64,000 nucleotides of DNA from Streptomyces griseoluteus (GTDB lineage Bacteria; Actinomycetota; Actinomycetes; Streptomycetales; Streptomycetaceae). Made by a program: the position numbers and the translations under genes. The notes under the pieces are model-generated. The model saw only the letters and a program-made list of their open reading frames with translations, searched no databases and was not told the origin of the DNA. This document shows positions 1 to 64,000 of this stretch, piece after piece. The DNA is taken from contig NZ_SRRU01000007.1 in assembly GCF_004784465.1 (NCBI RefSeq), forward strand, positions 63,091 to 127,090, read 5' to 3'. Position 1 is the stretch's first letter. Each line of letters starts with the position of its first letter.

Positions 1-1
1 A

Positions 2-616
2 CGCGTGCTGGACGCCTTCGACTACTGGAACGCCCACAAGTCCGGCGCCGACTTCGTCGTGGTCGACGGCTCCAGCTACACCAACGACGACGAGCTGCTC
101 CCCGACGAGTTCGCCGCCACCGCCAAGTTCACGGCCGTGGGGGAGTGGGTGCGCGAGCGCACGCACGGCCTCCCGCTGTGGTGGGCCGAGTACTACGTCG
201 AGCCCGCCGACTCCCGGGACCGGCGCGCGGGCTGGTCCGAGGACCGCCGGATCGCCGTGCACGCCGCCGGGCTGATCGCCATGGCCCGGGGCGGCGCCGA
301 ATCCGGCTTCTACTGGAACCCCGAGAGGAAGAGCGGCGCCGACTGCCCCGGCTGCCTGTGGACCCCGACCGGCGACAGCGACGGCGGCCGCGAACTGCCC
401 ATGTACGGCCTGGTGTCCCGCTTCGGCAAGGCGTTCCCGCCCGGCACCCGGTACGCGAAGGTGTCCGTCGCCGCCGACGACCGGCCCAACCTCCGCGTCC
501 TGGCGAGCCGGGACACCGTCCTCGTGGTGAACACGCTGGACCGCCCGGTCAGCGCCCTCGTCGACGGCAAGCGGTTCCAGATGCGCGGCTACGAGGTGAA
601 GTGGCTCGGCCGCTGA
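2..616 (+). CDS. Secreted glycoside hydrolase-like protein, C-terminal part (5' end outside window)
   Basis: The frame is open at the left edge, so only about 204 C-terminal residues are visible. They look like the last strands of a TIM-barrel glycosidase (the segment LPLWWAEYYVEP carries a Glu where GH39/GH5-like enzymes place the nucleophile) followed by a small beta-rich tail. The hydrolase class is an inference from this fragment. It converges on a leftward polysaccharide-export operon, with only 15 bases between the two stop codons, so it may trim or release the polymer made by that operon. A different glycosidase family cannot be excluded without the N-terminal half. Confidence 0.6.
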   Translation, partial: RVLDAFDYWNAHKSGADFVVVDGSSYTNDDELLPDEFAATAKFTAVGEWVRERTHGLPLWWAEYYVEPADSRDRRAGWSEDRRIAVHAAGLIAMARGGAESGFYWNPERKSGADCPGCLWTPTGDSDGGRELPMYGLVSRFGKAFPPGTRYAKVSVAADDRPNLRVLASRDTVLVVNTLDRPVSALVDGKRFQMRGYEVKWLGR

Positions 617-631
617 ACCACTTCACCCCCC

Positions 632-3600
632 TCAGCTCATCGTGAGGAACCGCTGCACCAGCGAGGCCAGCACCACCGCCAGCAGCGGCAGCGCGAACCA
701 GAACACGCTCTGCGACCGCCGCAGCCGTCCCACGCTCGGCCGGCCCGCCACCCGGAGCACCTCGCGCCCGGCGAGCAGCAGGATCAGCACCCCGGCGGCG
801 AGCGCGCCCACCACCGACCACGGTGTCCAGGTGATCTGCGGCCCGACCGGACCGGGGTCCGGCTCGGGCACCGCCGCCGATCCGCCGCCGCGCAGCGCGT
901 ACACAGTCGCGTCCCCGTTCACCAGCACCTTGGACAGCTCGGCACGGCCGTCCAGTGTCCGGGTCAGCCGGGACTCCCAGGACGCCGGGTAGCCCGCGTC
1001 CAGCTCCAGATAGCGGACCTGGCTCTCGTTGACGATCAGGTACGAGTTGGGGCCCGCGTCCTTCAGCGACTTCACCAGCCCGGACACCAGCACCGGGTCG
1101 GGAGGGGCGAGCGTCGGCACATAGGTCACCCGCTCCATGTCCCGTGCGCCCCAGGCCAGCGCCGGAGTCACGTCGTTGACCGTGTCGGTGGTCAGCCACA
1201 GCAGCCGTACGGTCGGCTTGTCATGGGCGTACACCCAGTTCATCGCCGCGACCTCGCCGGGCCGGGTCCGTTCGAACGGCTCGTTGCCCCAGCGGGCCAC
1301 CAGGAAGCCGCCGATCAGCAGCAGTCCCGCGAGCAGCGCGGCGGGCGCCCCCAGGCTCATCCGCCGCCGCTCGTCCGCACCGGTACGCGGGAACAGCGCG
1401 AGCGCCCCCAGCAGGGCCGCGCCCGGCAGCGCGAACATGAAGACGCGCAGCGCCATCTCCCCGCCGTACGACTGCATGCCGAAGCCGAGGAACGGTACGA
1501 ACGCGAGGACCAGCAGGGAGCGTTCGCGGTAGCCGTGCCCGCGGCGCCGCCACCAGCCCCAGCAGGCCAGCGCCAGCACGGAACCGGCCAGCAGCACCCG
1601 CGTGTACAGCACCAGCTTGTGGGTCGAACTCCCGCCCGCGATACGGCCGGAGACGGAGGTCGACACATTGCCGCCGACCCCGCCGAGGCCGCCGAACAGC
1701 TCGTCGAAGTGCCCCGACCAGTACGGCTCCGCCATGAAGCCCACCCACACCGCCACCACCACGGCGAACAGCAGAGGCAGCCCGCGCAGTTCGCAGCGGC
1801 GCAGCAGCACCAGGGCCGCGAGCACCCCCAGCATCACGAACGGGGTGAGCTGGTGGGCCGGGACGCAGGCCAGGAACAGGGCGATCAACACCATCAGCAG
1901 CACGACCCGTTGGCGCCGGTCGGTGGGCTCCACCTCGGCCTCGCCGGGCCGGAACCGGGACCAGATCATGTGCGGGGCCCGGAACCACACCAGCAGGATC
2001 GCCACGAACACCAGGTACAGCAGATAGGTGAAGCCCTGCGGGGAGAAGTAGTCCTGCCCGACCCAGCCGCTCAGCGCGAACAGCCACACCCCGGTCCACC
2101 GGGCCCGCCAGCTCGCCCGGAGCGACCGGGCGAGCAGGAACATCGGGGCCAGGTAGGCGAGTTGGACCGCCGTCGGCCACCAGCGGATCACCTCGGTGAA
2201 GTCCGACACCCCGCACGCCTCGGCGACGAAGGCGGTGACCGCGAAGAAGCCCGGCCAGCTCCAGCGGGCGTCCAGGTCGGGCACGGTCGAGCCGGTGCGG
2301 TCGATGTGGTCCAGGAAGCCCAGGTGTTGCCAGGCCGTGGGGAACCGGGGCGCGCTCTCGATCACGGCGGGCAGCGCGTGCAGCGAGAACACCGTCGCCA
2401 CCAGGGTGAGCAGCAGCAGCGCCCGGTGTTCCCGGCGCAGCCTGAGCAGCGCGGCGAACACCGTGACCAGCAGCGCGGCACCGGCCAGCGTCGGCAGCGG
2501 CAGCACCGAGACCAGACCGAGGCCGCCCATCCGGTCCAGGTCGGCGTCGGTCAGGCGCAGCGCCGGGAGCCAGTACAGGAGGAGTCCGGCGGTGAGGAGG
2601 CAGCCGAGGACCAGGCCGGTGCGGGTCGGGGAGCGCCGGCGCCGAGGCGGGGGAGGCCCGGCGGGGGCCCGCTTCTCTGCCGGCGGAGCGACCGGCGGGG
2701 CCACGTCGAAGGGCGCGTCCGCCTGCTCGGTCTCCTTGACCCAGGAGGGCGCCGGCCGGGCGGCCTCGCGCGGTCCCAGATCGGCCAGGTCGCCGTCCGG
2801 GGCCGCGGTAACCGGGCCGGGCCGGATCACCTGCCACAGGCGCGGCGCGGCGACGGCCACGATCACCGCCAGGCTGCAGATCTCCGCGACGCCCGCGCCG
2901 GTCAGCCCCATCCGGGGCAGGAGCAGCAGCGTCAGGGCCAGCACCAGCACGCACAGCAGCCCTTGGAGCCAGGCCAGTCCGGCGGTCCGGCTCTGTGCCC
3001 GGAGCACCGCGAAGTACGTCTCCATCACCACCCGCAGCACCGCGCCGACCGCGAACCAGCGCAGCAGCGGGGTCGCCGCGTCGGCGTACCCCGCGCCGAA
3101 CACGCCGAGGATCCACGGGGCGCCGACGAAGAGGACGCCCGCGACCGGCAGCATGATCCGGGCCATCCGTTTCAGCGCCGCCCGCGTGTTGGCGGCCAGC
3201 CGCGCCGGGTCGTGTGAGCCCTCCACGGTGAGGGAGGCGCCCATGTTGATGGCGAGCAGGTTGGTGGTGCCGCCGATGGTGGTGGTGATGTAGAAGTACG
3301 CGTTGTCCTCGGCGCTGACCTGCGACGCGATGATCACCGGGACGAGGTAGACCACCCCGAGCGAGAACAGCGAGCCGGTGTAGTCGCCGGCCAGGAACCG
3401 GCCGATCTCCCGCAGCGTCGGCGGATGCGCCCGCCCCTCGGTCGCCGCCGTGTGCCGGGGTACCAGCCGCCGGAACACCAGCCAGCCCAGCGGGAGTACG
3501 GAGGTGGCGATGGCCGCGACCCAGGAGACGAACACCCCGGCGGTAGGGATCGCCACCGCGAACGCCACCAGCAGCCCCAGCTTCACCGCGGAGAACACGG

Positions 3601-4141
3601 TGTTGCCCACCGGCACCCACGGCGCGCTGCGCAGCCCGGTCAGCACCCCGTCCTGGAGGGTCAGCACGTTCCAGGCGACGACCGCCGCGAGGAACCCGAG
3701 CCCGTTCACCGGGCCGTGCAGGAACCGGTACGACGGCCCCCACACGTCCAGTGTCAGCAGGAAGACTCCCGCCGCCACCGCCACCACCAGCGAACTTCCG
3801 GCGTAGGTACGGAAGATCAGCCGAGCGGTGGCGCGTCCGGCGACCGGGATGAAGCGGGCCAGGGCACCGGTCAGGGTCACCGCGGTCAGCCCTGCGAGGA
3901 GCTTCATCGCGGCGATGGCGGCCGAGCCCTGCCCGACCGCCGACTCCGAGTAGTAGCGTGCCGCCGCCAGCCAGAAGCCGAGACCGAGGACGGCGGAGAT
4001 GCCGGTGTTCAGCATCAGCGCGTAGGCGTTGCGGAACAGCGGGTTGCCGCCGAACGCGCGGCCCAGTAGGGGCAGTCGCGGGCGGCGCCCCGGCGCGGAG
4101 ACGGCCGGGGCGGCCTCTTGGGCGGTGGTCGTGTCAGACAC
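632..4141 (-). CDS. Polysaccharide flippase fused to a large multi-pass membrane protein
   Basis: A single uninterrupted 1,169-residue frame. Residues about 20-435 read as a MATE/Wzx-type lipid-linked oligosaccharide flippase (around 12 hydrophobic helices, starting with a segment like NPLFRNAYALMLNTG). Residues about 437-507 are a Pro/Arg-rich cytoplasmic linker. Residues about 508-1169 form a second membrane domain with around a dozen helices and a long outside loop, reminiscent of GT-C glycosyltransferases or O-antigen polymerases but with no motif I can name. The GTG start at 4141 is chosen because it overlaps the deacetylase stop by eight bases; upstream codons are low-complexity read-through. 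The likely role is moving, and perhaps polymerising or modifying, a surface polysaccharide. The flippase half is fairly secure; the C-terminal half is unknown. Confidence 0.8.
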   Translation of the reverse strand: MSDTTTAQEAAPAVSAPGRRPRLPLLGRAFGGNPLFRNAYALMLNTGISAVLGLGFWLAAARYYSESAVGQGSAAIAAMKLLAGLTAVTLTGALARFIPVAGRATARLIFRTYAGSSLVVAVAAGVFLLTLDVWGPSYRFLHGPVNGLGFLAAVVAWNVLTLQDGVLTGLRSAPWVPVGNTVFSAVKLGLLVAFAVAIPTAGVFVSWVAAIATSVLPLGWLVFRRLVPRHTAATEGRAHPPTLREIGRFLAGDYTGSLFSLGVVYLVPVIIASQVSAEDNAYFYITTTIGGTTNLLAINMGASLTVEGSHDPARLAANTRAALKRMARIMLPVAGVLFVGAPWILGVFGAGYADAATPLLRWFAVGAVLRVVMETYFAVLRAQSRTAGLAWLQGLLCVLVLALTLLLLPRMGLTGAGVAEICSLAVIVAVAAPRLWQVIRPGPVTAAPDGDLADLGPREAARPAPSWVKETEQADAPFDVAPPVAPPAEKRAPAGPPPPRRRRSPTRTGLVLGCLLTAGLLLYWLPALRLTDADLDRMGGLGLVSVLPLPTLAGAALLVTVFAALLRLRREHRALLLLTLVATVFSLHALPAVIESAPRFPTAWQHLGFLDHIDRTGSTVPDLDARWSWPGFFAVTAFVAEACGVSDFTEVIRWWPTAVQLAYLAPMFLLARSLRASWRARWTGVWLFALSGWVGQDYFSPQGFTYLLYLVFVAILLVWFRAPHMIWSRFRPGEAEVEPTDRRQRVVLLMVLIALFLACVPAHQLTPFVMLGVLAALVLLRRCELRGLPLLFAVVVAVWVGFMAEPYWSGHFDELFGGLGGVGGNVSTSVSGRIAGGSSTHKLVLYTRVLLAGSVLALACWGWWRRRGHGYRERSLLVLAFVPFLGFGMQSYGGEMALRVFMFALPGAALLGALALFPRTGADERRRMSLGAPAALLAGLLLIGGFLVARWGNEPFERTRPGEVAAMNWVYAHDKPTVRLLWLTTDTVNDVTPALAWGARDMERVTYVPTLAPPDPVLVSGLVKSLKDAGPNSYLIVNESQVRYLELDAGYPASWESRLTRTLDGRAELSKVLVNGDATVYALRGGGSAAVPEPDPGPVGPQITWTPWSVVGALAAGVLILLLAGREVLRVAGRPSVGRLRRSQSVFWFALPLLAVVLASLVQRFLTMS

Positions 4142-4934
4142 GGGAGCGGATGGCCTTCCGGCAGACCTGGCGTGTTCTTCGCACGAGTGCGTATCCCTTG
4201 GTGAGCGCACGGTCCCTGGCGAAGTTCCGTGCGATGGACCGTCCTTCGAGCAGCCGCTCGAACTCGGCCACCCCCGTGCTTCGCCGCACGGTGACCCGGC
4301 GGAGCGCGTACGGGCCCTGCCGGCGCCGGGCCAGCGCGTTGCCGACCGCCAGCGCCTGGGTGTACCCCGCCGCCCGCACCGCCTGGCGGACACGGCGGCT
4401 GGAATAACCGTAGGGGTAGGCGAACGACAGCGGGCGGACGCCCAGTTCGTCGGTGAGGATGCCGGTGCTGTGCTCCAGCTCGGCGGCGAGCGTGGCGTCG
4501 TCCAACTGGTCGAGCTGCGGGTGGCTGTGGGTGTGGCCGCCGATCTCCACACCGCTGTCGGCCAGTTCGCGCACCTGGTCCCAGTCGAGCATGGCGTCCA
4601 GGCCGCCCCCGGTGTCGTACGGGCCCCTGAGCCAGCCGGTGGAGGCGAACAGGGTGGCCGGGAAACCGTGCTTGGCGAGCACCGGCAGGGCGTGCCGGTG
4701 GACGCCCTCGTAGCCGTCGTCGAAGGTGATCAGCACGGGCCGGGCGGGCAGCGGGCGCCGGTGGCGCCAGTGCGCCGCGAGCGCGGCGGTGGTGAGCGGG
4801 GTCAGTCCCAGGTCGCCGATGAGCGCCATCTGCTCCGCGAACGCCTCCGGCGCGACCGACAGGGCGCGGGTCGCGTCGTTGGGCGCGGCCGCCACCGCGT
4901 GGTACATCAGGATCGGTACGGCCGTCCCGGTCAT
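4134..4934 (-). CDS. NodB-type polysaccharide deacetylase
   Basis: 266 residues, a normal length for a single NodB domain (carbohydrate esterase 4). Visible motifs: an early ILMYH, the metal/catalytic motif TFDDGY near residue 71, and HTHSHP near residue 135, which supplies the metal-binding histidines. The family removes N- or O-acetyl groups from glycans with a divalent metal. No signal peptide is evident, so it may act on a cytoplasmic or lipid-linked intermediate, or be exported by an unrecognised route. The ATG lies inside the end of the upstream glycosyltransferase gene (four-base overlap), and the stop overlaps the flippase start, so the operon is translationally coupled. The exact substrate is not readable from sequence. 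Confidence 0.88.
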   Translation of the reverse strand: MTGTAVPILMYHAVAAAPNDATRALSVAPEAFAEQMALIGDLGLTPLTTAALAAHWRHRRPLPARPVLITFDDGYEGVHRHALPVLAKHGFPATLFASTGWLRGPYDTGGGLDAMLDWDQVRELADSGVEIGGHTHSHPQLDQLDDATLAAELEHSTGILTDELGVRPLSFAYPYGYSSRRVRQAVRAAGYTQALAVGNALARRRQGPYALRRVTVRRSTGVAEFERLLEGRSIARNFARDRALTKGYALVRRTRQVCRKAIRSRV

Positions 4935-5917
4935 CCGCCCACCTCCACCGGCGGCACCGCGAACCGGGGGCCGCCGCGCCGGGCCCGTACGCTGCCCACC
5001 ACATAGCCGCCGGCCGCGCCGAGCACGCCCGCCACGATCGCCCCGGCCCGTCCCGCGCCGCCCGGCCGGGCGAGCACCGCGTCCCGCAGACCGCGCGCGA
5101 TCCCGGCGGGCAACACCCGTGTGGTGTACCGGCGTTCCGACTCCAGCCCCTTCGCCGCGCCCACGCTCCGGGCCACCAGCGCCTTGGACAGGCCCTCGGC
5201 GTACGTCCGGGTGCGGAAGTAGGCGAAGCGCTCGCGGACCTCCGGCACCCGGTGGTGGATCACCGCACGGTCGTCGATGAGGAGCACGGCGTCGGGGCGG
5301 GCGCGGCTGATCCGGATGCACAGTTCGGTCTCCTCGCAGCCCAGCGGGCGCCGGTCGCCGTCCCGGCCGATCCCGGTGGCGAAACCGCCCGCCAGCTCGA
5401 ACGCGGTGCGCCGGAAGGAGGCGTTGCCGCCCAGCACGTTGCGCACCCGGACCCGGCCGGGCGGCAGCCCCCGGTAGGTGCAGCCCACCACCCAGTCGAA
5501 CTCCTCCGGGAACCACGGCGGGCGCCGCCCCGAGGCCCACACCGGCTCGGTCCGGCCGCCGACCGCCAGCACGCGCGGGTCGGCGTACCCCTCGGCGAAG
5601 TGGCGCAGCCAGTCCCGTCCGGCCACCGCGTCGTCGTCGAGGAACGCGATCACCTCGCCCTTCGAAGCGGCGACCCCGGTGTTGCGGCCCGCGGACAGGC
5701 CGCGCGGACCGGCGTTGGCGAGTACCCGGACCGGGCCGTCCGCCTCCTTGTACTCGGCGGCCAGCCGGTCCAGCAGGGCGGTGTTGTGGTCCACCACCAG
5801 CAGGGTCTCCAGCGCCGGGTGGGACTGGGCGCGCACCGAGGCGACCGCCGCGAGGATGTCCTCCCAGCGGTCCTCGGTGTACACGCAGATCACGACGGAG
5901 ACGGCCGGAGCGGTCAA
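4931..5917 (-). CDS. GT2-family glycosyltransferase
   Basis: 328 residues. The N-terminus has the classic GT-A opening VSVVICVYTEDRW, then SAGRNTG and the DDD nucleotide-sugar/metal motif in IAFLDDDAV, followed by an acceptor region with a late GCEETEL. A hydrophobic C-terminal stretch may contact the membrane. A TTG start is chosen: it overlaps the preceding stop (TTGA) and has a GGGGAG ribosome site about eight bases upstream; a GTG seven codons further in is the alternative. It probably adds one sugar of the surface polysaccharide repeat. Donor and acceptor cannot be predicted. Confidence 0.85.
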   Translation of the reverse strand: MTAPAVSVVICVYTEDRWEDILAAVASVRAQSHPALETLLVVDHNTALLDRLAAEYKEADGPVRVLANAGPRGLSAGRNTGVAASKGEVIAFLDDDAVAGRDWLRHFAEGYADPRVLAVGGRTEPVWASGRRPPWFPEEFDWVVGCTYRGLPPGRVRVRNVLGGNASFRRTAFELAGGFATGIGRDGDRRPLGCEETELCIRISRARPDAVLLIDDRAVIHHRVPEVRERFAYFRTRTYAEGLSKALVARSVGAAKGLESERRYTTRVLPAGIARGLRDAVLARPGGAGRAGAIVAGVLGAAGGYVVGSVRARRGGPRFAVPPVEVGG

Positions 5918-6732
5918 GACGCCGCTCCCCGCCGGGAGTCCGCCAGCGGCGAGCGGCGTCCCCGGCGCAGCGCGCGGCGGTTGGAACGCTCCTGGAGGAT
6001 CACTCTGAGCACCCGGAGTCCGTCCCGCACGGCCCGCAGATTGCTGGTGCCGTGGATGCGGAGGTACTCGTGGCTGGGGATCTCCTGCACCTTCAGGCCG
6101 GCCTTGACCACTCTGATGTTCATCAGCGTCTCGACCTCGAAGCCGGTGCAGTCCAGGTCGATCTTGTCCAGGCAGTGCCGCCAGAAGGCGTTGTAGCCGT
6201 AGCAGAGGTCGGTGTAGCGGGCGCCGAACTTTCGGTTGACGACCGTGCACAGCGCCCAGTTGCCCAGCTTGCGGATCAGGGTCATGTCATCGGTGCCGCC
6301 GCCGTTGGCGAACCGGGAGCCCTTGGCGAAGTCGGCGCCGGAGACCAGCGCGGAGACATAGCTGACGATCTCGTTGCCGTCGGCCGAGCCGTCCGCGTCG
6401 ACCATCACGACGATGTCGCCGGAGCACGCCTCGAACCCGCTGATCAGGGCGTCCCCCTTGCCCTTGCCGCGCTGGGCGACCACCTTCACGTCCGGCCACA
6501 GCGAGCGGGCCACGTCCACGGTGTCGTCGGTGGAGTCGCCGTCGACCAGGACCACTTCATGGATCCAGTCCGGCAGCGTCTTGAACACGTACGGCAGGTT
6601 CTCCGCCTCGTTCATGGCGGGGATCACCACGCTCACCGGCGGAGTGATCGCCAGGTGCGAGGAGATGGGCCGGTAGTGGGCCGCGAGCAGCGGTTCGCGG
6701 TCCGGACCCGGCGTGCGCAGAACAGAACTCAT
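5914..6732 (-). CDS. GT2 glycosyltransferase, polyprenyl-phosphate sugar synthase type
   Basis: 272 residues, close to soluble dolichol-phosphate mannose synthase-like enzymes. Motifs: VSVVIPAMNEAENL at the start, LVDGDSTDDT, and VVMVDADGS as the metal-binding DxD region, then KGSRFANGGG. Known members transfer a sugar from a nucleotide donor to polyprenyl phosphate or to a glycan chain. This is the first gene of the leftward polysaccharide operon; its ATG has a GAGAGGGA ribosome site upstream. Its place at the head of the operon suits a role in making a lipid-linked donor, which is inference. Confidence 0.85.
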   Translation of the reverse strand: MSSVLRTPGPDREPLLAAHYRPISSHLAITPPVSVVIPAMNEAENLPYVFKTLPDWIHEVVLVDGDSTDDTVDVARSLWPDVKVVAQRGKGKGDALISGFEACSGDIVVMVDADGSADGNEIVSYVSALVSGADFAKGSRFANGGGTDDMTLIRKLGNWALCTVVNRKFGARYTDLCYGYNAFWRHCLDKIDLDCTGFEVETLMNIRVVKAGLKVQEIPSHEYLRIHGTSNLRAVRDGLRVLRVILQERSNRRALRRGRRSPLADSRRGAAS

Positions 6733-7082
6733 GACTGTGGTCCCTCTCGTCCGGTGGACCGCCCGCCCCTCGGGCGGCCCGGCTGTGTGTCCGGTTCGAA
6801 AGGGGGGTTCTCGTCCCTGGCCGCGGCACGGCGAAAAGCGCTCCGGGCCGGAAAGGACGAGCTGGCAAAGCTGACCGGGCCCCCGAGCGTGCAGGGACCT
6901 CCGGTCGCGCGGCACGGCCCGGTCACCTGGTGCGGTCACCGAGCACGGCACCCCCCTACCGCGCCTCACCCCGGTGCGTCACGGCTCCGAGCCCTCCCCT
7001 GAACCGTGGGCGACGGACCGATCGGGTGAGATGTACGACGGTATTGACGATAGAAGCAGAATCGCAAGACCTGGACGTGGTC
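6733..7082. other. 350-base intergenic region upstream of the polysaccharide operon
   Basis: It lies between the head of the leftward glycosyltransferase operon and the end of the leftward small membrane-protein gene, so it should hold that operon's promoter. Short frames exist but lack ribosome sites and Streptomyces codon bias. I see no clear -35/-10 pair, no strong hairpin and no repeat. The segment around 7020-7130 is noticeably less GC-rich than its surroundings, which suits a regulatory region. Confidence 0.4.
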
Positions 7083-7568
7083 TCACGAATCAGTTGGTTT
7101 GGCCGTTACGAAACTTTGGCCTGTTTTACTCCCCTCCGGTGTCCCCTCCCGCGAACCCGCCCCCTGTCGCACCCAGGTGGCCAGGAGGATCAGCAGGCTG
7201 AGCACGGTCACGGCGACGATCCCGCCGGTCACCGACCAGCGGTGCACCGTCAACATGGCCTGGGCGACCAGCATGTCGAGCGCGACCGCCCCCGCGAGCG
7301 CGGCGATGAGCCGGCCGAAGGGGTCGAGCCCGCGCAGCGCCATGGCGATGGCCAGGGCAGGTGCGGCGAGCAGGAAGAACAGCGCGCACGGTCCGCGCAG
7401 CGGTGAGCCGGAGTCCGTCAGCGCGAGCAGCGCGCCGCACGCGGCGGTGCCGGCCGCGGCTCCGGCGAGCAGCGCCGGCAGGTCCCTCCCCGGACCCGCC
7501 CGCTCTGCGCCTTCGCCGTCCGCCGTGGAGCCATCTGCCGTGGATCTGTTGCCAGTTGAGGACCGCAT
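7083..7568 (-). CDS. Small membrane protein, function unknown
   Basis: 161 residues from the chosen ATG: a hydrophilic Ser/Thr/Gly-rich N-terminus, then four probable membrane helices in two pairs (around AGAAAGTAACGALLAL, CALFFLLAAPALAIAM, LIAALAGAVALDML and GGIVAVTVLSLLILLATW). No catalytic motif is visible and I do not recognise the family. The start is uncertain: a more upstream ATG would add 14 residues. It reads toward the polysaccharide operon but is separated from it by 350 bases, so co-transcription is not implied. Confidence 0.6.
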   Translation of the reverse strand: MRSSTGNRSTADGSTADGEGAERAGPGRDLPALLAGAAAGTAACGALLALTDSGSPLRGPCALFFLLAAPALAIAMALRGLDPFGRLIAALAGAVALDMLVAQAMLTVHRWSVTGGIVAVTVLSLLILLATWVRQGAGSREGTPEGSKTGQSFVTAKPTDS

Positions 7569-7775
7569 GGGCCGACTTTGCCCCCCGACGCGCCGGATGC
7601 CGGGCTTCAATGTGGCCCAGCCGCTCGGAGGGCGTCAAGACGACCTCTGTCCACAGGCCGCTTCTGGGGCAATCTGGCCGAACCCGACTACGTCATGTGC
7701 TATGTGGCGGGTCGTCAACGAGGCGCACACCACCCGCGATCGGCCGGACGATTGAGGGGCGAAATTGTTTTGGCA

Positions 7776-7804
7776 TGGACACTTCCCGTCAACGCGCGTA
7801 GCTG
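7776..7804 (+). promoter_or_regulatory. Vegetative-type promoter of the secreted lipase gene
   Basis: TGGACA (7776-7781) and TAGCTG (7799-7804) are separated by exactly 17 bases, a good match to a principal-sigma Streptomyces promoter. Transcription would begin near 7811, leaving a short leader before the AAGGGAGG ribosome site at 7833-7840. Confidence 0.55.
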
Positions 7805-7844
7805 GTACCAAAGTTGTGGCAGAGATCCTGCTAAGGGAGGTTCC

Positions 7845-8639
7845 ATGAGACGTACCCGAATTGCGGCATACGTGGCTTCACTCCTCCTCGCCACCGGCTT
7901 CACCCTCGCCGGTGCCGGATCGTCGCAGGCCGCCACGGGCGGCTACGTGGCGCTCGGCGACTCCTACTCCTCCGGGGTGGGGTCGGGCAGTTACATCAGC
8001 TCCAGCGGCGACTGCGACCGCAGCACCAAGGCGTACCCGTACCTCTGGAACGCCGCGCACGGCCCGTCCTCGTTCGCCTTCAACGCCTGCTCGGGCGCCC
8101 GCACGGACGACGTCCTCGCGAACCAGCTCGGCTCGCTCAACTCCTCCACCGGCCTGGTGTCCATCACCATCGGCGGCAATGACGCCGGCTTCGCCGACGT
8201 CATGACCACCTGTGTCATCTCCTCCGACAGCACCTGTCTGTCCCGGATCAACACCGCCCGCGCCTACGTCGACTCCACGCTGCCCGGCAAGCTCGACGCC
8301 GTGTACAACGCGATCAGCGCCAAGTCCCCCTCCGCCCGCGTGGTCGTCATCGGCTACCCGCGCTTCTACCTGCTCGGCCAGACCTGCCTCGGCCTCTCCG
8401 AGACGAAGCGCTCCGCGATCAACAGCGCGGCCGACTACATGAACAGCGCCATCCAGAAGCGCGCCCAGGCCCACGGCTTCGTCTTCGGCGACGTCCGCAC
8501 CACCTTCACCGGTCACGAGATCTGCTCCAGCAACTCCTGGCTGCACAGCGTCAACTGGACCGACATCGGCGAGTCCTACCACCCCACCGCGGCCGGACAG
8601 TCCGGCGGCTACCTCCCCGTGCTCACCAACGCCGCCTGA
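7845..8639 (+). CDS. Secreted SGNH/GDSL lipase
   Basis: 264 residues with a Sec signal peptide (MRRTRIAAY, then a hydrophobic core ending near SQAATGG). Block I GDSYSSG carries the nucleophile Ser, block III GGNDAG the Asn, and the C-terminal segment SYHPTAAGQ the His. This matches the extracellular Streptomyces SGNH lipases (S. coelicolor lipase / rimosus lipase group), which hydrolyse fatty-acyl esters and have three disulfides; six cysteines are visible in the mature part. A near-perfect AAGGGAGG ribosome site sits four bases before the ATG. The gene is monocistronic and convergent with the kinase gene. Confidence 0.93.
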   Translation: MRRTRIAAYVASLLLATGFTLAGAGSSQAATGGYVALGDSYSSGVGSGSYISSSGDCDRSTKAYPYLWNAAHGPSSFAFNACSGARTDDVLANQLGSLNSSTGLVSITIGGNDAGFADVMTTCVISSDSTCLSRINTARAYVDSTLPGKLDAVYNAISAKSPSARVVVIGYPRFYLLGQTCLGLSETKRSAINSAADYMNSAIQKRAQAHGFVFGDVRTTFTGHEICSSNSWLHSVNWTDIGESYHPTAAGQSGGYLPVLTNAA

Positions 8640-8707
8640 CCCACGCGGCCCGCAAGGGTGACCCCGTGAAAGTGAGCCGTACGGAAGTCACTCGCACGAG
8701 CGAAGTA

Positions 8708-10246
8708 TCAGGGTGTGCCGGAGGATGAAGCGGAGGCCCCGTCCGACGGGGTCTCCGTCGGCTCGTCGCACGTCACGGTGAACGGCACCTCGTCGGACGT
8801 GACCCGCTCCGGCTCGCGCACCTCCACACTGATGGCATTCTCCGACGTGCCGTCCTCGTCGTTCGTCCGCACGGTCACCCGCGCCTGCCGCGTCCGCTCC
8901 CCGCCCTCGGGGAAGGACAGCGTGCGCCACTCCTCGCCCTCGAACGAGCCGTGCTTCAGCTTCCACCGGTAGCGCACCTCGGCGGGCAGCCGCCCCACGG
9001 TGAACGTCGCGGTGAACACCGGCGATCCGGCCTCCGGCGGCGGACAACTCCCCTGGTAGTGCGTGTGCGTTCCGGTCAGGGACACCCGTACCGACTGCGC
9101 GGGCTCACTGCTGCTCGGCGGGGCGCTGCTGCTCTTCGAGGGTGACGGCTCATGGCTGGTCGGGGTGGGGGAGCGGGGCTCGCCGGTCTTCGTCACGGTC
9201 GCGCCCGGGGTGCTTTTGCCCTCGTTCCGGTCGCCGTCGTCCCGCTGCAGCAGGGTATACGTCAGCCCGGCCAGCGCGAGGACCAGGGCGAGCACGCCGA
9301 TGACCAGGACGACGCCCGCCCGCCGCTCGCGCACCGGCGGCCCCGGATCGGGTTCGCCCTCCGGCAGCAGGACGGTCGGCGGGGGCGGCGGTACGTACGC
9401 GACACGGGTCGTGGGGGCACCCCCGGCCGCGATCAGTCGCAGGTCGCGCGCGGCCTGTTCGGCGGGCAGCCGTTCCTCGGGGTCCTTGCGGAGGAGGCCC
9501 TCGATGACCGGAGTGAGGGGGCCCGCGAGGTGCGGGGGCGGCAGAGGCTCGTCCACCACGGCGCGCAGGGTGGAGAGCGGGGTGTCGTGACGGAACGGGG
9601 AGCCGCCCTCCACCGCCGCGTACAGCAGCACACCCAGCGACCACAGGTCCGATCCGGGGCCCGGAGTACGGCCCAACGCCCGCTCGGGGGAGAGGAATTC
9701 GGGCGAGCCGATCACCTCTCCGGCCATGGTCAGCGCCGAGCTGCCCTCGACCGAGGCGATACCGAAGTCGGTCAGCACCACCCGGCCCTCGTCGGACAGC
9801 AGCACGTTGGCCGGCTTCACGTCCCGGTGCAGTACGCCGACCTCGTGCGCGGCGCGCAGCGCGTCCAGCACCTCGGCGCCGACGCGGGCCGACTCCGTCA
9901 CGGACAGCGGGCCGGTCGTCTCCAGGATGTCGGCGAGCGAGCGGCCGCGCACCAGCTCCATGACGATCCAGGGGCGGCCGCCCTCCATCGCCACGTCGTA
10001 CACCGTGACCACGTTCGGGTGGGCGACCCGGGCCGCCGCCCACGCCTCGCGCTCCAGGCGGGCGTACATCCGCTCCACGTCCCCGGCGGGCAGCCCGGCC
10101 GGGGCGCGTACCTCCTTGACGGCCACCTCACGCCGCAGCACCTCGTCGTGGGCGCGCCACACCGTGCCCATGCCGCCCTCGCCCAGCGGGGACAGCAGAC
10201 GGTAACGGCCGGCGATCAACCGATCGCGTCCCGGCTGTTCTGACAC
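8708..10246 (-). CDS. Receptor-like Ser/Thr protein kinase (PknB-type)
   Basis: 512 residues. The Hanks kinase domain covers about residues 10-275: glycine loop LGEGGMG, VAVKEV with the ATP lysine, catalytic loop HRDVKPANVLL near residue 144, DFGIAS near 162 and SPEFLSPE as the P+1/APE region. A Pro-rich juxtamembrane segment leads to one membrane helix (about 310-332). Then come a Ser/Pro/Thr-rich linker and a roughly 110-residue outside domain with two Cys and Ig/beta-sandwich-like texture (RYRWKLKHGSFEG...). There are no PASTA repeats, so the ligand is not muropeptide by that route. GTG is chosen because GGGGGGAG lies seven bases upstream. It is presumably membrane-bound and signals by phosphorylation; its targets are unknown. 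Confidence 0.92.
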   Translation of the reverse strand: MSEQPGRDRLIAGRYRLLSPLGEGGMGTVWRAHDEVLRREVAVKEVRAPAGLPAGDVERMYARLEREAWAAARVAHPNVVTVYDVAMEGGRPWIVMELVRGRSLADILETTGPLSVTESARVGAEVLDALRAAHEVGVLHRDVKPANVLLSDEGRVVLTDFGIASVEGSSALTMAGEVIGSPEFLSPERALGRTPGPGSDLWSLGVLLYAAVEGGSPFRHDTPLSTLRAVVDEPLPPPHLAGPLTPVIEGLLRKDPEERLPAEQAARDLRLIAAGGAPTTRVAYVPPPPPTVLLPEGEPDPGPPVRERRAGVVLVIGVLALVLALAGLTYTLLQRDDGDRNEGKSTPGATVTKTGEPRSPTPTSHEPSPSKSSSAPPSSSEPAQSVRVSLTGTHTHYQGSCPPPEAGSPVFTATFTVGRLPAEVRYRWKLKHGSFEGEEWRTLSFPEGGERTRQARVTVRTNDEDGTSENAISVEVREPERVTSDEVPFTVTCDEPTETPSDGASASSSGTP

Positions 10247-10291
10247 GGGCTCCCCCCACGGCACGTTTCGCGAATCCTGACCAAACGTAAC

Positions 10292-11938
10292 TCAGCCGAC
10301 AGCGCTTGCGACCCCCTTGAGCATCAATCCGGCGCCCAGCACCAGCACGGCCAGCGCGGAGGCCAGAGGGATCGTGCGGCGGAGCAGGACGGTGAGGGGG
10401 TGGGCGTGACGGGCGGGGTTCCGGTCCAGGAGGCGTCCGGCGACCGCGCCGAGCCTGACCACCGCGAAACCGGCCGCGGTCAGGGTCAGGGCCAGGCCGA
10501 TGCCGTACGCGACGACCAGGAGGAGGCCGAACCATGCCTGGCCCAGGGCGGCGGCGCCCACCAGGACGACCACGGCGGAGGGGCTGGGGACGAGGCCACC
10601 GGCGAAGCCGAGGAGGAGGGTGCCCTTGAGGGTCGGGGCGGTGGGGTGGGAGTGGGTGTGGCCGCCGTGGGTGTGGGTGTGTGCTTCCGTGCCATGGTGT
10701 GTGCCCACATGTGTCTCTGCACCGTGGGTGTGGGTGTGTGCTTCCGCGCCATGGTGTGTGCCCCCATGGGTCTCTCCGCCGTGGGTATGGGTGTGTGCTT
10801 CCGAGCCACGGTGCGTGCCCACATGGGTCGCCCCACCAGCACCCCCACCCACCAGCGCCAGCGCCCGCACCTTCACCCCGGCGTCCGGTACGTGCTCATG
10901 CGTATGCCCCGCCTGAGCCACCCGCCCCCGCCAGGCCCGCCGTACGAGGTTCACCCCCGCCCCGAGTACCAGCGCACCGCTCGCCACCCCCAGCCACGCC
11001 ACCACCGAGGGTGTCGCGGCGGAGCCGGCCGTCACCAGGAGTCCCAGCGCGACCACCCCGAGGGTGTGGGTGACGGTGACCGAGGCGGCCAGCGGGAGCA
11101 CGTCCCGCAGCCGGGCCCGGCCGCCCCGGGCGGCAGCGGCGGCGGCCATCAGCGTCTTCCCGTGCCCCGGTGCGAGCGCGTGGGCCGCGCCCAGGCCGAC
11201 CGCGATGAGCAGGGCGAGCGTGGCGAAGCCGAGGGTGAGGTCGCGCCGGGCGACCAGGTCGCCGAGGGCCTGGGTCCAGCGGTCGGCGCCGCGCGGCAGC
11301 ACCGAGGCGCCCGGCGCGTCCCGCTCCGGGGAGAGGGCGGCCCCACCGGGCCGGAGCGTGAGCCGGGCGGTGGAGGTGTCGGCGGGTGAGGACAGCAAAC
11401 CGGCCGGGTAGGTGGTGAGTTCACGCGAGACCGACTTCCGCGGCACGTCGGACCGGCTCAGCGTCATCCGGTCGCCCCGCGCCGTGATCTCCCGCCACCC
11501 CGGCCCGGACGACACCCCGGCGCTGTGGAAGCCGACGCTCACTGTCGCGCCCTCGGGCAGCGGGGCCGACTCCGCGCACTTAAGCCGCAGGGTGTCCAGC
11601 CCCGCCTGCCCCGGCCGCAGCTCGGCCCGCGCGGCCGACACCGTGAGGGTGATCCGGCGCCCGCCCACGGTGACCTCGCTGCCCCGCGCCGCCTCGGCAC
11701 AGCGCAGCTCGGCCCACCGGGCGGTGCCGAGCCGTGCCAGGTCCGGCTTGGCCTGGGTCGCGGGGATCTCCGCCAGGTCCTCGACATGGGTGACGTGGAG
11801 CGTGCCGGGAGCGGCGACCAGTCCGTCGTACTGGTTGACGGTGAAGTTGCCCAGCGGATGCGCGTCCGCCGCCGGGGCGAGGCCGAGCAGCAGGGCGCAG
11901 GCGCCCGCGAGGACGGCGAGGGGACGGCGGAGTCTCAC
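10292..11938 (-). CDS. NicO/RcnA-like nickel/cobalt transporter with His-rich loop
   Basis: 548 residues. A signal peptide and an extracytoplasmic N-terminal domain (about residues 27-235, starting HPLGNFTVNQYDG) precede a six-to-seven-helix NicO/RcnA/HupE-type transporter domain that contains the HALAPGHGKT motif of this family. Between helices, around residues 368-425, lies a cytosolic-type loop made of three 19-residue His/Thr/Gly repeats, a typical metal-sensing or metal-buffering loop. The GTG start overlaps the TPR gene's stop by four bases, so the two are coupled. The family moves Ni or Co; direction (uptake or efflux) is not decided by sequence, though a His-rich loop resembles RcnA efflux. 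Confidence 0.85.
   Translation of the reverse strand: MRLRRPLAVLAGACALLLGLAPAADAHPLGNFTVNQYDGLVAAPGTLHVTHVEDLAEIPATQAKPDLARLGTARWAELRCAEAARGSEVTVGGRRITLTVSAARAELRPGQAGLDTLRLKCAESAPLPEGATVSVGFHSAGVSSGPGWREITARGDRMTLSRSDVPRKSVSRELTTYPAGLLSSPADTSTARLTLRPGGAALSPERDAPGASVLPRGADRWTQALGDLVARRDLTLGFATLALLIAVGLGAAHALAPGHGKTLMAAAAAARGGRARLRDVLPLAASVTVTHTLGVVALGLLVTAGSAATPSVVAWLGVASGALVLGAGVNLVRRAWRGRVAQAGHTHEHVPDAGVKVRALALVGGGAGGATHVGTHRGSEAHTHTHGGETHGGTHHGAEAHTHTHGAETHVGTHHGTEAHTHTHGGHTHSHPTAPTLKGTLLLGFAGGLVPSPSAVVVLVGAAALGQAWFGLLLVVAYGIGLALTLTAAGFAVVRLGAVAGRLLDRNPARHAHPLTVLLRRTIPLASALAVLVLGAGLMLKGVASAVG
10665..10835. repeat. Three 57-base tandem repeats encoding His-rich loop
   Basis: Units start at 10665, 10722 and 10779 (each CCGTGGGT...). 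They are in frame with the transporter and encode a 19-residue unit of the form ETHxGTHHGxEAHTHTHGG on the minus strand. The three copies differ by only a few bases, which points to recent duplication. Confidence 0.9.
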
Positions 11939-13317
11939 TTGGCCGCCTCCAGTGCCTTGCGGGCCTCGGCCGCACCGAGCGGGGAGAAGCCGGGGTTCAG
12001 CTTCAGCGCCGCCGCCAGGGAGGCCCGGCCCTCCTTCGTGTGTCCGGTGGCGAGTTCGACGACGCCCCGGTGGTAGAGGAAGGACGCGTTGCGGTAGCCG
12101 GTGGCGGTGGCCTCGCGGGCGTGCGCGAGGGCCTCCGTGTCGTGGCCGTTGACGTGCAGCGCCCAGGCGAGGGCGTCGGCCGTGTGGACGGTGTGCCGGC
12201 GGGCCCACTCGGCGCGCGCCGCGCGCAGGGCGGCCGCCTTGTCGCCGTGGTCGGCGGCGGCCAGCGCGGTGTCGAGGTCGGCGTCGACGCCGTTGGCACG
12301 GGCGAGCGCGATCCACGCCTGGACGAGCGTGTACTGCCGGCGTGCCTTCTCCCGGTCACCCGCGCCGCCGCGCGCCTCGTACAGCTCGCCGAGCGCGACC
12401 AGCGAGGTGGGCAGCGGGGCACGGGCGACGACCGCCTCGAGCCCCTTGACGGCGGCGGCCTGCTGCCCGCTCGCCGCCTGGGCGCGGGCCCGGCCCTCCA
12501 GCGCGGGGAGGTAGGTGTCGTCGGCGGCCAGGGCGCGGGCGTACTGGGTGAGCGCGGTCTTGTAGTCGCCCTGGTTCCAGGCGAGTTGGCCGAGCTGGGC
12601 GGCCACGTAGGCGATGTCGCCGGGGGAGGTCGCGCCGGTGAGCGCCTGCTGGAGGACGCGCCGGGCCGTGGTGACGTCGCCGCGCAGCTCGTGCACGTAG
12701 GCGTACCGGGTGAAGACGGGGATGCCGGGCCTGCGGGCGTCGGCGGTGTCGGCGGCGCGTGCCGCCTCGGCGTACCGGCCGAGTTCGACCAGGGCGTCGA
12801 TGCGGGAGCACAGGGCGCGTTCGTCGTAGGGGTTGTGCTTCAGGACGCGGTCCGCGTCGGCGAGGGCGCCGGTGAAGTCGTGGCGGGCCGCGGCGAGAGC
12901 GGCCTGTCCGGCCACCGCCCTGTCGTTGCCGGGGGCCAGAGCGAGGGAGCGGCGGAGCGCGGCCTCGGCCTGCGGGTAGCGGGCCGGGTCGCCCTTGGTG
13001 CGGGCCTGTTCCACATAGGCCAGGCCGAGGGTGGCCCAGCCGTCGTGGTCCTTCGGCTGCCCCTTCAGGTGGGCCTGGAGCGCGGCTACGGCCGCGTCCG
13101 GGTCGGCGCCCGCCAGCGCGCCGGGGTCCAGCGCGGCGGAGGCGGCGGCCGGAGCGACCCGCCCGCCGTCCCGCGCGGCCCCGAAGGCGACCGCGCCACC
13201 GGTCAGCGCGACGGCCAGCAGGGCGGCGGACGCCACCCGCCACGCCGTCCGGCGGCCCGGAGCGCGGCCGTCCGGTGTGCCGTCGGTCTGCTCGTCACTA
13301 CTCGTACGCGGGCCCAT
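11935..13317 (-). CDS. Membrane-anchored TPR protein
   Basis: 460 residues: a cytoplasmic basic N-terminus, one membrane helix near residues 27-48, then about nine TPR-like helix pairs (for instance around KDHDGWATLGLAYVEQ and GDYKTALTQYARALAADD). TPR solenoids bind partner proteins, and this one would face outside the cell. It overlaps the downstream transporter gene by four bases and follows the DUF4331 gene after a strong hairpin, so its partner may be either product. No enzymatic motif is present. The architecture is secure; the function is unknown. Confidence 0.82.
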   Translation of the reverse strand: MGPRTSSDEQTDGTPDGRAPGRRTAWRVASAALLAVALTGGAVAFGAARDGGRVAPAAASAALDPGALAGADPDAAVAALQAHLKGQPKDHDGWATLGLAYVEQARTKGDPARYPQAEAALRRSLALAPGNDRAVAGQAALAAARHDFTGALADADRVLKHNPYDERALCSRIDALVELGRYAEAARAADTADARRPGIPVFTRYAYVHELRGDVTTARRVLQQALTGATSPGDIAYVAAQLGQLAWNQGDYKTALTQYARALAADDTYLPALEGRARAQAASGQQAAAVKGLEAVVARAPLPTSLVALGELYEARGGAGDREKARRQYTLVQAWIALARANGVDADLDTALAAADHGDKAAALRAARAEWARRHTVHTADALAWALHVNGHDTEALAHAREATATGYRNASFLYHRGVVELATGHTKEGRASLAAALKLNPGFSPLGAAEARKALEAAK

Positions 13318-13352
13318 CGCCCTCTCCTGGTTCGCCTGATGGTGGTCGGGAA

Positions 13353-13399
13353 GACCGGCGCGGCCCGCCGTGGGGGAAGAGGTACGGGCCGCGCCGGTC
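13353..13399 (-). terminator. Perfect 15-bp hairpin between DUF4331 and TPR genes
   Basis: Arms 13353-13367 (GACCGGCGCGGCCCG) and 13385-13399 pair perfectly around a 17-base loop. It lies just after the DUF4331 stop codon in the direction of transcription. There is no U-run, as usual for Streptomyces. It would end the DUF4331 transcript or lower read-through into the TPR-transporter genes. Confidence 0.65.
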
Positions 13400-13414
13400 G
13401 CTTTCGGGGGCGGC

Positions 13415-14950
13415 TCAGTACGCGCGGCGCATCCGGCGGCGCCACCAGCCGACGACGGTGCCGAGCAGCAGGATTCCGGCCGCGCCCGCCGCCGCCGAAC
13501 CGGCGATCAGCACGGTGTTGCCGGTGCCGCCCGTTGCCGAGGCCGGACTCAGGGCGTCACCGAGCTGGCTCTTGACGTCGGCGCCCGCGGTCGTGCCCTT
13601 GGCCAGCGCGCCCCGTGAACCCGCCGTGGGCTGGGCGACGTAGGGGAAGGACTTCTCGAACTTCTTGTCGTTGGCGTCCACCGCGTCGCCCAAGTCGTTC
13701 TTGGCGCCCAGGAGTTCGCCCTCGACGACCTGGAGGGCCTCGTCGATCACGTCGTCGGTGAGCCGGCGCCCGTTGGGGAAGCCCGCGTTGTCACCGTCGA
13801 GCACGCCGAGCCGCTTGGGGTGCATGGTCGGCTTGATCGAGGTGTTCAGCCGCAGCTGCTCCGAAGGACGCACGTTCGGGGGCTGGTTGAGGCCCTTGAC
13901 GCCCTTCAGGAAGACGTCGACCAGGTCGTTGCGCGGCTCGGCCGGGGCGTCGATCTTGTAGATGCCCTCGATGAGCTTGGGCAGCTCCGGGTTGGTGACG
14001 TTCTTCAGGAACTGGGCGTCGTGCGAGGGCTGGGAGGCGTTGAAGCGGTCCTTGTCCGCCTGCGGGTTGACCACCTCGTTGACCAGCGGGTTGCCGAGGC
14101 GGGAGACCTGGCTGTAGTAGCCCTGGGCGTTGCGGCGCTGGGTGGTGGACCAGATGCCGACGACCGGCTGGTCCGCCGACTGCCGGATCAGGTCGTTGGG
14201 GACCTGGAGGGCGATCGTGTTGACGTTGTAGCCCTTGAGGGTGTCCCGGCCGACCTCGCTGAGGTTGCCCCCGTACAGCAGGTCGAAGACGCGCAGGTCC
14301 AGGAAGAACGGGTCGTCCGCCTGCCCGGCGAAGGTCGCCGCCCCGCCCGCCGTCTTGTACACCGCCTGGGAGCGGAGCTTGCCGTAGTCCGGCATGGACG
14401 CCTTGCCCACGTTGGACGGTGCCACCGGCACGTCGTCCGCCACCTTCGTCCGGGACATCGCGTGGCCGCCCTTCATGCGGACCAGGTCGAGGTCGTAGGT
14501 CTGGGTGATGTTGAGGTCGGGGTCGTCCAGGCTGGTGACGGGGCCCGTGTTGTAGAGGAACGTCTTCCCGTTCTTCGTCCGCGTCTTGAAGGTGTAGCGG
14601 AAGAGGAGGTCGTCCTGGGCGTCGCCGTCGCTGTCGATGTGCAGGTCGTACTGCGCGTCGTCGGCGAAGGTGTAGAAGTTCGGGCCGCCCGCCGGCTCCT
14701 CGAACGGTATCCAGTCGGCCACGATCGTCGTCGTGTCCGGCTTGTCGGGGCTGACGAACGCGTACAGGTCGGTGTTGTCGTACTGCGGGGTGCCCGAGAT
14801 CAGCGGGGCCTCCCGGTGGGAGGAGGCGGAGGCCGCCCCCGGCTCCAGCGTGGCGACACCGGCGGCCGCGAGCCCACCGGCGGCGAGCGCGCCGCAGATG
14901 AGAGGGACCAGGCCCTTGCGTGCCGTGCCGCTTCTGGCGAAGAGAGTCAT
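13415..14950 (-). CDS. DUF4331 surface protein with C-terminal anchor
   Basis: 511 residues. The signal peptide ends near residue 42 (GAASASSHREAP), giving the N-terminal SSHREAPLIS that typifies DUF4331 proteins. The body carries family features such as NTDLYAFVSPDKPDTTT and the later segment PNVRPSEQLRLNTSI. The C-terminus is a GTGNTVLIAGS...GWWRRRMRRAY membrane helix with an Arg-rich tail, so the protein is displayed on the outer face. DUF4331 has no settled biochemical role. It heads the leftward set DUF4331 - TPR - metal transporter and diverges from the sigma/anti-sigma pair, with 152 bases between the two starts. Confidence 0.88.
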   Translation of the reverse strand: MTLFARSGTARKGLVPLICGALAAGGLAAAGVATLEPGAASASSHREAPLISGTPQYDNTDLYAFVSPDKPDTTTIVADWIPFEEPAGGPNFYTFADDAQYDLHIDSDGDAQDDLLFRYTFKTRTKNGKTFLYNTGPVTSLDDPDLNITQTYDLDLVRMKGGHAMSRTKVADDVPVAPSNVGKASMPDYGKLRSQAVYKTAGGAATFAGQADDPFFLDLRVFDLLYGGNLSEVGRDTLKGYNVNTIALQVPNDLIRQSADQPVVGIWSTTQRRNAQGYYSQVSRLGNPLVNEVVNPQADKDRFNASQPSHDAQFLKNVTNPELPKLIEGIYKIDAPAEPRNDLVDVFLKGVKGLNQPPNVRPSEQLRLNTSIKPTMHPKRLGVLDGDNAGFPNGRRLTDDVIDEALQVVEGELLGAKNDLGDAVDANDKKFEKSFPYVAQPTAGSRGALAKGTTAGADVKSQLGDALSPASATGGTGNTVLIAGSAAAGAAGILLLGTVVGWWRRRMRRAY

Positions 14951-15102
14951 GCCGTCCGTCCTCGAAATCCGACTTGCTTGACGGACGGGTATACGGAGCG
15001 GTCGGCGACCGCGGATTGGCCGGAGCGGAACTTTCTTTTTCCTTTTTTCCGACCCGCGTTTTCGGCTCTCCGATCCGTATCAACCGCCGGAGGTGTGCGT
15101 TC

Positions 15103-15696
15103 GTGCGGATGCGAGGGGTCACCGGCACGGCCGGGTGCGGCCACGGCCGGGGTGAGGGTGCGGAGGTACTGCTGGTGCGCGTGGCGGGCGGCGACCACCA
15201 GGCGTTCGAGGAGCTGTACGGCCTGATCTCCGGGCCGGTGTTCGGACTGGTGCGGCGGGTCGTGCGCGACCCCGCCCAGTCCGAGGAGGTCGTCCAGGAG
15301 GTGCTGCTCGAACTCTGGCGCTCCGCGGCCCGGTTCGACCCGGCACGCGGGAGCGCCCTGTCCTGGATACTCACCCTCGCCCACCGCCGGGCCGTCGACC
15401 GGGTGCGCAGCGCCCGCGCGGCCGGCGAACGCGAGCAGCGCGAGGCCCTGCGCGCCGGGGAACCCGCCTTCGACCACGTCACCGAGGAGGTCGAGGCCGG
15501 ACTGGAACGGGAGTGGGTGCGCCGCTGTCTGAGACGGCTGACCGACCTCCAGCGCCAGTCCGTCACCCTCGCCTACTACGACGGCTACACCTACCGCGAG
15601 GTCGCCGAACGGCTCTCCCTGCCGCTCGGCACCGTCAAGACCCGGATGCGCGACGGCCTGAACCGGCTGCGCGGCTGCCTCGGAGGTGCCGCGTGA
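15103..15696 (+). CDS. ECF RNA polymerase sigma factor (SigK-like)
   Basis: 197 residues. The sigma-2 region includes FEELYGLISGPVFGLVRRVVRDPAQSEEVVQEVLLELW and the sigma-4 helix-turn-helix includes YREVAERLSLPLGTVKTRMRDGL, the normal ECF layout. The GTG at 15103 is preferred over the ATG at 15109 because GGAGG at 15089-15093 sits nine bases before it. The stop overlaps the GTG of the anti-sigma gene (GTGA), the standard translational coupling for such pairs. The target genes are not shown; the divergent DUF4331 operon is the obvious candidate. Confidence 0.92.
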   Translation: MRMRGVTGTAGCGHGRGEGAEVLLVRVAGGDHQAFEELYGLISGPVFGLVRRVVRDPAQSEEVVQEVLLELWRSAARFDPARGSALSWILTLAHRRAVDRVRSARAAGEREQREALRAGEPAFDHVTEEVEAGLEREWVRRCLRRLTDLQRQSVTLAYYDGYTYREVAERLSLPLGTVKTRMRDGLNRLRGCLGGAA

Positions 15697-16508
15697 GCGT
15701 CTTCACCCGTCTTCTGCGCCGCGAGGACCCGCACTCGCTGGCCGCCCCCTACGCCCTGGACGCCCTCGACCCCGCCGAGCGGCGCCGGTTCGGGAAGCAC
15801 CTCGCGGGCTGCGGCCGCTGCACGGCAGAGGTCCGCGAACTGTCCGAGGACGCCGTCCGGCTGGCCTGGTCCACCGCCGCCCCCGCCCCGGCCGCCCTGC
15901 GCGAACGCGTCCTGGCCGCCGTACGCACCACCCCGCAGGAACCGGCACCGGCCGGCCGGCCGCGCACCGCCCAACTGCCGCCACACGTATGGGGAGTCCA
16001 GCCACCACCCGCCCGCGCCCGGCGGGCCGGGCCGCGCCCGCTGTTCGTGCCGTTCGCCACCGTGACGGCCGCCGCCGCCCTGGTCATCGCCTCGCTCTTC
16101 GCCGTCCAGACGCACCGCACCGAGGGACGGCTCGCCGCCGAGCGGGCGCGGGCACGTGACATCGCCCACGTCCTGGCCGCTCCCGACGCCCGCGCCACGG
16201 CCGGCACCGACGGACACGGCCGCGCGCTCGCCGTCGTCGCCTCGCCGTCCGAGGGCCGCGCCGTCGTCACGCTGAGCGGATACGGCAGCCCCTCCCGCGG
16301 CCGCGTGCATCAGCTCTGGCTCACGCGCCCCGGCGCCGGGCCCCGGTCTCTCGGCCTTCTCAGCGGCGACACGCCCTTGGCGGTGAAGGGGCTCGAGAAG
16401 TCCGCGGTGTCACTCGCGGTGACCGTCGAGCCGAACGGCGGTTCCGCACACCCCACTGGCCAGCCCGTTGTCCAACTCACCCTGAAATCAGTCGGATTCG
16501 GAGAGTAG
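15693..16508 (+). CDS. RskA-type transmembrane anti-sigma factor
   Basis: 271 residues. The cytoplasmic N-terminal domain carries the zinc anti-sigma motif HLAGCGRC (H-x3-C-x2-C), followed by one membrane helix (about residues 113-130, TVTAAAALVIASLFAV) and an outside RskA domain (VVTLSGYGSPSRGRVHQLWLTRPGAGPRSLG). The family holds its ECF sigma factor at the membrane and frees it after regulated proteolysis. Translational coupling to the sigma gene makes the pairing secure; the trigger is unknown. Confidence 0.9.
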   Translation: MSVFTRLLRREDPHSLAAPYALDALDPAERRRFGKHLAGCGRCTAEVRELSEDAVRLAWSTAAPAPAALRERVLAAVRTTPQEPAPAGRPRTAQLPPHVWGVQPPPARARRAGPRPLFVPFATVTAAAALVIASLFAVQTHRTEGRLAAERARARDIAHVLAAPDARATAGTDGHGRALAVVASPSEGRAVVTLSGYGSPSRGRVHQLWLTRPGAGPRSLGLLSGDTPLAVKGLEKSAVSLAVTVEPNGGSAHPTGQPVVQLTLKSVGFGE

Positions 16509-16636
16509 TCAACTAGGGATGATCAACCGCCTTGTGGGGAAGGTGAATCCCGTGGCCGAGATACACGCATGCCCTATGGGGACGATAGGGTTACTCTGCC
16601 CGTGGGCCGGGTGGATTCGTACGGGTGGGGAGTGAC

Positions 16637-16906
16637 ATGGAGCAGATAGCAATGCGCAGCAGGGCCAGGGTCCCTGCGATCACCTGCGGCAGTGGTGCGA
16701 CCAGCAGGCGTCTGGACCGCCACCTCGCGGTGCTCGGCGGACCCGCCATACCGCGGCAGAAGACGGTCGAGGCGACGTCGCTCATGCGTGAGCTGACCGC
16801 GCGGGACACCGTGCGTCAGCGCAGCGACCGGCGCGTCCGCGTCAGCCGGGTCTCTCTCTTCGCCCCCTTGCGCCGGCTGCGCCGGTCGCTCTTCGGCAGC
16901 CACTGA
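16637..16906 (+). CDS. Small basic conserved hypothetical protein
   Basis: 89 residues, Arg-rich (about one in five), with no signal peptide or membrane helix. The middle segment PAIPRQKTVEATSLMRELTARD looks helical and the tail LFAPLRRLRRSLFG is amphipathic and basic. A GGGTGGGGAG ribosome site lies just before the ATG. I do not recognise a family. It stands alone between the anti-sigma gene and a convergent CoA-transferase gene. It could bind nucleic acid or membrane, but that rests on charge only. Confidence 0.6.
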   Translation: MEQIAMRSRARVPAITCGSGATSRRLDRHLAVLGGPAIPRQKTVEATSLMRELTARDTVRQRSDRRVRVSRVSLFAPLRRLRRSLFGSH

Positions 16907-16918
16907 GCCGTACCGAGC

Positions 16919-16934
16919 GGACTCCCCGGAGTCC
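16919..16934. terminator. Short hairpin between convergent genes
   Basis: GGACTCC and GGAGTCC pair around a two-base loop, 13 bases after the small hypothetical gene and before the convergent CoA-transferase stop. It is modest in length but well placed for a bidirectional terminator. Confidence 0.4.
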
Positions 16935-17000
16935 CGCCCGGTTCCGGCCCGGCCCCGCCGAACAGGCGCCCGCCCCGCAGTTCCGCGTGTCACCCCGCGC

Positions 17001-18197
17001 TCAGGCCGCCACACCGTCCCGGCGCAACGCCGCGATCTCGTCGTCCGTCATCCCCACGGCACGGAGCAGCGCGTCGGTGTGCCGGCCGAGCGCGGGCACG
17101 TCCCCCAGCCGCGTCTCCGCGCCGCCCGGCAGCGTGATGGGCGGCAGCAGCGCGCGCAGCGGCCCCACCGGCGAACCCACCCGCCGCCACCGCTCCCGCG
17201 CCGCGAGCTGCGGATGTTCGGCCAGCTCCGCCAGATCCCTGATCCGCGCACAGGCGATCCCCGCCGCCTCCAGCCGCGCCAGCGCCTCGTCCGCCGTCAT
17301 CTTGCCCAGCGCCCCGGCGACCAGCGCGTCGGTCCGCTCCCGCCCGGCCACCCGCGCCGCGTTGGTGGCGTACGCCGGGTCGTGCGCCAACTCCGGTCTG
17401 TCCAGTACCAGTTCGGCCAGCCGTCGCCACTCCCGGTCGTTCTGCACCGACAGCAGCACCCGGCCGCCGTCGGCGGTGGCATAGGAGTCGTAGGGCACGA
17501 TGACGGCGTGCGCCAGGCCGGTGCGCGCCGGGGGTTCGCCCCCGTGCATCGTGTGGTGCAGCGGGTGTCCCATCCACTCGGCGAGCGCCTCCAGCATCGA
17601 CACCTCCACCGGACCGCCCCGCCCGGTCGTGCCGCGCCGCACCAGCGCGGCCAGCACTCCGGAGAAGGCGTACATGGCCGCCGCGATGTCCGCCGCCGGG
17701 ATGCCCGCCTTCACCGGCCGCTCGGGCGTGCCGGTGACCGACACCAGCCCCGCCTCGCACTGCACGAGCATGTCGTACGCCCGCTTGTCCGCGTACGGTC
17801 CCGAGCCGCCGTACCCCGAGATGTCCACGGCGATCAGGCGCGGGTCGGCCGCGCACAGGGTGGCCGCGTCCAGGCCGAGGCGGGCCGCCGCGCCGTGCGC
17901 GAGGTTCTGCACGAACACGTCCGCGTCCGCGATCAGCCGCCGTACGACGTCCAGGCCGCGCCGGTCCTTCAGGTCCAGCGCGATGGACTCCTTGCCCCGG
18001 TTGCACCACACGAAGTGCGAGGCGAGGCCCTCGGCGGCGGTGTCGTAGCCGCGCGCGAAGTCACCGCCGTCGACCCGCTCCACCTTGATCACCCGGGCGC
18101 CCAGATCGGCCAGTTGACGGGTGGCGAAGGGCGCGGACACGGCCTGTTCGACGGCGACGACGGTGACGCCCTCCAGGGGCGGCGGCAGCAGGTCCAT
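17001..18197 (-). CDS. CaiB/BaiF-type (class III) CoA-transferase
   Basis: 398 residues, the usual length. The N-terminal PLEGVTVVAVEQAVSAPFATRQLADLGARVIKVER and NRGKESIALDLKD are signature segments, and KRAYDMLVQCEAGL holds the Asp expected to form the aspartyl-CoA intermediate. The family moves CoA between carboxylic acids. No acyl-CoA ligase is adjacent, so the substrate is open. The upstream neighbour on the same strand is a restriction-type specificity protein, which gives no metabolic clue. Confidence 0.9.
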   Translation of the reverse strand: MDLLPPPLEGVTVVAVEQAVSAPFATRQLADLGARVIKVERVDGGDFARGYDTAAEGLASHFVWCNRGKESIALDLKDRRGLDVVRRLIADADVFVQNLAHGAAARLGLDAATLCAADPRLIAVDISGYGGSGPYADKRAYDMLVQCEAGLVSVTGTPERPVKAGIPAADIAAAMYAFSGVLAALVRRGTTGRGGPVEVSMLEALAEWMGHPLHHTMHGGEPPARTGLAHAVIVPYDSYATADGGRVLLSVQNDREWRRLAELVLDRPELAHDPAYATNAARVAGRERTDALVAGALGKMTADEALARLEAAGIACARIRDLAELAEHPQLAARERWRRVGSPVGPLRALLPPITLPGGAETRLGDVPALGRHTDALLRAVGMTDDEIAALRRDGVAA

Positions 18198-18244
18198 GCC
18201 CGCGATGATCTCCCGGCGGGCCCCCGCTGTCACCCGGCACTCTG

Positions 18245-19372
18245 CTACAGCAGGGCGAACTGCCCCTCCGGGCCCTCCTCCTGGTGGTCCAGCACCGAGG
18301 CGGGGCGGCGGGTCGGGGGCGCGGGTGGGAGAACTCCGGCCGTGCGCAGATCGGTTCCCGTGATCGGCTCCGGCACCGGCTCCGGGCCGGGGAGTTCGGT
18401 CAGGAGGGTCAGCACCGTGATCAGCTCCAGCAGCTCCGAGGTCCAGCTCTGGGGCCAGGTGCGGGGGCCGATCGCGGCCAGGGTGCCCGGTTCGCCGGGG
18501 GTCGTACGGGCCGCGAACCAGGCCTCCAGCGTGCGGACCCCGGCCACCTCGTGCTCCCAGGCCGCGCGCGGGACGGGGGAGACCCGGCCCTCGTCCAGGT
18601 ACAGGGTCTCGTCCTCGGCGTCGTGGCGCAGGGTGCGCGGGTACGGGGGCAGCGGCGCGCGGACGTACGGGCGGCGGCCGCCGGGCAGCTTGGGGCGCTC
18701 CCCGTCCCGGCGCATCAGCCACAGCGCGCGCCGGCCCGCCTCCACACCCCGCGCCCACACCTCCCGGTCCCCGGTGAGCGGCACGGTGAGGTCGGCCTGG
18801 ACGGCGGCCAGCGTCCACGCCAGCACGTCCGCCGCCGTGGGCCGGGAGCCGAGCCGCGCGGCCAGCTCGTCCAACAGGCCCGGCACCAGGTTGGGTTCGG
18901 CGCCGCCGGGACGCCGGTACAGCGGGCGGATACGCCCCGTCGCGAGGGTCGGCGGCAGCGAGGTCGCCAGCAGCCCGGCGCCCGCCTCCACCACGAACAC
19001 CTGGTGCTCGTCCGCCACCCGCCACAGCTCCGGGCGGGCGAGGTCGATCAGCCGGTGGTCCGGGATCAGCCAGCGCTCGTCGAACGGCGCCGCCAGCACC
19101 CGCACCGGCTCCGGACACGGCCCCGAGGCCCGCGCCAGCCGCTCGGTACCCGTGTTCCGGCCGGGCAACTGGGCCACCGCCGAGTTGACGGTGCGCGACC
19201 GGGTCGGCTCCAACAGGGCCTCCCGCTCCGCCCCCTCCGCCGCCAGCAGAGCAGTCCAGCGGGCCTTCAGGGACGCCGGATCGGGTGCCGTCGGCCAGGC
19301 GCGGCCCGGTCGCAGCGGTGCGACGGACCACGGCATGAGGTCCGCCAGCGGCGGCGCGTCCTCGTACGTCAC
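18245..19372 (-). CDS. Stand-alone type ISP restriction specificity-domain-like protein
   Basis: 375 residues. The segments RVLAAPFDERWLIPDHRLIDLARPELWRVADEHQVFVVE and LYLDEGRVSPVPRAAWEHEVAGVRTLEAWFAAR resemble the C-terminal target-recognition domain of single-chain type ISP restriction-modification enzymes (LlaBIII group). No helicase, nuclease or methyltransferase motif is present here or next door, so this would be an orphan recognition domain. GTG is chosen as start; the frame upstream of it is low complexity. Domain identity is remembered from family texture, not computed, so moderate confidence. Its role could be DNA binding unrelated to restriction. Confidence 0.6.
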   Translation of the reverse strand: MTYEDAPPLADLMPWSVAPLRPGRAWPTAPDPASLKARWTALLAAEGAEREALLEPTRSRTVNSAVAQLPGRNTGTERLARASGPCPEPVRVLAAPFDERWLIPDHRLIDLARPELWRVADEHQVFVVEAGAGLLATSLPPTLATGRIRPLYRRPGGAEPNLVPGLLDELAARLGSRPTAADVLAWTLAAVQADLTVPLTGDREVWARGVEAGRRALWLMRRDGERPKLPGGRRPYVRAPLPPYPRTLRHDAEDETLYLDEGRVSPVPRAAWEHEVAGVRTLEAWFAARTTPGEPGTLAAIGPRTWPQSWTSELLELITVLTLLTELPGPEPVPEPITGTDLRTAGVLPPAPPTRRPASVLDHQEEGPEGQFALL

Positions 19373-19425
19373 GCCCGGAATGCTACGGCCTCGGCCCGCA
19401 CGGGGTACGGGAACGGGGGCGGCGC

Positions 19426-20175
19426 TCAGGTCGCCTCCAGGGTGACGGTGAAGGAGAAGCGGTCGCCCCGGTAGTGGATGACGGCCACGTCCAGCACCCG
19501 CCCCGCGGAGTCGTAGGTGACCCCCGTGTAGTGCAGGATCGGGCTCAGCAGCGGTACCTCCAGCAGGCGGGCGGTCTCCGGGTCGGCGAGCCGGGCCTCC
19601 ACCGTGTCGGTGATCCGGCTGATGTCGGCGCCCACCACGTCCCGCAGCACCTTGGTCATCGGCCAGCGGGCCAGATCGGCCGGGTCGACCCGGTCGGCCA
19701 GTTCCGGGCGCACATGGTTGACGGCGTGGTTGGTCGGCTCGCCGGTCTTCGCGTCCCCGCGCAGCCGGTGGTAGACCGCCACCTCGGCGAGGTCCGGGAA
19801 GTGCTCCGCCCACAGGGGCGGCACCGGAACCCGCGCCACGTCCAGCAGTTCGGCCGTCATCCCGGACTGCTGGGCCACGATCGCGTCCACCGAGCCCAGC
19901 AGCCTGACCGGCGCCCCGCGCCGTGCCCCCGGCTCGATGAAGGTGCCGCGCCGCCGGTGCCGGCTGATCAGCCCCTCGTCCTCCAGCTCCTTCAGCGCCT
20001 GCCGCATCGTCAGCACGCTCACTCCGTAGTGCCCGGCCAGCCGCTCCTCGGTGGGCAGCCGCAGCGGGTCCTCGGGGGAGCGGCCCAGGATGGAGGCCCG
20101 CAGCGACTGCGACACCTGGTACCAGAGCGGCAGCTTGCGGTTCAGGACGATCGAGTCCGGGGCGAAAGAGGTCAC
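19426..20175 (-). CDS. GntR/HutC-family transcriptional regulator
   Basis: 249 residues. Winged helix-turn-helix at residues about 10-80 (LPLWYQVSQSLRASIL, LPTEERLAGHYGVSVLTMRQALKELEDEGLISRHRRRGTFI), then a UbiC/chorismate-lyase-type effector domain (DAIVAQQSG ... LEVPLLSPILHYTGVTYDSAGRVLDVAVIHYRGDRF). It lies directly downstream of hmgA on the same strand (60 bases apart), so it may sense an aromatic catabolite and control hmgA; that is inference. The GTG start is chosen from the position of the domain. Confidence 0.88.
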   Translation of the reverse strand: MTSFAPDSIVLNRKLPLWYQVSQSLRASILGRSPEDPLRLPTEERLAGHYGVSVLTMRQALKELEDEGLISRHRRRGTFIEPGARRGAPVRLLGSVDAIVAQQSGMTAELLDVARVPVPPLWAEHFPDLAEVAVYHRLRGDAKTGEPTNHAVNHVRPELADRVDPADLARWPMTKVLRDVVGADISRITDTVEARLADPETARLLEVPLLSPILHYTGVTYDSAGRVLDVAVIHYRGDRFSFTVTLEAT

Positions 20176-20235
20176 TCGGCTATCCGTACCTGTCCGGACC
20201 GGTCGGCGCAACGGAGCGGTCGCACATGGGAGTTG

Positions 20236-21585
20236 TCACGAGGTGCGGAAGTGCGGCTCCAGTCCGCGCCACACGTCGTCGTAGCCCCGCTGGAGGTGGT
20301 CCGCCCGGGCCGCCTCCGGGGTGAGGGCGATCGGCCAGCGGGTCTCGAACATGAAGGCCAGCCCGTCGTCGATCCGCTGCGGGCGCAGCTCGGCCGCGCT
20401 CGCCCGGTCGAAGGTCTCCCGGTCCGGGCCGTGCGCCGACATCATGTTGTGCAGCGAGCCCCCGCCGGGCACGAACCCCTCCGCCTTGGCGTCGTAGGCG
20501 CCCTCGATCAGGCCCATGTACTCGCTCATCACGTTCCGGTGGAAGTACGGCGGCCGGAACGTGTCCTCGCCGACCAGCCAGCGCGGGGCGAACACCACGA
20601 AGTCGGCGCCCGCCAGACCCGGAGTGTCCGAGGGGGAGGTCAGGACCGTGAAGATGGACGGGTCCGGGTGGTCGTAGGAGATGGTGCCCATCACATTGAA
20701 CCGGCGCAGGTCATAGGCGTAGGGCACATAGTTGCCGTGCCAGGCGACCACGTCGAGCGGGGAGTGGTCGTAGGTCGCCGTCCAGAGGTTGCCGCAGAAC
20801 TTGTTGACCACCTCCACCGGGCCCTCGACGTCCTCGTACGCGGCGACCGGCGCCCGGAAGTCGCGCGCGTTGGCCAGGCCGTTGGCGCCGATGGGGCCCA
20901 GGTCGGGGAGCCGGAAGGGCGCGCCATAGTTCTCGCACACATAACCCCGTGCCGAGTCGTCCAGCAGCTCCACACGGAACCGGACCCCACGGGGGATGAG
21001 GGCCACCTGTGCGGGCTCCACATGGAGGCGGCCGAACTCCGTGTGCAGCAGCAGTCCGCCCCGCTCGGGGACGAGCAGCAGCTCCCCGTCGGCGTCCGAG
21101 AACACGCGCTCCATCGAGGAGTTGGCGTGATACAGGTGCACGGCCATGCCGCTGCGCTGGGTCGCGTCGCCGTTGCCGCCCAGCGTCCACAGGCCGGCCA
21201 GGAAGTCGGTGCCCGGCAGTGGCTCGGGCAGCGGGCTCCAGCGCAGCCGGTTGGGGTCGGGCACGGTCTCGGTGAAGGGGGCGGTGCGGATCGCGCCGTT
21301 GGCGGTGCGGGTGAAGGCGGGGTGCGCGGCCGAGGGCCGGATGCGGTAGAGCCAGGAGCGGCGGTTGTGGGCGCGGGGCTCGGTGAACGCCGTCCCGCTG
21401 AGCTGTTCCGCGTACAGCCCGAGCGGTGCGCGCTGCGGTGAGTTGCGGCCCTCGGGCAGGGCGCCGGGCACCGCCTCGGAGGAGTGTTCGTTGCCGAACC
21501 CGGTCAGGTACGCCAGTGCCTCGGCGGTCTTCCGCGCTCCCCCACGCTCGAACCCGCTCGCGCGGGAGGTACCCCCATCGGTCAT
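20236..21585 (-). CDS. hmgA: Homogentisate 1,2-dioxygenase
   Basis: 449 residues, close to the usual 430-445. It opens the aromatic ring of homogentisate in tyrosine and phenylalanine catabolism, giving maleylacetoacetate. Signatures: [26 protein letters not shown] at the start, [17 protein letters not shown] and [14 protein letters not shown] at the iron site (His, Glu, His). ATG 21585 has an AAGGGAG ribosome site six bases upstream. Residues 4-17 ([14 protein letters not shown]) are encoded by an inserted-looking palindromic Streptomyces repeat that is absent from the family's normal N-terminus. A 12-bp inverted repeat lies 25 bases upstream of the start. Confidence 0.95.
21535..21577. repeat. 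Streptomyces palindromic repeat inside the hmgA 5' coding region
   Basis: Read on the minus strand, the element starts GGGGGTACCTCCCGC, continues through a GCGAGCGGG segment and ends with CGTGGGGGAG. I recognise this as the short palindrome-bearing element scattered between genes in many Streptomyces genomes. Here it is in frame and encodes 14 residues of HmgA. Confidence 0.6.
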
Positions 21586-21609
21586 GATCGCTCCCTTGCG
21601 CACGCTTCT

Positions 21610-21643
21610 CCGGCATTCCTATGGAGCACCGTAGGAATGCCGG
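21610..21643. promoter_or_regulatory. 12-bp inverted repeat, candidate hmgA operator
   Basis: CCGGCATTCCTA (21610-21621) and TAGGAATGCCGG (21632-21643) are perfect inverted copies with a 10-base spacer, so equivalent half-site centres are about two helical turns apart. It sits between hmgA and the divergent TetR gene. Confidence 0.6.
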
Positions 21644-21780
21644 GGGGTGTGCGCAAGAGGCGGACGCGCCCTTCACCCGGCCGGGGCGCGAGAACCGGCC
21701 GCCCGGAGGACGTACGCAGGACGTAGGGGGACGTGCGAGGACTCCCCGCCCTTCTCGGCCTGCCCGTGGCGAGGCATCAT

Positions 21781-22395
21781 GTGGCCGTGCCCCATGTGAC
21801 ATCCCTCCGCCGCGCCCCCGTTCAGCGGCGCAGCGCCGAACGGCTGACCAGAATCCTCGACGCCTGCGCCGCCCTCCTGGACGAGGTCGGCTACGACGCC
21901 CTGACCACCCGCGCGGTCGCGGAGCGGGCCGGGGTGCCCATCGGCTCGGTGTACCGCTTCTTCGGCAACAAGCGGCAGATGGCCGACGCCCTCGCCCAGC
22001 GCAACCTGCGCCACTACACCGAGCACGTCACCACCCGGCTGAAGGAGGCGCCGCCCGGCGACTGGCGGGCCGCGATGGACGTCGTCCTGGACGAGTACCT
22101 CGGTATGAAGCGCACCGCGCCCGGCTTCGCCCTGGTGGACTTCGGCAACCAGATACCGGTCGGCACCCGCGGCGCCGCGCCCAACACCCGCGTCGCCGAC
22201 CGGCTGGGGGGACTCATCGCCGGCTATCTCGGCCGCACCCCCGACGACGACCTGCGCCGCGTCCTGCTGGTGGCCGTGGAGAGCGCGGACACCCTCATCC
22301 AGCTCGCCTTCAGCACCGACCCGGACGGCGACCCGGCGATCATCCACGAGACGCGGGAGCTGCTGCGGGCCTATCTGGGCCGCGTACTCGACTGA
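21781..22395 (+). CDS. TetR-family regulator
   Basis: 204 residues. The DNA-binding domain is at about residues 12-60 (RRSAERLTRILDACAALLDEVGYDALTTRAVAERAGVPIGSVYRFFGNKRQMADAL), followed by a helical ligand domain. GTG 21781 is chosen because GAGG sits six bases upstream; GTG at 21787 and 21796 are alternatives. It is divergent from hmgA and precedes a molybdopterin oxidoreductase gene by 90 bases. Either could be its target; the inverted repeat upstream of hmgA and the palindrome at 22421-22440 are candidate sites. Confidence 0.85.
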   Translation: MAVPHVTSLRRAPVQRRSAERLTRILDACAALLDEVGYDALTTRAVAERAGVPIGSVYRFFGNKRQMADALAQRNLRHYTEHVTTRLKEAPPGDWRAAMDVVLDEYLGMKRTAPGFALVDFGNQIPVGTRGAAPNTRVADRLGGLIAGYLGRTPDDDLRRVLLVAVESADTLIQLAFSTDPDGDPAIIHETRELLRAYLGRVLD

Positions 22396-22420
22396 AACCG
22401 GCCCACAGGGCTCCCCACCA

Positions 22421-22440
22421 TGCCTACCGGTCGGTATGCT
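22421..22440. promoter_or_regulatory. TetR-type palindrome upstream of molybdopterin oxidoreductase (ATACCGACCGGT family, site 1)
   Basis: On the minus strand it reads ATACCGACCGGTAGGCA. It shares the core ATACCGACCGGT with sites at 38181 and 42053. It is about 46 bases before the GTG of the oxidoreductase gene, a position that suits repression. Confidence 0.5.
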
Positions 22441-22485
22441 CGCCCGAGCCGGTACGGCCGTGCCGTCGACCCTCCGGGAGGACCC

Positions 22486-24744
22486 GTGCCCCGCACCGCC
22501 CTGCGAATCTGCCCCCTGTGCGAGGCCACCTGCGGCCTGACCCTCACCATCGAGGGCACCCGCGTCACCGCCGCCCGGGGTGACCGGGACGACGTGTTCA
22601 GCAAGGGCTTCATCTGCCCCAAGGGCGCCTCCTTCGGCGCGCTGGACGCCGACCCCGACCGGCTGCGCACCCCGCTGGTCCGCGAGAACGGCGAGCTGCG
22701 CGAGGCCAGTTGGGAGGAGGCGTTCGACGCCGTGGCGCGCGGCCTGCGTCCCGTCGTGGAGCGGTACGGCGCCGACGCCCTCGGGGTGGTTCTCGGCAAC
22801 CCCAACGTGCACACCATGGCCGGTGCCCTCTACCCGACCGTGCTGCTCGGCGCGGTCCGCACCCGCTCCCTGTTCACCGCCTCCACGGTCGACCAGATGC
22901 CCAAGCACGTCTCCAGCGGCCTGCTGTTCGGCGACGCCAACGCCATCCCGGTGCCCGACCTGGACCACACCGACCACCTCCTGCTGATCGGCGCCAACCC
23001 GCTGGAGTCCAACGGCAGTCTGTGCACCGCGCCCGACTTCCCCGGCAAGCTGAAGGCGCTCAAGGCGCGCGGCGGACGCCTCACCGTGGTGGACCCCCGC
23101 CGCACCCGCACCGCCAAACTGGCCGACCGGCACCTCGCCATCCGGCCCGGCGCCGACGCCCTGCTCCTCGCCGCGATGACCAACGTGCTGTTCGAGGAGG
23201 GACTCGTCGACCTCGGGGACCTCGCGCCGCACGTCGACGGGCTCTCCGAACTCCGCGAAGCGATCGAGGACTTCACCCCCGAGGCCGTCGCCGGAGCCTG
23301 TGACGTCGACCCGGACACCATCCGCGCCCTCGCCCGTGAACTCGCCGCCGCCCCCACCGCCGCCGTGTACGCCCGCATCGGCAGCTGCACCGTCCCGCAC
23401 GGCACCCTGGCGAGCTGGCTGGTCGACGTGCTCAACACCCTCACCGGCAACCTCGACCGCCCCGGTGGCGCCCTCTTCCCCCAGGCCGCCACCGACCGCA
23501 CCCCCCGTCCGGCGGGCCCCGGCCGGGGCTTCTCCCTCGGCCGCTGGCACTCCCGCGTACGGCGACTGCCCGAGGCCAAGGGGGAGTTGCCGCTCTCCGC
23601 GCTCGCCGAGGAGATCGACACCGCCACCCCCGAGGGCGAGCCCCTGCGCGCGCTGATCGTGATCGCCGCCAACCCGGTGCTGTCCGCGCCCGACGGCAAC
23701 CGGCTCGACAAGGCCCTGGGCTCGCTGGACTTCATGGTCAGCGTCGACCCCTACCTCAACGAGACCTCCCGCCACGCGCACGTCGTCCTGCCCCCGCCGC
23801 CGCCCGCGCAGAGCCCGCACCACGACTTCGCCTTCAACACCCTGGCCGTCCGCAACCAGGTCCGCTACACCCGGCCCGCCGTCCCGCTGGAGCCCGGCCG
23901 GATGGCCGAGACCGAGATACTCGCCCGGCTGATCCTCGCCGCGAGCGGCATGCACGGCGCGGACCCGGCAGCCGTCGACACCATGGTGATCGACCAGACC
24001 CTCGGCAAGGCCGTCCAGGAACCCCACTCCCCGGTCCACGGCCGCGACCCGCGCGAGCTGGCCGCCCTGCTCACCGGCGCCGACGGACCCGAGCGCCGCC
24101 TCGACCTGATGCTGCGCCTCGGCCCCTACGGCGACGGCTTCGGCGCCCGCCCCGACGGGCTCACCCTCGCCCGGCTGCTCGACCACCCGCACGGCATCGA
24201 CCTCGGCCCGCTCCGCCCGCGCCTGCCGCAGCCGCTGAAGACACCCAGCGGCAGGATCGAGCTGCTGCCCGCGCCCCTCGCCGCCGACCTGCCCCGGCTG
24301 CGCGAGGCCCTGCGTGAGCGGCCCACCGGGCTCGTCCTCGTCGGCCGCCGCCATCTGCGCTCCAACAACAGCTGGCTGCACAACGTGCCCGCCCTCACCG
24401 GCGGCACCAACCGCTGCACCCTGCACCTCCACCCCGAGGACGCCGAGCGCCTCGGTGTGCGCGACGGCGAACCGGTGCGCATCAAGGGCGCCGGGGGAGA
24501 GGTGACCGCGCCCGCCGAGGTCACCGACGCCATCCGGCCCGGCGTGGTCAGCCTCCCGCACGGCTGGGGTCACAACCGTCCCGGTACCCGGCTGGGCCAC
24601 GCCGGCCGCGAACCAGGCGTCAACGTCAACCAGCTCCTCGACGGCACCCTCCTCGATCCCCTGTCCGGCAACGCCGTCCTCAACGGCATCCCGGTCCGGG
24701 TCGGCCCCGCCGGCGTCCCGGCAGCCCTGGCGCCGGAAAACTAA
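22486..24744 (+). CDS. Molybdopterin-dependent oxidoreductase with 4Fe-4S site
   Basis: 752 residues. The N-terminal cysteines C9, C12, C16 and C44 (CPLCEATC ... FICPKG) form the iron-sulfur motif of the DMSO-reductase superfamily. The central molybdopterin domain has LLLIGANPLESNGS and VVDPRRTRTAKLADRHLAIRPGADALLL, and the C-terminal MopB domain follows SNNSWLHN. There is no Tat signal, so it works in the cytoplasm. The residue before NPLESNGS gives no clear Cys/SeCys/Ser ligand assignment. Substrate unknown; formate dehydrogenase-like or other. GTG is chosen from the CGGGAG ribosome site at 22475. Confidence 0.88.
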   Translation: MPRTALRICPLCEATCGLTLTIEGTRVTAARGDRDDVFSKGFICPKGASFGALDADPDRLRTPLVRENGELREASWEEAFDAVARGLRPVVERYGADALGVVLGNPNVHTMAGALYPTVLLGAVRTRSLFTASTVDQMPKHVSSGLLFGDANAIPVPDLDHTDHLLLIGANPLESNGSLCTAPDFPGKLKALKARGGRLTVVDPRRTRTAKLADRHLAIRPGADALLLAAMTNVLFEEGLVDLGDLAPHVDGLSELREAIEDFTPEAVAGACDVDPDTIRALARELAAAPTAAVYARIGSCTVPHGTLASWLVDVLNTLTGNLDRPGGALFPQAATDRTPRPAGPGRGFSLGRWHSRVRRLPEAKGELPLSALAEEIDTATPEGEPLRALIVIAANPVLSAPDGNRLDKALGSLDFMVSVDPYLNETSRHAHVVLPPPPPAQSPHHDFAFNTLAVRNQVRYTRPAVPLEPGRMAETEILARLILAASGMHGADPAAVDTMVIDQTLGKAVQEPHSPVHGRDPRELAALLTGADGPERRLDLMLRLGPYGDGFGARPDGLTLARLLDHPHGIDLGPLRPRLPQPLKTPSGRIELLPAPLAADLPRLREALRERPTGLVLVGRRHLRSNNSWLHNVPALTGGTNRCTLHLHPEDAERLGVRDGEPVRIKGAGGEVTAPAEVTDAIRPGVVSLPHGWGHNRPGTRLGHAGREPGVNVNQLLDGTLLDPLSGNAVLNGIPVRVGPAGVPAALAPEN

Positions 24745-24756
24745 CGCCGCTAGTTT
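24738..24756. promoter_or_regulatory. Candidate TetR operator AAACTA-N7-TAGTTT upstream of alcohol dehydrogenase
   Basis: A 6-7-6 inverted repeat, AAACTAACGCCGCTAGTTT, overlapping the previous stop codon and 76 bases before the dehydrogenase start. It matches the element at 28329-28347 between the TetR and acyl-CoA dehydrogenase genes at 14 of 19 positions (reading the same strand), including both outer arms. Confidence 0.6.
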
Positions 24757-24831
24757 GGTGCGCCGGCGGGCACGCGTCCGCCGGGTACCTCCGGGCCACC
24801 GTCGCCCCAGCTTCCGAGGAGACCGCGCGCG

Positions 24832-25914
24832 ATGACCGTACGAGCCGCCGTCCTGCCCGCCGTCGGGGCACCGCTGGAGATCACCGGGATCGAACTGCCC
24901 GAGCCGGGGCCCGGCCAGGTGCGGGTGCGCCTGGCCGCCGCCGGGGTCTGCCACTCCGACCTGTCGCTGTCCAACGGCACCATGCGGGTGCCGGTACCGG
25001 CGGTGCTCGGCCACGAGGGCGCGGGCACCGTGACCGCCGTGGGGGAGGGGGTGGCGGGGCTCGTACCCGGTACGCCGGTGGTGCTCAACTGGGCTCCCGC
25101 GTGCGGAGGCTGCCCGGCCTGTGCGCGGGGTGAGGTCTGGCTGTGCGGGCACGCCCTGGAGGGCGCCGCCCGGGTCCACGCCCGTACGGCCGACGGCACC
25201 GAACTCCATCCCGGCCTCAACGTGGGCGCGTTCGCCGAGGAGACCGTCGTACCGGCCGCCTGCGCGCTGCCGCTGCCCGAGGGGGTTCCGCTCACCGACG
25301 CGGCCCTGCTCGGCTGCGCCGTCCTCACCGGGTACGGCGCCGTCCACCACTCGGCGCGGGTCCAGCCCGGCGAGACGGTCGCCGTCTTCGGCGTCGGCGG
25401 GGTCGGCCTCGCCACCCTCCAGGCTGCCCGGATCGCGGGCGCGGCCCGGATCGTCGCCGTGGACGTCTCGCCGCGGAAGGAGGAGCTGGCCCGCGCCTGC
25501 GGCGCCACCGACTTCGTCCTCGCCGACGAGCAGACCCCGCGCGCCGTCCGCGCCCTCACCGACAAGCAGGGCGTCGACGTCGCCGTGGAGTGCGCGGGCC
25601 GGGCCCAGAGCATCCGTGCCGCCTGGGAATCCACCCGCCGGGGCGGCCGCACCACGGTCGTCGGCATCGGCGGCAAGGACGAGCAGGTCACCTTCAACGC
25701 CCTGGAGATCTTCCACTGGGGCCGCACCCTCACCGGCTGCGTCTACGGCAACTCCGACCCCGCCCGCGACCTCCCGGCCATCGCCACCCACATCCGTGAA
25801 GGCCGCCTGGACCTTTCGGCCCTGGTGACGGAACACATCACCCTGAAGGACATCCCGACAGCTTTCGAGGACATGCTGGCGGGCCGGGGAGGGCGAGCGC
25901 TGGTGGTGTTCTAG
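24832..25914 (+). CDS. Zinc-dependent alcohol dehydrogenase (class III / NDMA-type MDR)
   Basis: 360 residues. Catalytic zinc ligands lie in GVCHSDLS and GHEGAGTV, and the structural zinc lobe is CGGCPACARGEVWLC. The Rossmann motif is VFGVGGVGLATLQ. This matches the long-chain MDR alcohol dehydrogenases used for alcohol or aldehyde oxidation with NAD or a tightly bound cofactor. It follows the molybdopterin oxidoreductase gene on the same strand after 87 bases that contain a palindrome, so it probably has its own promoter. Confidence 0.92.
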   Translation: MTVRAAVLPAVGAPLEITGIELPEPGPGQVRVRLAAAGVCHSDLSLSNGTMRVPVPAVLGHEGAGTVTAVGEGVAGLVPGTPVVLNWAPACGGCPACARGEVWLCGHALEGAARVHARTADGTELHPGLNVGAFAEETVVPAACALPLPEGVPLTDAALLGCAVLTGYGAVHHSARVQPGETVAVFGVGGVGLATLQAARIAGAARIVAVDVSPRKEELARACGATDFVLADEQTPRAVRALTDKQGVDVAVECAGRAQSIRAAWESTRRGGRTTVVGIGGKDEQVTFNALEIFHWGRTLTGCVYGNSDPARDLPAIATHIREGRLDLSALVTEHITLKDIPTAFEDMLAGRGGRALVVF

Positions 25915-25935
25915 GGGGAGACACCCCCTGGGGGC

Positions 25936-26868
25936 TCAGCGCACCCGGTCCGGGCTGGGTGCCGCGTCCGCCACCTGCGCGGGCGCCGTACGCCCCCGCG
26001 AGCGGGCCACCGCCACCCCCGCCAGGCACAGCAGGCCGCCGCCCAGCAGCACCGGCCCCGGCACCTCGCCCAGGGCCAGCCACGACATCAGGACCACCAG
26101 TGCCGGGACGGCGTACGTCGTCGCGCCCAGTTTGGCGGCGCTCGTGCGGGCCAGGGCGTACGCCCACGCGGTGAAGGCCAGTGCGGTGGGGAAGACGCCG
26201 AGGTAGACCATGCCCAGCGTGGCCGGCAGCGGGGCGCGGGACGCCTCGGAGACCAGTTGGCCGGTGAAGGGCAGGCAGGCCGCCGCGCCGATCAGGCAGC
26301 CGAACGTGGTCACCTGGAGGGCGCTCGCACGGGCCACCGCGGGCTTCTGCGCGACCACTCCGGCCGCGTAGGCGACCGCCGCGAGGAGGCAGGCCACCAC
26401 CCCGAGCACCGAGGAGCCGCCGCCCCCGGCCGACATCGACAGGCCCACGATCACCGCGCCGGTGAAGGACACCGCCATCCCCGCCAGCAGCCGGGGCGGC
26501 ATCGGGTCGCCGAGGAACCGGGCGGCGAACAGGGCGATCAGCAGCGGGCCGACGTTCACCACCAGGGCGGCCGTACCGGCGTCCACGCGCTGCTCGCCCC
26601 AGTTCAGGGCCACCATGTAGAAGCCGAACCAGAGCACCCCGGAGACCAGGATGCCGGGCCAGGCTCCGCGCGGCGGCCATCCCTCCCGCCGTATCGCGCA
26701 CAGCACGGCCAGGGTGAGGCCGCCCGCGAGCAGCCGGCCGAGCGCGAGCGCGCCCGGCGAGTAGGCGTCACCGGCGGTGCGGATCACCACGAAGGCGGAC
26801 GCCCACAGCAGCACGGTGACCACGGCCGCGGCCGCGGGCAGCAGACGATGACGCGGACTGAGGTCCAT
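25936..26868 (-). CDS. EamA/DMT-family exporter
   Basis: 310 residues and ten predicted membrane helices in two EamA repeats (first opens AAAVVTVLLWASAFVVIR; second around LGVVACLLAAVAYAAGVVAQK). The family exports amino acids or other small metabolites. GAGGAG precedes the ATG. An ArsR-type regulator gene lies immediately upstream on the same strand (38 bases), so it may control this exporter. Confidence 0.9.
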   Translation of the reverse strand: MDLSPRHRLLPAAAAVVTVLLWASAFVVIRTAGDAYSPGALALGRLLAGGLTLAVLCAIRREGWPPRGAWPGILVSGVLWFGFYMVALNWGEQRVDAGTAALVVNVGPLLIALFAARFLGDPMPPRLLAGMAVSFTGAVIVGLSMSAGGGGSSVLGVVACLLAAVAYAAGVVAQKPAVARASALQVTTFGCLIGAAACLPFTGQLVSEASRAPLPATLGMVYLGVFPTALAFTAWAYALARTSAAKLGATTYAVPALVVLMSWLALGEVPGPVLLGGGLLCLAGVAVARSRGRTAPAQVADAAPSPDRVR

Positions 26869-26906
26869 CGGACTCCTCGATCGATTCGGTGGAAAGGCAG
26901 GCGGTC

Positions 26907-27620
26907 TCAGACCAGCGCCCGCTCGTCGACGCCCAGCAGCTCCGCCAGCGCACGCGCCCCCTCCGGCGTCACCCGCACCGCGCGCCCCGAGCCCACGCGG
27001 GCGCACCACCCGGTGTCCAGCGCGTGCCGGCACAGCGCCGCGCCCGCCGCGCCCCCGAGATGCGGGCGCCGCTCCGTCCAGTCCAGGCAGGAGCGGGCCA
27101 GCGGTCGGCGGGTGGAGCGGTCGACGGTGATGCCCGCGTCGCCGAACCAGGCGAGACCCTCGTCGGTCAGCGCGAAGCCGGTGTCCTGGCGCAGCAGCCC
27201 GCGCGAGGTCAGCGCGTCGGTGACCGCGATGCCCAGCCGGCCGGCGAGATGGTCGTAGCAGGTGCGCCCGCGTGCCAGGGCGGACTGGGTACGGACCTCC
27301 CGCAGCGTGCGCGGGACGGCGGCCATCACGTCCTGCGGCAGATGCGCCGCCAGATCCTCGACGAGCTGCGCGGCGCGCGGGTCGGCCAGCCGGACGTAGC
27401 GGTGTCGCCCCTGGCGTTCCGTCGCCAGCAGGCCGCCCGCGACCAGCCGGTTCAGATGCTCGGTGAGTGTCGAGGGCGCGACCCGGACGTGCCGGGCGAG
27501 TTCTCCGGCGGTCCACGCGCGCCCGTCCAGCAGGGCCAGCAGACAGCCGGCCCGCGTCTCGTCGGCGAGCAGCGCGGCGAGCGAGGCGAGGGCGGTGGCG
27601 CACGGTTCGCTGGCGGTCAT
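26907..27620 (-). CDS. ArsR-type winged-helix regulator
   Basis: 237 residues. Winged helix at about residues 10-85 (ALLADETRAGCLLALLDGRAWTAGELARHVRVAPSTLTEHLNRLVAGGLLATERQGRHRYVRLAD), then a second domain of unknown type that is larger than in classic metal sensors. The C-terminal part repeats helix-turn-helix-like texture (LTSRGLLRQDTGFALTDEGLAWFGD). No metal-box cysteine pair is evident. No ribosome site is visible before the chosen ATG, so translation may be leaderless or start slightly upstream. Confidence 0.82.
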   Translation of the reverse strand: MTASEPCATALASLAALLADETRAGCLLALLDGRAWTAGELARHVRVAPSTLTEHLNRLVAGGLLATERQGRHRYVRLADPRAAQLVEDLAAHLPQDVMAAVPRTLREVRTQSALARGRTCYDHLAGRLGIAVTDALTSRGLLRQDTGFALTDEGLAWFGDAGITVDRSTRRPLARSCLDWTERRPHLGGAAGAALCRHALDTGWCARVGSGRAVRVTPEGARALAELLGVDERALV

Positions 27621-27660
27621 GTGCACAGCATGCGGGACGGACGCTTCGGCGCCCACCGAA

Positions 27661-28302
27661 TCATGGCCGGGACTCCGGCTCCCCGTACTGCGCCTCCAGG
27701 CCGGCCAGCAGCGCCGCGAGCCCCACCTCGAAGGCCCGCTCGTCGATCTTCTCCTGCTGCTCGGCGAGGAGGTGGGCCTGCCCGAGGTGGGGATAGTCGG
27801 CGGGGTCGTAGGCGCTCGCGTCGTCCACGAAACCGCCCGCGAAGGAGCTGAGCGCGGAGCCCATGACGAAGTACCGCATCAGCGCGCCGATCGAGGTCGC
27901 CTGCGCCGGGGACCAGCCCGCGTCGACCATCCCGCCGTACACCGCGTCCGCCAGCCGCAGCCCCGCCGGACGGCGGCCGGGGCCGCGCGCGAGGACCGGG
28001 ACGATGTTGGGGTGGTCGCGCAGCGCGGAGCGGTAGGAGACGGCCCAGTCGTGCAGCGCGGTCCGCCAGTCCCGCCCGTCCTCGAACATCGACAGGTCGA
28101 CCTGCGCGCTCACCGAGTCCGCGACCGCCTCCAGGATCTCGTCCTTGGTGCGGAAGTGGTTGTAGAGCGAGGGCCCGCTCACCCCGAGTTCGGCGGCGAG
28201 CCGCCGGGTGGAGACGGCCTGGAGCCCCTCCGCGTCCACGAGCGCCCGTGCCGTCGCGACGATCCGGTCGGTGCTGAGAAGGGGCTTGCGCGGTCGGGCC
28301 AT
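27661..28302 (-). CDS. TetR-family regulator divergent from acyl-CoA dehydrogenase
   Basis: 213 residues. DNA-binding domain at residues about 9-55 (LSTDRIVATARALVDAEGLQAVSTRRLAAELGVSGPSLYNHFRTKDEILEAV), then a TetR_C-type ligand domain. It is divergent from the acyl-CoA dehydrogenase, and the 103-base gap contains a palindrome that also occurs before the zinc alcohol dehydrogenase. The likely role is a repressor of those genes that responds to an acyl-CoA or aldehyde-derived ligand (inference). A second in-frame ATG nine bases upstream is possible. Confidence 0.88.
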   Translation of the reverse strand: MARPRKPLLSTDRIVATARALVDAEGLQAVSTRRLAAELGVSGPSLYNHFRTKDEILEAVADSVSAQVDLSMFEDGRDWRTALHDWAVSYRSALRDHPNIVPVLARGPGRRPAGLRLADAVYGGMVDAGWSPAQATSIGALMRYFVMGSALSSFAGGFVDDASAYDPADYPHLGQAHLLAEQQEKIDERAFEVGLAALLAGLEAQYGEPESRP

Positions 28303-28328
28303 GGCGCACATAGTAGGGCTGCGAGCAG

Positions 28329-28347
28329 AAACTAGCACTGCTAATTT
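28329..28347. promoter_or_regulatory. Candidate TetR operator in the TetR/acyl-CoA dehydrogenase divergon
   Basis: AAACTAGCACTGCTAATTT, with inner inverted arms TAGCA and TGCTA around one base and mostly symmetrical flanks. It lies 27 bases from the TetR start and 59 from the dehydrogenase start, and resembles the element at 24738-24756. Confidence 0.65.
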
Positions 28348-28405
28348 AAATGTACGTCTTTCAAGGGCCTTACGGGTTCCCGCTGAGGCCGTGTGGGGTG
28401 ATCGC

Positions 28406-29563
28406 GTGGTGAACCTGGGCCTGAGCGAGGAACAGGCGGCCGTACGGCGACTGGCCCGTGACTTCGTGGAGCGCGAGATCGCCCCCCACGTCACCGCCTG
28501 GGACCGCGCCGAGGAGGTCGACCGGGGGATCGTGAAGAAGCTCGGCGAGGTCGGCTTCCTGGGTCTGACCATCGACGAGGAGTACGGCGGCTCCGGCGGC
28601 GACCATCTCGCGTACTGCCTGGTCACCGAGGAACTGGGGCGCGGTGACTCCTCGGTGCGCGGGATCGTCTCCGTCTCCCTCGGCCTGGTCGCCAAGTCCA
28701 TCGCGGCCTGGGGCGACGAGGAGCAGAAGCGGCGCTGGCTGCCGGGGCTGACCTCCGGCGAGCTGATCGGCTGCTTCGGCCTCACCGAGCCCGGCACCGG
28801 CTCGGACGCGGGCAACCTCACCACGCGGGCCGTACGGGAGGGTGGGGGAGACTACGTACTGAGCGGCACCAAGATGTTCATCACCAACGGCACCTGGGCC
28901 GACGTGGTGCTGCTCTTCGCCCGCTCCACCGACGCCCCCGGCCACAAGGGCGTCTCCGCCTTCCTCGTCCCCACCGACACTCCCGGCCTCACCCGCCGCA
29001 CCATCCACGGCAAGCTCGGCCTGCGCGGCCAGGCCACCGCCGAACTGGTGCTGGAGGACGTGCGGGTGCCCGCCTCCGCGATGGTCGGCGCCGAGGGCAA
29101 GGGCTTCTCCGTCGCCATGTCCGCGCTCGCCAAGGGCCGGATGTCGGTCGCCGCGGGCTGTGTCGGCATAGCCCAGGCCGCCCTGGACGCGGCCGTCCAG
29201 TACGCCGGTGAGCGCGAGCAGTTCGGCACCTCCATCGCCCGGCACCAGCTGGTGCAGGAGCTGATCAGCGACATCGCCGTGGACGTGGACGCCGCCCGGC
29301 TGCTCACCTGGCGGGTGGCCGACCTGATCGACCGGGGCGAGCCGTTCGCCACGGAGTCGTCCAAGGCCAAGCTGTTCGCCTCCGAGGCCGCCGTGCGCGC
29401 CGCCTCCAACGCCCTCCAGGTGTTCGGGGGTTACGGCTACATCGACGAGTACCCGGTGGGCAAGCTGCTGCGCGACGCCCGCGTGATGACCCTGTACGAG
29501 GGCACCAGCCAGATCCAGAAGCTCCTCATCGGCCGCGCGCTCACGGGCGTCTCCGCGTTCTGA
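28406..29563 (+). CDS. Acyl-CoA dehydrogenase
   Basis: 385 residues, the standard soluble tetrameric ACAD size. FAD/substrate motifs CFGLTEPGTGSDAGNL and KMFITNGTWADV, and the C-terminal LYEGTSQIQKLLIGRALTG holding the catalytic Glu. It performs alpha,beta-oxidation of an acyl-CoA, passing electrons to ETF. Two adjacent GTG codons (28406, 28409) are possible starts. Divergent TetR gene and palindrome suggest substrate-induced expression. Confidence 0.93.
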   Translation: MVNLGLSEEQAAVRRLARDFVEREIAPHVTAWDRAEEVDRGIVKKLGEVGFLGLTIDEEYGGSGGDHLAYCLVTEELGRGDSSVRGIVSVSLGLVAKSIAAWGDEEQKRRWLPGLTSGELIGCFGLTEPGTGSDAGNLTTRAVREGGGDYVLSGTKMFITNGTWADVVLLFARSTDAPGHKGVSAFLVPTDTPGLTRRTIHGKLGLRGQATAELVLEDVRVPASAMVGAEGKGFSVAMSALAKGRMSVAAGCVGIAQAALDAAVQYAGEREQFGTSIARHQLVQELISDIAVDVDAARLLTWRVADLIDRGEPFATESSKAKLFASEAAVRAASNALQVFGGYGYIDEYPVGKLLRDARVMTLYEGTSQIQKLLIGRALTGVSAF

Positions 29564-29639
29564 GGCCGCGCCGTTCTGAGTACGGGTACTGAGTACCTCG
29601 GCGGATGTGGCCCGCGCCGCGTCCGCCGACACTCGTGCC

Positions 29640-29948
29640 ATGAGCGACACACCCGTCAAGCAGCAGAGCACGGCCGCCTTCTACGGACAGGCCGTCGCCT
29701 CCTTCGCCGTCGCCATGACGGCCACCGCGATCGGCATCTACCGGCTGGACGCCAACGCCTGGGTGCGCGGCTTCCTCGCCATCGCCGTCCTCTACCTCGT
29801 CACCTCCGCCTTCACCCTCGCCAAGGTGATCCGCGACAGACAGGAGGCCGGCGAGATCGTCAGCAGAGTCGACCAGGCCCGCATGGAGGAACTCCTCACC
29901 TCCCACGACCCGTACCGCAAGACCCCGGGTCCGCAGCAGTCGCGCTAA
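29640..29948 (+). CDS. YiaA/YiaB-family inner membrane protein
   Basis: 102 residues with two membrane helices in the YiaAB two-helix domain (TAAFYGQAVASFAVAMTATAIGIYRLDANAWVRGFLAIAVLYLVTSAFTLAKVIRDRQE), then a hydrophilic tail. The family has no defined activity. It lies between an acyl-CoA dehydrogenase and a TetR gene and is probably transcribed alone or with the dehydrogenase. ATG placement fits the domain, although the ribosome site is weak. Confidence 0.85.
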   Translation: MSDTPVKQQSTAAFYGQAVASFAVAMTATAIGIYRLDANAWVRGFLAIAVLYLVTSAFTLAKVIRDRQEAGEIVSRVDQARMEELLTSHDPYRKTPGPQQSR

Positions 29949-30006
29949 GCGGCCGCTCACCTTCGGCGGTATGGTGGTGCTCCTGTCATCCGAGGAGGGG
30001 CGAGCG

Positions 30007-30630
30007 ATGAGTGCGGCGGAGGAGACGGTCGGCGGCGAGGCCGACGCGTGGGCCGAGGTCACCCCGGACGCGGCCCGGCGGCTGCTCGTCGCCGCCGTGG
30101 AAGCCTTCGCCGAGCGCGGCTACCACGCCACCACCACCCGCGACATCGCGGGCCGCGCCGGGATGAGCCCGGCCGCGCTCTACATCCACTACAAGACCAA
30201 GGAAGAGCTGCTCCACCGGATCAGCCGCATCGGTCACGACAAGGCGCTCGACATCCTGCGCACCGCCGCGCGCGGCGAGGGCACGGCCACCGAGCGGCTC
30301 GCGGACGGGGTCAGCTCCTTCGTCCGCTGGCACGCCGGCCGCCGCACCACCGCGCGGGTCGTGCAGTACGAGCTGGACGCGCTCGGCCCGGACGCCCGCG
30401 CCGAGATCGTCGCGCTGCGCCGCCAGGTGGACGCCGAGGTGCGCGGGATCATCGAGGACGGCGTGGCGGCCGGCGAGTTCGACGTCCCCGACGTGCAGGG
30501 CACCACCCTCGCCATCCTGTCGCTCTGCATCGACGTGGCCCGCTGGTTCAACGTGGACGGCCCGCGCACCCCCGAGCAGGTCGGCGAGCTGTACGCGGGC
30601 CTCGTCCTGCGGATGGTCGGGGCCCACTGA
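30007..30630 (+). CDS. TetR-family regulator next to MaoC hydratase
   Basis: 207 residues. DNA-binding domain at residues about 20-66 (TPDAARRLLVAAVEAFAERGYHATTTRDIAGRAGMSPAALYIHYKTKEELLHRI); the ligand domain resembles the TetR group that controls fatty-acid or steroid side-chain genes. GAGGAGGGG sits just before the ATG. It is convergent with the MaoC gene, whose upstream region has a 7-2-7 palindrome that is the best candidate operator. Confidence 0.87.
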   Translation: MSAAEETVGGEADAWAEVTPDAARRLLVAAVEAFAERGYHATTTRDIAGRAGMSPAALYIHYKTKEELLHRISRIGHDKALDILRTAARGEGTATERLADGVSSFVRWHAGRRTTARVVQYELDALGPDARAEIVALRRQVDAEVRGIIEDGVAAGEFDVPDVQGTTLAILSLCIDVARWFNVDGPRTPEQVGELYAGLVLRMVGAH

Positions 30631-30652
30631 CCCCGGCGCCCGCCTTCCGGGA

Positions 30653-31114
30653 TCAGAAGTAGTAGCGGGACACCGACTCCGCCACGCACACCGGCTTGTC
30701 GCCGCCCTCGCGCTCCACGGTGAAGGCGACCGACACCTGCACCCCGCCCGGCACGTCCTCCACGCCGGTGATCACCGCGGTGGAGCGCAGCCGGGAGCCG
30801 ACCGGCACCGGAGCGGGGAAGCGGACCTTGTTGGTGCCGTAGTTGACGCCCATCCTCACGCCCTCGACCGCGATGAGCTGCGGCCCGAACAGGGGGAGCA
30901 GGGAGAGCGTGAGGTAGCCGTGCGCGATGGTGGTGCCGAAGGGGCCCGCGGCCGCCTTCTGCGGGTCCACGTGAATCCACTGGTGGTCGCCGGTGGCCTC
31001 CGCGAACAGGTCGATCCGCTTCTGGTCGACCTCCAGCCAGTCGGTGTGGCCGAGCTGCTCGCCCACGGCCGCCTTCAGCTCGTCGGGGGAGTGGAAGGTC
31101 CTCGGTTCTGCCAT
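30653..31114 (-). CDS. MaoC-like enoyl-CoA hydratase (hot-dog fold)
   Basis: 153 residues. The R-hydratase motif is intact: FAEATGDHQWIHVD with the catalytic Asp and His, then GPFGTTIAHGYLTLSLLP. The enzyme hydrates trans-2-enoyl-CoA to (R)-3-hydroxyacyl-CoA. It is a single-domain member, normal in size. The TetR gene converges on it from the left and soxR diverges on the right, with a palindrome in the gap at 31140. Confidence 0.93.
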   Translation of the reverse strand: MAEPRTFHSPDELKAAVGEQLGHTDWLEVDQKRIDLFAEATGDHQWIHVDPQKAAAGPFGTTIAHGYLTLSLLPLFGPQLIAVEGVRMGVNYGTNKVRFPAPVPVGSRLRSTAVITGVEDVPGGVQVSVAFTVEREGGDKPVCVAESVSRYYF

Positions 31115-31139
31115 GATCCCGGCCTCTCGCGTCGTAAGT

Positions 31140-31155
31140 CTAAGCAACTGCTTAG
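31140..31155. promoter_or_regulatory. Perfect 7-2-7 palindrome between maoC-like gene and soxR
   Basis: CTAAGCA-AC-TGCTTAG, 26 bases before the MaoC start and 66 bases before soxR. The form fits a TetR operator, with the TetR gene at 30007-30630 as likely partner. It does not look like a classical SoxR box. Confidence 0.65.
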
Positions 31156-31220
31156 CATGGTGGGGCGGGCGGCGCCTGTCAACGGCTCGCCCGGTCCGGA
31201 GGGTCGGTAGGCTCAGGACG

Positions 31221-31697
31221 GTGCCCCAGCTTCCCGAGAAGATCCACGAGCTGACCGTAGGCCAGTTGTCCGCGCGCAGCGGCGCTGCCGTCTCCGCCCT
31301 GCACTTCTACGAGTCCAAGGGCCTGATCAGCAGCCGCCGCACCTCCGGCAACCAGCGCCGCTACACCCGCGACACCCTGCGCCGGGTCGCCTTCGTACGC
31401 GCCGCCCAGCGGGTCGGCATCCCGCTCGCCACCATCCGCGAGGCCCTCGCCGAACTGCCCGAGGAGCGCACCCCGACCCGCGCGGACTGGGCCCGGCTCT
31501 CCGAGGCGTGGCGCTCGGAGCTGGACGACCGGATCAACCAGCTCAACCGGCTGCGCGACCACCTCACCGACTGCATCGGCTGCGGCTGCCTCTCGCTGGC
31601 CACGTGCGTGCTGTCCAACCCGGACGACGTGTTCGGCGAGCGCGCGGCCGGGTCCCGTCTGATGCGGGAGGAGCCGGGGCCGCGTGCGCACTCCTGA
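31221..31697 (+). CDS. soxR: Redox-sensing MerR-family activator SoxR
   Basis: 158 residues. N-terminal MerR winged helix (LTVGQLSARSGAAVSALHFYESKGLISSRRTSGNQRRYTRDTLRRVAFVRAAQ), dimerisation helix, and the [2Fe-2S] cluster motif C118-x2-C121-x-C123-x5-C129 (CIGCGCLSLATC). In Streptomyces, SoxR responds to redox-active secondary metabolites rather than controlling a soxS. The GTG start puts the domain at the normal distance. The downstream 240-residue gene overlaps it by 14 bases, so the two are co-transcribed. Confidence 0.95.
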   Translation: MPQLPEKIHELTVGQLSARSGAAVSALHFYESKGLISSRRTSGNQRRYTRDTLRRVAFVRAAQRVGIPLATIREALAELPEERTPTRADWARLSEAWRSELDDRINQLNRLRDHLTDCIGCGCLSLATCVLSNPDDVFGERAAGSRLMREEPGPRAHS

Positions 31698-32406
31698 ACT
31701 CGTCGCCGCGCTGGCGGAGATCGACGTGGTGTTCAACGGCGAGGCGAGCCGCGCCGAGTTCGGCTGCGCCCGCCACTGCTGCACCGCCGAGGACGCCGCG
31801 TACCTGCGTACCCCGCACACCCGCCTGCCGGCCGAGCTGCTGAACCGCTTCCTGCACAAGTCGCCGCAGCACTTCGCCGACCACGCCGCCGCGATGCGCC
31901 GCCTGCTGCCGCAGAGCGCGCACGCCCTGGCCGACGGCACCCTGGAGGACGCCGGGTGGATGCCGCTCGGGCTGAGCCGGGTGGACTGGCGGTCCTGGCG
32001 GGGCCCCCAGGCGCGAGCGGTCGAGGCGTTCTTCGGAGCCTGGTGGCGGGAGGCCCTCGGTGCCGCCGAGCCGCCCTACCCGGTCCGGGACATCTTCGAG
32101 ATCTGCTGCTCCGTACTAGGTGAGGCGGCACCGCTGCTGGCGGCGTGGGAGGCCGGACCCGAGGCCGACGCGCATGTCGCGGACTGCGTGGAATGGTGGT
32201 CGGACGATCTTCTCGCCGACCGCTGGCCCTTCACGTGGTGGCGTCCGGACGACGAGCCCCGCGCTCGCGCCGAACTCCAGACCTGGCTGGGCGAACGCGC
32301 CCCCGCCCGCCTCCGGCCTCTCGGACTGACCGACCTCGCCGACCGCACGGCCCTCCTCGCGCTGCCGTACGACGCCCGCTGGAACGACCCCTACTGGTCC
32401 CGCTGA
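31684..32406 (+). CDS. Conserved hypothetical protein co-transcribed with soxR
   Basis: 240 residues, no signal peptide or membrane helix, rich in Trp (about 4%) and with paired cysteines near the start (GCARHCC) and middle (EICCSV). No known domain is recognised. Translation starts inside the soxR end (14-base overlap), a strong hint of coupling. The Cys pairs might bind metal or sense redox state, which would fit soxR, but this is inference. It is convergent with the BKACE-like gene, overlapping by 16 bases. Confidence 0.75.
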   Translation: MRTPELVAALAEIDVVFNGEASRAEFGCARHCCTAEDAAYLRTPHTRLPAELLNRFLHKSPQHFADHAAAMRRLLPQSAHALADGTLEDAGWMPLGLSRVDWRSWRGPQARAVEAFFGAWWREALGAAEPPYPVRDIFEICCSVLGEAAPLLAAWEAGPEADAHVADCVEWWSDDLLADRWPFTWWRPDDEPRARAELQTWLGERAPARLRPLGLTDLADRTALLALPYDARWNDPYWSR

Positions 32407-33113
32407 ACCGCGTATTCGGTCAGTCCCGCCGCCACCAATCGGGCGTTGGACAGGGCTCGTTCACCGCCCGGCAGGAACAGCGTGTCCTCCAGGCCGATAC
32501 GAGTCGCCAGTCCCAGCCGTCCGGCCAGCCGCAGCACGGGCCACGCGCCGCCGTCCTCGCCATGCAGCAGGACGGGACGGCCGTGCGCCGTGCCCAGTTC
32601 GGTGAGCAGGGCGTGCGCCGACGCCACGGCGGTCGCCGGACCGGTGTCCGTCACCTCCGCCAGTACCCGCAGCACGCGCGGCCCCAGCGGGGAGACGGCG
32701 AAGCGCGCCGCGCCCTCGGTGCCCGACCAGATGCCCGCCTCGACCCCGACGCCCCGCCTCAGCAGCAGCGCGGCAAGCTCCTCGGCTCCCGGCTCGTGCC
32801 AGTTGACCGAGGCGAAGTCGGGCAGCACCGACCAGGAGCGCACCCGCTCCAGCCGCGCGGCCGGATCGGGTTCCGCCCAGGCGCCGGTGGTCACCCCGAC
32901 CGGCACCCCGGCGAGCCGGCGCAGTGCCTCGACCACGGGCCCGACGACGCGTGCGGACAGGGACTCCCGCCCGCACGGCGTCCGGGGATGCGCATGCGCC
33001 TCCGTGGCCCCGGCGGCGACCGCCTGCGCGGCCGACCGCGCCAACTCCTCCGGCGCCAGCGGGACTCGGGCCCCGTCCGCCGCCGTTCTGCTCCCGTTCA
33101 GACAGACCTGCAC
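32391..33113 (-). CDS. BKACE-family (DUF849) beta-keto acid cleavage enzyme-like protein, short
   Basis: 240 residues; typical members have 270-310. The N-terminal strand VQVCLNGSR, the metal motif EAHAHPRT (His-x-His) and HGEDGGAWPVLRLAGRLGLATRIGLEDTLFLPGG match the TIM-barrel BKACE fold that condenses a beta-keto acid with acetyl-CoA. Segments between strands look trimmed, and the usual HVHxRD reads HAHPRT. It may therefore act on a different substrate or be less active. No beta-keto acid pathway genes adjoin it. Confidence 0.72.
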   Translation of the reverse strand: MQVCLNGSRTAADGARVPLAPEELARSAAQAVAAGATEAHAHPRTPCGRESLSARVVGPVVEALRRLAGVPVGVTTGAWAEPDPAARLERVRSWSVLPDFASVNWHEPGAEELAALLLRRGVGVEAGIWSGTEGAARFAVSPLGPRVLRVLAEVTDTGPATAVASAHALLTELGTAHGRPVLLHGEDGGAWPVLRLAGRLGLATRIGLEDTLFLPGGERALSNARLVAAGLTEYAVQRDQ

Positions 33114-33133
33114 CCCACCATGGTGCCGCCCCG

Positions 33134-33736
33134 TCAGGCCGACATCAGCAGCCGCTCCCGCCGCGCCGAGGCCAGCGCGTCGTCGGTGAGGACCGGACGC
33201 GGCACCAGGATGCCGCAGTCCGTGCACACCGGCCCGGCCGAGGGCTCGTGATCGAGGCCGTACCGCCACACCAGCCGCTCGCCGTCGCAGACCGGGCACA
33301 CCGACCCCGGCCGGCGCTCCAGGGCGCTGATGATCCGGTGCAGTACGTCGGCCAGCGGCTCACGGGGGTGCAGCCGCGGGTCGTCGCACCAGGCGACACC
33401 GAAGCCGCCCCAGGTCATCCGGTGCCAGTCGTCGACACTGCCCGGCCTGCGCAGGCCGTCGTGCTTCTCCTTCTTCCGGCGCTCGGCGAAATCGGCCTCG
33501 TAGGTCAGCCACACCGCGCGCGCCTGCTCCAGCTCCACCAGTGCGGCCACGAGCCGCGCCGGGTCGGGAGAGCGGTCCTCCGGGCCGAAACCGGCCCGCC
33601 CGCACAGATGGTCCCAGGTCGCCCGGTGCCCGTAAGGAGCGAACCGCTCCAGGCACTTGCGCAGTGAGTAGCGCCGCAGCGCCAGATCGCATCGCGGATC
33701 GCGCACCTGTCTCGCCAGACTTCGGAATCCGGCCAT
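33134..33736 (-). CDS. Hypothetical protein with C-terminal zinc ribbon
   Basis: 200 residues. The C-terminal third has two Cys pairs, CPVCDG and CTDCG, spaced as in a zinc ribbon. The N-terminal two-thirds are charged and probably helical (LARQVRDPRCDLALRRYSLRKCLERF). I do not recognise the family. It ends 20 bases before the BKACE-like gene on the same strand, so the two may form an operon. Nucleic-acid or protein binding is possible but unproven. Confidence 0.72.
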   Translation of the reverse strand: MAGFRSLARQVRDPRCDLALRRYSLRKCLERFAPYGHRATWDHLCGRAGFGPEDRSPDPARLVAALVELEQARAVWLTYEADFAERRKKEKHDGLRRPGSVDDWHRMTWGGFGVAWCDDPRLHPREPLADVLHRIISALERRPGSVCPVCDGERLVWRYGLDHEPSAGPVCTDCGILVPRPVLTDDALASARRERLLMSA

Positions 33737-33992
33737 CGCCCTGCACCTCCGTCACACCTGTGTCCGCTCTTCGGTCACCTCGGCGTCGCCGTACGGCTGT
33801 CGCGCGACGTCGCCGGATAGACGTGTCGCGGGCAGATCCGGCTCCATCCGATTTCCGATGGCCTCCCATAACGCGTTCCGTGTTGACCGCCGGGCATCCG
33901 CCCGACCGGCCGCGGAACTTGACGCATGTTCACCTTTCTTCGCGGGGATACCGGCGGTAACGTCCGGCCCACCCCCGTCGGGAGGAGCTGCC

Positions 33993-36785
33993 ATGCCACG
34001 GCGCACCCCACGTAACGCGTTGTCCGACAGACTCAGAACTCCTCGCACACTCTCCGGGTTCCTGAAGACGGCCTCGATATGCGTCCTGATCGCCGGTTGT
34101 CTTTCACCGCTCGGTCAGGCGGCGGCCGCCACAAGCGCTCCCACCGCGACGAACGACTACTGTTCCGGCCAGTGTTCGGACATCCTTCCGCCGGGTGAGA
34201 ACGGCAATGCCACCCTGGCGCAGATCCTGCTCAACCAGGCTTTCGGCACCCAGCCGGCGCATGCCGAGGACCAGCTCGGCCCCTACGCGAATCTCGCCAC
34301 CGGCCACCCCGGCCTGACCGACGCGAAGATCAACAACTTTTTCAACGACGCCTCGTTCGGCGTCCCCGCCGCCCAGGTCGCCTCCACCGAGAGGCCCGCC
34401 GGGCGCACCGACGTCACGATCGTCCGGGACAAGAAGACCGGAGTGCCCCACATCACCGGCACCACCCGCTACGGCACCGAGTTCGGCGCCGGTTACGCGG
34501 CCGGGCAGGACCGGCTGTGGCTGATGGACGTGTTCCGGCACGTGGGCCGGGGCCAGTTGACCGGCTTCGCCGGCGGCGCCCCCGCCAACCAGGGCCTGGA
34601 GCAGGAGTTCTACCGCCAGGCGCCCTACACCGAGGCCGACCTCCAGGCCCAGATCGACGGCGCCGTGGCCCGTAACGGCGAGCGCGGACAGCAGGCCCTC
34701 GCCGACGTCACCGCCTACCTGGACGGCATCAACGCCTACATCGACGCCTCCGACAGCGGCCGTTACTTCCCCGGCGAGTACGTCCTCACCGGCCACAAGG
34801 ACTCCATCACCAACGCCGGCACCATCGACCACTTCAAGGTCACCGACCTGGTGGCGCTCGCCTCGGTGGTCGGCACGCTGTTCGGCTCCGGCGGGGGCGG
34901 CGAGGTGAACAACGCCCTCTCGCTGATCGCCGCCCAGTCCAAGTACGGCGTCGAGGAGGGCACCCGCGTCTGGGAGTCCTTCCGGATGCGCAACGACCCC
35001 GAGGCCGTCCTCACCCTCCACGACGGACAGCGCTTCCCCTACGCCACCCGCCCCGACAGCCCCCGCGGCCAGGCCCTGCCCGACGCCGGCTCGGTCACCC
35101 AGGAGCCGCTGGTCCACGACCGCACCGGCAGCGCGGGCACCGCGAGCGCCAGGAGTTCCTCCACCGCCGCCGCGAAGGACACCCTCAGCTCCGCCCGGCG
35201 CGGCATGTCCAACGCCCTCGTGGTCAGCGGCAAGCACACCGCCAGTGGCCACCCGGTGGCCGTCTTCGGCCCGCAGACCGGCTACTTCGCCCCGCAGCTC
35301 CTGATGCTCCAGGAGATCCAGGGCCCCGGCATCAGCGCCCGCGGCGCCTCCTTCGCGGGCCTGAGCATGTACGTCGAACTGGGACGCGGCCAGGACTACT
35401 CCTGGAGCGCCACCACCTCCGGCCAGGACATCATCGACACCTACGCCGTCGAGCTGTGCCAGGACGACCACCACTACCTCTACCGGGGCACCTGCACCGC
35501 GATGGAGCAGGTCGAGCGGAAGAACGCCTGGAAGCCCACCGTGGCCGACGGCACCGCCGCCGGTTCGTACACCATGCGGGTGTGGCGGACCAGGTACGGG
35601 CCCGTGCAGTACCGGGCGACCGTCGGCGGGAAGAAGGTCGCCTACACCACCCTGCGCTCCTCCTACCTGCACGAGGCCGACTCCATCATCGGCTTCCAGA
35701 TGCTCAACGACCCCGGCTATGTGAAGGGCCCCGAGGACTTCCAGAAGGCGGCCCAGCACATCAACTTCACCTTCAACTGGTTCTACGCCGACTCCGCGCA
35801 CACCGCGTACTACAACAGCGGCGACAACCCGGTCCGCGCGGCCGGTGTCGACGCCGAGTTCCCGGTGTGGGCCCAGCCGGCCTACGAGTGGCGGAACTGG
35901 GACCCGGCCGCCAACACCGCCGACTACACCCCGGCGGGCGAACACCCCAACTCCGTCGACCAGGACTACTACATCTCCTGGAACAACAAGCAGGCCGAGG
36001 CGTACACCGCCGCGCCCTGGGGCGAGGGCTCGGTGCACCGGGGCGACCTTCTCGACGACCGGGTGAGCAGGCTGGTCGCGCAGGGCGGGGTCACCCGGAC
36101 CAAGCTGGTCCAGGCGATGGCGGACGCGGCCCTGGCCGACCTGCGCGCCGAGGACGTGCTGCCCGAGCTGCTCAAGGTCGTCAACTCGGCGCCGGTGGCC
36201 GACCCGACTGCGGCGGCGGCCGCGGCCAAGCTCCAGACATGGCTGGACGCGGGTGCCAGGCGCACCGAGACGTCGGCGGGGTCGAAGAAGTACGCCGACT
36301 CCGACGCGATCCGCGTGCTGGACGCCTGGTGGCCCCTGCTGGTGAAGGCCGAGTTCGAACCCGGCCTCGGCAGCGGCCTGTACGGCGCCTTCACCGCCAA
36401 CCTCCCGGTGGACGAGGCACCCTCCGCCGGGCACGGCCCGACCGGATCGCACGCCGGAAGCTCGTTCCAGTACGGCTGGTGGAGCTATGTCGACAAGGAC
36501 ATACGGGCGGTGCTCGGTGAGCCCGTACAGGGCGGCCTGGCCCGCGAGTACTGCGGCGACGGCAGCCTCTCCGCCTGCCGGGACGTCCTGCTCGGCACGC
36601 TGAAGCAGGCCGCCGGGCTCACCGCCGCCCAGGTCTACCCGGGCGACGAGCTGTGCCCGGCCGGGGACCAGTGGTGCGCCGACTCGATCCAGCAGCGCAC
36701 CCTGGGCGGCATCAAGCACGGCAACATCAGCTGGCAGAACCGGCCGACCTACCAGCAGGTCGTGGAGTACACCGCGCACCGCTGA
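33993..36785 (+). CDS. Secreted penicillin-acylase-family Ntn hydrolase
   Basis: 930 residues. Signal peptide (TASICVLIAGCLSPLGQAAAA), alpha-chain region with IVRDKKTGVPHITGTTRYGTEFGAGYAAGQDRLWLMD, a low-complexity spacer (SAGTASARSSSTAAAK...), then GMSNALVVSG where Ser406 would become the N-terminal nucleophile after autocatalytic cleavage. The beta chain follows, with the Asn-containing oxyanion region later. The family cleaves amides: penicillin G, acyl-homoserine lactones, or cyclic lipopeptides such as aculeacin. Which one cannot be read from sequence. Length is above the usual 750-850. GGAGGAG lies five bases before the ATG. Confidence 0.9.
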   Translation: MPRRTPRNALSDRLRTPRTLSGFLKTASICVLIAGCLSPLGQAAAATSAPTATNDYCSGQCSDILPPGENGNATLAQILLNQAFGTQPAHAEDQLGPYANLATGHPGLTDAKINNFFNDASFGVPAAQVASTERPAGRTDVTIVRDKKTGVPHITGTTRYGTEFGAGYAAGQDRLWLMDVFRHVGRGQLTGFAGGAPANQGLEQEFYRQAPYTEADLQAQIDGAVARNGERGQQALADVTAYLDGINAYIDASDSGRYFPGEYVLTGHKDSITNAGTIDHFKVTDLVALASVVGTLFGSGGGGEVNNALSLIAAQSKYGVEEGTRVWESFRMRNDPEAVLTLHDGQRFPYATRPDSPRGQALPDAGSVTQEPLVHDRTGSAGTASARSSSTAAAKDTLSSARRGMSNALVVSGKHTASGHPVAVFGPQTGYFAPQLLMLQEIQGPGISARGASFAGLSMYVELGRGQDYSWSATTSGQDIIDTYAVELCQDDHHYLYRGTCTAMEQVERKNAWKPTVADGTAAGSYTMRVWRTRYGPVQYRATVGGKKVAYTTLRSSYLHEADSIIGFQMLNDPGYVKGPEDFQKAAQHINFTFNWFYADSAHTAYYNSGDNPVRAAGVDAEFPVWAQPAYEWRNWDPAANTADYTPAGEHPNSVDQDYYISWNNKQAEAYTAAPWGEGSVHRGDLLDDRVSRLVAQGGVTRTKLVQAMADAALADLRAEDVLPELLKVVNSAPVADPTAAAAAAKLQTWLDAGARRTETSAGSKKYADSDAIRVLDAWWPLLVKAEFEPGLGSGLYGAFTANLPVDEAPSAGHGPTGSHAGSSFQYGWWSYVDKDIRAVLGEPVQGGLAREYCGDGSLSACRDVLLGTLKQAAGLTAAQVYPGDELCPAGDQWCADSIQQRTLGGIKHGNISWQNRPTYQQVVEYTAHR

Positions 36786-36790
36786 CGGCC

Positions 36791-36831
36791 CGTGAGCGGC
36801 GGCTCCCGGTACGGGGCCGCCGCGCTCAGCG
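36791..36831. terminator. Imperfect GC hairpin between acylase and muramidase genes
   Basis: TGAGC-GGCGGC pairs with GCCGCC-GC-GCTCA across the 3' ends of the convergent genes, with a two-base bulge. It is placed to end both transcripts. Confidence 0.4.
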
Positions 36832-38067
36832 GTACATCAGGTACTTCGCCCGCACCCGGCGGAAGGCCGTCAGCTCACCGTGCCAGGCGGCCGCCACCTC
36901 TTCCGCCCCGGCCCCGGCGTCGATCATCGTGCGCACCCGCTCCGAACCGGTCAGCTTGTCGATCCAGTTGTCCGGCCGCCAGGCGAACCCGTCCCACACC
37001 CGCCGTGCCGTCACCAGCAATGTCACCCCGGTCAGCACCGGGTCGAAGGCCGCCGGATCGTGCACATGGAGCTGCACCCCGCCGACCGTCTTCCCCTGGA
37101 ACTTGGAGAACGTCGGCGCGAAGTACGCCTCCCGGAACCGCACCCCCGGCAGCCCCGCCCTGTTCGCCTCGCGGGCCCAGCGCCCGTCGATGCCCTCCGC
37201 GCCGAGGAGTTCGAAGGGGCGGGTGGTGCCCCGGCCCTCGGAGAGGTTGGTGCCCTCGAACAGACAGGTCCCGGAGTACACCAGGGCGGTGTCCGGGGTC
37301 GGCATGTTCGGGCTCGGCGGCACCCAGGGCAGCCCGCAGTCGCCGAAGAACATCCCGCGACGCCAGCCCGTCATGGTCACCGTCTCCAGCGGCACCGGCT
37401 TGTCCAGGAACTCTCCGTTGAACAGCCGGGCCAGCTCCGCCACGGTCATCCCGTGCGCCTGCGCGATCGGCCGCCGGCCGACGAACGTGGCGAACTCCTC
37501 GTGCAGCACCGGCCCCAGGGCGGCCCGGCCGGTCACCGGGTTCGGGCGGTCCAGCACCAGGAACCGCTTGCCCGCCAGCGCCGCCGCCTCCATGCAGTCG
37601 TACAGTGTCCAGATGTACGTGTAGAAGCGGGCGCCCGCGTCCTGGATGTCGAAGACGACCGTGTCCACCCCGGAGGCGGTGAAGACGTCGGCGAGCGCCT
37701 GGCCGCTCTTGAGATACGTGTCGTACACCGGCAGCCCGGTCGCCGGGTCGTTGTAGCGCCCCTCCGAGCCGCCCGCCTGGGCGGTGCCCCTGAAGCCGTG
37801 CTCGGGGCCGAAGACGGCGGTCAGCCGCACCCGGTCGTCCGCGTGCATCACGTCCACGATGTGCCGGACGTCGCGGGTGACGCCGGTCGGGTTGGTGACG
37901 ATGCCGGCCTTCCGGCCGGCCAGCGGGGCGTAGCCGTCGGCGGCCAGCCGCTCGAACCCGGTGCGCACCCGGTGCCCGGCGCCGGCGTCCGAGGCGGGGG
38001 CCGGGACCCCGGCCCCGACGGCGGCCGTAGCGGTGGTGGCGAGCATGCTCCGTCTGGACAGCGTCAT
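36826..38067 (-). CDS. Exo-beta-N-acetylmuramidase, NamZ/DUF1343 family (GH171)
   Basis: 413 residues with a Tat signal (LSRRSMLATTATAAVGAG). Family segments: AGIVTNPTGV, FGPEHGFRGTAQAG, LPVYDTYLKS, VFDIQDAGARFYTYIWTL and FEGTNLSEGRGTTRPFE. Known members (B. subtilis YbbC/NamZ) remove terminal MurNAc from peptidoglycan fragments. Here it would act outside the cell on wall turnover products. No MurNAc recycling genes adjoin it, and the convergent acylase may only be a neighbour. Confidence 0.92.
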   Translation of the reverse strand: MTLSRRSMLATTATAAVGAGVPAPASDAGAGHRVRTGFERLAADGYAPLAGRKAGIVTNPTGVTRDVRHIVDVMHADDRVRLTAVFGPEHGFRGTAQAGGSEGRYNDPATGLPVYDTYLKSGQALADVFTASGVDTVVFDIQDAGARFYTYIWTLYDCMEAAALAGKRFLVLDRPNPVTGRAALGPVLHEEFATFVGRRPIAQAHGMTVAELARLFNGEFLDKPVPLETVTMTGWRRGMFFGDCGLPWVPPSPNMPTPDTALVYSGTCLFEGTNLSEGRGTTRPFELLGAEGIDGRWAREANRAGLPGVRFREAYFAPTFSKFQGKTVGGVQLHVHDPAAFDPVLTGVTLLVTARRVWDGFAWRPDNWIDKLTGSERVRTMIDAGAGAEEVAAAWHGELTAFRRVRAKYLMYR

Positions 38068-38180
38068 ACGGGACCTCCGTGAGCGCGGCGGGTGTCATGA
38101 CCACGGGGACGCTAGCGCCTGGCGGCCCGCCAGGGAACGCGCCGGACCGGGAGCCGTCGGGGATTCCCCTTCCCTCCGGC

Positions 38181-38198
38181 ATACCGACTGGTTAGTCT
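38181..38198. promoter_or_regulatory. ATACCGACYGGT palindrome (site 2) upstream of SDR gene
   Basis: ATACCGACTGGTTAGTCT, a less symmetrical version of the element at 42053-42070, located 55 bases before the SDR start. The TetR gene two positions downstream (39121) is a plausible binder. Confidence 0.5.
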
Positions 38199-38252
38199 GG
38201 CGCCGCGGCGGCGTGACCGCCGCGCACAGCCACAGCTCGAAGGAGGCCGCTG

Positions 38253-39023
38253 GTGGAAGCCGTGCAGGACGCCGGAGTCGTCGTCACCGGGGCGGGCGGG
38301 GGGATCGGGGCGGCTCTCGCCCGCCGGTTCGCCGCCGAGGGTGCCCGGGTCGTCGTCAACGACCTCGACGCCGAGAAGGCCAAGGCGGTGGCCGAGGAGA
38401 TCGGGGGCATCGCCGTGCCCGGCGACGCCTCGGGCATCGTCGCCGAGGCCCGTGCGGCGCTCGGCGGCGCCATCGACGTGTACTGCGCCAACGCGGGCGT
38501 CGCCTTCGAGGACGGCACCCCCGGCGGCCCGCTGGACGAGCGGTCCTGGGCGGTGTCCTGGGACGTCAATGTGATGGCCCACGTCCGCGCCGCCCACGAC
38601 CTGCTGCCCGGCTGGCTGGAGCGGGGCGGCGGCCGGTTCGTCTCCACCGTCTCCGCCGCCGGACTGCTCACCATGATCGGCGCCCCCTCCTACAGCGTCA
38701 CCAAGCACGGCGCGCTGGCCTTCGCCGAGTGGCTGTCCCTCACCTACCGCCACCGGGGCGTGAAGGTGCACGCGATCTGCCCGCAGGGTGTGCGCACCGA
38801 CATGCTGTCCGCCACCGGCAGCGCCGGCGACCTGGTGCTCCAGCCGACCGCGATCGAGCCGGCCGAGGTCGCCGACGCGCTGTTCGCGGGCATGGCCGAG
38901 GACCGCTTCCTGATCCTGCCGCACCCCGAGGTGGCCGAGTACTACCAGGCCCGCGCGGCCCAGCCGGACAAGTGGCTGGGCGGCATGAACCGGCTCCAGC
39001 GCGCCTGGGAGGACTCCCGCTGA
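38253..39023 (+). CDS. Short-chain dehydrogenase/reductase
   Basis: 256 residues. NAD(P) motif VVTGAGGGIGAALARRF, NDLDAEKA, CANAGVAF, and active-site Ser with YSVTK (YxxxK). The acidic residue after beta-2 (NDLD) favours NAD(H). An AAGGAGG ribosome site precedes the GTG. It is followed by a TetR gene on the same strand (97 bases) and shares a palindromic upstream element with the ACAD11-like kinase gene, so it may catalyse a hydroxyacyl-CoA or alcohol oxidation in the same pathway (inference). Confidence 0.92.
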   Translation: MEAVQDAGVVVTGAGGGIGAALARRFAAEGARVVVNDLDAEKAKAVAEEIGGIAVPGDASGIVAEARAALGGAIDVYCANAGVAFEDGTPGGPLDERSWAVSWDVNVMAHVRAAHDLLPGWLERGGGRFVSTVSAAGLLTMIGAPSYSVTKHGALAFAEWLSLTYRHRGVKVHAICPQGVRTDMLSATGSAGDLVLQPTAIEPAEVADALFAGMAEDRFLILPHPEVAEYYQARAAQPDKWLGGMNRLQRAWEDSR

Positions 39024-39120
39024 CCCGGCCCCGCCGGGGGATGGGAAGATCCTCCGGCGGGGAACCCTTCCCGCCCCAGTGACGACAGTCGGCGACCCGA
39101 CGGAAAGGCAGGTGGCGGCA

Positions 39121-39714
39121 GTGCCCAGGAACACGGACGGAGACGCCACACCCGTCCCCCGGCGGCTGCTGGACGCCGCGACCCGCCTCTTCGCCGACCA
39201 GGGCTACGACCGCACCTCGGTGCAGGAGATCGTCGAGGCCGCCGGAGTCACCAAGGGCGCGCTCTACCACTACTTCGGCTCCAAGGACGACCTCCTGCAC
39301 GAGGTCTACGCGCGCGTGCTGCGCCTCCAGCAGGAGCGCCTGGACGCCTTCGCGGACGCCGACGAGCCGGTGGAGAAGCGGGTGCGGGACGCGGCAGCCG
39401 ACGTCGTCGTCACCACCATCGACAACCTCGACGACGCGATGATCTTCTTCCGCTCGATGCACCACCTGAGCCCCGAGAAGAACAAGCAGGTCCGCGCCGA
39501 ACGCCGTCGCTACCACGAACGGTTCCGGGCGCTCATCGAAGAGGGCCAGCGCGAGGGCGTGTTCTCCACCGCCACCCCGGCCGACCTCGTCGTGGACTAC
39601 CACTTCGGCTCGGTCCACCACCTCTCCACCTGGTACCGCCCCAAGGGCCCGCTCACCCCGCAGCAGGTCGCCGACCACCTCGCCGACCTCCTGCTGCGCG
39701 CCCTGCGCCCGTAG
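39121..39714 (+). CDS. TetR-family regulator of the SDR / ACAD11-like locus
   Basis: 197 residues from GTG 39121 (an upstream GTG at 39079 would add 14). DNA-binding domain at about residues 12-60 (RLLDAATRLFADQGYDRTSVQEIVEAAGVTKGALYHYFGSKDDLLHEVYARVL), of the FadR/KstR-like type common in acyl-CoA regulons. Flanked by SDR, acyl-CoA dehydrogenase and kinase genes. The palindromes before the SDR gene and the kinase gene are candidate targets. A strong hairpin ends the gene. Confidence 0.88.
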   Translation: MPRNTDGDATPVPRRLLDAATRLFADQGYDRTSVQEIVEAAGVTKGALYHYFGSKDDLLHEVYARVLRLQQERLDAFADADEPVEKRVRDAAADVVVTTIDNLDDAMIFFRSMHHLSPEKNKQVRAERRRYHERFRALIEEGQREGVFSTATPADLVVDYHFGSVHHLSTWYRPKGPLTPQQVADHLADLLLRALRP

Positions 39715-39723
39715 CGGCAACGC

Positions 39724-39757
39724 GTAAGGGGCGCCCGCAGTGGAGGGCGCCCCTTAC
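39724..39757. terminator. Perfect 13-bp bidirectional terminator
   Basis: GTAAGGGGCGCCC (39724-39736) and GGGCGCCCCTTAC (39745-39757) with an eight-base loop, between the convergent TetR and acyl-CoA dehydrogenase genes; a TTTT follows at 39767-39770 on the plus strand. Confidence 0.85.
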
Positions 39758-39768
39758 AACAGGTGCTT

Positions 39769-40983
39769 TTACAGGTACTTCTTCAGCTCACGCCGGGCCA
39801 GCGAGCGCTGGTGCACCTCGTCGGGGCCGTCCGCCAGCATCAGCGTGCGGGCCCCCGCGTACAGGTCGGCCAGCGGGAAGTCCTGGCTCACCCCGCCCGC
39901 GCCGTGCAACTGGATCGCCCGGTCCAGGATCTCCACCACCGCCCGCGGAGTGGCGATCTTGATGGCCTGGATCTCGGTGTGCGCGCCCCGGTTGCCGACG
40001 GTGTCCATCAGCCAGGCCGTCTTCAGCACCAGCAGCCGGAGCTGCTCCACCGCCACCCGCGCGTCCGCGATCCAGTTCTGCACCACCCCCTGCTGCGCCA
40101 GCGGCTTGCCGAACGCGGTACGCGACACCGCCCGCCGGCACATCAGCTCGATGGCCCGCTCGGCCATGCCGATCAGCCGCATGCAGTGGTGGATGCGCCC
40201 CGGACCGAGCCGGGCCTGAGCGATGGCGAAGCCGCCGCCCTCCTCGCCCACCAGGTTGGCCACCGGCACGCGCGCGTGGTCGAAGACGACCTCCGCGTGC
40301 CCGCCGTGCGAGTGGTCCTCGTACCCGAAGACCTGCATGGCCCGCTTCACGGTCACACCGGGCGTGTCCCGCGGGACCAGCACCATCGACTGCTGACGGC
40401 GCAGGTCCTCGCCGTCCGGGTCGGTCTTGCCCATCACGATGAAGATCTTGCAGTCCGGGTTCATCGCCCCGGAGATGTACCACTTGCGGCCCGTGATGAC
40501 GTATTCGTCACCGTCCCGCTCGATGTGGGTGGTGATGTTGGTGGCGTCCGAGGAGGCCACCTCCGGCTCGGTCATGGCGAACGCCGAGCGGATCTCCCCG
40601 GCCAGCAGCGGCTCCAGCCACTGCTTCTTCTGCTCGTCCGTGCCGAACTGCGCCAGCACCTCCATGTTCCCGGTGTCCGGTGCCGCGCAGTTCAGCGCGG
40701 TCGGCGCCAACTGCGGGGACCGGCCGGTGATCTCGGCCAGCGGCGCGTACTGGAGGTTGGTCAGCCCGGCACCGTACTCGGCGTCGGGCAGGAAGAGGTT
40801 CCACAGGCCCTGCCGCCGCGCCTCGGCCTTCAGCTCCTCCACCACCGCCGGGGTGTCCCAGGGGGAGTCCAGCAGCGCCCGCTGCTCCTCGGCGGTCTTC
40901 TCGGCCGGGTAGACGTACTCGTCCATGAAGGCGAGGAGACGGGTGCGGAGTTCCTCGGTGCGCGCGTCGAACGCGAAGTCCAT
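39769..40983 (-). CDS. ACAD10/11-type acyl-CoA dehydrogenase
   Basis: 404 residues. Beyond general ACAD motifs it shows segments I remember from mammalian ACAD11: CAAPDTGNMEVL, EQKKQWLEPLL, MTEPEVASSDATNI, VFGYEDHSHGGHAEV, RLGPGRIHHCMRLIGMAERA and LADGPDEVH. It therefore belongs to the ACAD10/11 subfamily, whose members act on 4-phosphorylated acyl-CoAs. Its neighbour, five bases upstream on the same strand, encodes the APH-type kinase domain that in ACAD10/11 is fused to it. The pair likely handles 4-hydroxy fatty acids. Confidence 0.93.
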   Translation of the reverse strand: MDFAFDARTEELRTRLLAFMDEYVYPAEKTAEEQRALLDSPWDTPAVVEELKAEARRQGLWNLFLPDAEYGAGLTNLQYAPLAEITGRSPQLAPTALNCAAPDTGNMEVLAQFGTDEQKKQWLEPLLAGEIRSAFAMTEPEVASSDATNITTHIERDGDEYVITGRKWYISGAMNPDCKIFIVMGKTDPDGEDLRRQQSMVLVPRDTPGVTVKRAMQVFGYEDHSHGGHAEVVFDHARVPVANLVGEEGGGFAIAQARLGPGRIHHCMRLIGMAERAIELMCRRAVSRTAFGKPLAQQGVVQNWIADARVAVEQLRLLVLKTAWLMDTVGNRGAHTEIQAIKIATPRAVVEILDRAIQLHGAGGVSQDFPLADLYAGARTLMLADGPDEVHQRSLARRELKKYL

Positions 40984-40988
40984 CTGCT

Positions 40989-42011
40989 CTAGCCTTCCTG
41001 AAGCGTGGTCAGTCCGTGGTCGATGAAGACGGGCACCAGGTCCCCGATGCGGTCGAAGCCGCTGCCCACCGTCTGGCCGAGGGTGTACCGGTAGTGGATG
41101 CCCTCCAGGATCACGGCGAGCTTGAACCAGGCGAACGCGGTGTACCAGTTGACGTCCGAGACATCGCGGCCGGAGCGCTCCGCGTACCGCTCGATCAGCT
41201 CGGCGGGCGTGGGGTGGCCGGGGGCCTCTGCGGTGGTGGAGACGGGGGAGTGGGCCATCCCGAGCGGCTGGCTGTACATCACCAGCAGGCCGAGGTCGGT
41301 GAGCGGGTCGCCGAGGGTCGACATCTCCCAGTCGAGGATGGCCTCGATCCGGTCGCCCTCGCCGATCAGCACGTTGTCCAGGCGGTAGTCGCCGTGCACC
41401 ACGGCCGGCGCCGGGGAGGTGGGCAGCGAGCGGCCGAGGGCCGCGTGCAGCTCGTCCACGCCCGCCAGTTCGCGGTTGCGGGAGGCGTCGAGCTGCTTGC
41501 CCCAGCGGCGGAGCTGGCGGTCCAGGAAGCCCTCGGGCCGGCCGAAGTCGGCGAGCCCCACCTCGGCGGGGTCCACCGCGTGCAGCTCGACGAGGGTGTC
41601 CACCAGCGACAGCACCGCGTTCCGGGTGCGCTCCGCACCGAGCGGCGCGAGCTGGTCCGCCGTGCGGTACGGGGTACCCGCGACGAACTCCATCACGTAG
41701 AACGGGGCGCCCAGCACCTCGTCGTCCTCGCACAGCAGCACCGGCCGGGGGACCGGCACGCGGGTGGGGTGCAGGGCGCTGATCACCCGGTGCTCGCGGC
41801 GCATGTCGTGCGCGGTGGCCAGGACGTGGCCCAGCGGCGGGCGCCGGACGACCCAGCGGGAGGTGCCGTCGGTGACGGCGTAGGTGAGGTTCGACCGTCC
41901 GCCCTCGATCAGCCTGCCGGTCAGCGGACCGGTCACCAGGCCGGGCCGCTCACGGTCGAGCAGCGCGCGCAGCCGGTCGAGATCGAGTCCGGGCGGGTGG
42001 TCGGCGCTCAT
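40989..42011 (-). CDS. APH-family kinase, ACAD10/11 N-terminal-like / LvaA-like
   Basis: 340 residues. Aminoglycoside-phosphotransferase fold: N-lobe with RLIEGGRSNLTYAVTDG, catalytic VVHGDYRLDNVLIGEGDRIEAILDWEMSTLGDPLTDLGLL (HGD...N and IDWE/D motifs). Closest in texture to the kinase domain of ACAD10/11 and to LvaA, which phosphorylates 4-hydroxyacyl-CoA in levulinate breakdown, rather than to drug-resistance kinases. Five bases separate it from the dehydrogenase, so the two form one operon. AGGAGTG precedes the ATG. A near-perfect 18-bp palindrome lies 42 bases upstream. Confidence 0.88.
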   Translation of the reverse strand: MSADHPPGLDLDRLRALLDRERPGLVTGPLTGRLIEGGRSNLTYAVTDGTSRWVVRRPPLGHVLATAHDMRREHRVISALHPTRVPVPRPVLLCEDDEVLGAPFYVMEFVAGTPYRTADQLAPLGAERTRNAVLSLVDTLVELHAVDPAEVGLADFGRPEGFLDRQLRRWGKQLDASRNRELAGVDELHAALGRSLPTSPAPAVVHGDYRLDNVLIGEGDRIEAILDWEMSTLGDPLTDLGLLVMYSQPLGMAHSPVSTTAEAPGHPTPAELIERYAERSGRDVSDVNWYTAFAWFKLAVILEGIHYRYTLGQTVGSGFDRIGDLVPVFIDHGLTTLQEG

Positions 42012-42052
42012 ACATCACTCCTACGAACGGGTGAACAGGAACGCGTCACATG

Positions 42053-42070
42053 ATGCCGACCGGTCGGTAT
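42053..42070. promoter_or_regulatory. Near-perfect 18-bp palindrome (site 3) upstream of kinase/dehydrogenase operon
   Basis: ATGCCGACCGGTCGGTAT: the inner 12 bases CCGACCGGTCGG are a perfect palindrome and only one outer pair is mismatched. It is the best-formed member of the three-site set and probably the TetR operator for the operon. Confidence 0.65.
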
Positions 42071-42285
42071 GCCGTCCAGTGTGTGCACCGTAAAGCGTGC
42101 GCCGACGTGACCGGACACACGCCGGGCGCCGCGTGTCCGGCGTGGTCGCGGAGGGCTCGGCGGGTGGGGGCGGTGACGACGGACAGGCTATGCGTGAACG
42201 CCGCGAACCGCCCGTATCGGGACACCGGGGTTGCGCGGCTGGTGAACACCCTTGTACGCGTCCGCGAAGATCGGCAAGACACCCC

Positions 42286-42600
42286 TTAGCTCACCAGCAC
42301 CCCCGCGCACAGCGCCAGCGCCACCGCGCACCCCGTCGCCGCCCATGCCAGGCGCGGGGTGAGCGTGGGCGGTTCCGGGCTCGCCGCCAGGGTGCGGATG
42401 CGCAGGTGGGCCAGGGCGAGGAGGGCCAGCCAGCACACACAGCACAGCAGGACCAGCACCGCCCCGGTCGTGGGGCCGGCGGCGCGGACCGACGCCCGTA
42501 TCGCCAGCACCGCGGTCACCGTGCCCGACAGGGTCGTACGCCGCCACGCCAGCCGGGTGCGCTGCGGCTGGAGCCCCGCGTCGCGGGCCGGAGCGGTCAT
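42286..42600 (-). CDS. DUF202-family small membrane protein, second of pair
   Basis: 104 residues, three membrane helices, opening with PQRTRLAWRRTTLSGTVTAVLAIR, a typical DUF202 (YidG-like) start. Function unknown. Its ATG overlaps the stop of the paired gene (ATGA), so the two are translated together and probably form a hetero-complex in the membrane. About 270 bases separate its end from the next leftward gene. Confidence 0.85.
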   Translation of the reverse strand: MTAPARDAGLQPQRTRLAWRRTTLSGTVTAVLAIRASVRAAGPTTGAVLVLLCCVCWLALLALAHLRIRTLAASPEPPTLTPRLAWAATGCAVALALCAGVLVS

Positions 42601-42989
42601 CCCGCCCATCCGGCCAGCACCACCACGACCATCACCACCGCGACCACCGCCACCAGCAGGCTCAGCACCGCCGGGAACCGGGACACCGGCAGGTCATCGC
42701 CCCGCCGCATCGCCTGCTCGCAGCGCATCCAGTGGTGCACGGCCCGCAGCGCGCACAGCACCCCCGCGCCCAGCAACGCCAGCGCCAGCGCCACCCGCCA
42801 CGCCCAGCGCAGATGCGGCAGGAACTGGTCCACCGCGAAACCGCCGCCGATCAGTGCCAGCGCGGTCCGCAGCCAGGCCAGGAAGGTCCGCTCGTTGGCC
42901 AGCGAGAACCGGTAGTCCGGGGTGGTGCCCTGGTCCCGCACCCGCTCGGGTTCGAGCCAGAGCCGGACGTTGCGTACGAATTCGCTCAC
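42597..42989 (-). CDS. DUF202/YidH-family membrane protein
   Basis: 130 residues. Signature DYRFSLANERTFLAWLRTALALIGGGFAVDQF, then three membrane helices, as in YidH. The family has no established role. It is the first of the two coupled DUF202 genes; E. coli also pairs yidH and yidG, so the pairing is conserved across phyla. GTG is the start. Confidence 0.9.
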   Translation of the reverse strand: MSEFVRNVRLWLEPERVRDQGTTPDYRFSLANERTFLAWLRTALALIGGGFAVDQFLPHLRWAWRVALALALLGAGVLCALRAVHHWMRCEQAMRRGDDLPVSRFPAVLSLLVAVVAVVMVVVVLAGWAG

Positions 42990-43010
42990 ACGCCGGACCC
43001 TACCGGCGCG

Positions 43011-43526
43011 TCACCCGGCCGCCCGGAACGCCCTCAGCCGCTCGTGCGCGGCCAGCCCGTCCGGCACCCACTCCCACTCGCCGACCCGCGCGGCCACCTC
43101 CTCGTCGGTGAGGAAGGCGTGCCACTGCACCTCCTCCACCTGCGGTCGCACCGGCAGGTCGCAGCGGACCTCGTACACCGCCGACCACCAGCCGTGCCCG
43201 GCCTCGTCCTCATAGAGGAACTTGAAGAGGTACTCCGGCCCGGGCAGCCCGCTCACCCCCAGCTCCTCCTCCGCCTCGCGCAGCGCCGCCTCGTCGTAGG
43301 ACTCGCCCGCGCCGACCACCCCGCCCACGAAGAGGTCGTACAGCGCGGGGAAGACCAGCTTGGTGGCGGTGCGGCGGTGCACGAAGAGGCGGCCCTCGGC
43401 GTCGCGGACCTGGACGAAGACGCAGCGGTGGCGCAGCCCCCTGGCGTACGCCTCGCCGCGCGGGGCCTGAGTGACGACACGGTCGTGCTCGTCCACGATG
43501 TCGAGGATCTCGTCGGCGGGGTTCAT
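43011..43526 (-). CDS. NUDIX hydrolase, YfcD/IPP-isomerase-like
   Basis: 171 residues. The Nudix box is complete: GAGESYDEAALREAEEELGV. The N-terminus MNPADEILDIVDEHDRVV and the YARGLRHRCVFVQV segment match the YfcD-type subgroup, which resembles isopentenyl-diphosphate isomerase but hydrolyses nucleoside-diphosphate derivatives. The substrate is not assigned in the family. It stands alone, 18 bases from a leftward transporter gene. Confidence 0.92.
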   Translation of the reverse strand: MNPADEILDIVDEHDRVVTQAPRGEAYARGLRHRCVFVQVRDAEGRLFVHRRTATKLVFPALYDLFVGGVVGAGESYDEAALREAEEELGVSGLPGPEYLFKFLYEDEAGHGWWSAVYEVRCDLPVRPQVEEVQWHAFLTDEEVAARVGEWEWVPDGLAAHERLRAFRAAG

Positions 43527-43543
43527 CCCGCCATCCAAGCAGC

Positions 43544-44455
43544 TCAGTTGCGCTGCAGATCCCGTACCGGCCGCTCCTCGGCCGTGCCGCACGGCATCGC
43601 CGGGTGCATGCCCAGCAGCACGATGCCCCCGACGATCGCCGCGAGCCCGGCCGCCTCCCAGGCCAGCGCCCCGGTGTCGGTGTGCAGCCGGTCGCCGAGG
43701 AAGCCGACCCCGCACAGGATGCCCGCGAGCGGCTGGGCGGCGGTCAGGGCGGGCAGCGACATGCGCAGCGGCGCCGTCTCGAACGCGCTCTGCACCAGCA
43801 GCAGCCCGGTCACCCCGAGCGCCAGCACCGCGTACGGATGCCCGCCTGCGAAGAGTTCGGTGAAGCCGCCCTCCCGGAAGCGGATGCTGCTCACGCGGGT
43901 CAGCGCGTCCTGCACGCCGTAGAGGAGCCCGGCGGCCGTCGCCAGCAGCACCGGGCTCCCTGTGGTGCGCGAGCGTTTCGCCCAGCCGGCCAGCGCCAGC
44001 GCCACCCCCACCGTCACGCCGAGGATCAGCCAGTGCCGCACCGGGTCGGTGACGGCGGTGCCGCCGCGCGGCCGGCCGGCAAGGATGAACGTGCTCACCC
44101 CGCCCGCCAGCAGCACCAGCCCCGCCCAGCCCTGCCGGCCCACCGGCTGGCCGGTCTGGTGGCGGGAGAGGGCGAGCGCGAACAGCAGGTTGGTGGCGAG
44201 CAGCGGCTCCACCAGCGAGATCTCCCCGTTGCCGAGCGCCACCGCGCCCAGCGCCATGCCGGCCACCATCAGCGCGGTACCGCCCAGCCAGCGCGGCACC
44301 CGCATCAGGTCGAGCAGCAGCCGGAAGGACAGGAAGTCGCTCGGGGGCGCCTCACGCGCGACGTTCTGCTGAAGCACGAACCCGAACCCCAGGCACGCCG
44401 CGGCACTCACGGCGAGGAGGAGAACCAGAACGGACACGCTGCGTACCTCGATCAT
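43544..44455 (-). CDS. DMT-superfamily transporter
   Basis: 303 residues with nine to ten membrane helices, beginning SVLVLLLAVSAAACLGFGFVLQQ, and two EamA-like halves (FLSFRLLLDLMRVPRWLGGTALMVAGMALGAVALGNGEISLVEPLLATNLLFALALS in the first). Members move small organic molecules; some relatives resemble magnesium/NIPA-type carriers. It precedes the NUDIX gene by 17 bases, so the two may be co-transcribed. An upstream in-frame GTG would add four residues. Confidence 0.85.
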   Translation of the reverse strand: MIEVRSVSVLVLLLAVSAAACLGFGFVLQQNVAREAPPSDFLSFRLLLDLMRVPRWLGGTALMVAGMALGAVALGNGEISLVEPLLATNLLFALALSRHQTGQPVGRQGWAGLVLLAGGVSTFILAGRPRGGTAVTDPVRHWLILGVTVGVALALAGWAKRSRTTGSPVLLATAAGLLYGVQDALTRVSSIRFREGGFTELFAGGHPYAVLALGVTGLLLVQSAFETAPLRMSLPALTAAQPLAGILCGVGFLGDRLHTDTGALAWEAAGLAAIVGGIVLLGMHPAMPCGTAEERPVRDLQRN

Positions 44456-44729
44456 CGGCCGGGCCACGATTGCGTAGGCCGACTGTAGCGCCCCGCAAGG
44501 CCGGGACTGTGGAGAGTGCCCGGAACCGGACACGTTTCGGGGGAACCGCCCCGTCATGTTCCGTCTCCCCGCCCCCCGGCGCCATGGCGTACGCCACACC
44601 CGCCGCCCCCGGACCGGACTGACCGACGCCGACCAGGGAACCTGTGCCCCAAGTCCCTCTGCTGCCGCGGCGGTTGGACGGAGCAACACTTCGATTCCGC
44701 TTGACGCAAACCTAGGCGGGGAGTTTGCT

Positions 44730-45755
44730 GTGAGTGATCGGCCGATGGCAGCCCGAAAAACAGGAAGTCCCGCGGTGCCCCTGACCCCGCCCCCGCCCGT
44801 CACAGACCGGGCCCCCTCGGACCCGCCCGGCGGCCTCGCCCCGGAGCACTCCGGCACCTTCGACGCCGCCCTCGGCGACGCCGAACTCCTCGCCGCGCGC
44901 GCCGCCCTGGGCCAGGGCCGCTGGCAGTCCGCCCGCTCCCTGCTGCTGCACACCGGCGACGAGTGGGACCGCCGGGGCCACCGGGTCACCGTGCTCGCCG
45001 CCGGTCCCGGCGCCCACAGCCTGGCCGGGCAGTGGCTGCTCGCCGAACCCGGTTCCGCCGACGCGGCCACCCTGCTCGCCCTCGCCCTGGTCCACCGCGC
45101 ACTGCGCGGCGAGGGGGACCCCGAGCACGCCCGCGCCTCCTGCCGCACCGCCGCCGGCCTGGCACCCGCCGACCCCACCCCCTGGCTCGGCCTGCTCCTG
45201 CTGGCTCGCGCCCTCGGCCCCGAGGCCGAACTGACCGCCGCCTTCAAGGAACTGCGCGCCCGCCACCCCGAGCACCACCACGGCCACCACCTGCTCATCG
45301 CCGGCCTCGCCGAACGCCCGCCCGGCGGCCCCGAGTCCCACGAGGCGTACGACACGGCCGAGCGCGCCGCCGCCGAGGCCCCCGCCGACTCCCCGCTCGC
45401 CGTCCTCCCGGTCGTCGCGTACGCCGAACGCCACCGCGTCCTCGCCGCCGCCGGTCTCGCCCCGGCCGTCCCCGGCCCGGCCCCCTGCGCCCACTGGACC
45501 GGCCCCCGCGCCCGCCGGGTGCTGCGGGCCGCGTTCGACTGGTGGCTGGAGTGGGAGCACGACGAACACCCCAGGCGCCACCTCGACCTGAACCACCTGG
45601 CGTTCGCCATGTCCGCCGCCGGGCGCCCCGCGGAGGCCGCGGCCCTCTTCCACCGCATCGGCCCGCACGCCACCCGCGCCCCCTGGTCCTACACCGGCCA
45701 GGACCCCTCAGCCGCCTTCCACCGGGCCCGCGCCCATGCCCTGGCCACCGGCTGA
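44730..45755 (+). CDS. Conserved hypothetical protein with TPR-like helical repeats
   Basis: 341 residues, Ala/Arg/Pro-rich, no signal or membrane helix. After a disordered Pro-rich N-terminus (about 50 residues), repeats of about 34 residues look like degenerate TPRs (LLAARAALGQGRWQSARSLLLHTGDEWD; ATLLALALVHRALRGEGDPEHARASCRTAAGLAP). GGGGAG precedes the GTG by seven bases; an ATG at 44745 is the alternative. A protein-binding role is plausible. It is followed after 49 bases by the molybdopterin-protein gene, which may be its partner (inference). Confidence 0.75.
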   Translation: MSDRPMAARKTGSPAVPLTPPPPVTDRAPSDPPGGLAPEHSGTFDAALGDAELLAARAALGQGRWQSARSLLLHTGDEWDRRGHRVTVLAAGPGAHSLAGQWLLAEPGSADAATLLALALVHRALRGEGDPEHARASCRTAAGLAPADPTPWLGLLLLARALGPEAELTAAFKELRARHPEHHHGHHLLIAGLAERPPGGPESHEAYDTAERAAAEAPADSPLAVLPVVAYAERHRVLAAAGLAPAVPGPAPCAHWTGPRARRVLRAAFDWWLEWEHDEHPRRHLDLNHLAFAMSAAGRPAEAAALFHRIGPHATRAPWSYTGQDPSAAFHRARAHALATG

Positions 45756-45804
45756 CCCCCGGAAACACTGGCCCCACGGCCTGCACCCGTGCTCGAATGA
45801 CGAC

Positions 45805-46560
45805 GTGACCCCCGACCCGGACCGGCACGCCCCCGACCCCGCCGAAGACCCCGACGCGCACGGCAGGCCCATCGGCCGCCGACTCTTCCTCGGCACCCTC
45901 GGCCTGGGCGCGCTCGGCGTCGCCACCGCGCCCTGGCTGCAACGCGGCGCGGAGAACGCGCTCGGCGCCCTCTCCGGCCAGGACCCCACCGGCCTGAGCG
46001 GGCTGCTCCCCAACGGCGGCGGCTTCCGGTACTACTCCGTCGCCGCCTCCGTCCCGCACAAGGGCCCCGCCGACTACAGGCTCACCGTCGACGGCCTGGT
46101 GGACCACCCCCGCGCCTACACCCTCGCCGACCTGCGCGCACTGCCCCGCACCCGGCTGACCAGGGACGTCCAGTGCGTCACCGGCTGGCGTGTGCCGGGC
46201 ACCCCCTTCGAGGGCGTCCGCCTCGGCACCCTGCTGGACGCGGCCGGCGTCCGCCCCACCGCCCGGGCCATCCGCTTCACCTGCTTCGACGGCACCTACA
46301 CCGAGAGCCTCACCCTGGACCAGGCCCGCCGCCCCGACGTCCTGGTGGCGCTGCGGATGCAGGGCAAGGACATCGGCCACGACCACGGCGGTCCCGTCCG
46401 CCTCTATGTCGCCCCGATGTACTTCTACAAGTCCGCCAAATGGCTCTCCGGCATCACCGTCAGCGACCACGTCGAGCCCGGTTACTGGGAGAGACTCGGC
46501 TACGACGTCGACGCCTGGGTCGGCCGCTCGAACGGACGGACCGATGACCCTACGAGCTGA
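45805..46560 (+). CDS. Tat-exported sulfite-oxidase-fold molybdopterin oxidoreductase
   Basis: 251 residues. Tat signal GRRLFLGTLGLGALGVATAP. The SUOX-fold segments DYRLTVDGLVDHPRAYTLADLRALPRT and DVQCVTGW carry Cys124, the expected molybdenum ligand; YVAPMYFYKSAKWLSGI and the late GYWERLGY are typical of the YedY/MsrP-like group. The stop of this gene overlaps the start of a cytochrome b gene by 17 bases. The pair resembles a periplasmic catalytic subunit plus membrane haem subunit. Substrate unknown; methionine-sulfoxide repair or sulfite-type chemistry are the leading options. Confidence 0.9.
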   Translation: MTPDPDRHAPDPAEDPDAHGRPIGRRLFLGTLGLGALGVATAPWLQRGAENALGALSGQDPTGLSGLLPNGGGFRYYSVAASVPHKGPADYRLTVDGLVDHPRAYTLADLRALPRTRLTRDVQCVTGWRVPGTPFEGVRLGTLLDAAGVRPTARAIRFTCFDGTYTESLTLDQARRPDVLVALRMQGKDIGHDHGGPVRLYVAPMYFYKSAKWLSGITVSDHVEPGYWERLGYDVDAWVGRSNGRTDDPTS

Positions 46561-47170
46561 CACCCCGGTGCCCACCAGCGCCCGCGTCCACCGCTTCACC
46601 CCCGCCGAACGCTGGGTCCACCGCACCAGCGCCGCCCTCATGGCCGTCTGCGTGGCCACGGCCGCCTGCCTCTACGTGCCCCAGCTCGCCGTGATGATCG
46701 GCCGCCGTGAACTCGTCGTACGCGTCCACGAATGGGCCGGGCTCGCACTGCCGGTGCCGGTGCTGCTGGGCCTCATCTCGCGGGCGTTCCGCGCCGACCT
46801 GGGCGCGCTCAACCGGTTCGGCCCGCACGACCGGCGCTGGCTGCGCGCCGCCCTGCGCCGGGACCGGCGGTACGCGGAGCGCCCCGCGGGCAAGTTCAAC
46901 GCGGGGCAGAAGGTCTACACGGCCTGGATCGCCGGGGCCGTCCTGGTGATGCTCGGCACCGGCCTGATGATGTGGTTCACCCACCTCACCCCGCTGCTGT
47001 GGCGCACCTCGGCCACCTTCGTGCACGACTGGCTGGCCCTCACCGTCGGCGTGGTGCTCGCGGGACACATCGGCAAGGCCCTCGGCGATCCGGAGGCACG
47101 GCGGGGACTGCGCACCGGCACCGTGAGCCGGGAGTGGGCGGAGCGGGAACACCCGCTCTGGCGCCCGTGA
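46544..47170 (+). CDS. Membrane cytochrome b561-like partner of the molybdopterin protein
   Basis: 208 residues with four membrane helices and well-placed His residues (RFTPAERWVHRTSAALMAV, VRVHEWAGLALP, THLTPLLWRTSATFVHDWLAL, VVLAGHIGKAL), as in formate-dehydrogenase gamma/Ni-Fe hydrogenase cytochrome b subunits. KFNAGQKVYTAWI is a family hallmark. It would pass electrons between the quinone pool and the exported molybdopterin subunit. It overlaps the upstream gene by 17 bases and converges on the gluconate-operon SDR gene, 10 bases away. Confidence 0.9.
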   Translation: MTLRADTPVPTSARVHRFTPAERWVHRTSAALMAVCVATAACLYVPQLAVMIGRRELVVRVHEWAGLALPVPVLLGLISRAFRADLGALNRFGPHDRRWLRAALRRDRRYAERPAGKFNAGQKVYTAWIAGAVLVMLGTGLMMWFTHLTPLLWRTSATFVHDWLALTVGVVLAGHIGKALGDPEARRGLRTGTVSREWAEREHPLWRP

Positions 47171-47180
47171 CCCCGCGTCC

Positions 47181-47945
47181 TCAGAGCACGCTCGTCATGC
47201 CGCCGTCGACGTAGAGCACCTGGCCGGTGACGAAGTCGGCGGCGGGGGAGACCAGGAACAGCAGCCCGCCGACCAGGTCCTCGGTACGCCCCCAGCGCCC
47301 GGCCGGGGTCCGCCCCCGCACCCACGCGCTGAACTCGGCGTCCTCGACCAGCGGCCGGGTCAGCTCGGTCTCGATGTAACCGGGCCCCAGCCCGTTGACC
47401 TGCACGCCCTGCGGACCCCAGTCCGCGCACATGCCCTTGGTGAGCATCTTCAGCGCGCCCTTGGTCGCCGCGTACGGCGCGATGCCGGGGCGGACCACCT
47501 CGCTCTGCAGCGAGCACACGTTCACGATCTTGCCGCGGCCGCGCCGGGTCATCCGCCGGGCGGCCTCGCGGCCGGTGAGGAACGCGCTGGTGAGATTGGT
47601 GTCGAGGATGCGGTGCCAGTCGGAGTCGGTGAACTCCAGGAGCGGCGCCCGCAGTTGCATCCCGGCGTTGTTGACCAGGATGTCCAGCGGGCCCACCCGC
47701 TCCTCGACCTCGGCGATCCCGGCGGCCACCGAGGGGCCGTCGGTCACGTCGAACACCGCCGTGTGCACCAGGCCGCCCGGCAGTTCCGCCGCGGCCCGCG
47801 CGAGGCGGTCACCGTCACGTCCGTTGAGGACCACGGTGCAGCCCGCCTCGGCGAGACCACGGGCCAGGGCGAGTCCGATGCCCCGGCTGGAACCGGTGAC
47901 CAGGGCCGTACGGCCGCTGATGTCGAAGAGAGGGTGAGCCGTCAT
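47181..47945 (-). CDS. Gluconate 5-dehydrogenase-type SDR
   Basis: 254 residues. Motifs ALVTGSSRGIGLALARGL, LNGRDGDRL, LVNNAGMQLRAPLLEF, SLQSEVVRPGIAPYAATK (YxxxK) and GYIETELTRPLVED match Gno/IdnO enzymes that interconvert gluconate and 5-ketogluconate with NADP(H). It is the last gene of the leftward gntK-gntP-SDR operon, eight bases after gntP, which supports the assignment. A Ser usually found three to four residues before the Tyr region appears within the SLQSE segment. Confidence 0.9.
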   Translation of the reverse strand: MTAHPLFDISGRTALVTGSSRGIGLALARGLAEAGCTVVLNGRDGDRLARAAAELPGGLVHTAVFDVTDGPSVAAGIAEVEERVGPLDILVNNAGMQLRAPLLEFTDSDWHRILDTNLTSAFLTGREAARRMTRRGRGKIVNVCSLQSEVVRPGIAPYAATKGALKMLTKGMCADWGPQGVQVNGLGPGYIETELTRPLVEDAEFSAWVRGRTPAGRWGRTEDLVGGLLFLVSPAADFVTGQVLYVDGGMTSVL

Positions 47946-47953
47946 CGCCGCTC

Positions 47954-49351
47954 CTAGATGACCAGTGACAGCAGCAGGACCAGGGCGCCGGCGACCACCG
48001 AGATGATGGTCTCCATCACCGACCAGGTCTTCACCGTCTGGCCGACACTCAGGCCGAAGTACTCCTTCACCAGCCAGAAGCCGGCGTCGTTGACATGGCT
48101 GAAGAAGAGCGAACCGGCGCCGATGGCCAGCACCAGCAGGGCGGTGTGCGTGGTCGACATGTCGGCCGCGAGCGGCGCGACCAGACCGGCCGCCGAGACC
48201 GTCGCCACCGTGGCGGAGCCGGTCGCGAGGCGGATCGCCACCGCGATCAGCCAGGCCAGCAGCAGCGCCGGGATCGACCAGTCCTTGGAGATGTCCAGGA
48301 TCATCTGGCCCACACCGCAGTCGATCAGCGTCTGCTTGAAGCCACCGCCCGCGCCGACGATCAGCAGGATGCCGGCGATCGGCATCAGGCCCTTCTCGAC
48401 GGTCTGCTGGAGTCGGCCCTTGGTGAAGCCCGCGGGGCGGCCCAGCGTGAAGAAGCCGACGATCACCGCGGCGAGCAGCGCGATCAGCGGGGAGCCGACC
48501 ACGTCGAAGACCCGCTGGGTCATGTTGGCCGGGTCGTCGATGACGATGTCCACCAGGGCCTTCGCCAGCATCAGCACCACCGGCAGCAGCACGGTGGCCA
48601 GCGTGGCGCCGAAGCCCGGACGGCGCTCAAGGCTCTCCGAGGCGCGCTCCGGGATCATCCGGTCCGGCGCCTGGACGTCCACCCAGCGGGCGGCGACCTT
48701 GGAGAACAGCGGACCGGCGATGATCACGGTCGGGATGGCGACCACGATGCCGAGCGCCAGGGTGACACCCAGGTTGGCCTTGACCGCGTCGATCGCGACC
48801 AGCGGGCCGGGGTGCGGCGGGATGAGGCCGTGCATCACGGACAGACCGGCCAGCGCCGGGATGCCGATGCGCATCAGCGAGTAGTTGCCGCGCCGGGCGA
48901 CCATCAGGACGACCGGGATCAGCAGCACGATGCCGACCTCGAAGAACAGCGGCAGACCGATCACGGACGCGATGAGCACCATGGCCCACGGCATCGCACG
49001 GCCGCCCGCCTTGGCGAGGATCGTGTCGACGATCTGGTCGGCGCCGCCGGAGTCGGCGAGCAGCTTGCCGAGGATCGCGCCGAGCGCGATCAGCACACCG
49101 ACACCGGCGACGGTGCTGCCCAGGCCGGTCGTGAAGCTCACGATCGCCTTGTCGAGCGGGGCACCGGCCACCGCCGCGAGCACCAGCGAACCGATGGTCA
49201 GGGCCAGGAAGGCGTGCAGCTTGAACTTGGTGATGAGAAAAACGATGACGGCGATGCCCGCCAGGACGGCTATGCCCAACTGGGCGTGGCCGGCCGAGGT
49301 GATCGGCTGGACGGTGTCCGCTGCCAGCATCTCGACGCTGAGTCTGGTCAC
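47954..49351 (-). CDS. gntP: Gluconate permease (GntP family)
   Basis: 465 residues and about twelve membrane helices, a normal GntP size. Family segments: AIVSFTTGLGSTVAGVGVLIALGAILGKLLADSGGADQIVDTIL, LPLFFEVGIVLLIPV, MHGLIPPHPGPLVAI and FFSHVNDAGFWLVKEYFGLS. It imports gluconate with protons. It lies between gntK and the SDR gene on the same strand. GTG start with AAGGGAA upstream; an ATG seven codons in is possible. Confidence 0.95.
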   Translation of the reverse strand: MTRLSVEMLAADTVQPITSAGHAQLGIAVLAGIAVIVFLITKFKLHAFLALTIGSLVLAAVAGAPLDKAIVSFTTGLGSTVAGVGVLIALGAILGKLLADSGGADQIVDTILAKAGGRAMPWAMVLIASVIGLPLFFEVGIVLLIPVVLMVARRGNYSLMRIGIPALAGLSVMHGLIPPHPGPLVAIDAVKANLGVTLALGIVVAIPTVIIAGPLFSKVAARWVDVQAPDRMIPERASESLERRPGFGATLATVLLPVVLMLAKALVDIVIDDPANMTQRVFDVVGSPLIALLAAVIVGFFTLGRPAGFTKGRLQQTVEKGLMPIAGILLIVGAGGGFKQTLIDCGVGQMILDISKDWSIPALLLAWLIAVAIRLATGSATVATVSAAGLVAPLAADMSTTHTALLVLAIGAGSLFFSHVNDAGFWLVKEYFGLSVGQTVKTWSVMETIISVVAGALVLLLSLVI

Positions 49352-49449
49352 GGGATTCCCTTGCGGTTACGGGGATTCGGGGGACATGAGGGGGGTGGAG
49401 AAAAGGGGGTACTGCGGGTACTGCGTTTACTGCGGTCCGTCGAGGGGGA

Positions 49450-49962
49450 CTACGCGGCGGCGAACGCGGCCAGAGCCTCGGCCGCCCGCTCGGTGATCTC
49501 CTCGGGGGACCCGCTGACGTCGACGGCGACACCCGCCTCGTCCGCCTGGAGCGGCTGGAGCGTGGCGAACTGCGAGTCCAGCAGCGCGGTCGGCATGAAG
49601 TGGCCCTGACGCTGGGACATCCGGCTCTCGATCAGCTCACGGCTGCCGGTCAGGTGCACGAACACCACACCGGGGGCCTCGGCCCGCAGCCGGTCGCGGT
49701 ACGACCGCTTCAGCGCCGAGCTGCTGACCACCCCGCCGAGTCCCGCCCGGCCGTGCGCCCAGCGCCCGATGGCATCGAGCCACGGCCACCGGTCGGCGTC
49801 TTCCAGGGGGGTGCCCGCCGACATCTTGTCGATGTTCGCCTGCGGGTGGAAGTCGTCGCCCTCGGCGTACGGGACGCCCAGCCGGGCGGCGAGCAAAGGA
49901 CCGATCGTGGTCTTGCCCGTCCCGGCGACGCCCATCACGACGACGACCTGGGGGGTGCGCAT
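49450..49962 (-). CDS. gntK: Gluconokinase
   Basis: 170 residues. P-loop GVAGTGKTT near residue 11, YAEGDDFHPQANIDKMSAGTPLEDADRWPWL, SSSALKRSYRDRLR and RQGHFMPTALLDSQFATLQPL are diagnostic of small GntK-type kinases that form 6-phosphogluconate. First gene of the leftward operon. I reject the longer frame (to 50043) because it would translate the operator region and lacks a ribosome site. Confidence 0.95.
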   Translation of the reverse strand: MRTPQVVVVMGVAGTGKTTIGPLLAARLGVPYAEGDDFHPQANIDKMSAGTPLEDADRWPWLDAIGRWAHGRAGLGGVVSSSALKRSYRDRLRAEAPGVVFVHLTGSRELIESRMSQRQGHFMPTALLDSQFATLQPLQADEAGVAVDVSGSPEEITERAAEALAAFAAA

Positions 49963-50055
49963 GACTGCCTCGCTGTCTTCTTCGACATCGACGCCGTACT
50001 CCGGCGTCGATGTACTGAAACCCATTAGGTACGACAAATTCAAGTGGGTGTGACA

Positions 50056-50072
50056 TATAAGTCTGACTTTTT
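50056..50072. promoter_or_regulatory. Candidate GntR operator and -10 region in gntK-gntR divergon
   Basis: TATAAGTCTGACTTTTT contains the 5-1-5 inverted repeat AAGTC-T-GACTT (50059-50069), close to the GTC-n-GAC core of FadR-type GntR operators. TATAAG at 50056-50061 could be a -10 box for gntR, so binding would be autoregulatory. The whole 141-base divergent gap is AT-richer than the genes. Confidence 0.55.
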
Positions 50073-50103
50073 ATGGCTGTGATCCAGGCCGTACGCTGAG
50101 TGC

Positions 50104-50805
50104 ATGAGCACACCGGGCCGGGGGCTGCACGGCCGCGTACTGGACACCCTCGGCCCCGCGATCACGGCGGGCGAGTACCCGCCGGGCAGCGTGCTGCGTA
50201 CCGACGAACTCGCTCAGCAGTTCGACGTCTCCCGCTCCGTCATGCGCGAGGCGGTGCGCGTGCTGGAGTCCATGCACCTGGTCGCCTCCCGTCGCCGCGT
50301 CGGCGTCACCGTCCGTCCCAAGCACGAGTGGAACGTCTACGATCCGCAGGTCATCCGCTGGCGCCTCGCGGGCGCCGACCGCCCGCACCAACTGCGCTCG
50401 CTGACCGTGCTCCGCTCCGCGATCGAGCCGGTCGCGGCGGGCCTGACCGCCCGCAACGCCACCGCCGAGCAGTGCGCCGAACTCACCGAGTGCGCCCTCG
50501 GCATGGTCGCCAACTCACGCGGCCACAAACTGGACCAGTACCTGATCCACGACATCGCCTTCCACCGGATCATCCTCACGGCGTCCGGCAACGAGATGTT
50601 CGCCCGGCTCGGGGACGTCGTCGCCGAGGTCCTCGCGGGCCGCACCCATCACGACGTGATGTTCGCCGACCCCGACCCGCCGGCTGTCACCCTGCACGTC
50701 CGGGTCGCCGAGGCCGTCCGCGCCGGCGACAGCGCCCGCGCGGAGGAACTGACCAGGGAGATCACCGTGGGCGCGCTCCAGGAACTCGACATCCTGGTGC
50801 CGTAG
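50104..50805 (+). CDS. gntR: GntR-family regulator of gluconate operon (FadR subfamily)
   Basis: 233 residues. Winged helix at about residues 8-75 (HGRVLDTLGPAITAGEYPPGSVLRTDELAQQFDVSRSVMREAVRVLESMHLVASRRRVGVTV), then an FCD all-helical effector domain with metal/carboxylate-binding His residues (DQYLIHDIAFHRIILTASGNEMF and VRVAEAVRAGD). In S. coelicolor the equivalent represses gluconate genes and responds to gluconate or phosphogluconate. Divergence from gntK supports the same role. Confidence 0.93.
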   Translation: MSTPGRGLHGRVLDTLGPAITAGEYPPGSVLRTDELAQQFDVSRSVMREAVRVLESMHLVASRRRVGVTVRPKHEWNVYDPQVIRWRLAGADRPHQLRSLTVLRSAIEPVAAGLTARNATAEQCAELTECALGMVANSRGHKLDQYLIHDIAFHRIILTASGNEMFARLGDVVAEVLAGRTHHDVMFADPDPPAVTLHVRVAEAVRAGDSARAEELTREITVGALQELDILVP

Positions 50806-50813
50806 GGCGGGGT

Positions 50814-51233
50814 TCAGTCGAGGAACTCCCCGTCGACGTACACCCAAGCCCCGTCCACCCGCTCGAACCGGCTCCGCTCATGCAGCGAACCGCCCCGGTA
50901 CGAGGCCCGGAACGTCACGGTCCCGGTCGAGTGGAAGGCCGAACCGCCCTCGGTGTCCAGGATCTCAAGACCCGTCCACCGCATCCCGGGATCGAGGTCG
51001 AGCTCTTCGGGCCGCGTCCGCGGATGCCAGGTCCGCACCAGATACGCCACGTCCCCCACCACGAACGCGCTGTACCGCGACCGCATCAGCGCCTCCGCGC
51101 TCGGCGCGGCGACGCCCCCCGAATGGAACCGCCCGCAGCAGTCGGCGTAGCCCCCCGGCAGTCCACAGGGGCAGAAGGCGGGAGCGGCGGTACGGGAAGG
51201 CGTACGGGAGGTGCGACGGGCCATGCGCGCCAT
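50814..51233 (-). CDS. YchJ-family SEC-C motif protein (UPF0225)
   Basis: 139 residues. The N-terminal zinc motif CPCGLPGGYADCCGRFH is the SEC-C type; the rest is an NTF2-like YchJ domain (PSAEALMRSRYSAFVVGDVAYLVRTWHPRTRP ... HERSRFERVDGAWVYVDG). Function unsettled; the zinc motif is shared with SecA tails. Monocistronic, convergent with gntR eight bases away. An ATG three codons in is also possible. Confidence 0.92.
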   Translation of the reverse strand: MARMARRTSRTPSRTAAPAFCPCGLPGGYADCCGRFHSGGVAAPSAEALMRSRYSAFVVGDVAYLVRTWHPRTRPEELDLDPGMRWTGLEILDTEGGSAFHSTGTVTFRASYRGGSLHERSRFERVDGAWVYVDGEFLD

Positions 51234-51268
51234 TGTGCCGGACCGCGCCCGGACCCCGGAAAAGCAGA

Positions 51269-51293
51269 AGGACCCCTGATCAACAGGGGTCCT
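51269..51293 (-). terminator. Hairpin terminator of tRNA-Leu
   Basis: AGGACCCCTG (51269-51278) pairs with CAGGGGTCCT (51284-51293), five-base loop, right after the tRNA in its direction of transcription, followed on the minus strand by a T-rich stretch (TTCTGCTTTT). Confidence 0.85.
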
Positions 51294-51297
51294 CCAG

Positions 51298-51385
51298 TGG
51301 TGTCCGAGGGGGGACTTGAACCCCCACGCCCGATAAAGGGCACTAGCACCTCAAGCTAGCGCGTCTGCCATTCCGCCACCCGGAC
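51298..51385 (-). tRNA. tRNA-Leu (anticodon GAG)
   Basis: On the minus strand the acceptor GTCCGGG pairs with CTCGGAC, discriminator A, and CCA is encoded. The anticodon stem/loop CTAGC-TTGAGGT-GCTAG gives anticodon GAG (reads CUC/CUU). The long variable arm (TGCCCTTTATCGGGCG) and GGTTCAAGTCC T-loop confirm a class II leucine tRNA. Not the bldA tRNA, which has anticodon UAA. Confidence 0.96.
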
Positions 51386-51572
51386 AAGGTGTCTGTCGTG
51401 CGGGGTGTGCCCCGCGGCGACGAAGGAAACATTACCAGGCTTTCGAGGGTGTCCGATCACCCCCGGCCCGGCCCCCCGCTGTGTGAACGCCCTGTGGCGG
51501 GGTGGACGGGAACGGGCCGGGCAGGGGGAGGATGGGGGTGACCCACCAGCAGTGACAGCGGGAGGAAGCAGC

Positions 51573-52898
51573 GTGAGCGAGACGGACACGGCCAGGGGCG
51601 TCACCGGTGAGGACGAGGTCGTGGACCTCTGCCGCGAGCTGATCCGGTTCGACACCAGCAACTACGGCGACCACTCCGGCCCCGGCGAGCGCGCCGCCGC
51701 CGAGTACGTCGCCGGGAAGCTCGCCGAGGTCGGCCTGGAGCCCAAGATCTTCGAGTCGCATCCGGGGCGCGCGTCCACCGTCGCCCGCATCGAGGGCGAG
51801 GACCCCTCCCGGCCGGCACTGCTGATCCACGGCCACCTGGACGTCGTACCGGCCAACGCGGACGACTGGACTCACGACCCCTTCTCCGGCGAGATCGCCG
51901 ACGGGTGCGTGTGGGGGCGCGGGGCCGTCGACATGAAGGACATGGACGCGATGACCCTGGCGGTCGTCCGCGACCGGCTGCGCAGCGGGCGCAAGCCCCC
52001 GCGCGACATCGTCGTCGCCTTCCTCGCCGACGAGGAGGCGGGCGGCACCTACGGCGCCCGGTACCTGGTCGACAACCACCCCGAGCTGTTCGAAGGCGTC
52101 ACCGAGGCGATCAGCGAGGTCGGCGGGTTCTCCTTCACGGTGAACGAGCAGCGGCGGCTCTATCTGATCCAGACGGCCGAGAAGGGCATGCACTGGATGA
52201 AGCTGACCGTGGCCGGCACCGCCGGGCACGGTTCGATGATCCACCGGGACAACGCCATCACCGAGCTGTCCGAGGCGGTCGCCCGCGTCGGCCGCCACAA
52301 GTTCCCGGTACGGGTCACCAAGACCACCCGCGCCTTCCTGGACGAACTCGGCGACGCGCTCGGCACCGAACTCGACCCCGAGGACATGGAGTCGACCCTC
52401 GCCAGGCTCGGCGGCATCGCCAAGCTCATTGGCGCCACCCTCAGCAACACCGCCAACCCGACCCAGTTGACCGCCGGTTACAAGGTCAACGTCATCCCCG
52501 GCGAGGCCACCGCACACATCGACGGCCGGTTCCTGCCGGGCCATGAGGATGAGTTCCTCACCGACCTCGACCGGCTGCTGGGCCCGAACGTGCGGCGCTC
52601 GGACGTCCATGCGGACAAGGCCGTCGAAACCAGCTTCGACGGTGCCCTCGTGGAGGCCATGCAGTCCGCACTGCTGGCCGAGGACCCGATCGCGCGTGCG
52701 GTGCCGTACATGCTCTCCGGCGGTACGGACGCCAAGTCGTTCGACGACCTCGGTATCCGCGGCTTCGGCTTCGCGCCGCTCAAGCTGCCCCCGGAGCTGG
52801 ACTTCGCCGGGATGTTCCACGGCGTGGACGAGCGGGTTCCGGTCGACGGGCTGCAGTTCGGCGTGCGGGTGCTCGACCGGTTCATCGACGCCTCCTGA
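51573..52898 (+). CDS. M20-family metallopeptidase
   Basis: 441 residues. First zinc site HGHLDVVPA, bridging Asp in GRGAVDMKDMDAM, general base Glu pair in FLADEEAGGTYGA, dimerisation/lid domain with AGHGSM, and C-terminal His in MFHGVDER. The family hydrolyses dipeptides, acylated amino acids or succinyl-diaminopimelate. The substrate is not fixed; segments such as GRGAVDMKDM resemble the dipeptidase/ArgE group. A GGGAGGAAG ribosome site precedes the GTG. Confidence 0.93.
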   Translation: MSETDTARGVTGEDEVVDLCRELIRFDTSNYGDHSGPGERAAAEYVAGKLAEVGLEPKIFESHPGRASTVARIEGEDPSRPALLIHGHLDVVPANADDWTHDPFSGEIADGCVWGRGAVDMKDMDAMTLAVVRDRLRSGRKPPRDIVVAFLADEEAGGTYGARYLVDNHPELFEGVTEAISEVGGFSFTVNEQRRLYLIQTAEKGMHWMKLTVAGTAGHGSMIHRDNAITELSEAVARVGRHKFPVRVTKTTRAFLDELGDALGTELDPEDMESTLARLGGIAKLIGATLSNTANPTQLTAGYKVNVIPGEATAHIDGRFLPGHEDEFLTDLDRLLGPNVRRSDVHADKAVETSFDGALVEAMQSALLAEDPIARAVPYMLSGGTDAKSFDDLGIRGFGFAPLKLPPELDFAGMFHGVDERVPVDGLQFGVRVLDRFIDAS

Positions 52899-52967
52899 CG
52901 GACGCCGCCGTGGGTAATCAGGCAGGCGTACGAGATCAACTGAGAAGAGTGAATGCGACGATAAGCT

Positions 52968-52995
52968 CGTAGCTCGATTACTCCCTCCTCGTTAC
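52968..52995 (+). promoter_or_regulatory. Candidate sigma-BldN promoter of chpH
   Basis: CGTAGC (52968-52973) and CGTTAC (52990-52995) with a 16-base spacer, near the sigma-BldN consensus as I remember it (CGTAAC-N16-CGTTGA). chpH is a known BldN target in Streptomyces. The leader to the ATG would be about 45 bases. Confidence 0.6.
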
Positions 52996-53045
52996 TCGTG
53001 ATGTGACCCCGCACCTTGGGGCCGCCTTTCCAACTAGGAGGAATA

Positions 53046-53279
53046 ATGATCAAGAAGGTCGTCGCTGCCGCGGTTGCCACCGGTGGACTGGTCCTCGCGG
53101 GTGCGGGCATGGCCGCCGCCGACGCCGGTGCCGGCGGTGCCGCCGTGGGTTCGCCGGGCGTCCTGTCCGGCAATGTCGTCCAGGTGCCGGTGCACGTTCC
53201 GGTGAACGTCTGCGGCAACACGGTCGACGTGATCGGGCTCCTGAACCCCGCCTTCGGCAACGCCTGCGTCAACGACTGA
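53046..53279 (+). CDS. chpH: Short chaplin ChpH
   Basis: 77 residues: a signal peptide (MIKKVVAAAVATGGLVLAGAG ... AAADA) and one chaplin domain with [39 protein letters not shown], including the two conserved cysteines. Short chaplins are secreted and self-assemble into amyloid fibrils that lower surface tension and coat aerial hyphae. ChpC and ChpH lie together in S. coelicolor as here. AGGAGG precedes the ATG; a BldN-type promoter lies upstream. Confidence 0.97.
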   Translation: MIKKVVAAAVATGGLVLAGAGMAAADAGAGGAAVGSPGVLSGNVVQVPVHVPVNVCGNTVDVIGLLNPAFGNACVND

Positions 53280-53312
53280 CGTCAGCCCTTCACAAGGCGT
53301 CTTCAGCGAACC

Positions 53313-53352
53313 GTCGGCCCCGGAAGCGCGATTCCCGCGCTCCGGGGCCGAC
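53313..53352 (+). terminator. Strong hairpin between chpH and chpC
   Basis: A 17-bp stem with one bulged A: left arm 53313-53330 (GTCGGCCCCGGAAGCGCG), right arm 53336-53352, five-base loop. It would end most chpH transcripts before chpC. Confidence 0.8.
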
Positions 53353-53400
53353 CGGTTCCGCACCCAGTCGAAGCAGGTACATCCCAGGGGGGATCAGAAC

Positions 53401-54291
53401 ATGCGACAGGGCACCCGTAAGGGCCTGATGACGATGGCGGCCGCGACCGGAGTGATCGCGGCGGCCAGTGGATACGCGCACGCCGACGCGGGCGCGGCCG
53501 GCTCCGCCGCCCGCTCGCCCGGCGTGCTGTCCGGCAACACCGTGCAGGTCCCGGTCCACGTACCGGTGAACGCCTGCGGCAACACCGTCGACGTGGTGGG
53601 CCTGCTCAACCCGGCCGTCGGCAACGCCTGCGGCAACGGCGCGCGCGGTGCGTCGGGGGGAGCGCACGCGGGCGCCCGCACCACCGACTCACCGGGGGTC
53701 GGCTCCGGGAACACCGTCCAGGTGCCGGTGGACGTGCCGGTCAACCTGTGCGGGAACAGCGTCGATGTGATCGGCGTGGGGAATCCGGCCGGGGGCGATC
53801 AGTGCGGGAACGGGGGGCACGGGCGGGAGCATGGGACTCCGCCGGGCCGGCCCGGCAATCCGGGGACGCCGGGGCATCCGGGCCACCCCGGCGGACCCGG
53901 GCACCACGGGGACTGCCCGCCCGGACACCAGGGACACCACCCCGGTCACCCTGGGACTCCAGGCAACCCCGGCCACCCTGGGAACCCCGGCACTCCTGGG
54001 AACCCCGGCACTCCAGGCAACCCTGGGAATCCCGGTACGCCCGGCAACCCTGCGCACCCCGGAACTCCGGGCAGCCCCGGTCAGCCGAGCAACCCCGGCA
54101 CGCCCACCACCCCCTCCACCGGCGGGGGCCACACCCCGCAGGGGGCCTCCCAGGCCGGCTACGGCCACGCCTCAGGCGGGCAGCTCGCGCACACCGGTGA
54201 CGACCTGCCCCTCGGCCTCGCGCTGTCGGCCGGCGCGGGCGCGGTCCTCGCGGGCGCGGTCCTGTACCGCAAGGCGCGCAACGCGGCCTGA
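53401..54291 (+). CDS. chpC: Long, sortase-anchored chaplin ChpC with collagen-like stalk
   Basis: 296 residues. Signal peptide (about 1-29), chaplin domain 1 (about 36-78), chaplin domain 2 (about 96-138), each with two Cys, then residues about 147-236 made mostly of Gly-X-Pro triplets (such as [14 protein letters not shown]) with one extra Cys at 172, a short Ser/Gly region, the sortase signal LAHTG (262-266), a membrane helix and the tail RKARNAA. Long chaplins are covalently attached to the wall and serve as nucleators for short chaplins. The two chaplin domains and LAxTG make the assignment secure; the collagen-like stalk is the unusual part. GGGGGGA lies eight bases before the ATG. Confidence 0.96.
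53868..54108. repeat. Gly-X-Pro-coding imperfect tandem repeat in chpC
   Basis: Nine-base units of the type GGN-NNN-CCN repeat in irregular order, with near-identical copies such as GGGAACCCCGGCACTCC and GGGAATCCCGGTACGCC. Such DNA expands and contracts easily, so stalk length may vary between strains. Confidence 0.75.
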
Positions 54292-54332
54292 CCCGACGGG
54301 CCACCCGTAAGAGCCGGCCACTCGCAGGACGG

Positions 54333-54366
54333 AGCGGGCCCCTGCCGCAGGACGGCGGGGCCCGCT
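54333..54366. terminator. Bidirectional terminator between chpC and DUF5703 gene
   Basis: AGCGGGCCCC (54333-54342) and GGGGCCCGCT (54357-54366) form a 10-bp stem, within which TGCCG/CGGC can extend pairing. It lies between convergent genes. Confidence 0.7.
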
Positions 54367-54385
54367 TCCGGTCATGTGCTCCCGC

Positions 54386-54574
54386 TCACCACGTGGCCCG
54401 CACCTGGCGGATGATCCGCCGGCGCAACCGCACCCTGCGGCTGCCGTCGCGCATGAGGCTCAGTCGGTCCAACTCCCAGTGTCCGTACTCGGCATGGTCC
54501 GTGAGTAGACGCGTCGCCTCCTTGCGGGACACCCCGCGGGGGACGTACACGTCGACAAATTCGTATTCCGGCAT
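54386..54574 (-). CDS. DUF5703-family small protein
   Basis: 62 residues: MPEYEFVDVYVPRGVSRKEATRLLTDHAEYGHWELDRL with a strongly basic tail (SRRVRLRRRIIRQVRATW). I recognise this as a small actinobacterial family of unknown role. No signal or membrane helix. The pattern of alternating beta and helix plus the basic tail could suit nucleic-acid binding, which is inference only. Confidence 0.85.
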   Translation of the reverse strand: MPEYEFVDVYVPRGVSRKEATRLLTDHAEYGHWELDRLSLMRDGSRRVRLRRRIIRQVRATW

Positions 54575-54621
54575 CGCATCTATTGTGCGGGCTGGTGCCC
54601 GGTACGGATAGCGTCTGCACT

Positions 54622-55317
54622 ATGTCTGATGCTGCGCAGCCCACCGCTGCCGAGGTACGCGCCGCCGCCGAGGCGGTCAAGACCGCGCTCGACCGCCACC
54701 TGGCGGCCGTCGAACGCAGGACGGGTGACGACGACCCGGCCGTCCACGAGGCGTTCAATCAGCTTGCGGCGGCCGGCGAGGTGTACGACGAGCTGCTCTA
54801 CGACCGCTACGACGAGGTCACCCCCTTCGAGATCCCCGGAGCCGACGACTCGCTGCCGCCGTACACGGGCCCGGAGGAGCCCCACGCCGTCAGCGTCCTG
54901 ATCCGCCGCGACTACACGGTGGCCGAGCCCCCGCGGCTGCTGGCCCAGGCCCAGCGGGTGGAGGCCGCCGAGTTCGAGGACGCCCTCACCGAGGACGACA
55001 CCGCGAACACGGTCCCCGGCGCGCTGGGCATCCTGTTCGGCGAGTTCGAGCCGGACGAGATCGCGTCCCGGCACCGTGAGTTCGGTCTCGCGGAGGGTGA
55101 CTCCACCCTCTGGGTCACCGCGGCGGAGGAGGCGGCCGAGCCCGGCGAATGGCTGGAGGCCCCGTTCGAGGAGGCCGACCCGCAGCATGTGATCTGCCGC
55201 TTCGACGTCAGCGCGGTCTTCGACCGGGACGACAGCGACGACGACGCCGACGTGCCGGGCACGCTCCTGGAAGAGCTGGCCGACGACGATCTGGAGCCGC
55301 TCGACCGCGACCGGTGA
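54622..55317 (+). CDS. Conserved acidic hypothetical protein
   Basis: 231 residues, very acidic (many Asp/Glu, ending VPGTLLEELADDDLEPLDRDR), cytoplasmic. N-terminal helix pair (AAEVRAAAEAVKTALDRHLAAVERR ... HEAFNQLAAAGEVYDELLYDRYDEVTPFEIPG) then a mixed domain with VSVLIRRDYTV and ILFGEFEPDEIASRHREFGLAEG. Widespread in Streptomyces as far as I recall, without a known function. No ribosome site is visible at the ATG, so the mRNA may be leaderless. It diverges from the DUF5703 gene and ends at a very strong terminator. Confidence 0.8.
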   Translation: MSDAAQPTAAEVRAAAEAVKTALDRHLAAVERRTGDDDPAVHEAFNQLAAAGEVYDELLYDRYDEVTPFEIPGADDSLPPYTGPEEPHAVSVLIRRDYTVAEPPRLLAQAQRVEAAEFEDALTEDDTANTVPGALGILFGEFEPDEIASRHREFGLAEGDSTLWVTAAEEAAEPGEWLEAPFEEADPQHVICRFDVSAVFDRDDSDDDADVPGTLLEELADDDLEPLDRDR

Positions 55318-55322
55318 ACGCG

Positions 55323-55364
55323 CGGCGGTGCCCGTACCGGAGCACTCCGGTACGGGCACCGCCG
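55323..55364. terminator. 19-bp perfect bidirectional terminator
   Basis: Arms 55323-55341 and 55346-55364 (GCCCGTACCGGA core) are perfectly complementary with loop GCAC, just after one stop codon and before the convergent stop of the RecD2-like gene. Confidence 0.9.
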
Positions 55365-55373
55365 TGTCCGGGC

Positions 55374-57770
55374 TCAGCCCGCCGGAGGGAGCTGCACGCG
55401 CAGCAGCGTCCGCAGCCGGGTCGTACGCGGCTTGGCCACGCTCTCCGCGACCGCCCTCGGCAGCGCCTGCTCCACACCGTGGACGACGGACAGGTGCCGG
55501 TCCGCCCGGCCGAACGCGGTGTACACCCACGGCCTGGTCAGCACGTTCGCCGCGTCACCGGGGAGCACCACCACGGCGGCGGGCCAGCGGCCGCCCACCG
55601 CCTGGTGCGCGGTCAGCGCCCAGCCGTGCCTGACCCGGCTCTCCACCAGCTCCCGGGGGACGACCACGGGCGCGCCCGCGCACTCCAGGTGCAGCCCCTC
55701 CGCGTCCGCGCGGACCACACGCCCCGGCACCGTACGGCCCGGCGCGGGGGAGTGGACGATCCGGTCGCCGGGGTCGAAGCCGCCGAAGCGGCCGGGGCCG
55801 GGGTTCAGCCGCTCCTTCAGGACCGTGTTGAGCGCGCGGGTGCCGGCGGCGCCGCCGTGGCCCGGCGTGATCACCACTGTCTCCTCGGGCGGGACCCCGA
55901 ACGCGCGCGGCACCGAGTCAGCGACCAGCTGCACGGTGCGGTGCACCGCCTCGCCCGCGTCCCGGACCGGGACGATCACGATCTCCTTGCCGGGTGCCTC
56001 GACCTGGACCAGCTCGCCCACCCCGATGCCCGAGACCAGTTCACCGAGCGGGCCGGGGTCGGGGACGCGGGAGGCGACCTGCGGGCAGGCGGGGACGGCG
56101 AGCAGGTCGGCGAAGACCCGGCCCGGACCGGCCGACCACAGCACCGCGGGGTCGCCGCTGAGCACGAGGCGTGCGCCGTCGGGCAGCGACTCGGCCAGCA
56201 TCGCGGCGGCCTCCACGTCCAGCTGGGGCGCGTCCAGGACGATCAGCAGGTCCAGGTCCAGCGCGCCCTCCGCGTCGCGGCCCGGGCCCGAGGCGCCGGA
56301 CAGCAGGCCCGCGACCGTGCCCACGGCTCCGCCGGGCTCCTCGCCCAGGTACGCGGCGAGGCGCCGGGCGCCGTCGGGGGTGTGGCAGACCGCGAACGCG
56401 CGCAGGCCCGCCGCGCGGGCGGCGCCGAGCAGCGCGGCGGGTTCGGATCGGGCCGCCTCGCCGCCGGTGTGCAGTACCAGGCCGTGCCCGGCGACCTGGC
56501 GGGCCAGGTCGGCCGCGCCCCTGGTCAGCGCGCCCACGGCCGCCTCCCAGGGCTCCTCGGTCTCCTTGGGCACCGAGTTCACCAGCCGGGCCAGCGCGTC
56601 CGCGAGGCTCTCCTCGGCGAGGGCGTACCGCTCCAGACCGGCGAGGACACGGACCGGGACCTCCTCCTCGTCCGTCCCGGCCGCGGCCGACTGGGCTCCG
56701 GGTTCCTCCAGGGCGTCCTGGAAGACCAGGGCGTCGCCCTCCGCGAGCGCGCTCTGCACCGCCTCGTCGGGGTCCGGCACCGTCCGCTTGCCGAGAGCCT
56801 CGGTGAGGGCGGGCAGGTCCAGCGCGGTGTGCCCGGCGACGGCGGCCTGCTCCAGCAGCCACACCGTCAGCGCGCGCCCGCGCCGCTCGTCGTCCGGACG
56901 GCACTCCGCGCCCAGCAGGGCCCGCGCGAACCCGTCCGCCTGCTCCGGCCGCACTCCCGCGACCCGCAGCAACTGCCAGGGATCGGCGCGCAGCGTGTCC
57001 TCGGCACCGTCCCCGAGGGCGGCCGCCGCCTGCGGCGCCAACGCCTCCGGCGCTCCACCCTCGGCAAGCACCGCCCACACCGCCCCCACGGTCTCCGCGT
57101 CCGGCGCGGCCGTCACCGGCACGGGCTCCGGTCGCCGCACCGGCTCCGGCGCGGGCCGCCGGGGCGCGGGAGCGGCCTCGACGAAGGTGGGCGCGCTCGC
57201 CTTCTCCCCGCTCTCCACGGCCCGCACGGCGGCCAGCAGATCAGCCGCCCTGCCGCTCAGCTTCCCCCCGCTCTCCACAGGCCCCTGCCGCTCCGCCTTG
57301 CGCCGGGCGATCCGCTCCCGCTCCACCCGCTGAGCAGCCAACTCGGCTTCAGCCTCGGAGGGAGCACTCGCACCCTCAGCGGAGCCCGACGCACCGGCCT
57401 CGGCCGCCGGGCCGCCGTTCTCCACGTCGCCGGCGTCCACTTCGGCTCCGCCGTCCCCGGTCCCGGAGACCGCGCCCGCGTCTTCGGGGGCCCCGGCGGA
57501 CGGCGTCCGGGCAGACGCATCGGCGCCGTCCGTGCGGCCACCGCTCCTCGGCTCACCGTCGTCCGGCGCGCCGGCATCGTCCCGGCGGTCGCCGGCCGTC
57601 TCGGCCGCCTGGGCAGTGGGCTCCGCACCGCCCCCGGACACCTCGGCCCCGCCGTCCCCGGCAGCCCCCGTCGCGACTTCCGTCGCTCCGCCGGAGGTGC
57701 CCTCGGCCGGGGTGGGGGCCGGGGAAGCGGCCCCTTCCGTGTCGCCGGCAGGCGTCTGCTCCGTGGTCAC
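55374..57770 (-). CDS. RecD2-like SF1B helicase homologue with degenerate ATPase motifs
   Basis: 798 residues. The N-terminal 250 or so residues are Ala/Glu/Pro-rich and disordered. The remainder follows the RecD2 plan: helix-hairpin-helix-type region (VWAVLAEGGAPEALAPQAAAALG ... PWQLLRVAGVRPEQADGFARALLG), then the helicase core. The Walker A (normally GGPGTGKT) reads LHTGGEAARSEP near residue 433, Walker B DEAS reads LDAPQLD near 511, GDPDQLPSVGPG reads SGDPAVLWSAGPG near 543, and TVHKSQG reads TAHQAVGGRWPA near 725. ATP hydrolysis therefore looks lost. GTG overlaps the aldo/keto reductase stop. It may be a structural DNA-repair or DNA-binding factor. Confidence 0.82.
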   Translation of the reverse strand: MTTEQTPAGDTEGAASPAPTPAEGTSGGATEVATGAAGDGGAEVSGGGAEPTAQAAETAGDRRDDAGAPDDGEPRSGGRTDGADASARTPSAGAPEDAGAVSGTGDGGAEVDAGDVENGGPAAEAGASGSAEGASAPSEAEAELAAQRVERERIARRKAERQGPVESGGKLSGRAADLLAAVRAVESGEKASAPTFVEAAPAPRRPAPEPVRRPEPVPVTAAPDAETVGAVWAVLAEGGAPEALAPQAAAALGDGAEDTLRADPWQLLRVAGVRPEQADGFARALLGAECRPDDERRGRALTVWLLEQAAVAGHTALDLPALTEALGKRTVPDPDEAVQSALAEGDALVFQDALEEPGAQSAAAGTDEEEVPVRVLAGLERYALAEESLADALARLVNSVPKETEEPWEAAVGALTRGAADLARQVAGHGLVLHTGGEAARSEPAALLGAARAAGLRAFAVCHTPDGARRLAAYLGEEPGGAVGTVAGLLSGASGPGRDAEGALDLDLLIVLDAPQLDVEAAAMLAESLPDGARLVLSGDPAVLWSAGPGRVFADLLAVPACPQVASRVPDPGPLGELVSGIGVGELVQVEAPGKEIVIVPVRDAGEAVHRTVQLVADSVPRAFGVPPEETVVITPGHGGAAGTRALNTVLKERLNPGPGRFGGFDPGDRIVHSPAPGRTVPGRVVRADAEGLHLECAGAPVVVPRELVESRVRHGWALTAHQAVGGRWPAAVVVLPGDAANVLTRPWVYTAFGRADRHLSVVHGVEQALPRAVAESVAKPRTTRLRTLLRVQLPPAG

Positions 57771-58750
57771 AGGGTGCTCCAGTCGTGATCGGGGTAGCGG
57801 TGCACCGGGGCCGACACGTCGTCCAGCGCCCGGCAGATCTCGTCAGGAAGACTAAGCGCCTCCACTGACAACGCCGCCGCGAGCTGCCGTGCGTTGCGCG
57901 CGCCGACGACCGGGGCGGTGACACCGGGTCTGTCCCGGACCCAGGCGAGGGCCACCTGGAGCGGGGTCACCGCGAGCCCGTCGGCGGCCGTGCTGACCGC
58001 GTCCACGATCCGGCTCGCGGTGTCGTCGAGATACGGCTCGACGAAAGGCGCCATGTGCTCGGAGGCACCGCGCGAGTCGGACGGCACACCGCCCCGGTAC
58101 TTCCCGGTCAGCACGCCCCGGCCCAGCGGGGAGGAGGGCAGCAGGCCGACGCCGAGGTCGAGCGCGGCGGGGAGCACCTCGCGCTCGGCGCCCCGCTGGA
58201 GCAGGGAGTACTCGAGCTGGGTCCCGGCCAGCCGGGTACGGACGCCCGGCGCGGCGAGCTGCCAGGTGGCGGCCTTGGCGAGCTGCCAGCCGCAGAAGTT
58301 GGACACCCCCGCGTACCGCGCGCGCCCGCTGCTGACCGCGAGGTCGAGCGCCTGGAGCGTCTCCTCCAGGGGGGTGGAGGGGTCATGGCAGTGGATGTGC
58401 CACAGGTCGACATGGTCGGTGCCCAGCCGCTCCAGCGAGGCGTCGAGCGCGGCGAGCAGATGCCCGCGGGAGCCGTCGGCCGGGCGGTCGGGATCGGGCA
58501 CGCTGCCGGCCTTGGTGGAGATCACCAGGTCCTCGCGGGGCACCAGGGAGTCCGTCAACCGCCCGAGCAGATACTCGGCCGCCCCGTCGCCGTACACGTC
58601 CGCGGTGTCGACGAGGGTGCCGCCCGCTTCCCAGAACGCCTTCAGCATGTCCGCGGCGTCGTGCTCCTCGGTGTCCCGGCCCCAGGTGAGGGTGCCGAGT
58701 CCGATCCGGGACACGCGCAGGCCGGTACGGCCGAGATGCCTCTGCTCCAT
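57767..58750 (-). CDS. Aldo/keto reductase
   Basis: 327 residues. TIM-barrel AKR with LGTLTWGRDTEE near the start, catalytic Asp-Tyr-Lys-His set in LVDTADVYGDGAAEYLLG, VISTKAG and DLWHIHCHDPSTPLEETLQALD, and the NADPH site near APVVGARNARQLAAAL. It reduces carbonyls or oxidises alcohols with NADP(H); the natural substrate is open. Its stop overlaps the start of the RecD2-like gene by four bases, so the two are co-translated despite unrelated functions. Confidence 0.93.
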   Translation of the reverse strand: MEQRHLGRTGLRVSRIGLGTLTWGRDTEEHDAADMLKAFWEAGGTLVDTADVYGDGAAEYLLGRLTDSLVPREDLVISTKAGSVPDPDRPADGSRGHLLAALDASLERLGTDHVDLWHIHCHDPSTPLEETLQALDLAVSSGRARYAGVSNFCGWQLAKAATWQLAAPGVRTRLAGTQLEYSLLQRGAEREVLPAALDLGVGLLPSSPLGRGVLTGKYRGGVPSDSRGASEHMAPFVEPYLDDTASRIVDAVSTAADGLAVTPLQVALAWVRDRPGVTAPVVGARNARQLAAALSVEALSLPDEICRALDDVSAPVHRYPDHDWSTL

Positions 58751-58920
58751 GAGCGCGAGATTACTGGCCAGAGCTGCTGCCGTGGGTTGCCTGTGGACAA
58801 CGGGACCCGGCCGCGACACCCGGCCGGAACACCCCCGTGACACCCGGCCGGGGTGGGCCGCGCGGGAAAGGATCGCTAAGGTCGGCCGCAGATACGTTAC
58901 TTGCGAGTAAGGGGATCGGC

Positions 58921-59976
58921 ATGCAGCTCGGGATCAACCTCGGCTACTGGGGCGCCGGGATGGACGGGGACAACCTGGCCGTGGCGCAGGAGGCCGACCG
59001 GCTCGGCTACAGCGTCTGCTGGGCCGCCGAGGCGTACGGCTCCGACGCCGCCACGGTGCTCACCTGGGTCGCCGCGCAGACGGAGCGGATCGACGTGGGC
59101 TCCGCGATCTTCCAGATCCCGGCCCGCCAGCCCGCCATGACGGCGATGACCGCGGCGACCCTGGACTCCCTGTCCGGCGGCCGCTTCCGCCTCGGCCTCG
59201 GCGTCTCCGGCCCCCAGGTCTCCGAGGGCTGGTACGGCGTCAAGTTCGACAAGCCGCTCGCCCGCACCCGCGAGTACGTGGACATCGTCCGCAAGGCGAT
59301 GACCCGCGACCGCCTGTCGTACGAGGGTGAGCACTGGACGCTGCCGCTGCCCGGCGGCCCCGGCAAGCCGCTCAAGCTGACCGTGCACCCCCAGCGCGAG
59401 CACATCCCGCTCTACATCGCCGCCATCGGCCCGAAGAACCTGGAGCAGACCGGCGAGATCGCCGACGGCGCCCTGCTGATCTTCCCCTCCGCCGAGCACC
59501 TGGAGGACACCGCCGTCTCCTACCTGCGCGCGGGCCGGGAGAAGGCGGGCAAGACCCTCGACGGCTTCGACATCTGCCCCACCGTGCCGCTCGCGCTCGG
59601 CGAGGACGCCGACGTGACCCGGCTCGCGGACACCTTCCGTCCCTACACCGCGCTCTACGTGGGCGGCATGGGCAGCCGCAAGCAGAACTTCTACAACCGG
59701 CTCGCCCAGCGCATGGGGTACGAGAAGGAGGCCGCCGAGATCCAGGACAAGTACCTGGCCGGTGACAAGGACGGCGCCGCGGCCGCCATCCCGCACGACC
59801 TCATCGACAAGACCACCCTGCTCGGCTCGGTGGACCGCATCGCCGACCGGATGGCGGCCTATGCGGCGGCCGGCGTCACGACTCTCACCCTCGCCCCGGC
59901 CGGCTTCACCCTGGAGGAGCGGCTCGCGGCCCTGCGCGGCGGCGCCGAGGCCCTGGAGCGCGCCGGCCTCGCCTGA
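58921..59976 (+). CDS. LLM-class F420-dependent oxidoreductase
   Basis: 351 residues. Luciferase-like barrel: MQLGINLGYWGAGMDG, AQEADRLGYSVCWAAEAYGSDAATVLTWVAAQTERIDVGSAIFQIPARQPAMTAMTAATLDSLSGGRFRLGLGVSGPQVSEGWYG is the F420-type LLM signature. Such enzymes transfer hydride to or from coenzyme F420 on varied substrates. Monocistronic: AAGGGGATC precedes the ATG and a hairpin follows the stop. Confidence 0.93.
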   Translation: MQLGINLGYWGAGMDGDNLAVAQEADRLGYSVCWAAEAYGSDAATVLTWVAAQTERIDVGSAIFQIPARQPAMTAMTAATLDSLSGGRFRLGLGVSGPQVSEGWYGVKFDKPLARTREYVDIVRKAMTRDRLSYEGEHWTLPLPGGPGKPLKLTVHPQREHIPLYIAAIGPKNLEQTGEIADGALLIFPSAEHLEDTAVSYLRAGREKAGKTLDGFDICPTVPLALGEDADVTRLADTFRPYTALYVGGMGSRKQNFYNRLAQRMGYEKEAAEIQDKYLAGDKDGAAAAIPHDLIDKTTLLGSVDRIADRMAAYAAAGVTTLTLAPAGFTLEERLAALRGGAEALERAGLA

Positions 59977-59998
59977 CGCCGGCCGGGGGAGAGGCTCG

Positions 59999-60040
59999 CG
60001 GCCGTGGTGGGGGCTCGGGGGGTCTTCCCCGCCACGGCCG
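59999..60040 (+). terminator. Hairpin after LLM oxidoreductase gene
   Basis: CGGCCGTGGTGGGG (59999-60012) pairs with CCCCGCCACGGCCG (60027-60040), 14 bp with one G-T pair, 23 bases after the stop codon. Confidence 0.7.
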
Positions 60041-60185
60041 TCACGGGGAACAACGCGCCGGGCCGGACGCGGTTACGCCCCCACGCGTCCCTCCTTCGGC
60101 CCAGCGCGGATGTCCTCCTGTTGCGCGCCCCCTTGACCCGCATTTGACTACTTCTCTGCGGAATCGTGCAGAGAGGGGCCCCGCG

Positions 60186-60974
60186 ATGCTTACGGCCAAA
60201 AGCCTGTTCCAGGAGATCCTCGACGACGACGCGTCCTTCCGGCTCTTCTGCTCCATCGCCGCCGGCGGCGAGTCCCAGGGCGGCTGGGAGAACGGCAGGA
60301 TCGCCGCCCTGGTCCCCGAGAGCGCACGCGGGCTGGCGCCCCGGATCGCCCGGCACGGCGCCGACGAGGACAAGCACGGCCGCATCTTCGAGGCCCTGTT
60401 GCGCAAGCGCGGCCTGAAGCCCGTGGAGGTCCCGCCCGACACCGACTACACGATGCTCCTCGAACGCCACGGCATCGGGCTCGCCCACGACAAGCTCAAG
60501 GCCGACTGGCCGCTGACCGAGCAGGACATCGTCACCTACCTCGCGCACAGCCGGGTCACCGAGCAGCGGGCCTCCGAGCAGATGCGGATGCTCCTCAGGC
60601 ACTTCGGCGACCATCCCGACCTCGGCCGCGCGGTGCGCATGATCTCCCACGACGAGGACAACCACCTGGCCTACTGCCACGAGGAACTCCTTCGCCTGGC
60701 GTACCAGGGCCACGGCCGGACCATCCAGCGCATCCTGCGCCAGAGCGCGCTCGCGGAGATCCGGATCTACCGGGACGTCAGCCTCGCCGTCATGGCGCAC
60801 ATGGGCCGCCTCCTTCGCTGGTCGGCCGCGAGGAACGCGCTCCTCGCGGCCGGCATCCACGCCCTGTACGCGTGGGAGCGGGCCGTCGGCTGGCGCCGCA
60901 TGGTCACCCTGGAGATGCCCGAGCGGCGCGACGCCCTCGGCGGGGCCGCCCCCAGGGCGACCGAACTCGTGTGA
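60186..60974 (+). CDS. Ferritin-like diiron protein
   Basis: 262 residues, largely helical. Two ExxH motifs in the right spacing for a four-helix diiron site: ADEDKHGRIF near residue 61 and SHDEDNHLAYC near 160, with extra Glu in SLFQEIL and RVTEQRASEQ. The last 70 residues add helices rich in Arg/Trp that may contact DNA, membrane or partner. The family (ferritin-like superfamily) includes oxidases, hydroxylases and iron stores; which applies here is unknown. GAGAGGGG precedes the ATG. Convergent with corA, one base apart. Confidence 0.83.
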   Translation: MLTAKSLFQEILDDDASFRLFCSIAAGGESQGGWENGRIAALVPESARGLAPRIARHGADEDKHGRIFEALLRKRGLKPVEVPPDTDYTMLLERHGIGLAHDKLKADWPLTEQDIVTYLAHSRVTEQRASEQMRMLLRHFGDHPDLGRAVRMISHDEDNHLAYCHEELLRLAYQGHGRTIQRILRQSALAEIRIYRDVSLAVMAHMGRLLRWSAARNALLAAGIHALYAWERAVGWRRMVTLEMPERRDALGGAAPRATELV

Positions 60975-60975
60975 G

Positions 60976-61983
60976 CTACAACCAGCCGCGCCGCTTGAAG
61001 TTCCGGTACAGCAGCAGCTCCAGCACCACCATCACCGCGACCACCGCGGGGTAGCCCCACACCCAGTGCAGCTCCGGCATGTGCTCGAAGTTCATGCCGT
61101 AGACGCCCGCTATCAGCGTCGGGATCGCGGCCATCGCCGCCCAGGACGAGATCTTGCGCATGTCGTCGTTCTGCCGCACACCCATCTGCGCCAGATGCGC
61201 GGAGAGGATGTCGGACACCAGCCGGTCCAGGCCCTCCACCGACTCGTTGACGCGGGTCAGGTGGTCGTTGACGTCCCGGAAGAACGGCCGCGCCGAGGTG
61301 TCCACGAACGGCACCGGGGTCGCGGACGGCCCCATCCCCGCCAGCCGGGTCATCGGCACCGTCAGCGGCACCGTCGCCCGGCGGAACTCCAGCACCTGCC
61401 GCTTGAACAGGTAGATCCTGGAAGCGGTGTCCCGTGACCCGGCGTCGGACGGGGAGAACACGTCCGCCTCCAGCTCCTCCAGGTCCGTGCCCAGCTCGGT
61501 CGCGACATCCAGGTACTGGTCCACGGTGGCGTCCGCCACCGCGTACAGGACGGAGGTCGGGCCGTGCCGCAGTTTGTCCGGGTCCTCCTCCAGCCGCCGC
61601 CGTACCTCCGGCAGCGGGGAGGGCTCGCCGTGCCGCACCGTCACCACGAAGGAGTCGCCGAGGAAGAGCATGACCTCGCTCGTGGTCACCGTGTCGCGCG
61701 CCGACTCGTAGGCCACCGGCTTCAGCACCACGAACAGCGAGTCGTCGTACGTCTCCAGCTTCGGGCGCTGGTGGGCCTTCAGGGCGTCCTCGACCGCCAG
61801 CGGGTGCAGCCCGAAGACCTTGCGGACCTCTTCGAAGTCGTCCGCAGCCGGATCGTGCAGCGCGATCCACACGAACGCGTCGTCGGACGCGCGCGCCTCC
61901 CGCAGGGCTTTCGCCGGGTCGTCGGACGAATCGGTCCGACGCCCGTCACGGTAGATGGCACAGTCGAAGATCACGGAGCGCAT
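60976..61983 (-). CDS. corA: CorA-family magnesium/cobalt transporter
   Basis: 335 residues. Large cytoplasmic N-terminal domain, long stalk helix, two C-terminal membrane helices with the selectivity motif GMN (VYGMNFEHMPEL) at the mouth, and a basic end (YRNFKRRGWL). It forms pentameric Mg2+ channels gated by intracellular Mg2+. The sequence is complete and normal in size. Monocistronic, with 91 bases to the divergent histidine-phosphatase gene. Confidence 0.96.
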   Translation of the reverse strand: MRSVIFDCAIYRDGRRTDSSDDPAKALREARASDDAFVWIALHDPAADDFEEVRKVFGLHPLAVEDALKAHQRPKLETYDDSLFVVLKPVAYESARDTVTTSEVMLFLGDSFVVTVRHGEPSPLPEVRRRLEEDPDKLRHGPTSVLYAVADATVDQYLDVATELGTDLEELEADVFSPSDAGSRDTASRIYLFKRQVLEFRRATVPLTVPMTRLAGMGPSATPVPFVDTSARPFFRDVNDHLTRVNESVEGLDRLVSDILSAHLAQMGVRQNDDMRKISSWAAMAAIPTLIAGVYGMNFEHMPELHWVWGYPAVVAVMVVLELLLYRNFKRRGWL

Positions 61984-62074
61984 TCTCCCGCCGTCCTGCC
62001 CCGAACGTACTCAGGGTCTCCATCATTGTGCGCCCCCGGTCACCGCCCGGGGGCGCCGGTCTACGCTGGGCCGC

Positions 62075-62761
62075 ATGCCCACCCTGATCCTCGTTAGGCA
62101 CGGCCGTTCTACCGCCAACACCGCGGGGCTCCTCGCCGGCTGGACCCCCGGCGTCGCCCTCGACGAACGCGGCGCCGAGCAGGCCGCCGCCCTGCCGGGC
62201 CGCCTCGACGCCCTGCCGCTGGCCGAGATCGTCGTCAGCCCCCTCCAGCGCTGCCAGGAGACCATGCGGCCACTGCTGGACGCCCGCCCCGATCTCACTC
62301 CCCGCACCGACGACCGGATCGGGGAGTGCCACTACGGCGACTGGTCGGGCCGCAAACTGGCCGAGCTGAAGGACGAACCCCTCATGGAGGTCGTCCAGAC
62401 GCACCCGTCCGCCGCCGCCTTCCCCGGCGGTGAGTCCCTGCGCGAGATGCAGACCCGCGCGGTCGCGGCCGTACGCGACTGGAACGCGCGCGTGGAGAGC
62501 GAGCACGGCCCCGACGCCGTGTACCTGATGTGCTCCCACGGCGACATCATCAAGTCGATCGTCGCCGACGCCCTCGGCCTCCATCTCGATCTGTTCCAGC
62601 GCGTCTCGGTGGAGCCCTGCTCGGTCACCGCGATCCGCTACACCCGGCTGCGGCCCTATCTGGTCCGCCTCGGCGAGACCGGCGACCTCGCCTCGCTGGC
62701 CCCCCGCGAGACGCCCCCCGACGACGACGCACCGGTCGGGGGCGGTGCGGGCGCACCGTGA
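62075..62761 (+). CDS. Histidine phosphatase (phosphoglycerate-mutase-like, MSMEG_4193 family)
   Basis: 228 residues. RHG motif in LILVRHGRSTANTAG (catalytic His), LPLAEIVVSPLQRCQETM, IGECHYGDWSGRKL (Glu acid) and MCSHGDIIKSIVADAL (second His). This is the actinobacterial family conserved next to DUF3090 and the SCO1664 protein, upstream of mshC. Physiological substrate unknown; the conserved context hints at a phospho-compound tied to that block. First of three genes in a row on the plus strand. Confidence 0.93.
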   Translation: MPTLILVRHGRSTANTAGLLAGWTPGVALDERGAEQAAALPGRLDALPLAEIVVSPLQRCQETMRPLLDARPDLTPRTDDRIGECHYGDWSGRKLAELKDEPLMEVVQTHPSAAAFPGGESLREMQTRAVAAVRDWNARVESEHGPDAVYLMCSHGDIIKSIVADALGLHLDLFQRVSVEPCSVTAIRYTRLRPYLVRLGETGDLASLAPRETPPDDDAPVGGGAGAP

Positions 62762-62867
62762 TCGCCGCCCGCAGTAGGGTGAGGCGGTCGGCCGCACGGT
62801 GTGCCCGCACGCCCGTACCGACCACTTGAACCGCTCGAACGATCACCGAACCCAATGGAGACAGGAC

Positions 62868-63458
62868 GTGTCCCGTCAGGTGTTCCTCTACGACCCGCCG
62901 GACCGCTTCGTGGCCGGCACGGTCGGACTGCCCGGACGCCGTACGTTCTTCCTCCAGGCCACCGCGGGCCCGCGGGTGACCAGCGTGGCCCTGGAGAAGG
63001 CCCAGGTCGCCGCGCTCGCCGAACGCATGGACGAGCTCCTCGACGAGGTCGTGCGGCGCAGCGGCGGCAATGCCGCGGTGCCCGCCGTCGCCCCGGCCGA
63101 GATCGCCGACACCGGCCCGCTGGACAGCCCCGTCGAGGAGGAGTTCCGCGTCGGCACCATGGCGCTCGCCTGGGACGGCGAGGAACAGCGCATGGTCGTC
63201 GAGGCCCAGGCCCTGGTGGAACTGGACGCCGAGACCGCCGAGGACCTCGCCGAGGCCGAGGAACGCCTCCTCCAGGACGAGGAGAACGGACCCCCGATGC
63301 TGCGGGTCCGGCTCACCGGCGCGCAGGCCAGGGCCTTCGCCAAGCGCGCCCTGGACGTCGTCAACGCCGGGCGGCCGCCGTGCCCGCTGTGCAGCCTCCC
63401 GCTCGACCCGGAAGGACACGTATGTCCGCGCCAGAACGGATACCGCCGGGGAGCGTGA
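62868..63458 (+). CDS. DUF3090-family protein
   Basis: 196 residues. Starts SRQVFLYDPPDRFVAGTVGLPGRRTFFLQA and ends with a zinc-ribbon-like CPLCSLPLDPEGHVCPRQNGY. Actinobacterial family of unknown function found between the histidine phosphatase and SCO1664-type genes. The Cys set (CxxC ... C) probably binds zinc. The next gene starts inside its last 37 bases, so the block is co-translated. GTG is chosen from alignment to the family start. Confidence 0.93.
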   Translation: MSRQVFLYDPPDRFVAGTVGLPGRRTFFLQATAGPRVTSVALEKAQVAALAERMDELLDEVVRRSGGNAAVPAVAPAEIADTGPLDSPVEEEFRVGTMALAWDGEEQRMVVEAQALVELDAETAEDLAEAEERLLQDEENGPPMLRVRLTGAQARAFAKRALDVVNAGRPPCPLCSLPLDPEGHVCPRQNGYRRGA

Positions 63459-64000
63459 GCGCCGCGGACACGGAAACCGGCGCGGACGCCGCCGAACTGC
63501 TCGCCCACGGCGAGCTGACCGTACGCGGCCGCATCCGGGACGCCTCCAACGCCGCCCTCTTCTGCACCGTCACCCTCGACGGCCAGGAGGCCACCTGCGT
63601 GTACAAGCCGGTCGCCGGGGAGCGCCCGCTGTGGGACTTCCCCGACGGCACCCTGGCCGGCCGTGAGGTCGCCGCCTACGAGGTGTCCAAGGCCACCGGC
63701 TGGGACCTGATCCCGCCGACCGTGCTGCGCGAGGGGCCCTTCGGCGAGGGCATGTGCCAGCTCTGGATCGATGTGAGCACCGGCGCCGAACTCCTCGCGC
63801 TCGCCGAGGGCGAGGAGGCCGGGCCCGGCTGGAAGGCCATCGGTCTCGCCGAGGTCGGCGAGGGCCGCACCGCCCTGCTCGTGCACGCCGACGACGACCG
63901 GCTGCGCCGCCTCGCCGTCCTGGACGCCGTGATCAACAACGCCGACCGCAAGGGCGGCCACCTCCTGCCCACCGTCGCCGGGCACCTCTACGGCATCGAC
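63422..64000 (+). CDS. SCO1664-family PI3/4-kinase-like protein, 5' part (runs off window)
   Basis: 193 residues visible and the frame is open at the right edge. Features of the phosphatidylinositol-kinase-like fold: ATCVYKPVAGERPLWDFPDGTLAGREVAAYEVSKATGW (ATP-binding Lys) and VLDAVINNADRKGGHLLPT, which resembles the catalytic loop DxxxxNxD of PI kinases in shortened form. The family is known by the S. coelicolor name SCO1664 and is conserved beside DUF3090 and mshC. A lipid or protein substrate has not been shown, and a non-kinase role is possible. GGAAGGA precedes the ATG, which overlaps the DUF3090 gene. Confidence 0.9.
   Translation, partial: MSAPERIPPGSVSAADTETGADAAELLAHGELTVRGRIRDASNAALFCTVTLDGQEATCVYKPVAGERPLWDFPDGTLAGREVAAYEVSKATGWDLIPPTVLREGPFGEGMCQLWIDVSTGAELLALAEGEEAGPGWKAIGLAEVGEGRTALLVHADDDRLRRLAVLDAVINNADRKGGHLLPTVAGHLYGID

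Follow-up and report, generated by a model that had tools for sequence, protein, structure and literature searches.

A probable TetR-controlled module of a kinase and an ACAD10/11-type dehydrogenase for 4-hydroxyacyl-CoAs in Streptomyces griseoluteus

The stretch of the Streptomyces griseoluteus genome analysed here (64,000 nucleotides, hereafter the window) contains two adjacent genes for an APH-fold kinase and an acyl-CoA dehydrogenase (ACAD), in which Pfam names just the APH and Acyl-CoA_dh domains. These genes raise the question of whether they are chance neighbours with ordinary functions or a pair acting on 4-hydroxy acids through a 4-phosphoacyl-CoA, as proposed in the original prediction. 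Both genes are located as predicted, on the minus strand at 39769-42011 and separated by 5 bp, and their operon faces another one encoding a short-chain (SDR family) oxidoreductase and a TetR family regulator (Table 1). The earlier description of the pair as a 'split' ACAD11 is a misnomer, since bacteria usually carry the kinase and the ACAD as two genes, and it is the animal gene that is a fusion.

Table 1. Features of the kinase-ACAD and SDR-TetR operons in the window
Feature	Coordinates	Strand	Remarks
TetR-type operator, 5' of SDR-TetR operon	38180..38196	+	CATACCGACTGGTTAGT
SDR family oxidoreductase	38253..39023	+	256 aa, GTG start
Remnant (24 bp) of the 3' end of the deleted acyl-CoA synthetase gene	39042..39065	+	alignment to relatives
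TetR family regulator	39121..39714	+	197 aa; alternative GTG at 39079 gives 211 aa
ACAD10/11 (LvaC)-type acyl-CoA dehydrogenase	39769..40983	-	404 aa, ATG start; predicted 4-phosphoacyl-CoA phosphate-eliminating flavoenzyme
Predicted catalytic base codon D385	39829..39831	-	mouse ACAD11 D753
Phosphate-binding helix motif codons, R258-LGPGRIHHCM-R269	40177..40212	-	R626, R631, HCMR of mouse ACAD11
APH-fold kinase, predicted 4-hydroxyacyl-CoA kinase	40989..42011	-	340 aa, ATG start
Kinase catalytic loop codons H206-G-D208-YRLD-N213	41373..41396	-	mouse ACAD11 D220, N225
TetR-type operator, 5' of kinase-ACAD operon	42055..42071	-	CATACCGACCGGTCGGC

Identity of the dehydrogenase and the kinase

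The best solved relatives of the ACAD by sequence are ACAD11 structures, and on the phylogenetic tree it did not cluster with ordinary ACADs, which would have spoken against the proposed function, but was grouped with mouse ACAD11 at 100/100 support, leaving the ordinary enzymes outside. Its predicted fold matched 4hr3, 2wbi and 8v3u with Z scores of 53-55, against 41.4 or less for the ordinary ACADs listed. The segments claimed to be specific for ACAD10/11 are present: the R258-R269 motif and D385 align with R626, R631, H634, R637 and D753 of mouse ACAD11, whose roles in the handling of 4-phosphoacyl-CoA are described in passages of PMC12440821. Within this set, R258, H266 and R269 (the latter two from the HCMR motif) are the counterparts of R626, H634 and R637, while D385, aligned with the position mutated to Asn in 8v3v, is Asp where ordinary enzymes have Glu. 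The functional residues of the ACAD, including the R258-R269 motif, are invariant in all 43 alignment rows, and the full set was found in 51 of 54 ACAD11-type rows versus none of ten ordinary ACAD rows from the same loci. The phosphate site also has natural variants, YAMR and HAMR. Residues, tree and fold thus rule out an ordinary acyl-CoA dehydrogenase, and the enzyme is of the ACAD10/11 type. It is most likely to convert 4-phosphoacyl-CoA to 2-enoyl-CoA without an external electron acceptor, as judged from the residues that it carries.

The APH fold foreseen for the kinase is confirmed by its Pfam match (APH, 1.2e-57) and by its closest solved relatives in sequence, which are 9o56 (the best one), 3dxp and the kinase domain of ACAD11. 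The ranking by fold is different: 3dxp comes first (Z 34.3), followed by the 25-hydroxysteroid kinase 9ft5/9fsg and Rv3168 (Z 28-29), ACAD11 scores 21.4, and 9o56 is not among the 50 fold matches listed. H206, D208 and N213 of the catalytic loop and a second Asp, D227, are invariant in 29 of 29 rows. Kinases of the ACAD10/11 type are expected to bind CoA through two arginines, R86 beside the Glu of helix alphaC and R176. The window's kinase has R72 (beside E73) and R165, both likewise invariant in 29/29, of which R165 occupies the aligned R176 position; the published number R86 falls on a residue other than Arg in the chain letters used for this alignment. An aminoglycoside-resistance kinase is ruled out, the best NCBIfam score being 37.6 bits against a cut-off of 205. 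The product is predicted, most likely, to phosphorylate 4-hydroxyacyl-CoA.

The position of 9ft5/9fsg and Rv3168 directly after 3dxp in the fold ranking, together with a Streptomyces plasmid that carries the pair near an AfsA-like gene, could indicate that the same phosphorylation and elimination act on some other hydroxylated CoA ester, for example a steroid or natural-product side chain. This is unlikely, since in sequence the kinase is far closer to ACAD11, 3dxp and 9o56 (E values of 1e-49 to 1e-69) than to 9fsg (3.3e-11), and the ACAD retains a complete 4-phosphate site.

Shared operator, associated genes and the lost synthetase

The operon partnership suggested for these genes holds in the Streptomyces loci compared. 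An ACAD copy was found in 36 of the 37 Streptomyces genomes searched, and in 27 of 27 Streptomyces loci, the window included, kinase and ACAD genes are adjacent on the same strand with a gap of 3-84 bp. A common operator, also anticipated in the original prediction, precedes the kinase in all 27 loci and the SDR gene in all 25 loci that retain it, with at most one mismatch, and both copies in the window match the common pattern exactly. They are the only two exact matches in the 6.84-Mb genome, where the reversed pattern used as a control gave none; two exact matches per genome were likewise found in 28 of 37 Streptomyces genomes, again with none for the reversed control, which rules out a general motif of many genes. 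Extra exact sites, located outside copies of this cluster, occur in G013 and G011 (contig 9), and one further exact site in G017 (contig 488). Because one operator type precedes both operons, the SDR-TetR operon is assigned to the kinase-ACAD pair on sequence grounds, as had been supposed for the SDR.

The bare Pfam assignments would also fit an ordinary fatty acyl-CoA dehydrogenase lying by chance beside an unrelated kinase resembling those of aminoglycoside resistance. Given the ACAD10/11 residues and tree position, scores far under the cut-offs for resistance kinases, the adjacency in every Streptomyces locus and the common operator, such an arrangement is extremely improbable.

The regulator (TetR_N, 4.6e-23; TetR_C_24, 1.1e-30) has one ortholog with 83-100% identity in each of the 37 Streptomyces genomes. 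G035 keeps this protein (83%) with no ACAD ortholog and no operator match found in its genome, so the TetR may have another role there or persist as a relic. Six Bacilli loci have the same type of operator close to such genes, and the recognition helices of the TetR proteins are closely similar between the two phyla. Three Streptomyces have a second cluster preceded by this operator, the common core of which consists of a thiolase, a HAD protein, another ACAD11-type enzyme and an SDR; in G030 it additionally includes an APH kinase, enoyl-CoA hydratase, two synthetases and a thioesterase, while no kinase was found in the corresponding stretches of G024 and G001. No exact operator was detected at the second-cluster type in G009, and none at paralogous loci in G022 and G011, which belong to a different type. 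It is possible, although short of probable, that a dedicated TetR repressor that senses acyl-CoA uses one operator type to control the degradation of 4-hydroxy acids by ACAD10/11-type enzymes across Streptomyces, some other Actinobacteria and Bacillus and, in three Streptomyces, also the second cluster led by the thiolase and HAD protein. The open-licence literature searched yielded no description of this operator for ACAD11-type genes.

The SDR (adh_short, 2.3e-34) contains TGxxxGxG at position 12 and YxxxK at position 147, and its best solved relative is the (3R)-hydroxyacyl-CoA dehydrogenase 2et6 (2.3e-29). It is likely to be a dehydrogenase of either 4-oxo/4-hydroxy or 3-hydroxyacyl-CoA.

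Beyond what had been predicted, most relatives (20 of 27 Streptomyces loci) carry an acyl-CoA synthetase gene between the SDR and TetR genes. This synthetase was not found in the S. griseoluteus genome, where the best match has 35% identity. The gap between the SDR and TetR genes aligns with the end of the synthetase gene and the downstream spacer of five relatives, scoring 69-94 against shuffled maxima of 39-43; the gene has been lost in this strain, leaving the 24-bp scar. It is also missing from the loci of G022, G014, G027, G004, G015 and G018. The deletion and its recurrence in these relatives would be compatible with a module that is decaying and unused in this strain. That interpretation appears quite unlikely, since the reading frames of the four remaining genes are open, with 85-94% identity to the nearest relatives, both operators are exact, and Pseudomonas putida lacking LvaE can still grow on levulinate, according to passages of PMC6692424.

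Proposed pathway and its significance

Taken together, the locus is best explained, with a probability of roughly three in four, as a TetR-controlled module feeding 4-hydroxyacyl-CoAs into beta-oxidation. The first step would be the formation of a CoA thioester from a 4-hydroxy (or 4-oxo) acid, carried out in most Streptomyces by the synthetase encoded in the SDR-TetR operon and in S. griseoluteus presumably by another synthetase, the operon's own being lost. The APH-fold kinase would then, by analogy with its family, phosphorylate the 4-hydroxyl, and the ACAD10/11-type flavoenzyme would eliminate phosphate and rearrange the product to 2-enoyl-CoA with no net oxidation. The residues shared with mouse ACAD11 suggest D385 as the base, with R258, H266 and R269 holding the phosphate. 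The SDR may act either before these steps (4-oxo to 4-hydroxy) or after them (3-hydroxy to 3-oxo), and TetR would bind the operators of both operons until released by an acyl-CoA of the pathway. Both ACAD11 domains and separate bacterial orthologs have been shown to catalyse the kinase and elimination reactions, as reported in passages of PMC12440821 and PMC11342911. Several observations count against the proposed module: the missing operon synthetase in this strain, the presence of TetR without ACAD in G035, Pseudomonas ACAD loci with no kinase detected beside them, the lack of an exact operator at the second-cluster type in G009 and at the paralogous loci of G022 and G011, and the lack of a kinase in the G024 and G001 stretches.

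The chemistry is already known in other organisms, and the Streptomyces genes are probably another instance of it. The open-licence literature searched described neither a Streptomyces 4-hydroxy-acid route nor biochemical or growth experiments on a Streptomyces copy. According to passages of PMC11342911 and PMC12440821, it was not until 2024-2025 that the ACAD10/11 chemistry was assigned in mammals, and the bacterial evidence concerns Pseudomonas and Burkholderia. With copies in 36/37 Streptomyces genomes and what looks like a tight switch, the system would lend itself to genetic study of its substrate, the stand-alone kinase and ACAD would serve as enzymes for studying the flavin mechanism, and the YAMR and HAMR variants provide natural material for comparison. 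The dedicated TetR, if the regulatory proposal is true, would act as a genetic sensor of 4-hydroxyacyl-CoA in bacteria; it is a candidate biosensor of use in levulinate and gamma-lactone bioconversion. The Streptomyces copy also helps to distinguish genes of this kind from those annotated for ordinary beta-oxidation or aminoglycoside resistance.

Comparison with known systems

Mammalian ACAD11 and ACAD10 (8v3u, 8v3v, 2wbi) are kinase-ACAD fusions with the same phosphate-site and catalytic residues; the ACAD is 56% identical to mouse ACAD11 over 395 aligned positions and the kinase 37% over 306. The Streptomyces locus differs in having two genes, no fused HAD domain (ACAD10 has one), and a TetR gene with operators. 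Actinobacteria, Proteobacteria and Bacilli all yielded examples of unfused kinase and ACAD genes lying next to or near each other, and a Tsukamurella cluster groups them with genes for a HAD phosphatase, a phosphotriesterase-like protein and a ligase.

The LvaA and LvaC proteins of P. putida are likewise encoded by separate genes, with an ACAD10/11-type motif (passages of PMC12440821 and PMC6692424). The parallel with the levulinate (lva) pathway drawn in the original prediction stands as regards gene types: on the description in parts of PMC6692424, these correspond to LvaE, LvaD, LvaA and LvaC, the SDR being matched in the window and the synthetase in relatives, most of which have both together. 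A specifically levulinate pathway, with the synthetase, the SDR as levulinyl-CoA reductase, the kinase and the ACAD, might be read from this likeness. However, the 5-bp gap leaves no LvaB between kinase and ACAD, the SDR is only 25% identical over 190 aa to that of the lva-like Azoarcus KH32C cluster, which stood in for LvaD, the regulator is a TetR rather than the sigma54-type LvaR, and the synthetase is gone from this strain. The parallel is therefore not supported in detail, and levulinate as the substrate is a minor possibility that is not favoured.

The lva cluster of P. citronellolis LA18T (in the portion of PMC6692424 describing it) and that of Azoarcus KH32C also keep kinase, ACAD and SDR together without LvaB, but the window's cluster lacks the histidine phosphatase gene that both of them carry. 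In Pseudomonas, all 16 ACAD11-type loci examined had an ACAD with no kinase detected next to it. Eight loci surrounding other Pseudomonas kinases were also covered: the ACAD is more distant (35-43%) in seven of them, and the eighth (G134) has a histidine phosphatase, kinase and 54% ACAD in a row, resembling the P. citronellolis cluster, with no SDR match.

The nearest solved fold to the ACAD is 4hr3, a putative acyl-CoA dehydrogenase of Mycobacterium abscessus (Z 54.7, 54% identity). With respect to regulation, PaaR of Burkholderia cenocepacia is a TetR repressor released by phenylacetyl-CoA. Its operator core, ACCGACCGGTCGGT, shares 13 of 14 bases with the kinase-side site, differing in the last base, and fewer with the SDR-side site. 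PaaR controls phenylacetate genes, whereas the exact operators described here occur genome-wide only at the SDR-TetR and kinase-ACAD operons.

The kinase and dehydrogenase genes

The four genes of the window form two convergent operons, SDR-TetR (plus strand) facing kinase-ACAD (minus strand). The open reading frames and Pfam domains agree with the coordinates and reading frames originally predicted for the kinase and the acyl-CoA dehydrogenase (ACAD).

Genes of the two convergent operons (positions in the window)
Gene	Position	Strand	Pfam domains
SDR family oxidoreductase (SDR)	38253-39023	plus	adh_short
TetR family regulator (TetR)	39121-39714	plus	TetR_N, TetR_C_24
Acyl-CoA dehydrogenase (ACAD)	39769-40983	minus	Acyl-CoA_dh domains
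APH-fold kinase	40989-42011	minus	APH

A PDB sequence search with the ACAD returned mouse ACAD11 (8v3u, 4.2e-140), human ACAD11 (2wbi) and 4hr3 from M. abscessus as top matches, followed by ordinary ACADs near 1e-41. According to excerpts of PMC12440821, ACAD11 is distinguished by the catalytic D753 and by R626, H634 and R637 (HCMR motif); in modelling these last three residues bind the 4-phosphate, and substituting them abolishes the ACAD step. Alignment to mouse ACAD11, the chain letters of which run one behind the numbering of that paper, revealed the full residue set in the window ACAD (R258, H266, R269 and D385), and this set is invariant across 43 ACAD rows selected to span the named loci, made up of 42 of the 78 usable proteins and the window ACAD.

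For phylogenetic analysis, 57 loci (the window and L036-L091, taken from genomes or plasmid records) were searched, and 65 ACADs were found in 53 of them; two rows of L085, which overlaps L070, were left out and mouse ACAD11 was added, giving 64 rows. The window ACAD and mouse ACAD11 fell within a 53-row group (support 100/100), and one deep relative attached outside this group (100/99). Ten ordinary ACADs, including one from the window (row ending at 29560), were placed elsewhere. Long branches were flagged, including that of mouse ACAD11. The full residue set was present in 51 of the 54 ACAD11-type rows of this tree versus none of the 10 ordinary rows. The three that deviate, L064 (HAMR), L070 and L086 (both YAMR), are, to judge from their sequences, natural variants of the phosphate site. 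The two YAMR enzymes, both from Streptomyces (L070 8386-9598 and L086 17298-18569), adjoin divergent kinases (30-32% identity), and L086 also encodes, at 5183-6415, a deep ACAD relative (36% identity) with the full residue set, beside another kinase (53%).

The confidently predicted ACAD structure (mean pLDDT 93.0) matched 4hr3, 2wbi and 8v3u with Z scores of 54.7, 53.6 and 53.2, ordinary ACADs reaching at most 41.4 among the matches listed; 8v3v, also ACAD11, scored 39.7 over 325 residues. PDB ranking, residue set, tree placement and fold bear out the original prediction of an ACAD10/11-type dehydrogenase.

The closest solved relatives of the kinase in the PDB sequence search are 9o56 (8.7e-70), 3dxp (8.6e-52) and mouse ACAD11 (about 1e-50). 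Invariant positions across 29 rows, comprising 28 of the 41 usable kinases and the window kinase, are H206, D208, N213, D227, the pair R72 and E73, and R165. The fold nearest to its predicted structure (mean pLDDT 93.1) is 3dxp (Z 34.3), followed by 25-hydroxysteroid kinase and Rv3168 (Z 28-29); the match to ACAD11 has Z 21.4 over 226 residues. An aminoglycoside-resistance kinase was ruled out, as resistance families score well below cut-offs.

Gene order in Streptomyces and other bacteria

An ACAD ortholog with at least 82% identity was found in 36 of the 37 Streptomyces genomes searched, S. griseoluteus included (matched over residues 66-403 in genome G012), G035 being the one without it. 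Kinase and ACAD genes are adjacent on the same strand, spaced by 3-84 bp, in all 27 Streptomyces loci (26 relatives and the window), accompanied by TetR in 27, SDR in 25 and an acyl-CoA synthetase gene in 20, the latter lying between SDR and TetR wherever gene positions were read. One of these 20 loci, that of G012, retains at 7.10 Mb only the 3' part of the synthetase gene, with TetR, ACAD and kinase (L062); a rearrangement split the gene, and its 5' part with the operator lies about 1.79 Mb away at 8.887 Mb (L087 4958).

No synthetase ortholog was found in the S. griseoluteus genome, where the best match has 35% identity versus 70-100% in G033, G011 and G031. The SDR-TetR gap of the window aligns to the synthetase gene end and pre-TetR spacer of five relatives, scoring 69-94, whereas 200 shuffles each gave maximum scores of 39-43; the gene was thus lost by deletion in this strain, and its scar is clearest at 39042-39065. 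A different synthetase could stand in for the lost one, by analogy with P. putida, which according to excerpts of PMC6692424 retains growth on levulinate without lvaE.

Beyond these loci, an ACAD11-type gene occurs in 123 plasmid records (E 1e-100), and in all seven plasmid stretches read (Tsukamurella, two Streptomyces, Bosea, Cytobacillus, Azoarcus and Sphingobium) a kinase adjoins the ACAD or lies no more than about 3.5 kb from it. The Tsukamurella cluster includes a phosphotriesterase-like gene, a HAD and a ligase, and would suit lactone degradation if the phosphotriesterase-like protein is a lactonase. The linear plasmid of Streptomyces cathayae (L081 6915-10779) carries the kinase-ACAD pair together with an SDR between transposase genes; both have an operator (0 and 1 mismatch), and the stretch has no annotated TetR. 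The pair on the Streptomyces sp. NBC_00388 plasmid (L077 5853-8215) lies near AfsA-like, ketosynthase III, HAD and tautomerase genes and may have been recruited to a biosynthetic cluster.

Of the 80 named loci, some of them incomplete, 46 have a kinase within about 8 kb of the ACAD. An ACAD11-type gene is present in 39 of 40 Pseudomonas genomes and a kinase somewhere in 117 of 119, but no kinase stands beside the ACAD11-type gene in the 16 loci examined. In Pseudomonas G134 a kinase (35%) adjoins a 54% ACAD, and a histidine phosphatase, this kinase and the ACAD are consecutive (L247 179-3169), resembling the P. citronellolis lva cluster.

The operator and the TetR regulator

The palindromic operator CATACCGACYGGTYRGY is present, with at most one mismatch, before the kinase in 27 of 27 Streptomyces loci and before the SDR in all 25 that keep it, and was not found before ACAD in any of the 27 with up to three mismatches allowed. 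In G018, which is without SDR and synthetase, it lies 55 bp before TetR. Exact matches occur in 36 of the 37 Streptomyces genomes (exactly two in 28), and the reversed-pattern control matched none of the 37. G035 keeps the TetR (L255 9692-10312) although it has no ACAD ortholog and no operator match, which argues against strict pairing. A homogentisate dioxygenase-like ORF is nearby; no SDR, kinase or ACAD match was found in the 19.9 kb around this TetR, the genome-wide search covering ACAD and operator.

Among the 80 named loci, the operator (at most one mismatch) was found in 13 of 13 with a TetR of at least 60% identity and in 8 of 67 without one; these counts are uncorrected for kinship, and the p-value of the association should therefore not be relied on. 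In these loci the operator matched 35 times when one mismatch was allowed and 52 times when two were, compared with 0 and 3 times for the reversed pattern. With up to two mismatches, 20 of 125 regions before ACAD or kinase carry a site, and 23 further sites lie in the remaining 1.17 Mb. All five Bacilli loci of this set have sites (at most two mismatches), four directly upstream of ACAD, and on a Cytobacillus plasmid a site is upstream of the SDR that precedes ACAD. Four Bacilli TetRs have a recognition helix like that of the Streptomyces TetR (VTKG, then A/T, L/F, Y), from which unrelated TetRs of the named loci differ. Excerpts of PMC2770484 and PMC9493321 describe PaaR, a TetR repressor of B. 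cenocepacia released by phenylacetyl-CoA; its tested operator, ACCGACCGGTCGGT, is the core of the operator here, from which the kinase-side site differs by a single base, and this likeness suggests an acyl-CoA ligand for the TetR of the window cluster.

Further sites were observed, the adjacent ORFs in the window and L033 being named by ORF reading. An operator-like palindrome with one mismatch (window 22419-22438), probably the site of another TetR, follows a TetR ORF (21733-22395) where a molybdopterin oxidoreductase-like ORF (22420-24744) begins, and a homogentisate dioxygenase-like ORF (20236-21603) adjoins this region. A one-mismatch site precedes a transporter-like ORF (L033 1501-1517, G000:C6:34250), and exact operators at L088 5235 (G013) and L089 5086 (G011) lie between ORFs without evident tie to a 4-hydroxy-acid pathway.

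G001, G024 and G030 have an additional exact operator before a thiolase gene, in a second cluster whose common genes are the thiolase, a HAD protein, an SDR and an ACAD11-type gene with 60-61% identity to the window ACAD. That of G001 also has an SDR and an enoyl-CoA hydratase, and only the G030 stretch includes an APH kinase, two synthetases, a nitronate-monooxygenase-like gene and a thioesterase. Most of this G030 gene set, including the kinase (matched to residue 233 of 356), recurs in G009, which has no exact operator. Animal ACAD10 has the domain order HAD-kinase-ACAD, which the second-cluster gene set resembles in its gene types.

Predicted chemistry and comparison with known pathways

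As described in excerpts of PMC11342911 and PMC12440821, the kinase domain of ACAD11-type proteins phosphorylates 4-hydroxyacyl-CoA, the ACAD domain converts the product to 2-enoyl-CoA with no need for an electron acceptor, and Burkholderia proteins can stand in for either domain. Residues and family make it very likely that the Streptomyces pair performs the same chemistry, as had been proposed.

The original prediction had also named levulinate as a possible substrate. The gene types of synthetase, SDR, kinase and ACAD do correspond to LvaE, LvaD, LvaA and LvaC of the lva operon (excerpts of PMC6692424). However, between the window kinase and ACAD there is no LvaB, the window SDR and its counterpart in the lva-like Azoarcus cluster share 25% identity over 190 aa, and TetR is not a regulator of the same kind. 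The best solved match of the window SDR is a (3R)-hydroxyacyl-CoA dehydrogenase, which suggests that it may act after, rather than before, the kinase and ACAD. On these grounds the 4-hydroxyacyl-CoA class is retained and the specific acid is not assigned. The kinase/ACAD chemistry is of a known kind; this analysis adds to it the regulon, the loss of the synthetase and an operator common to Streptomyces and Bacilli.
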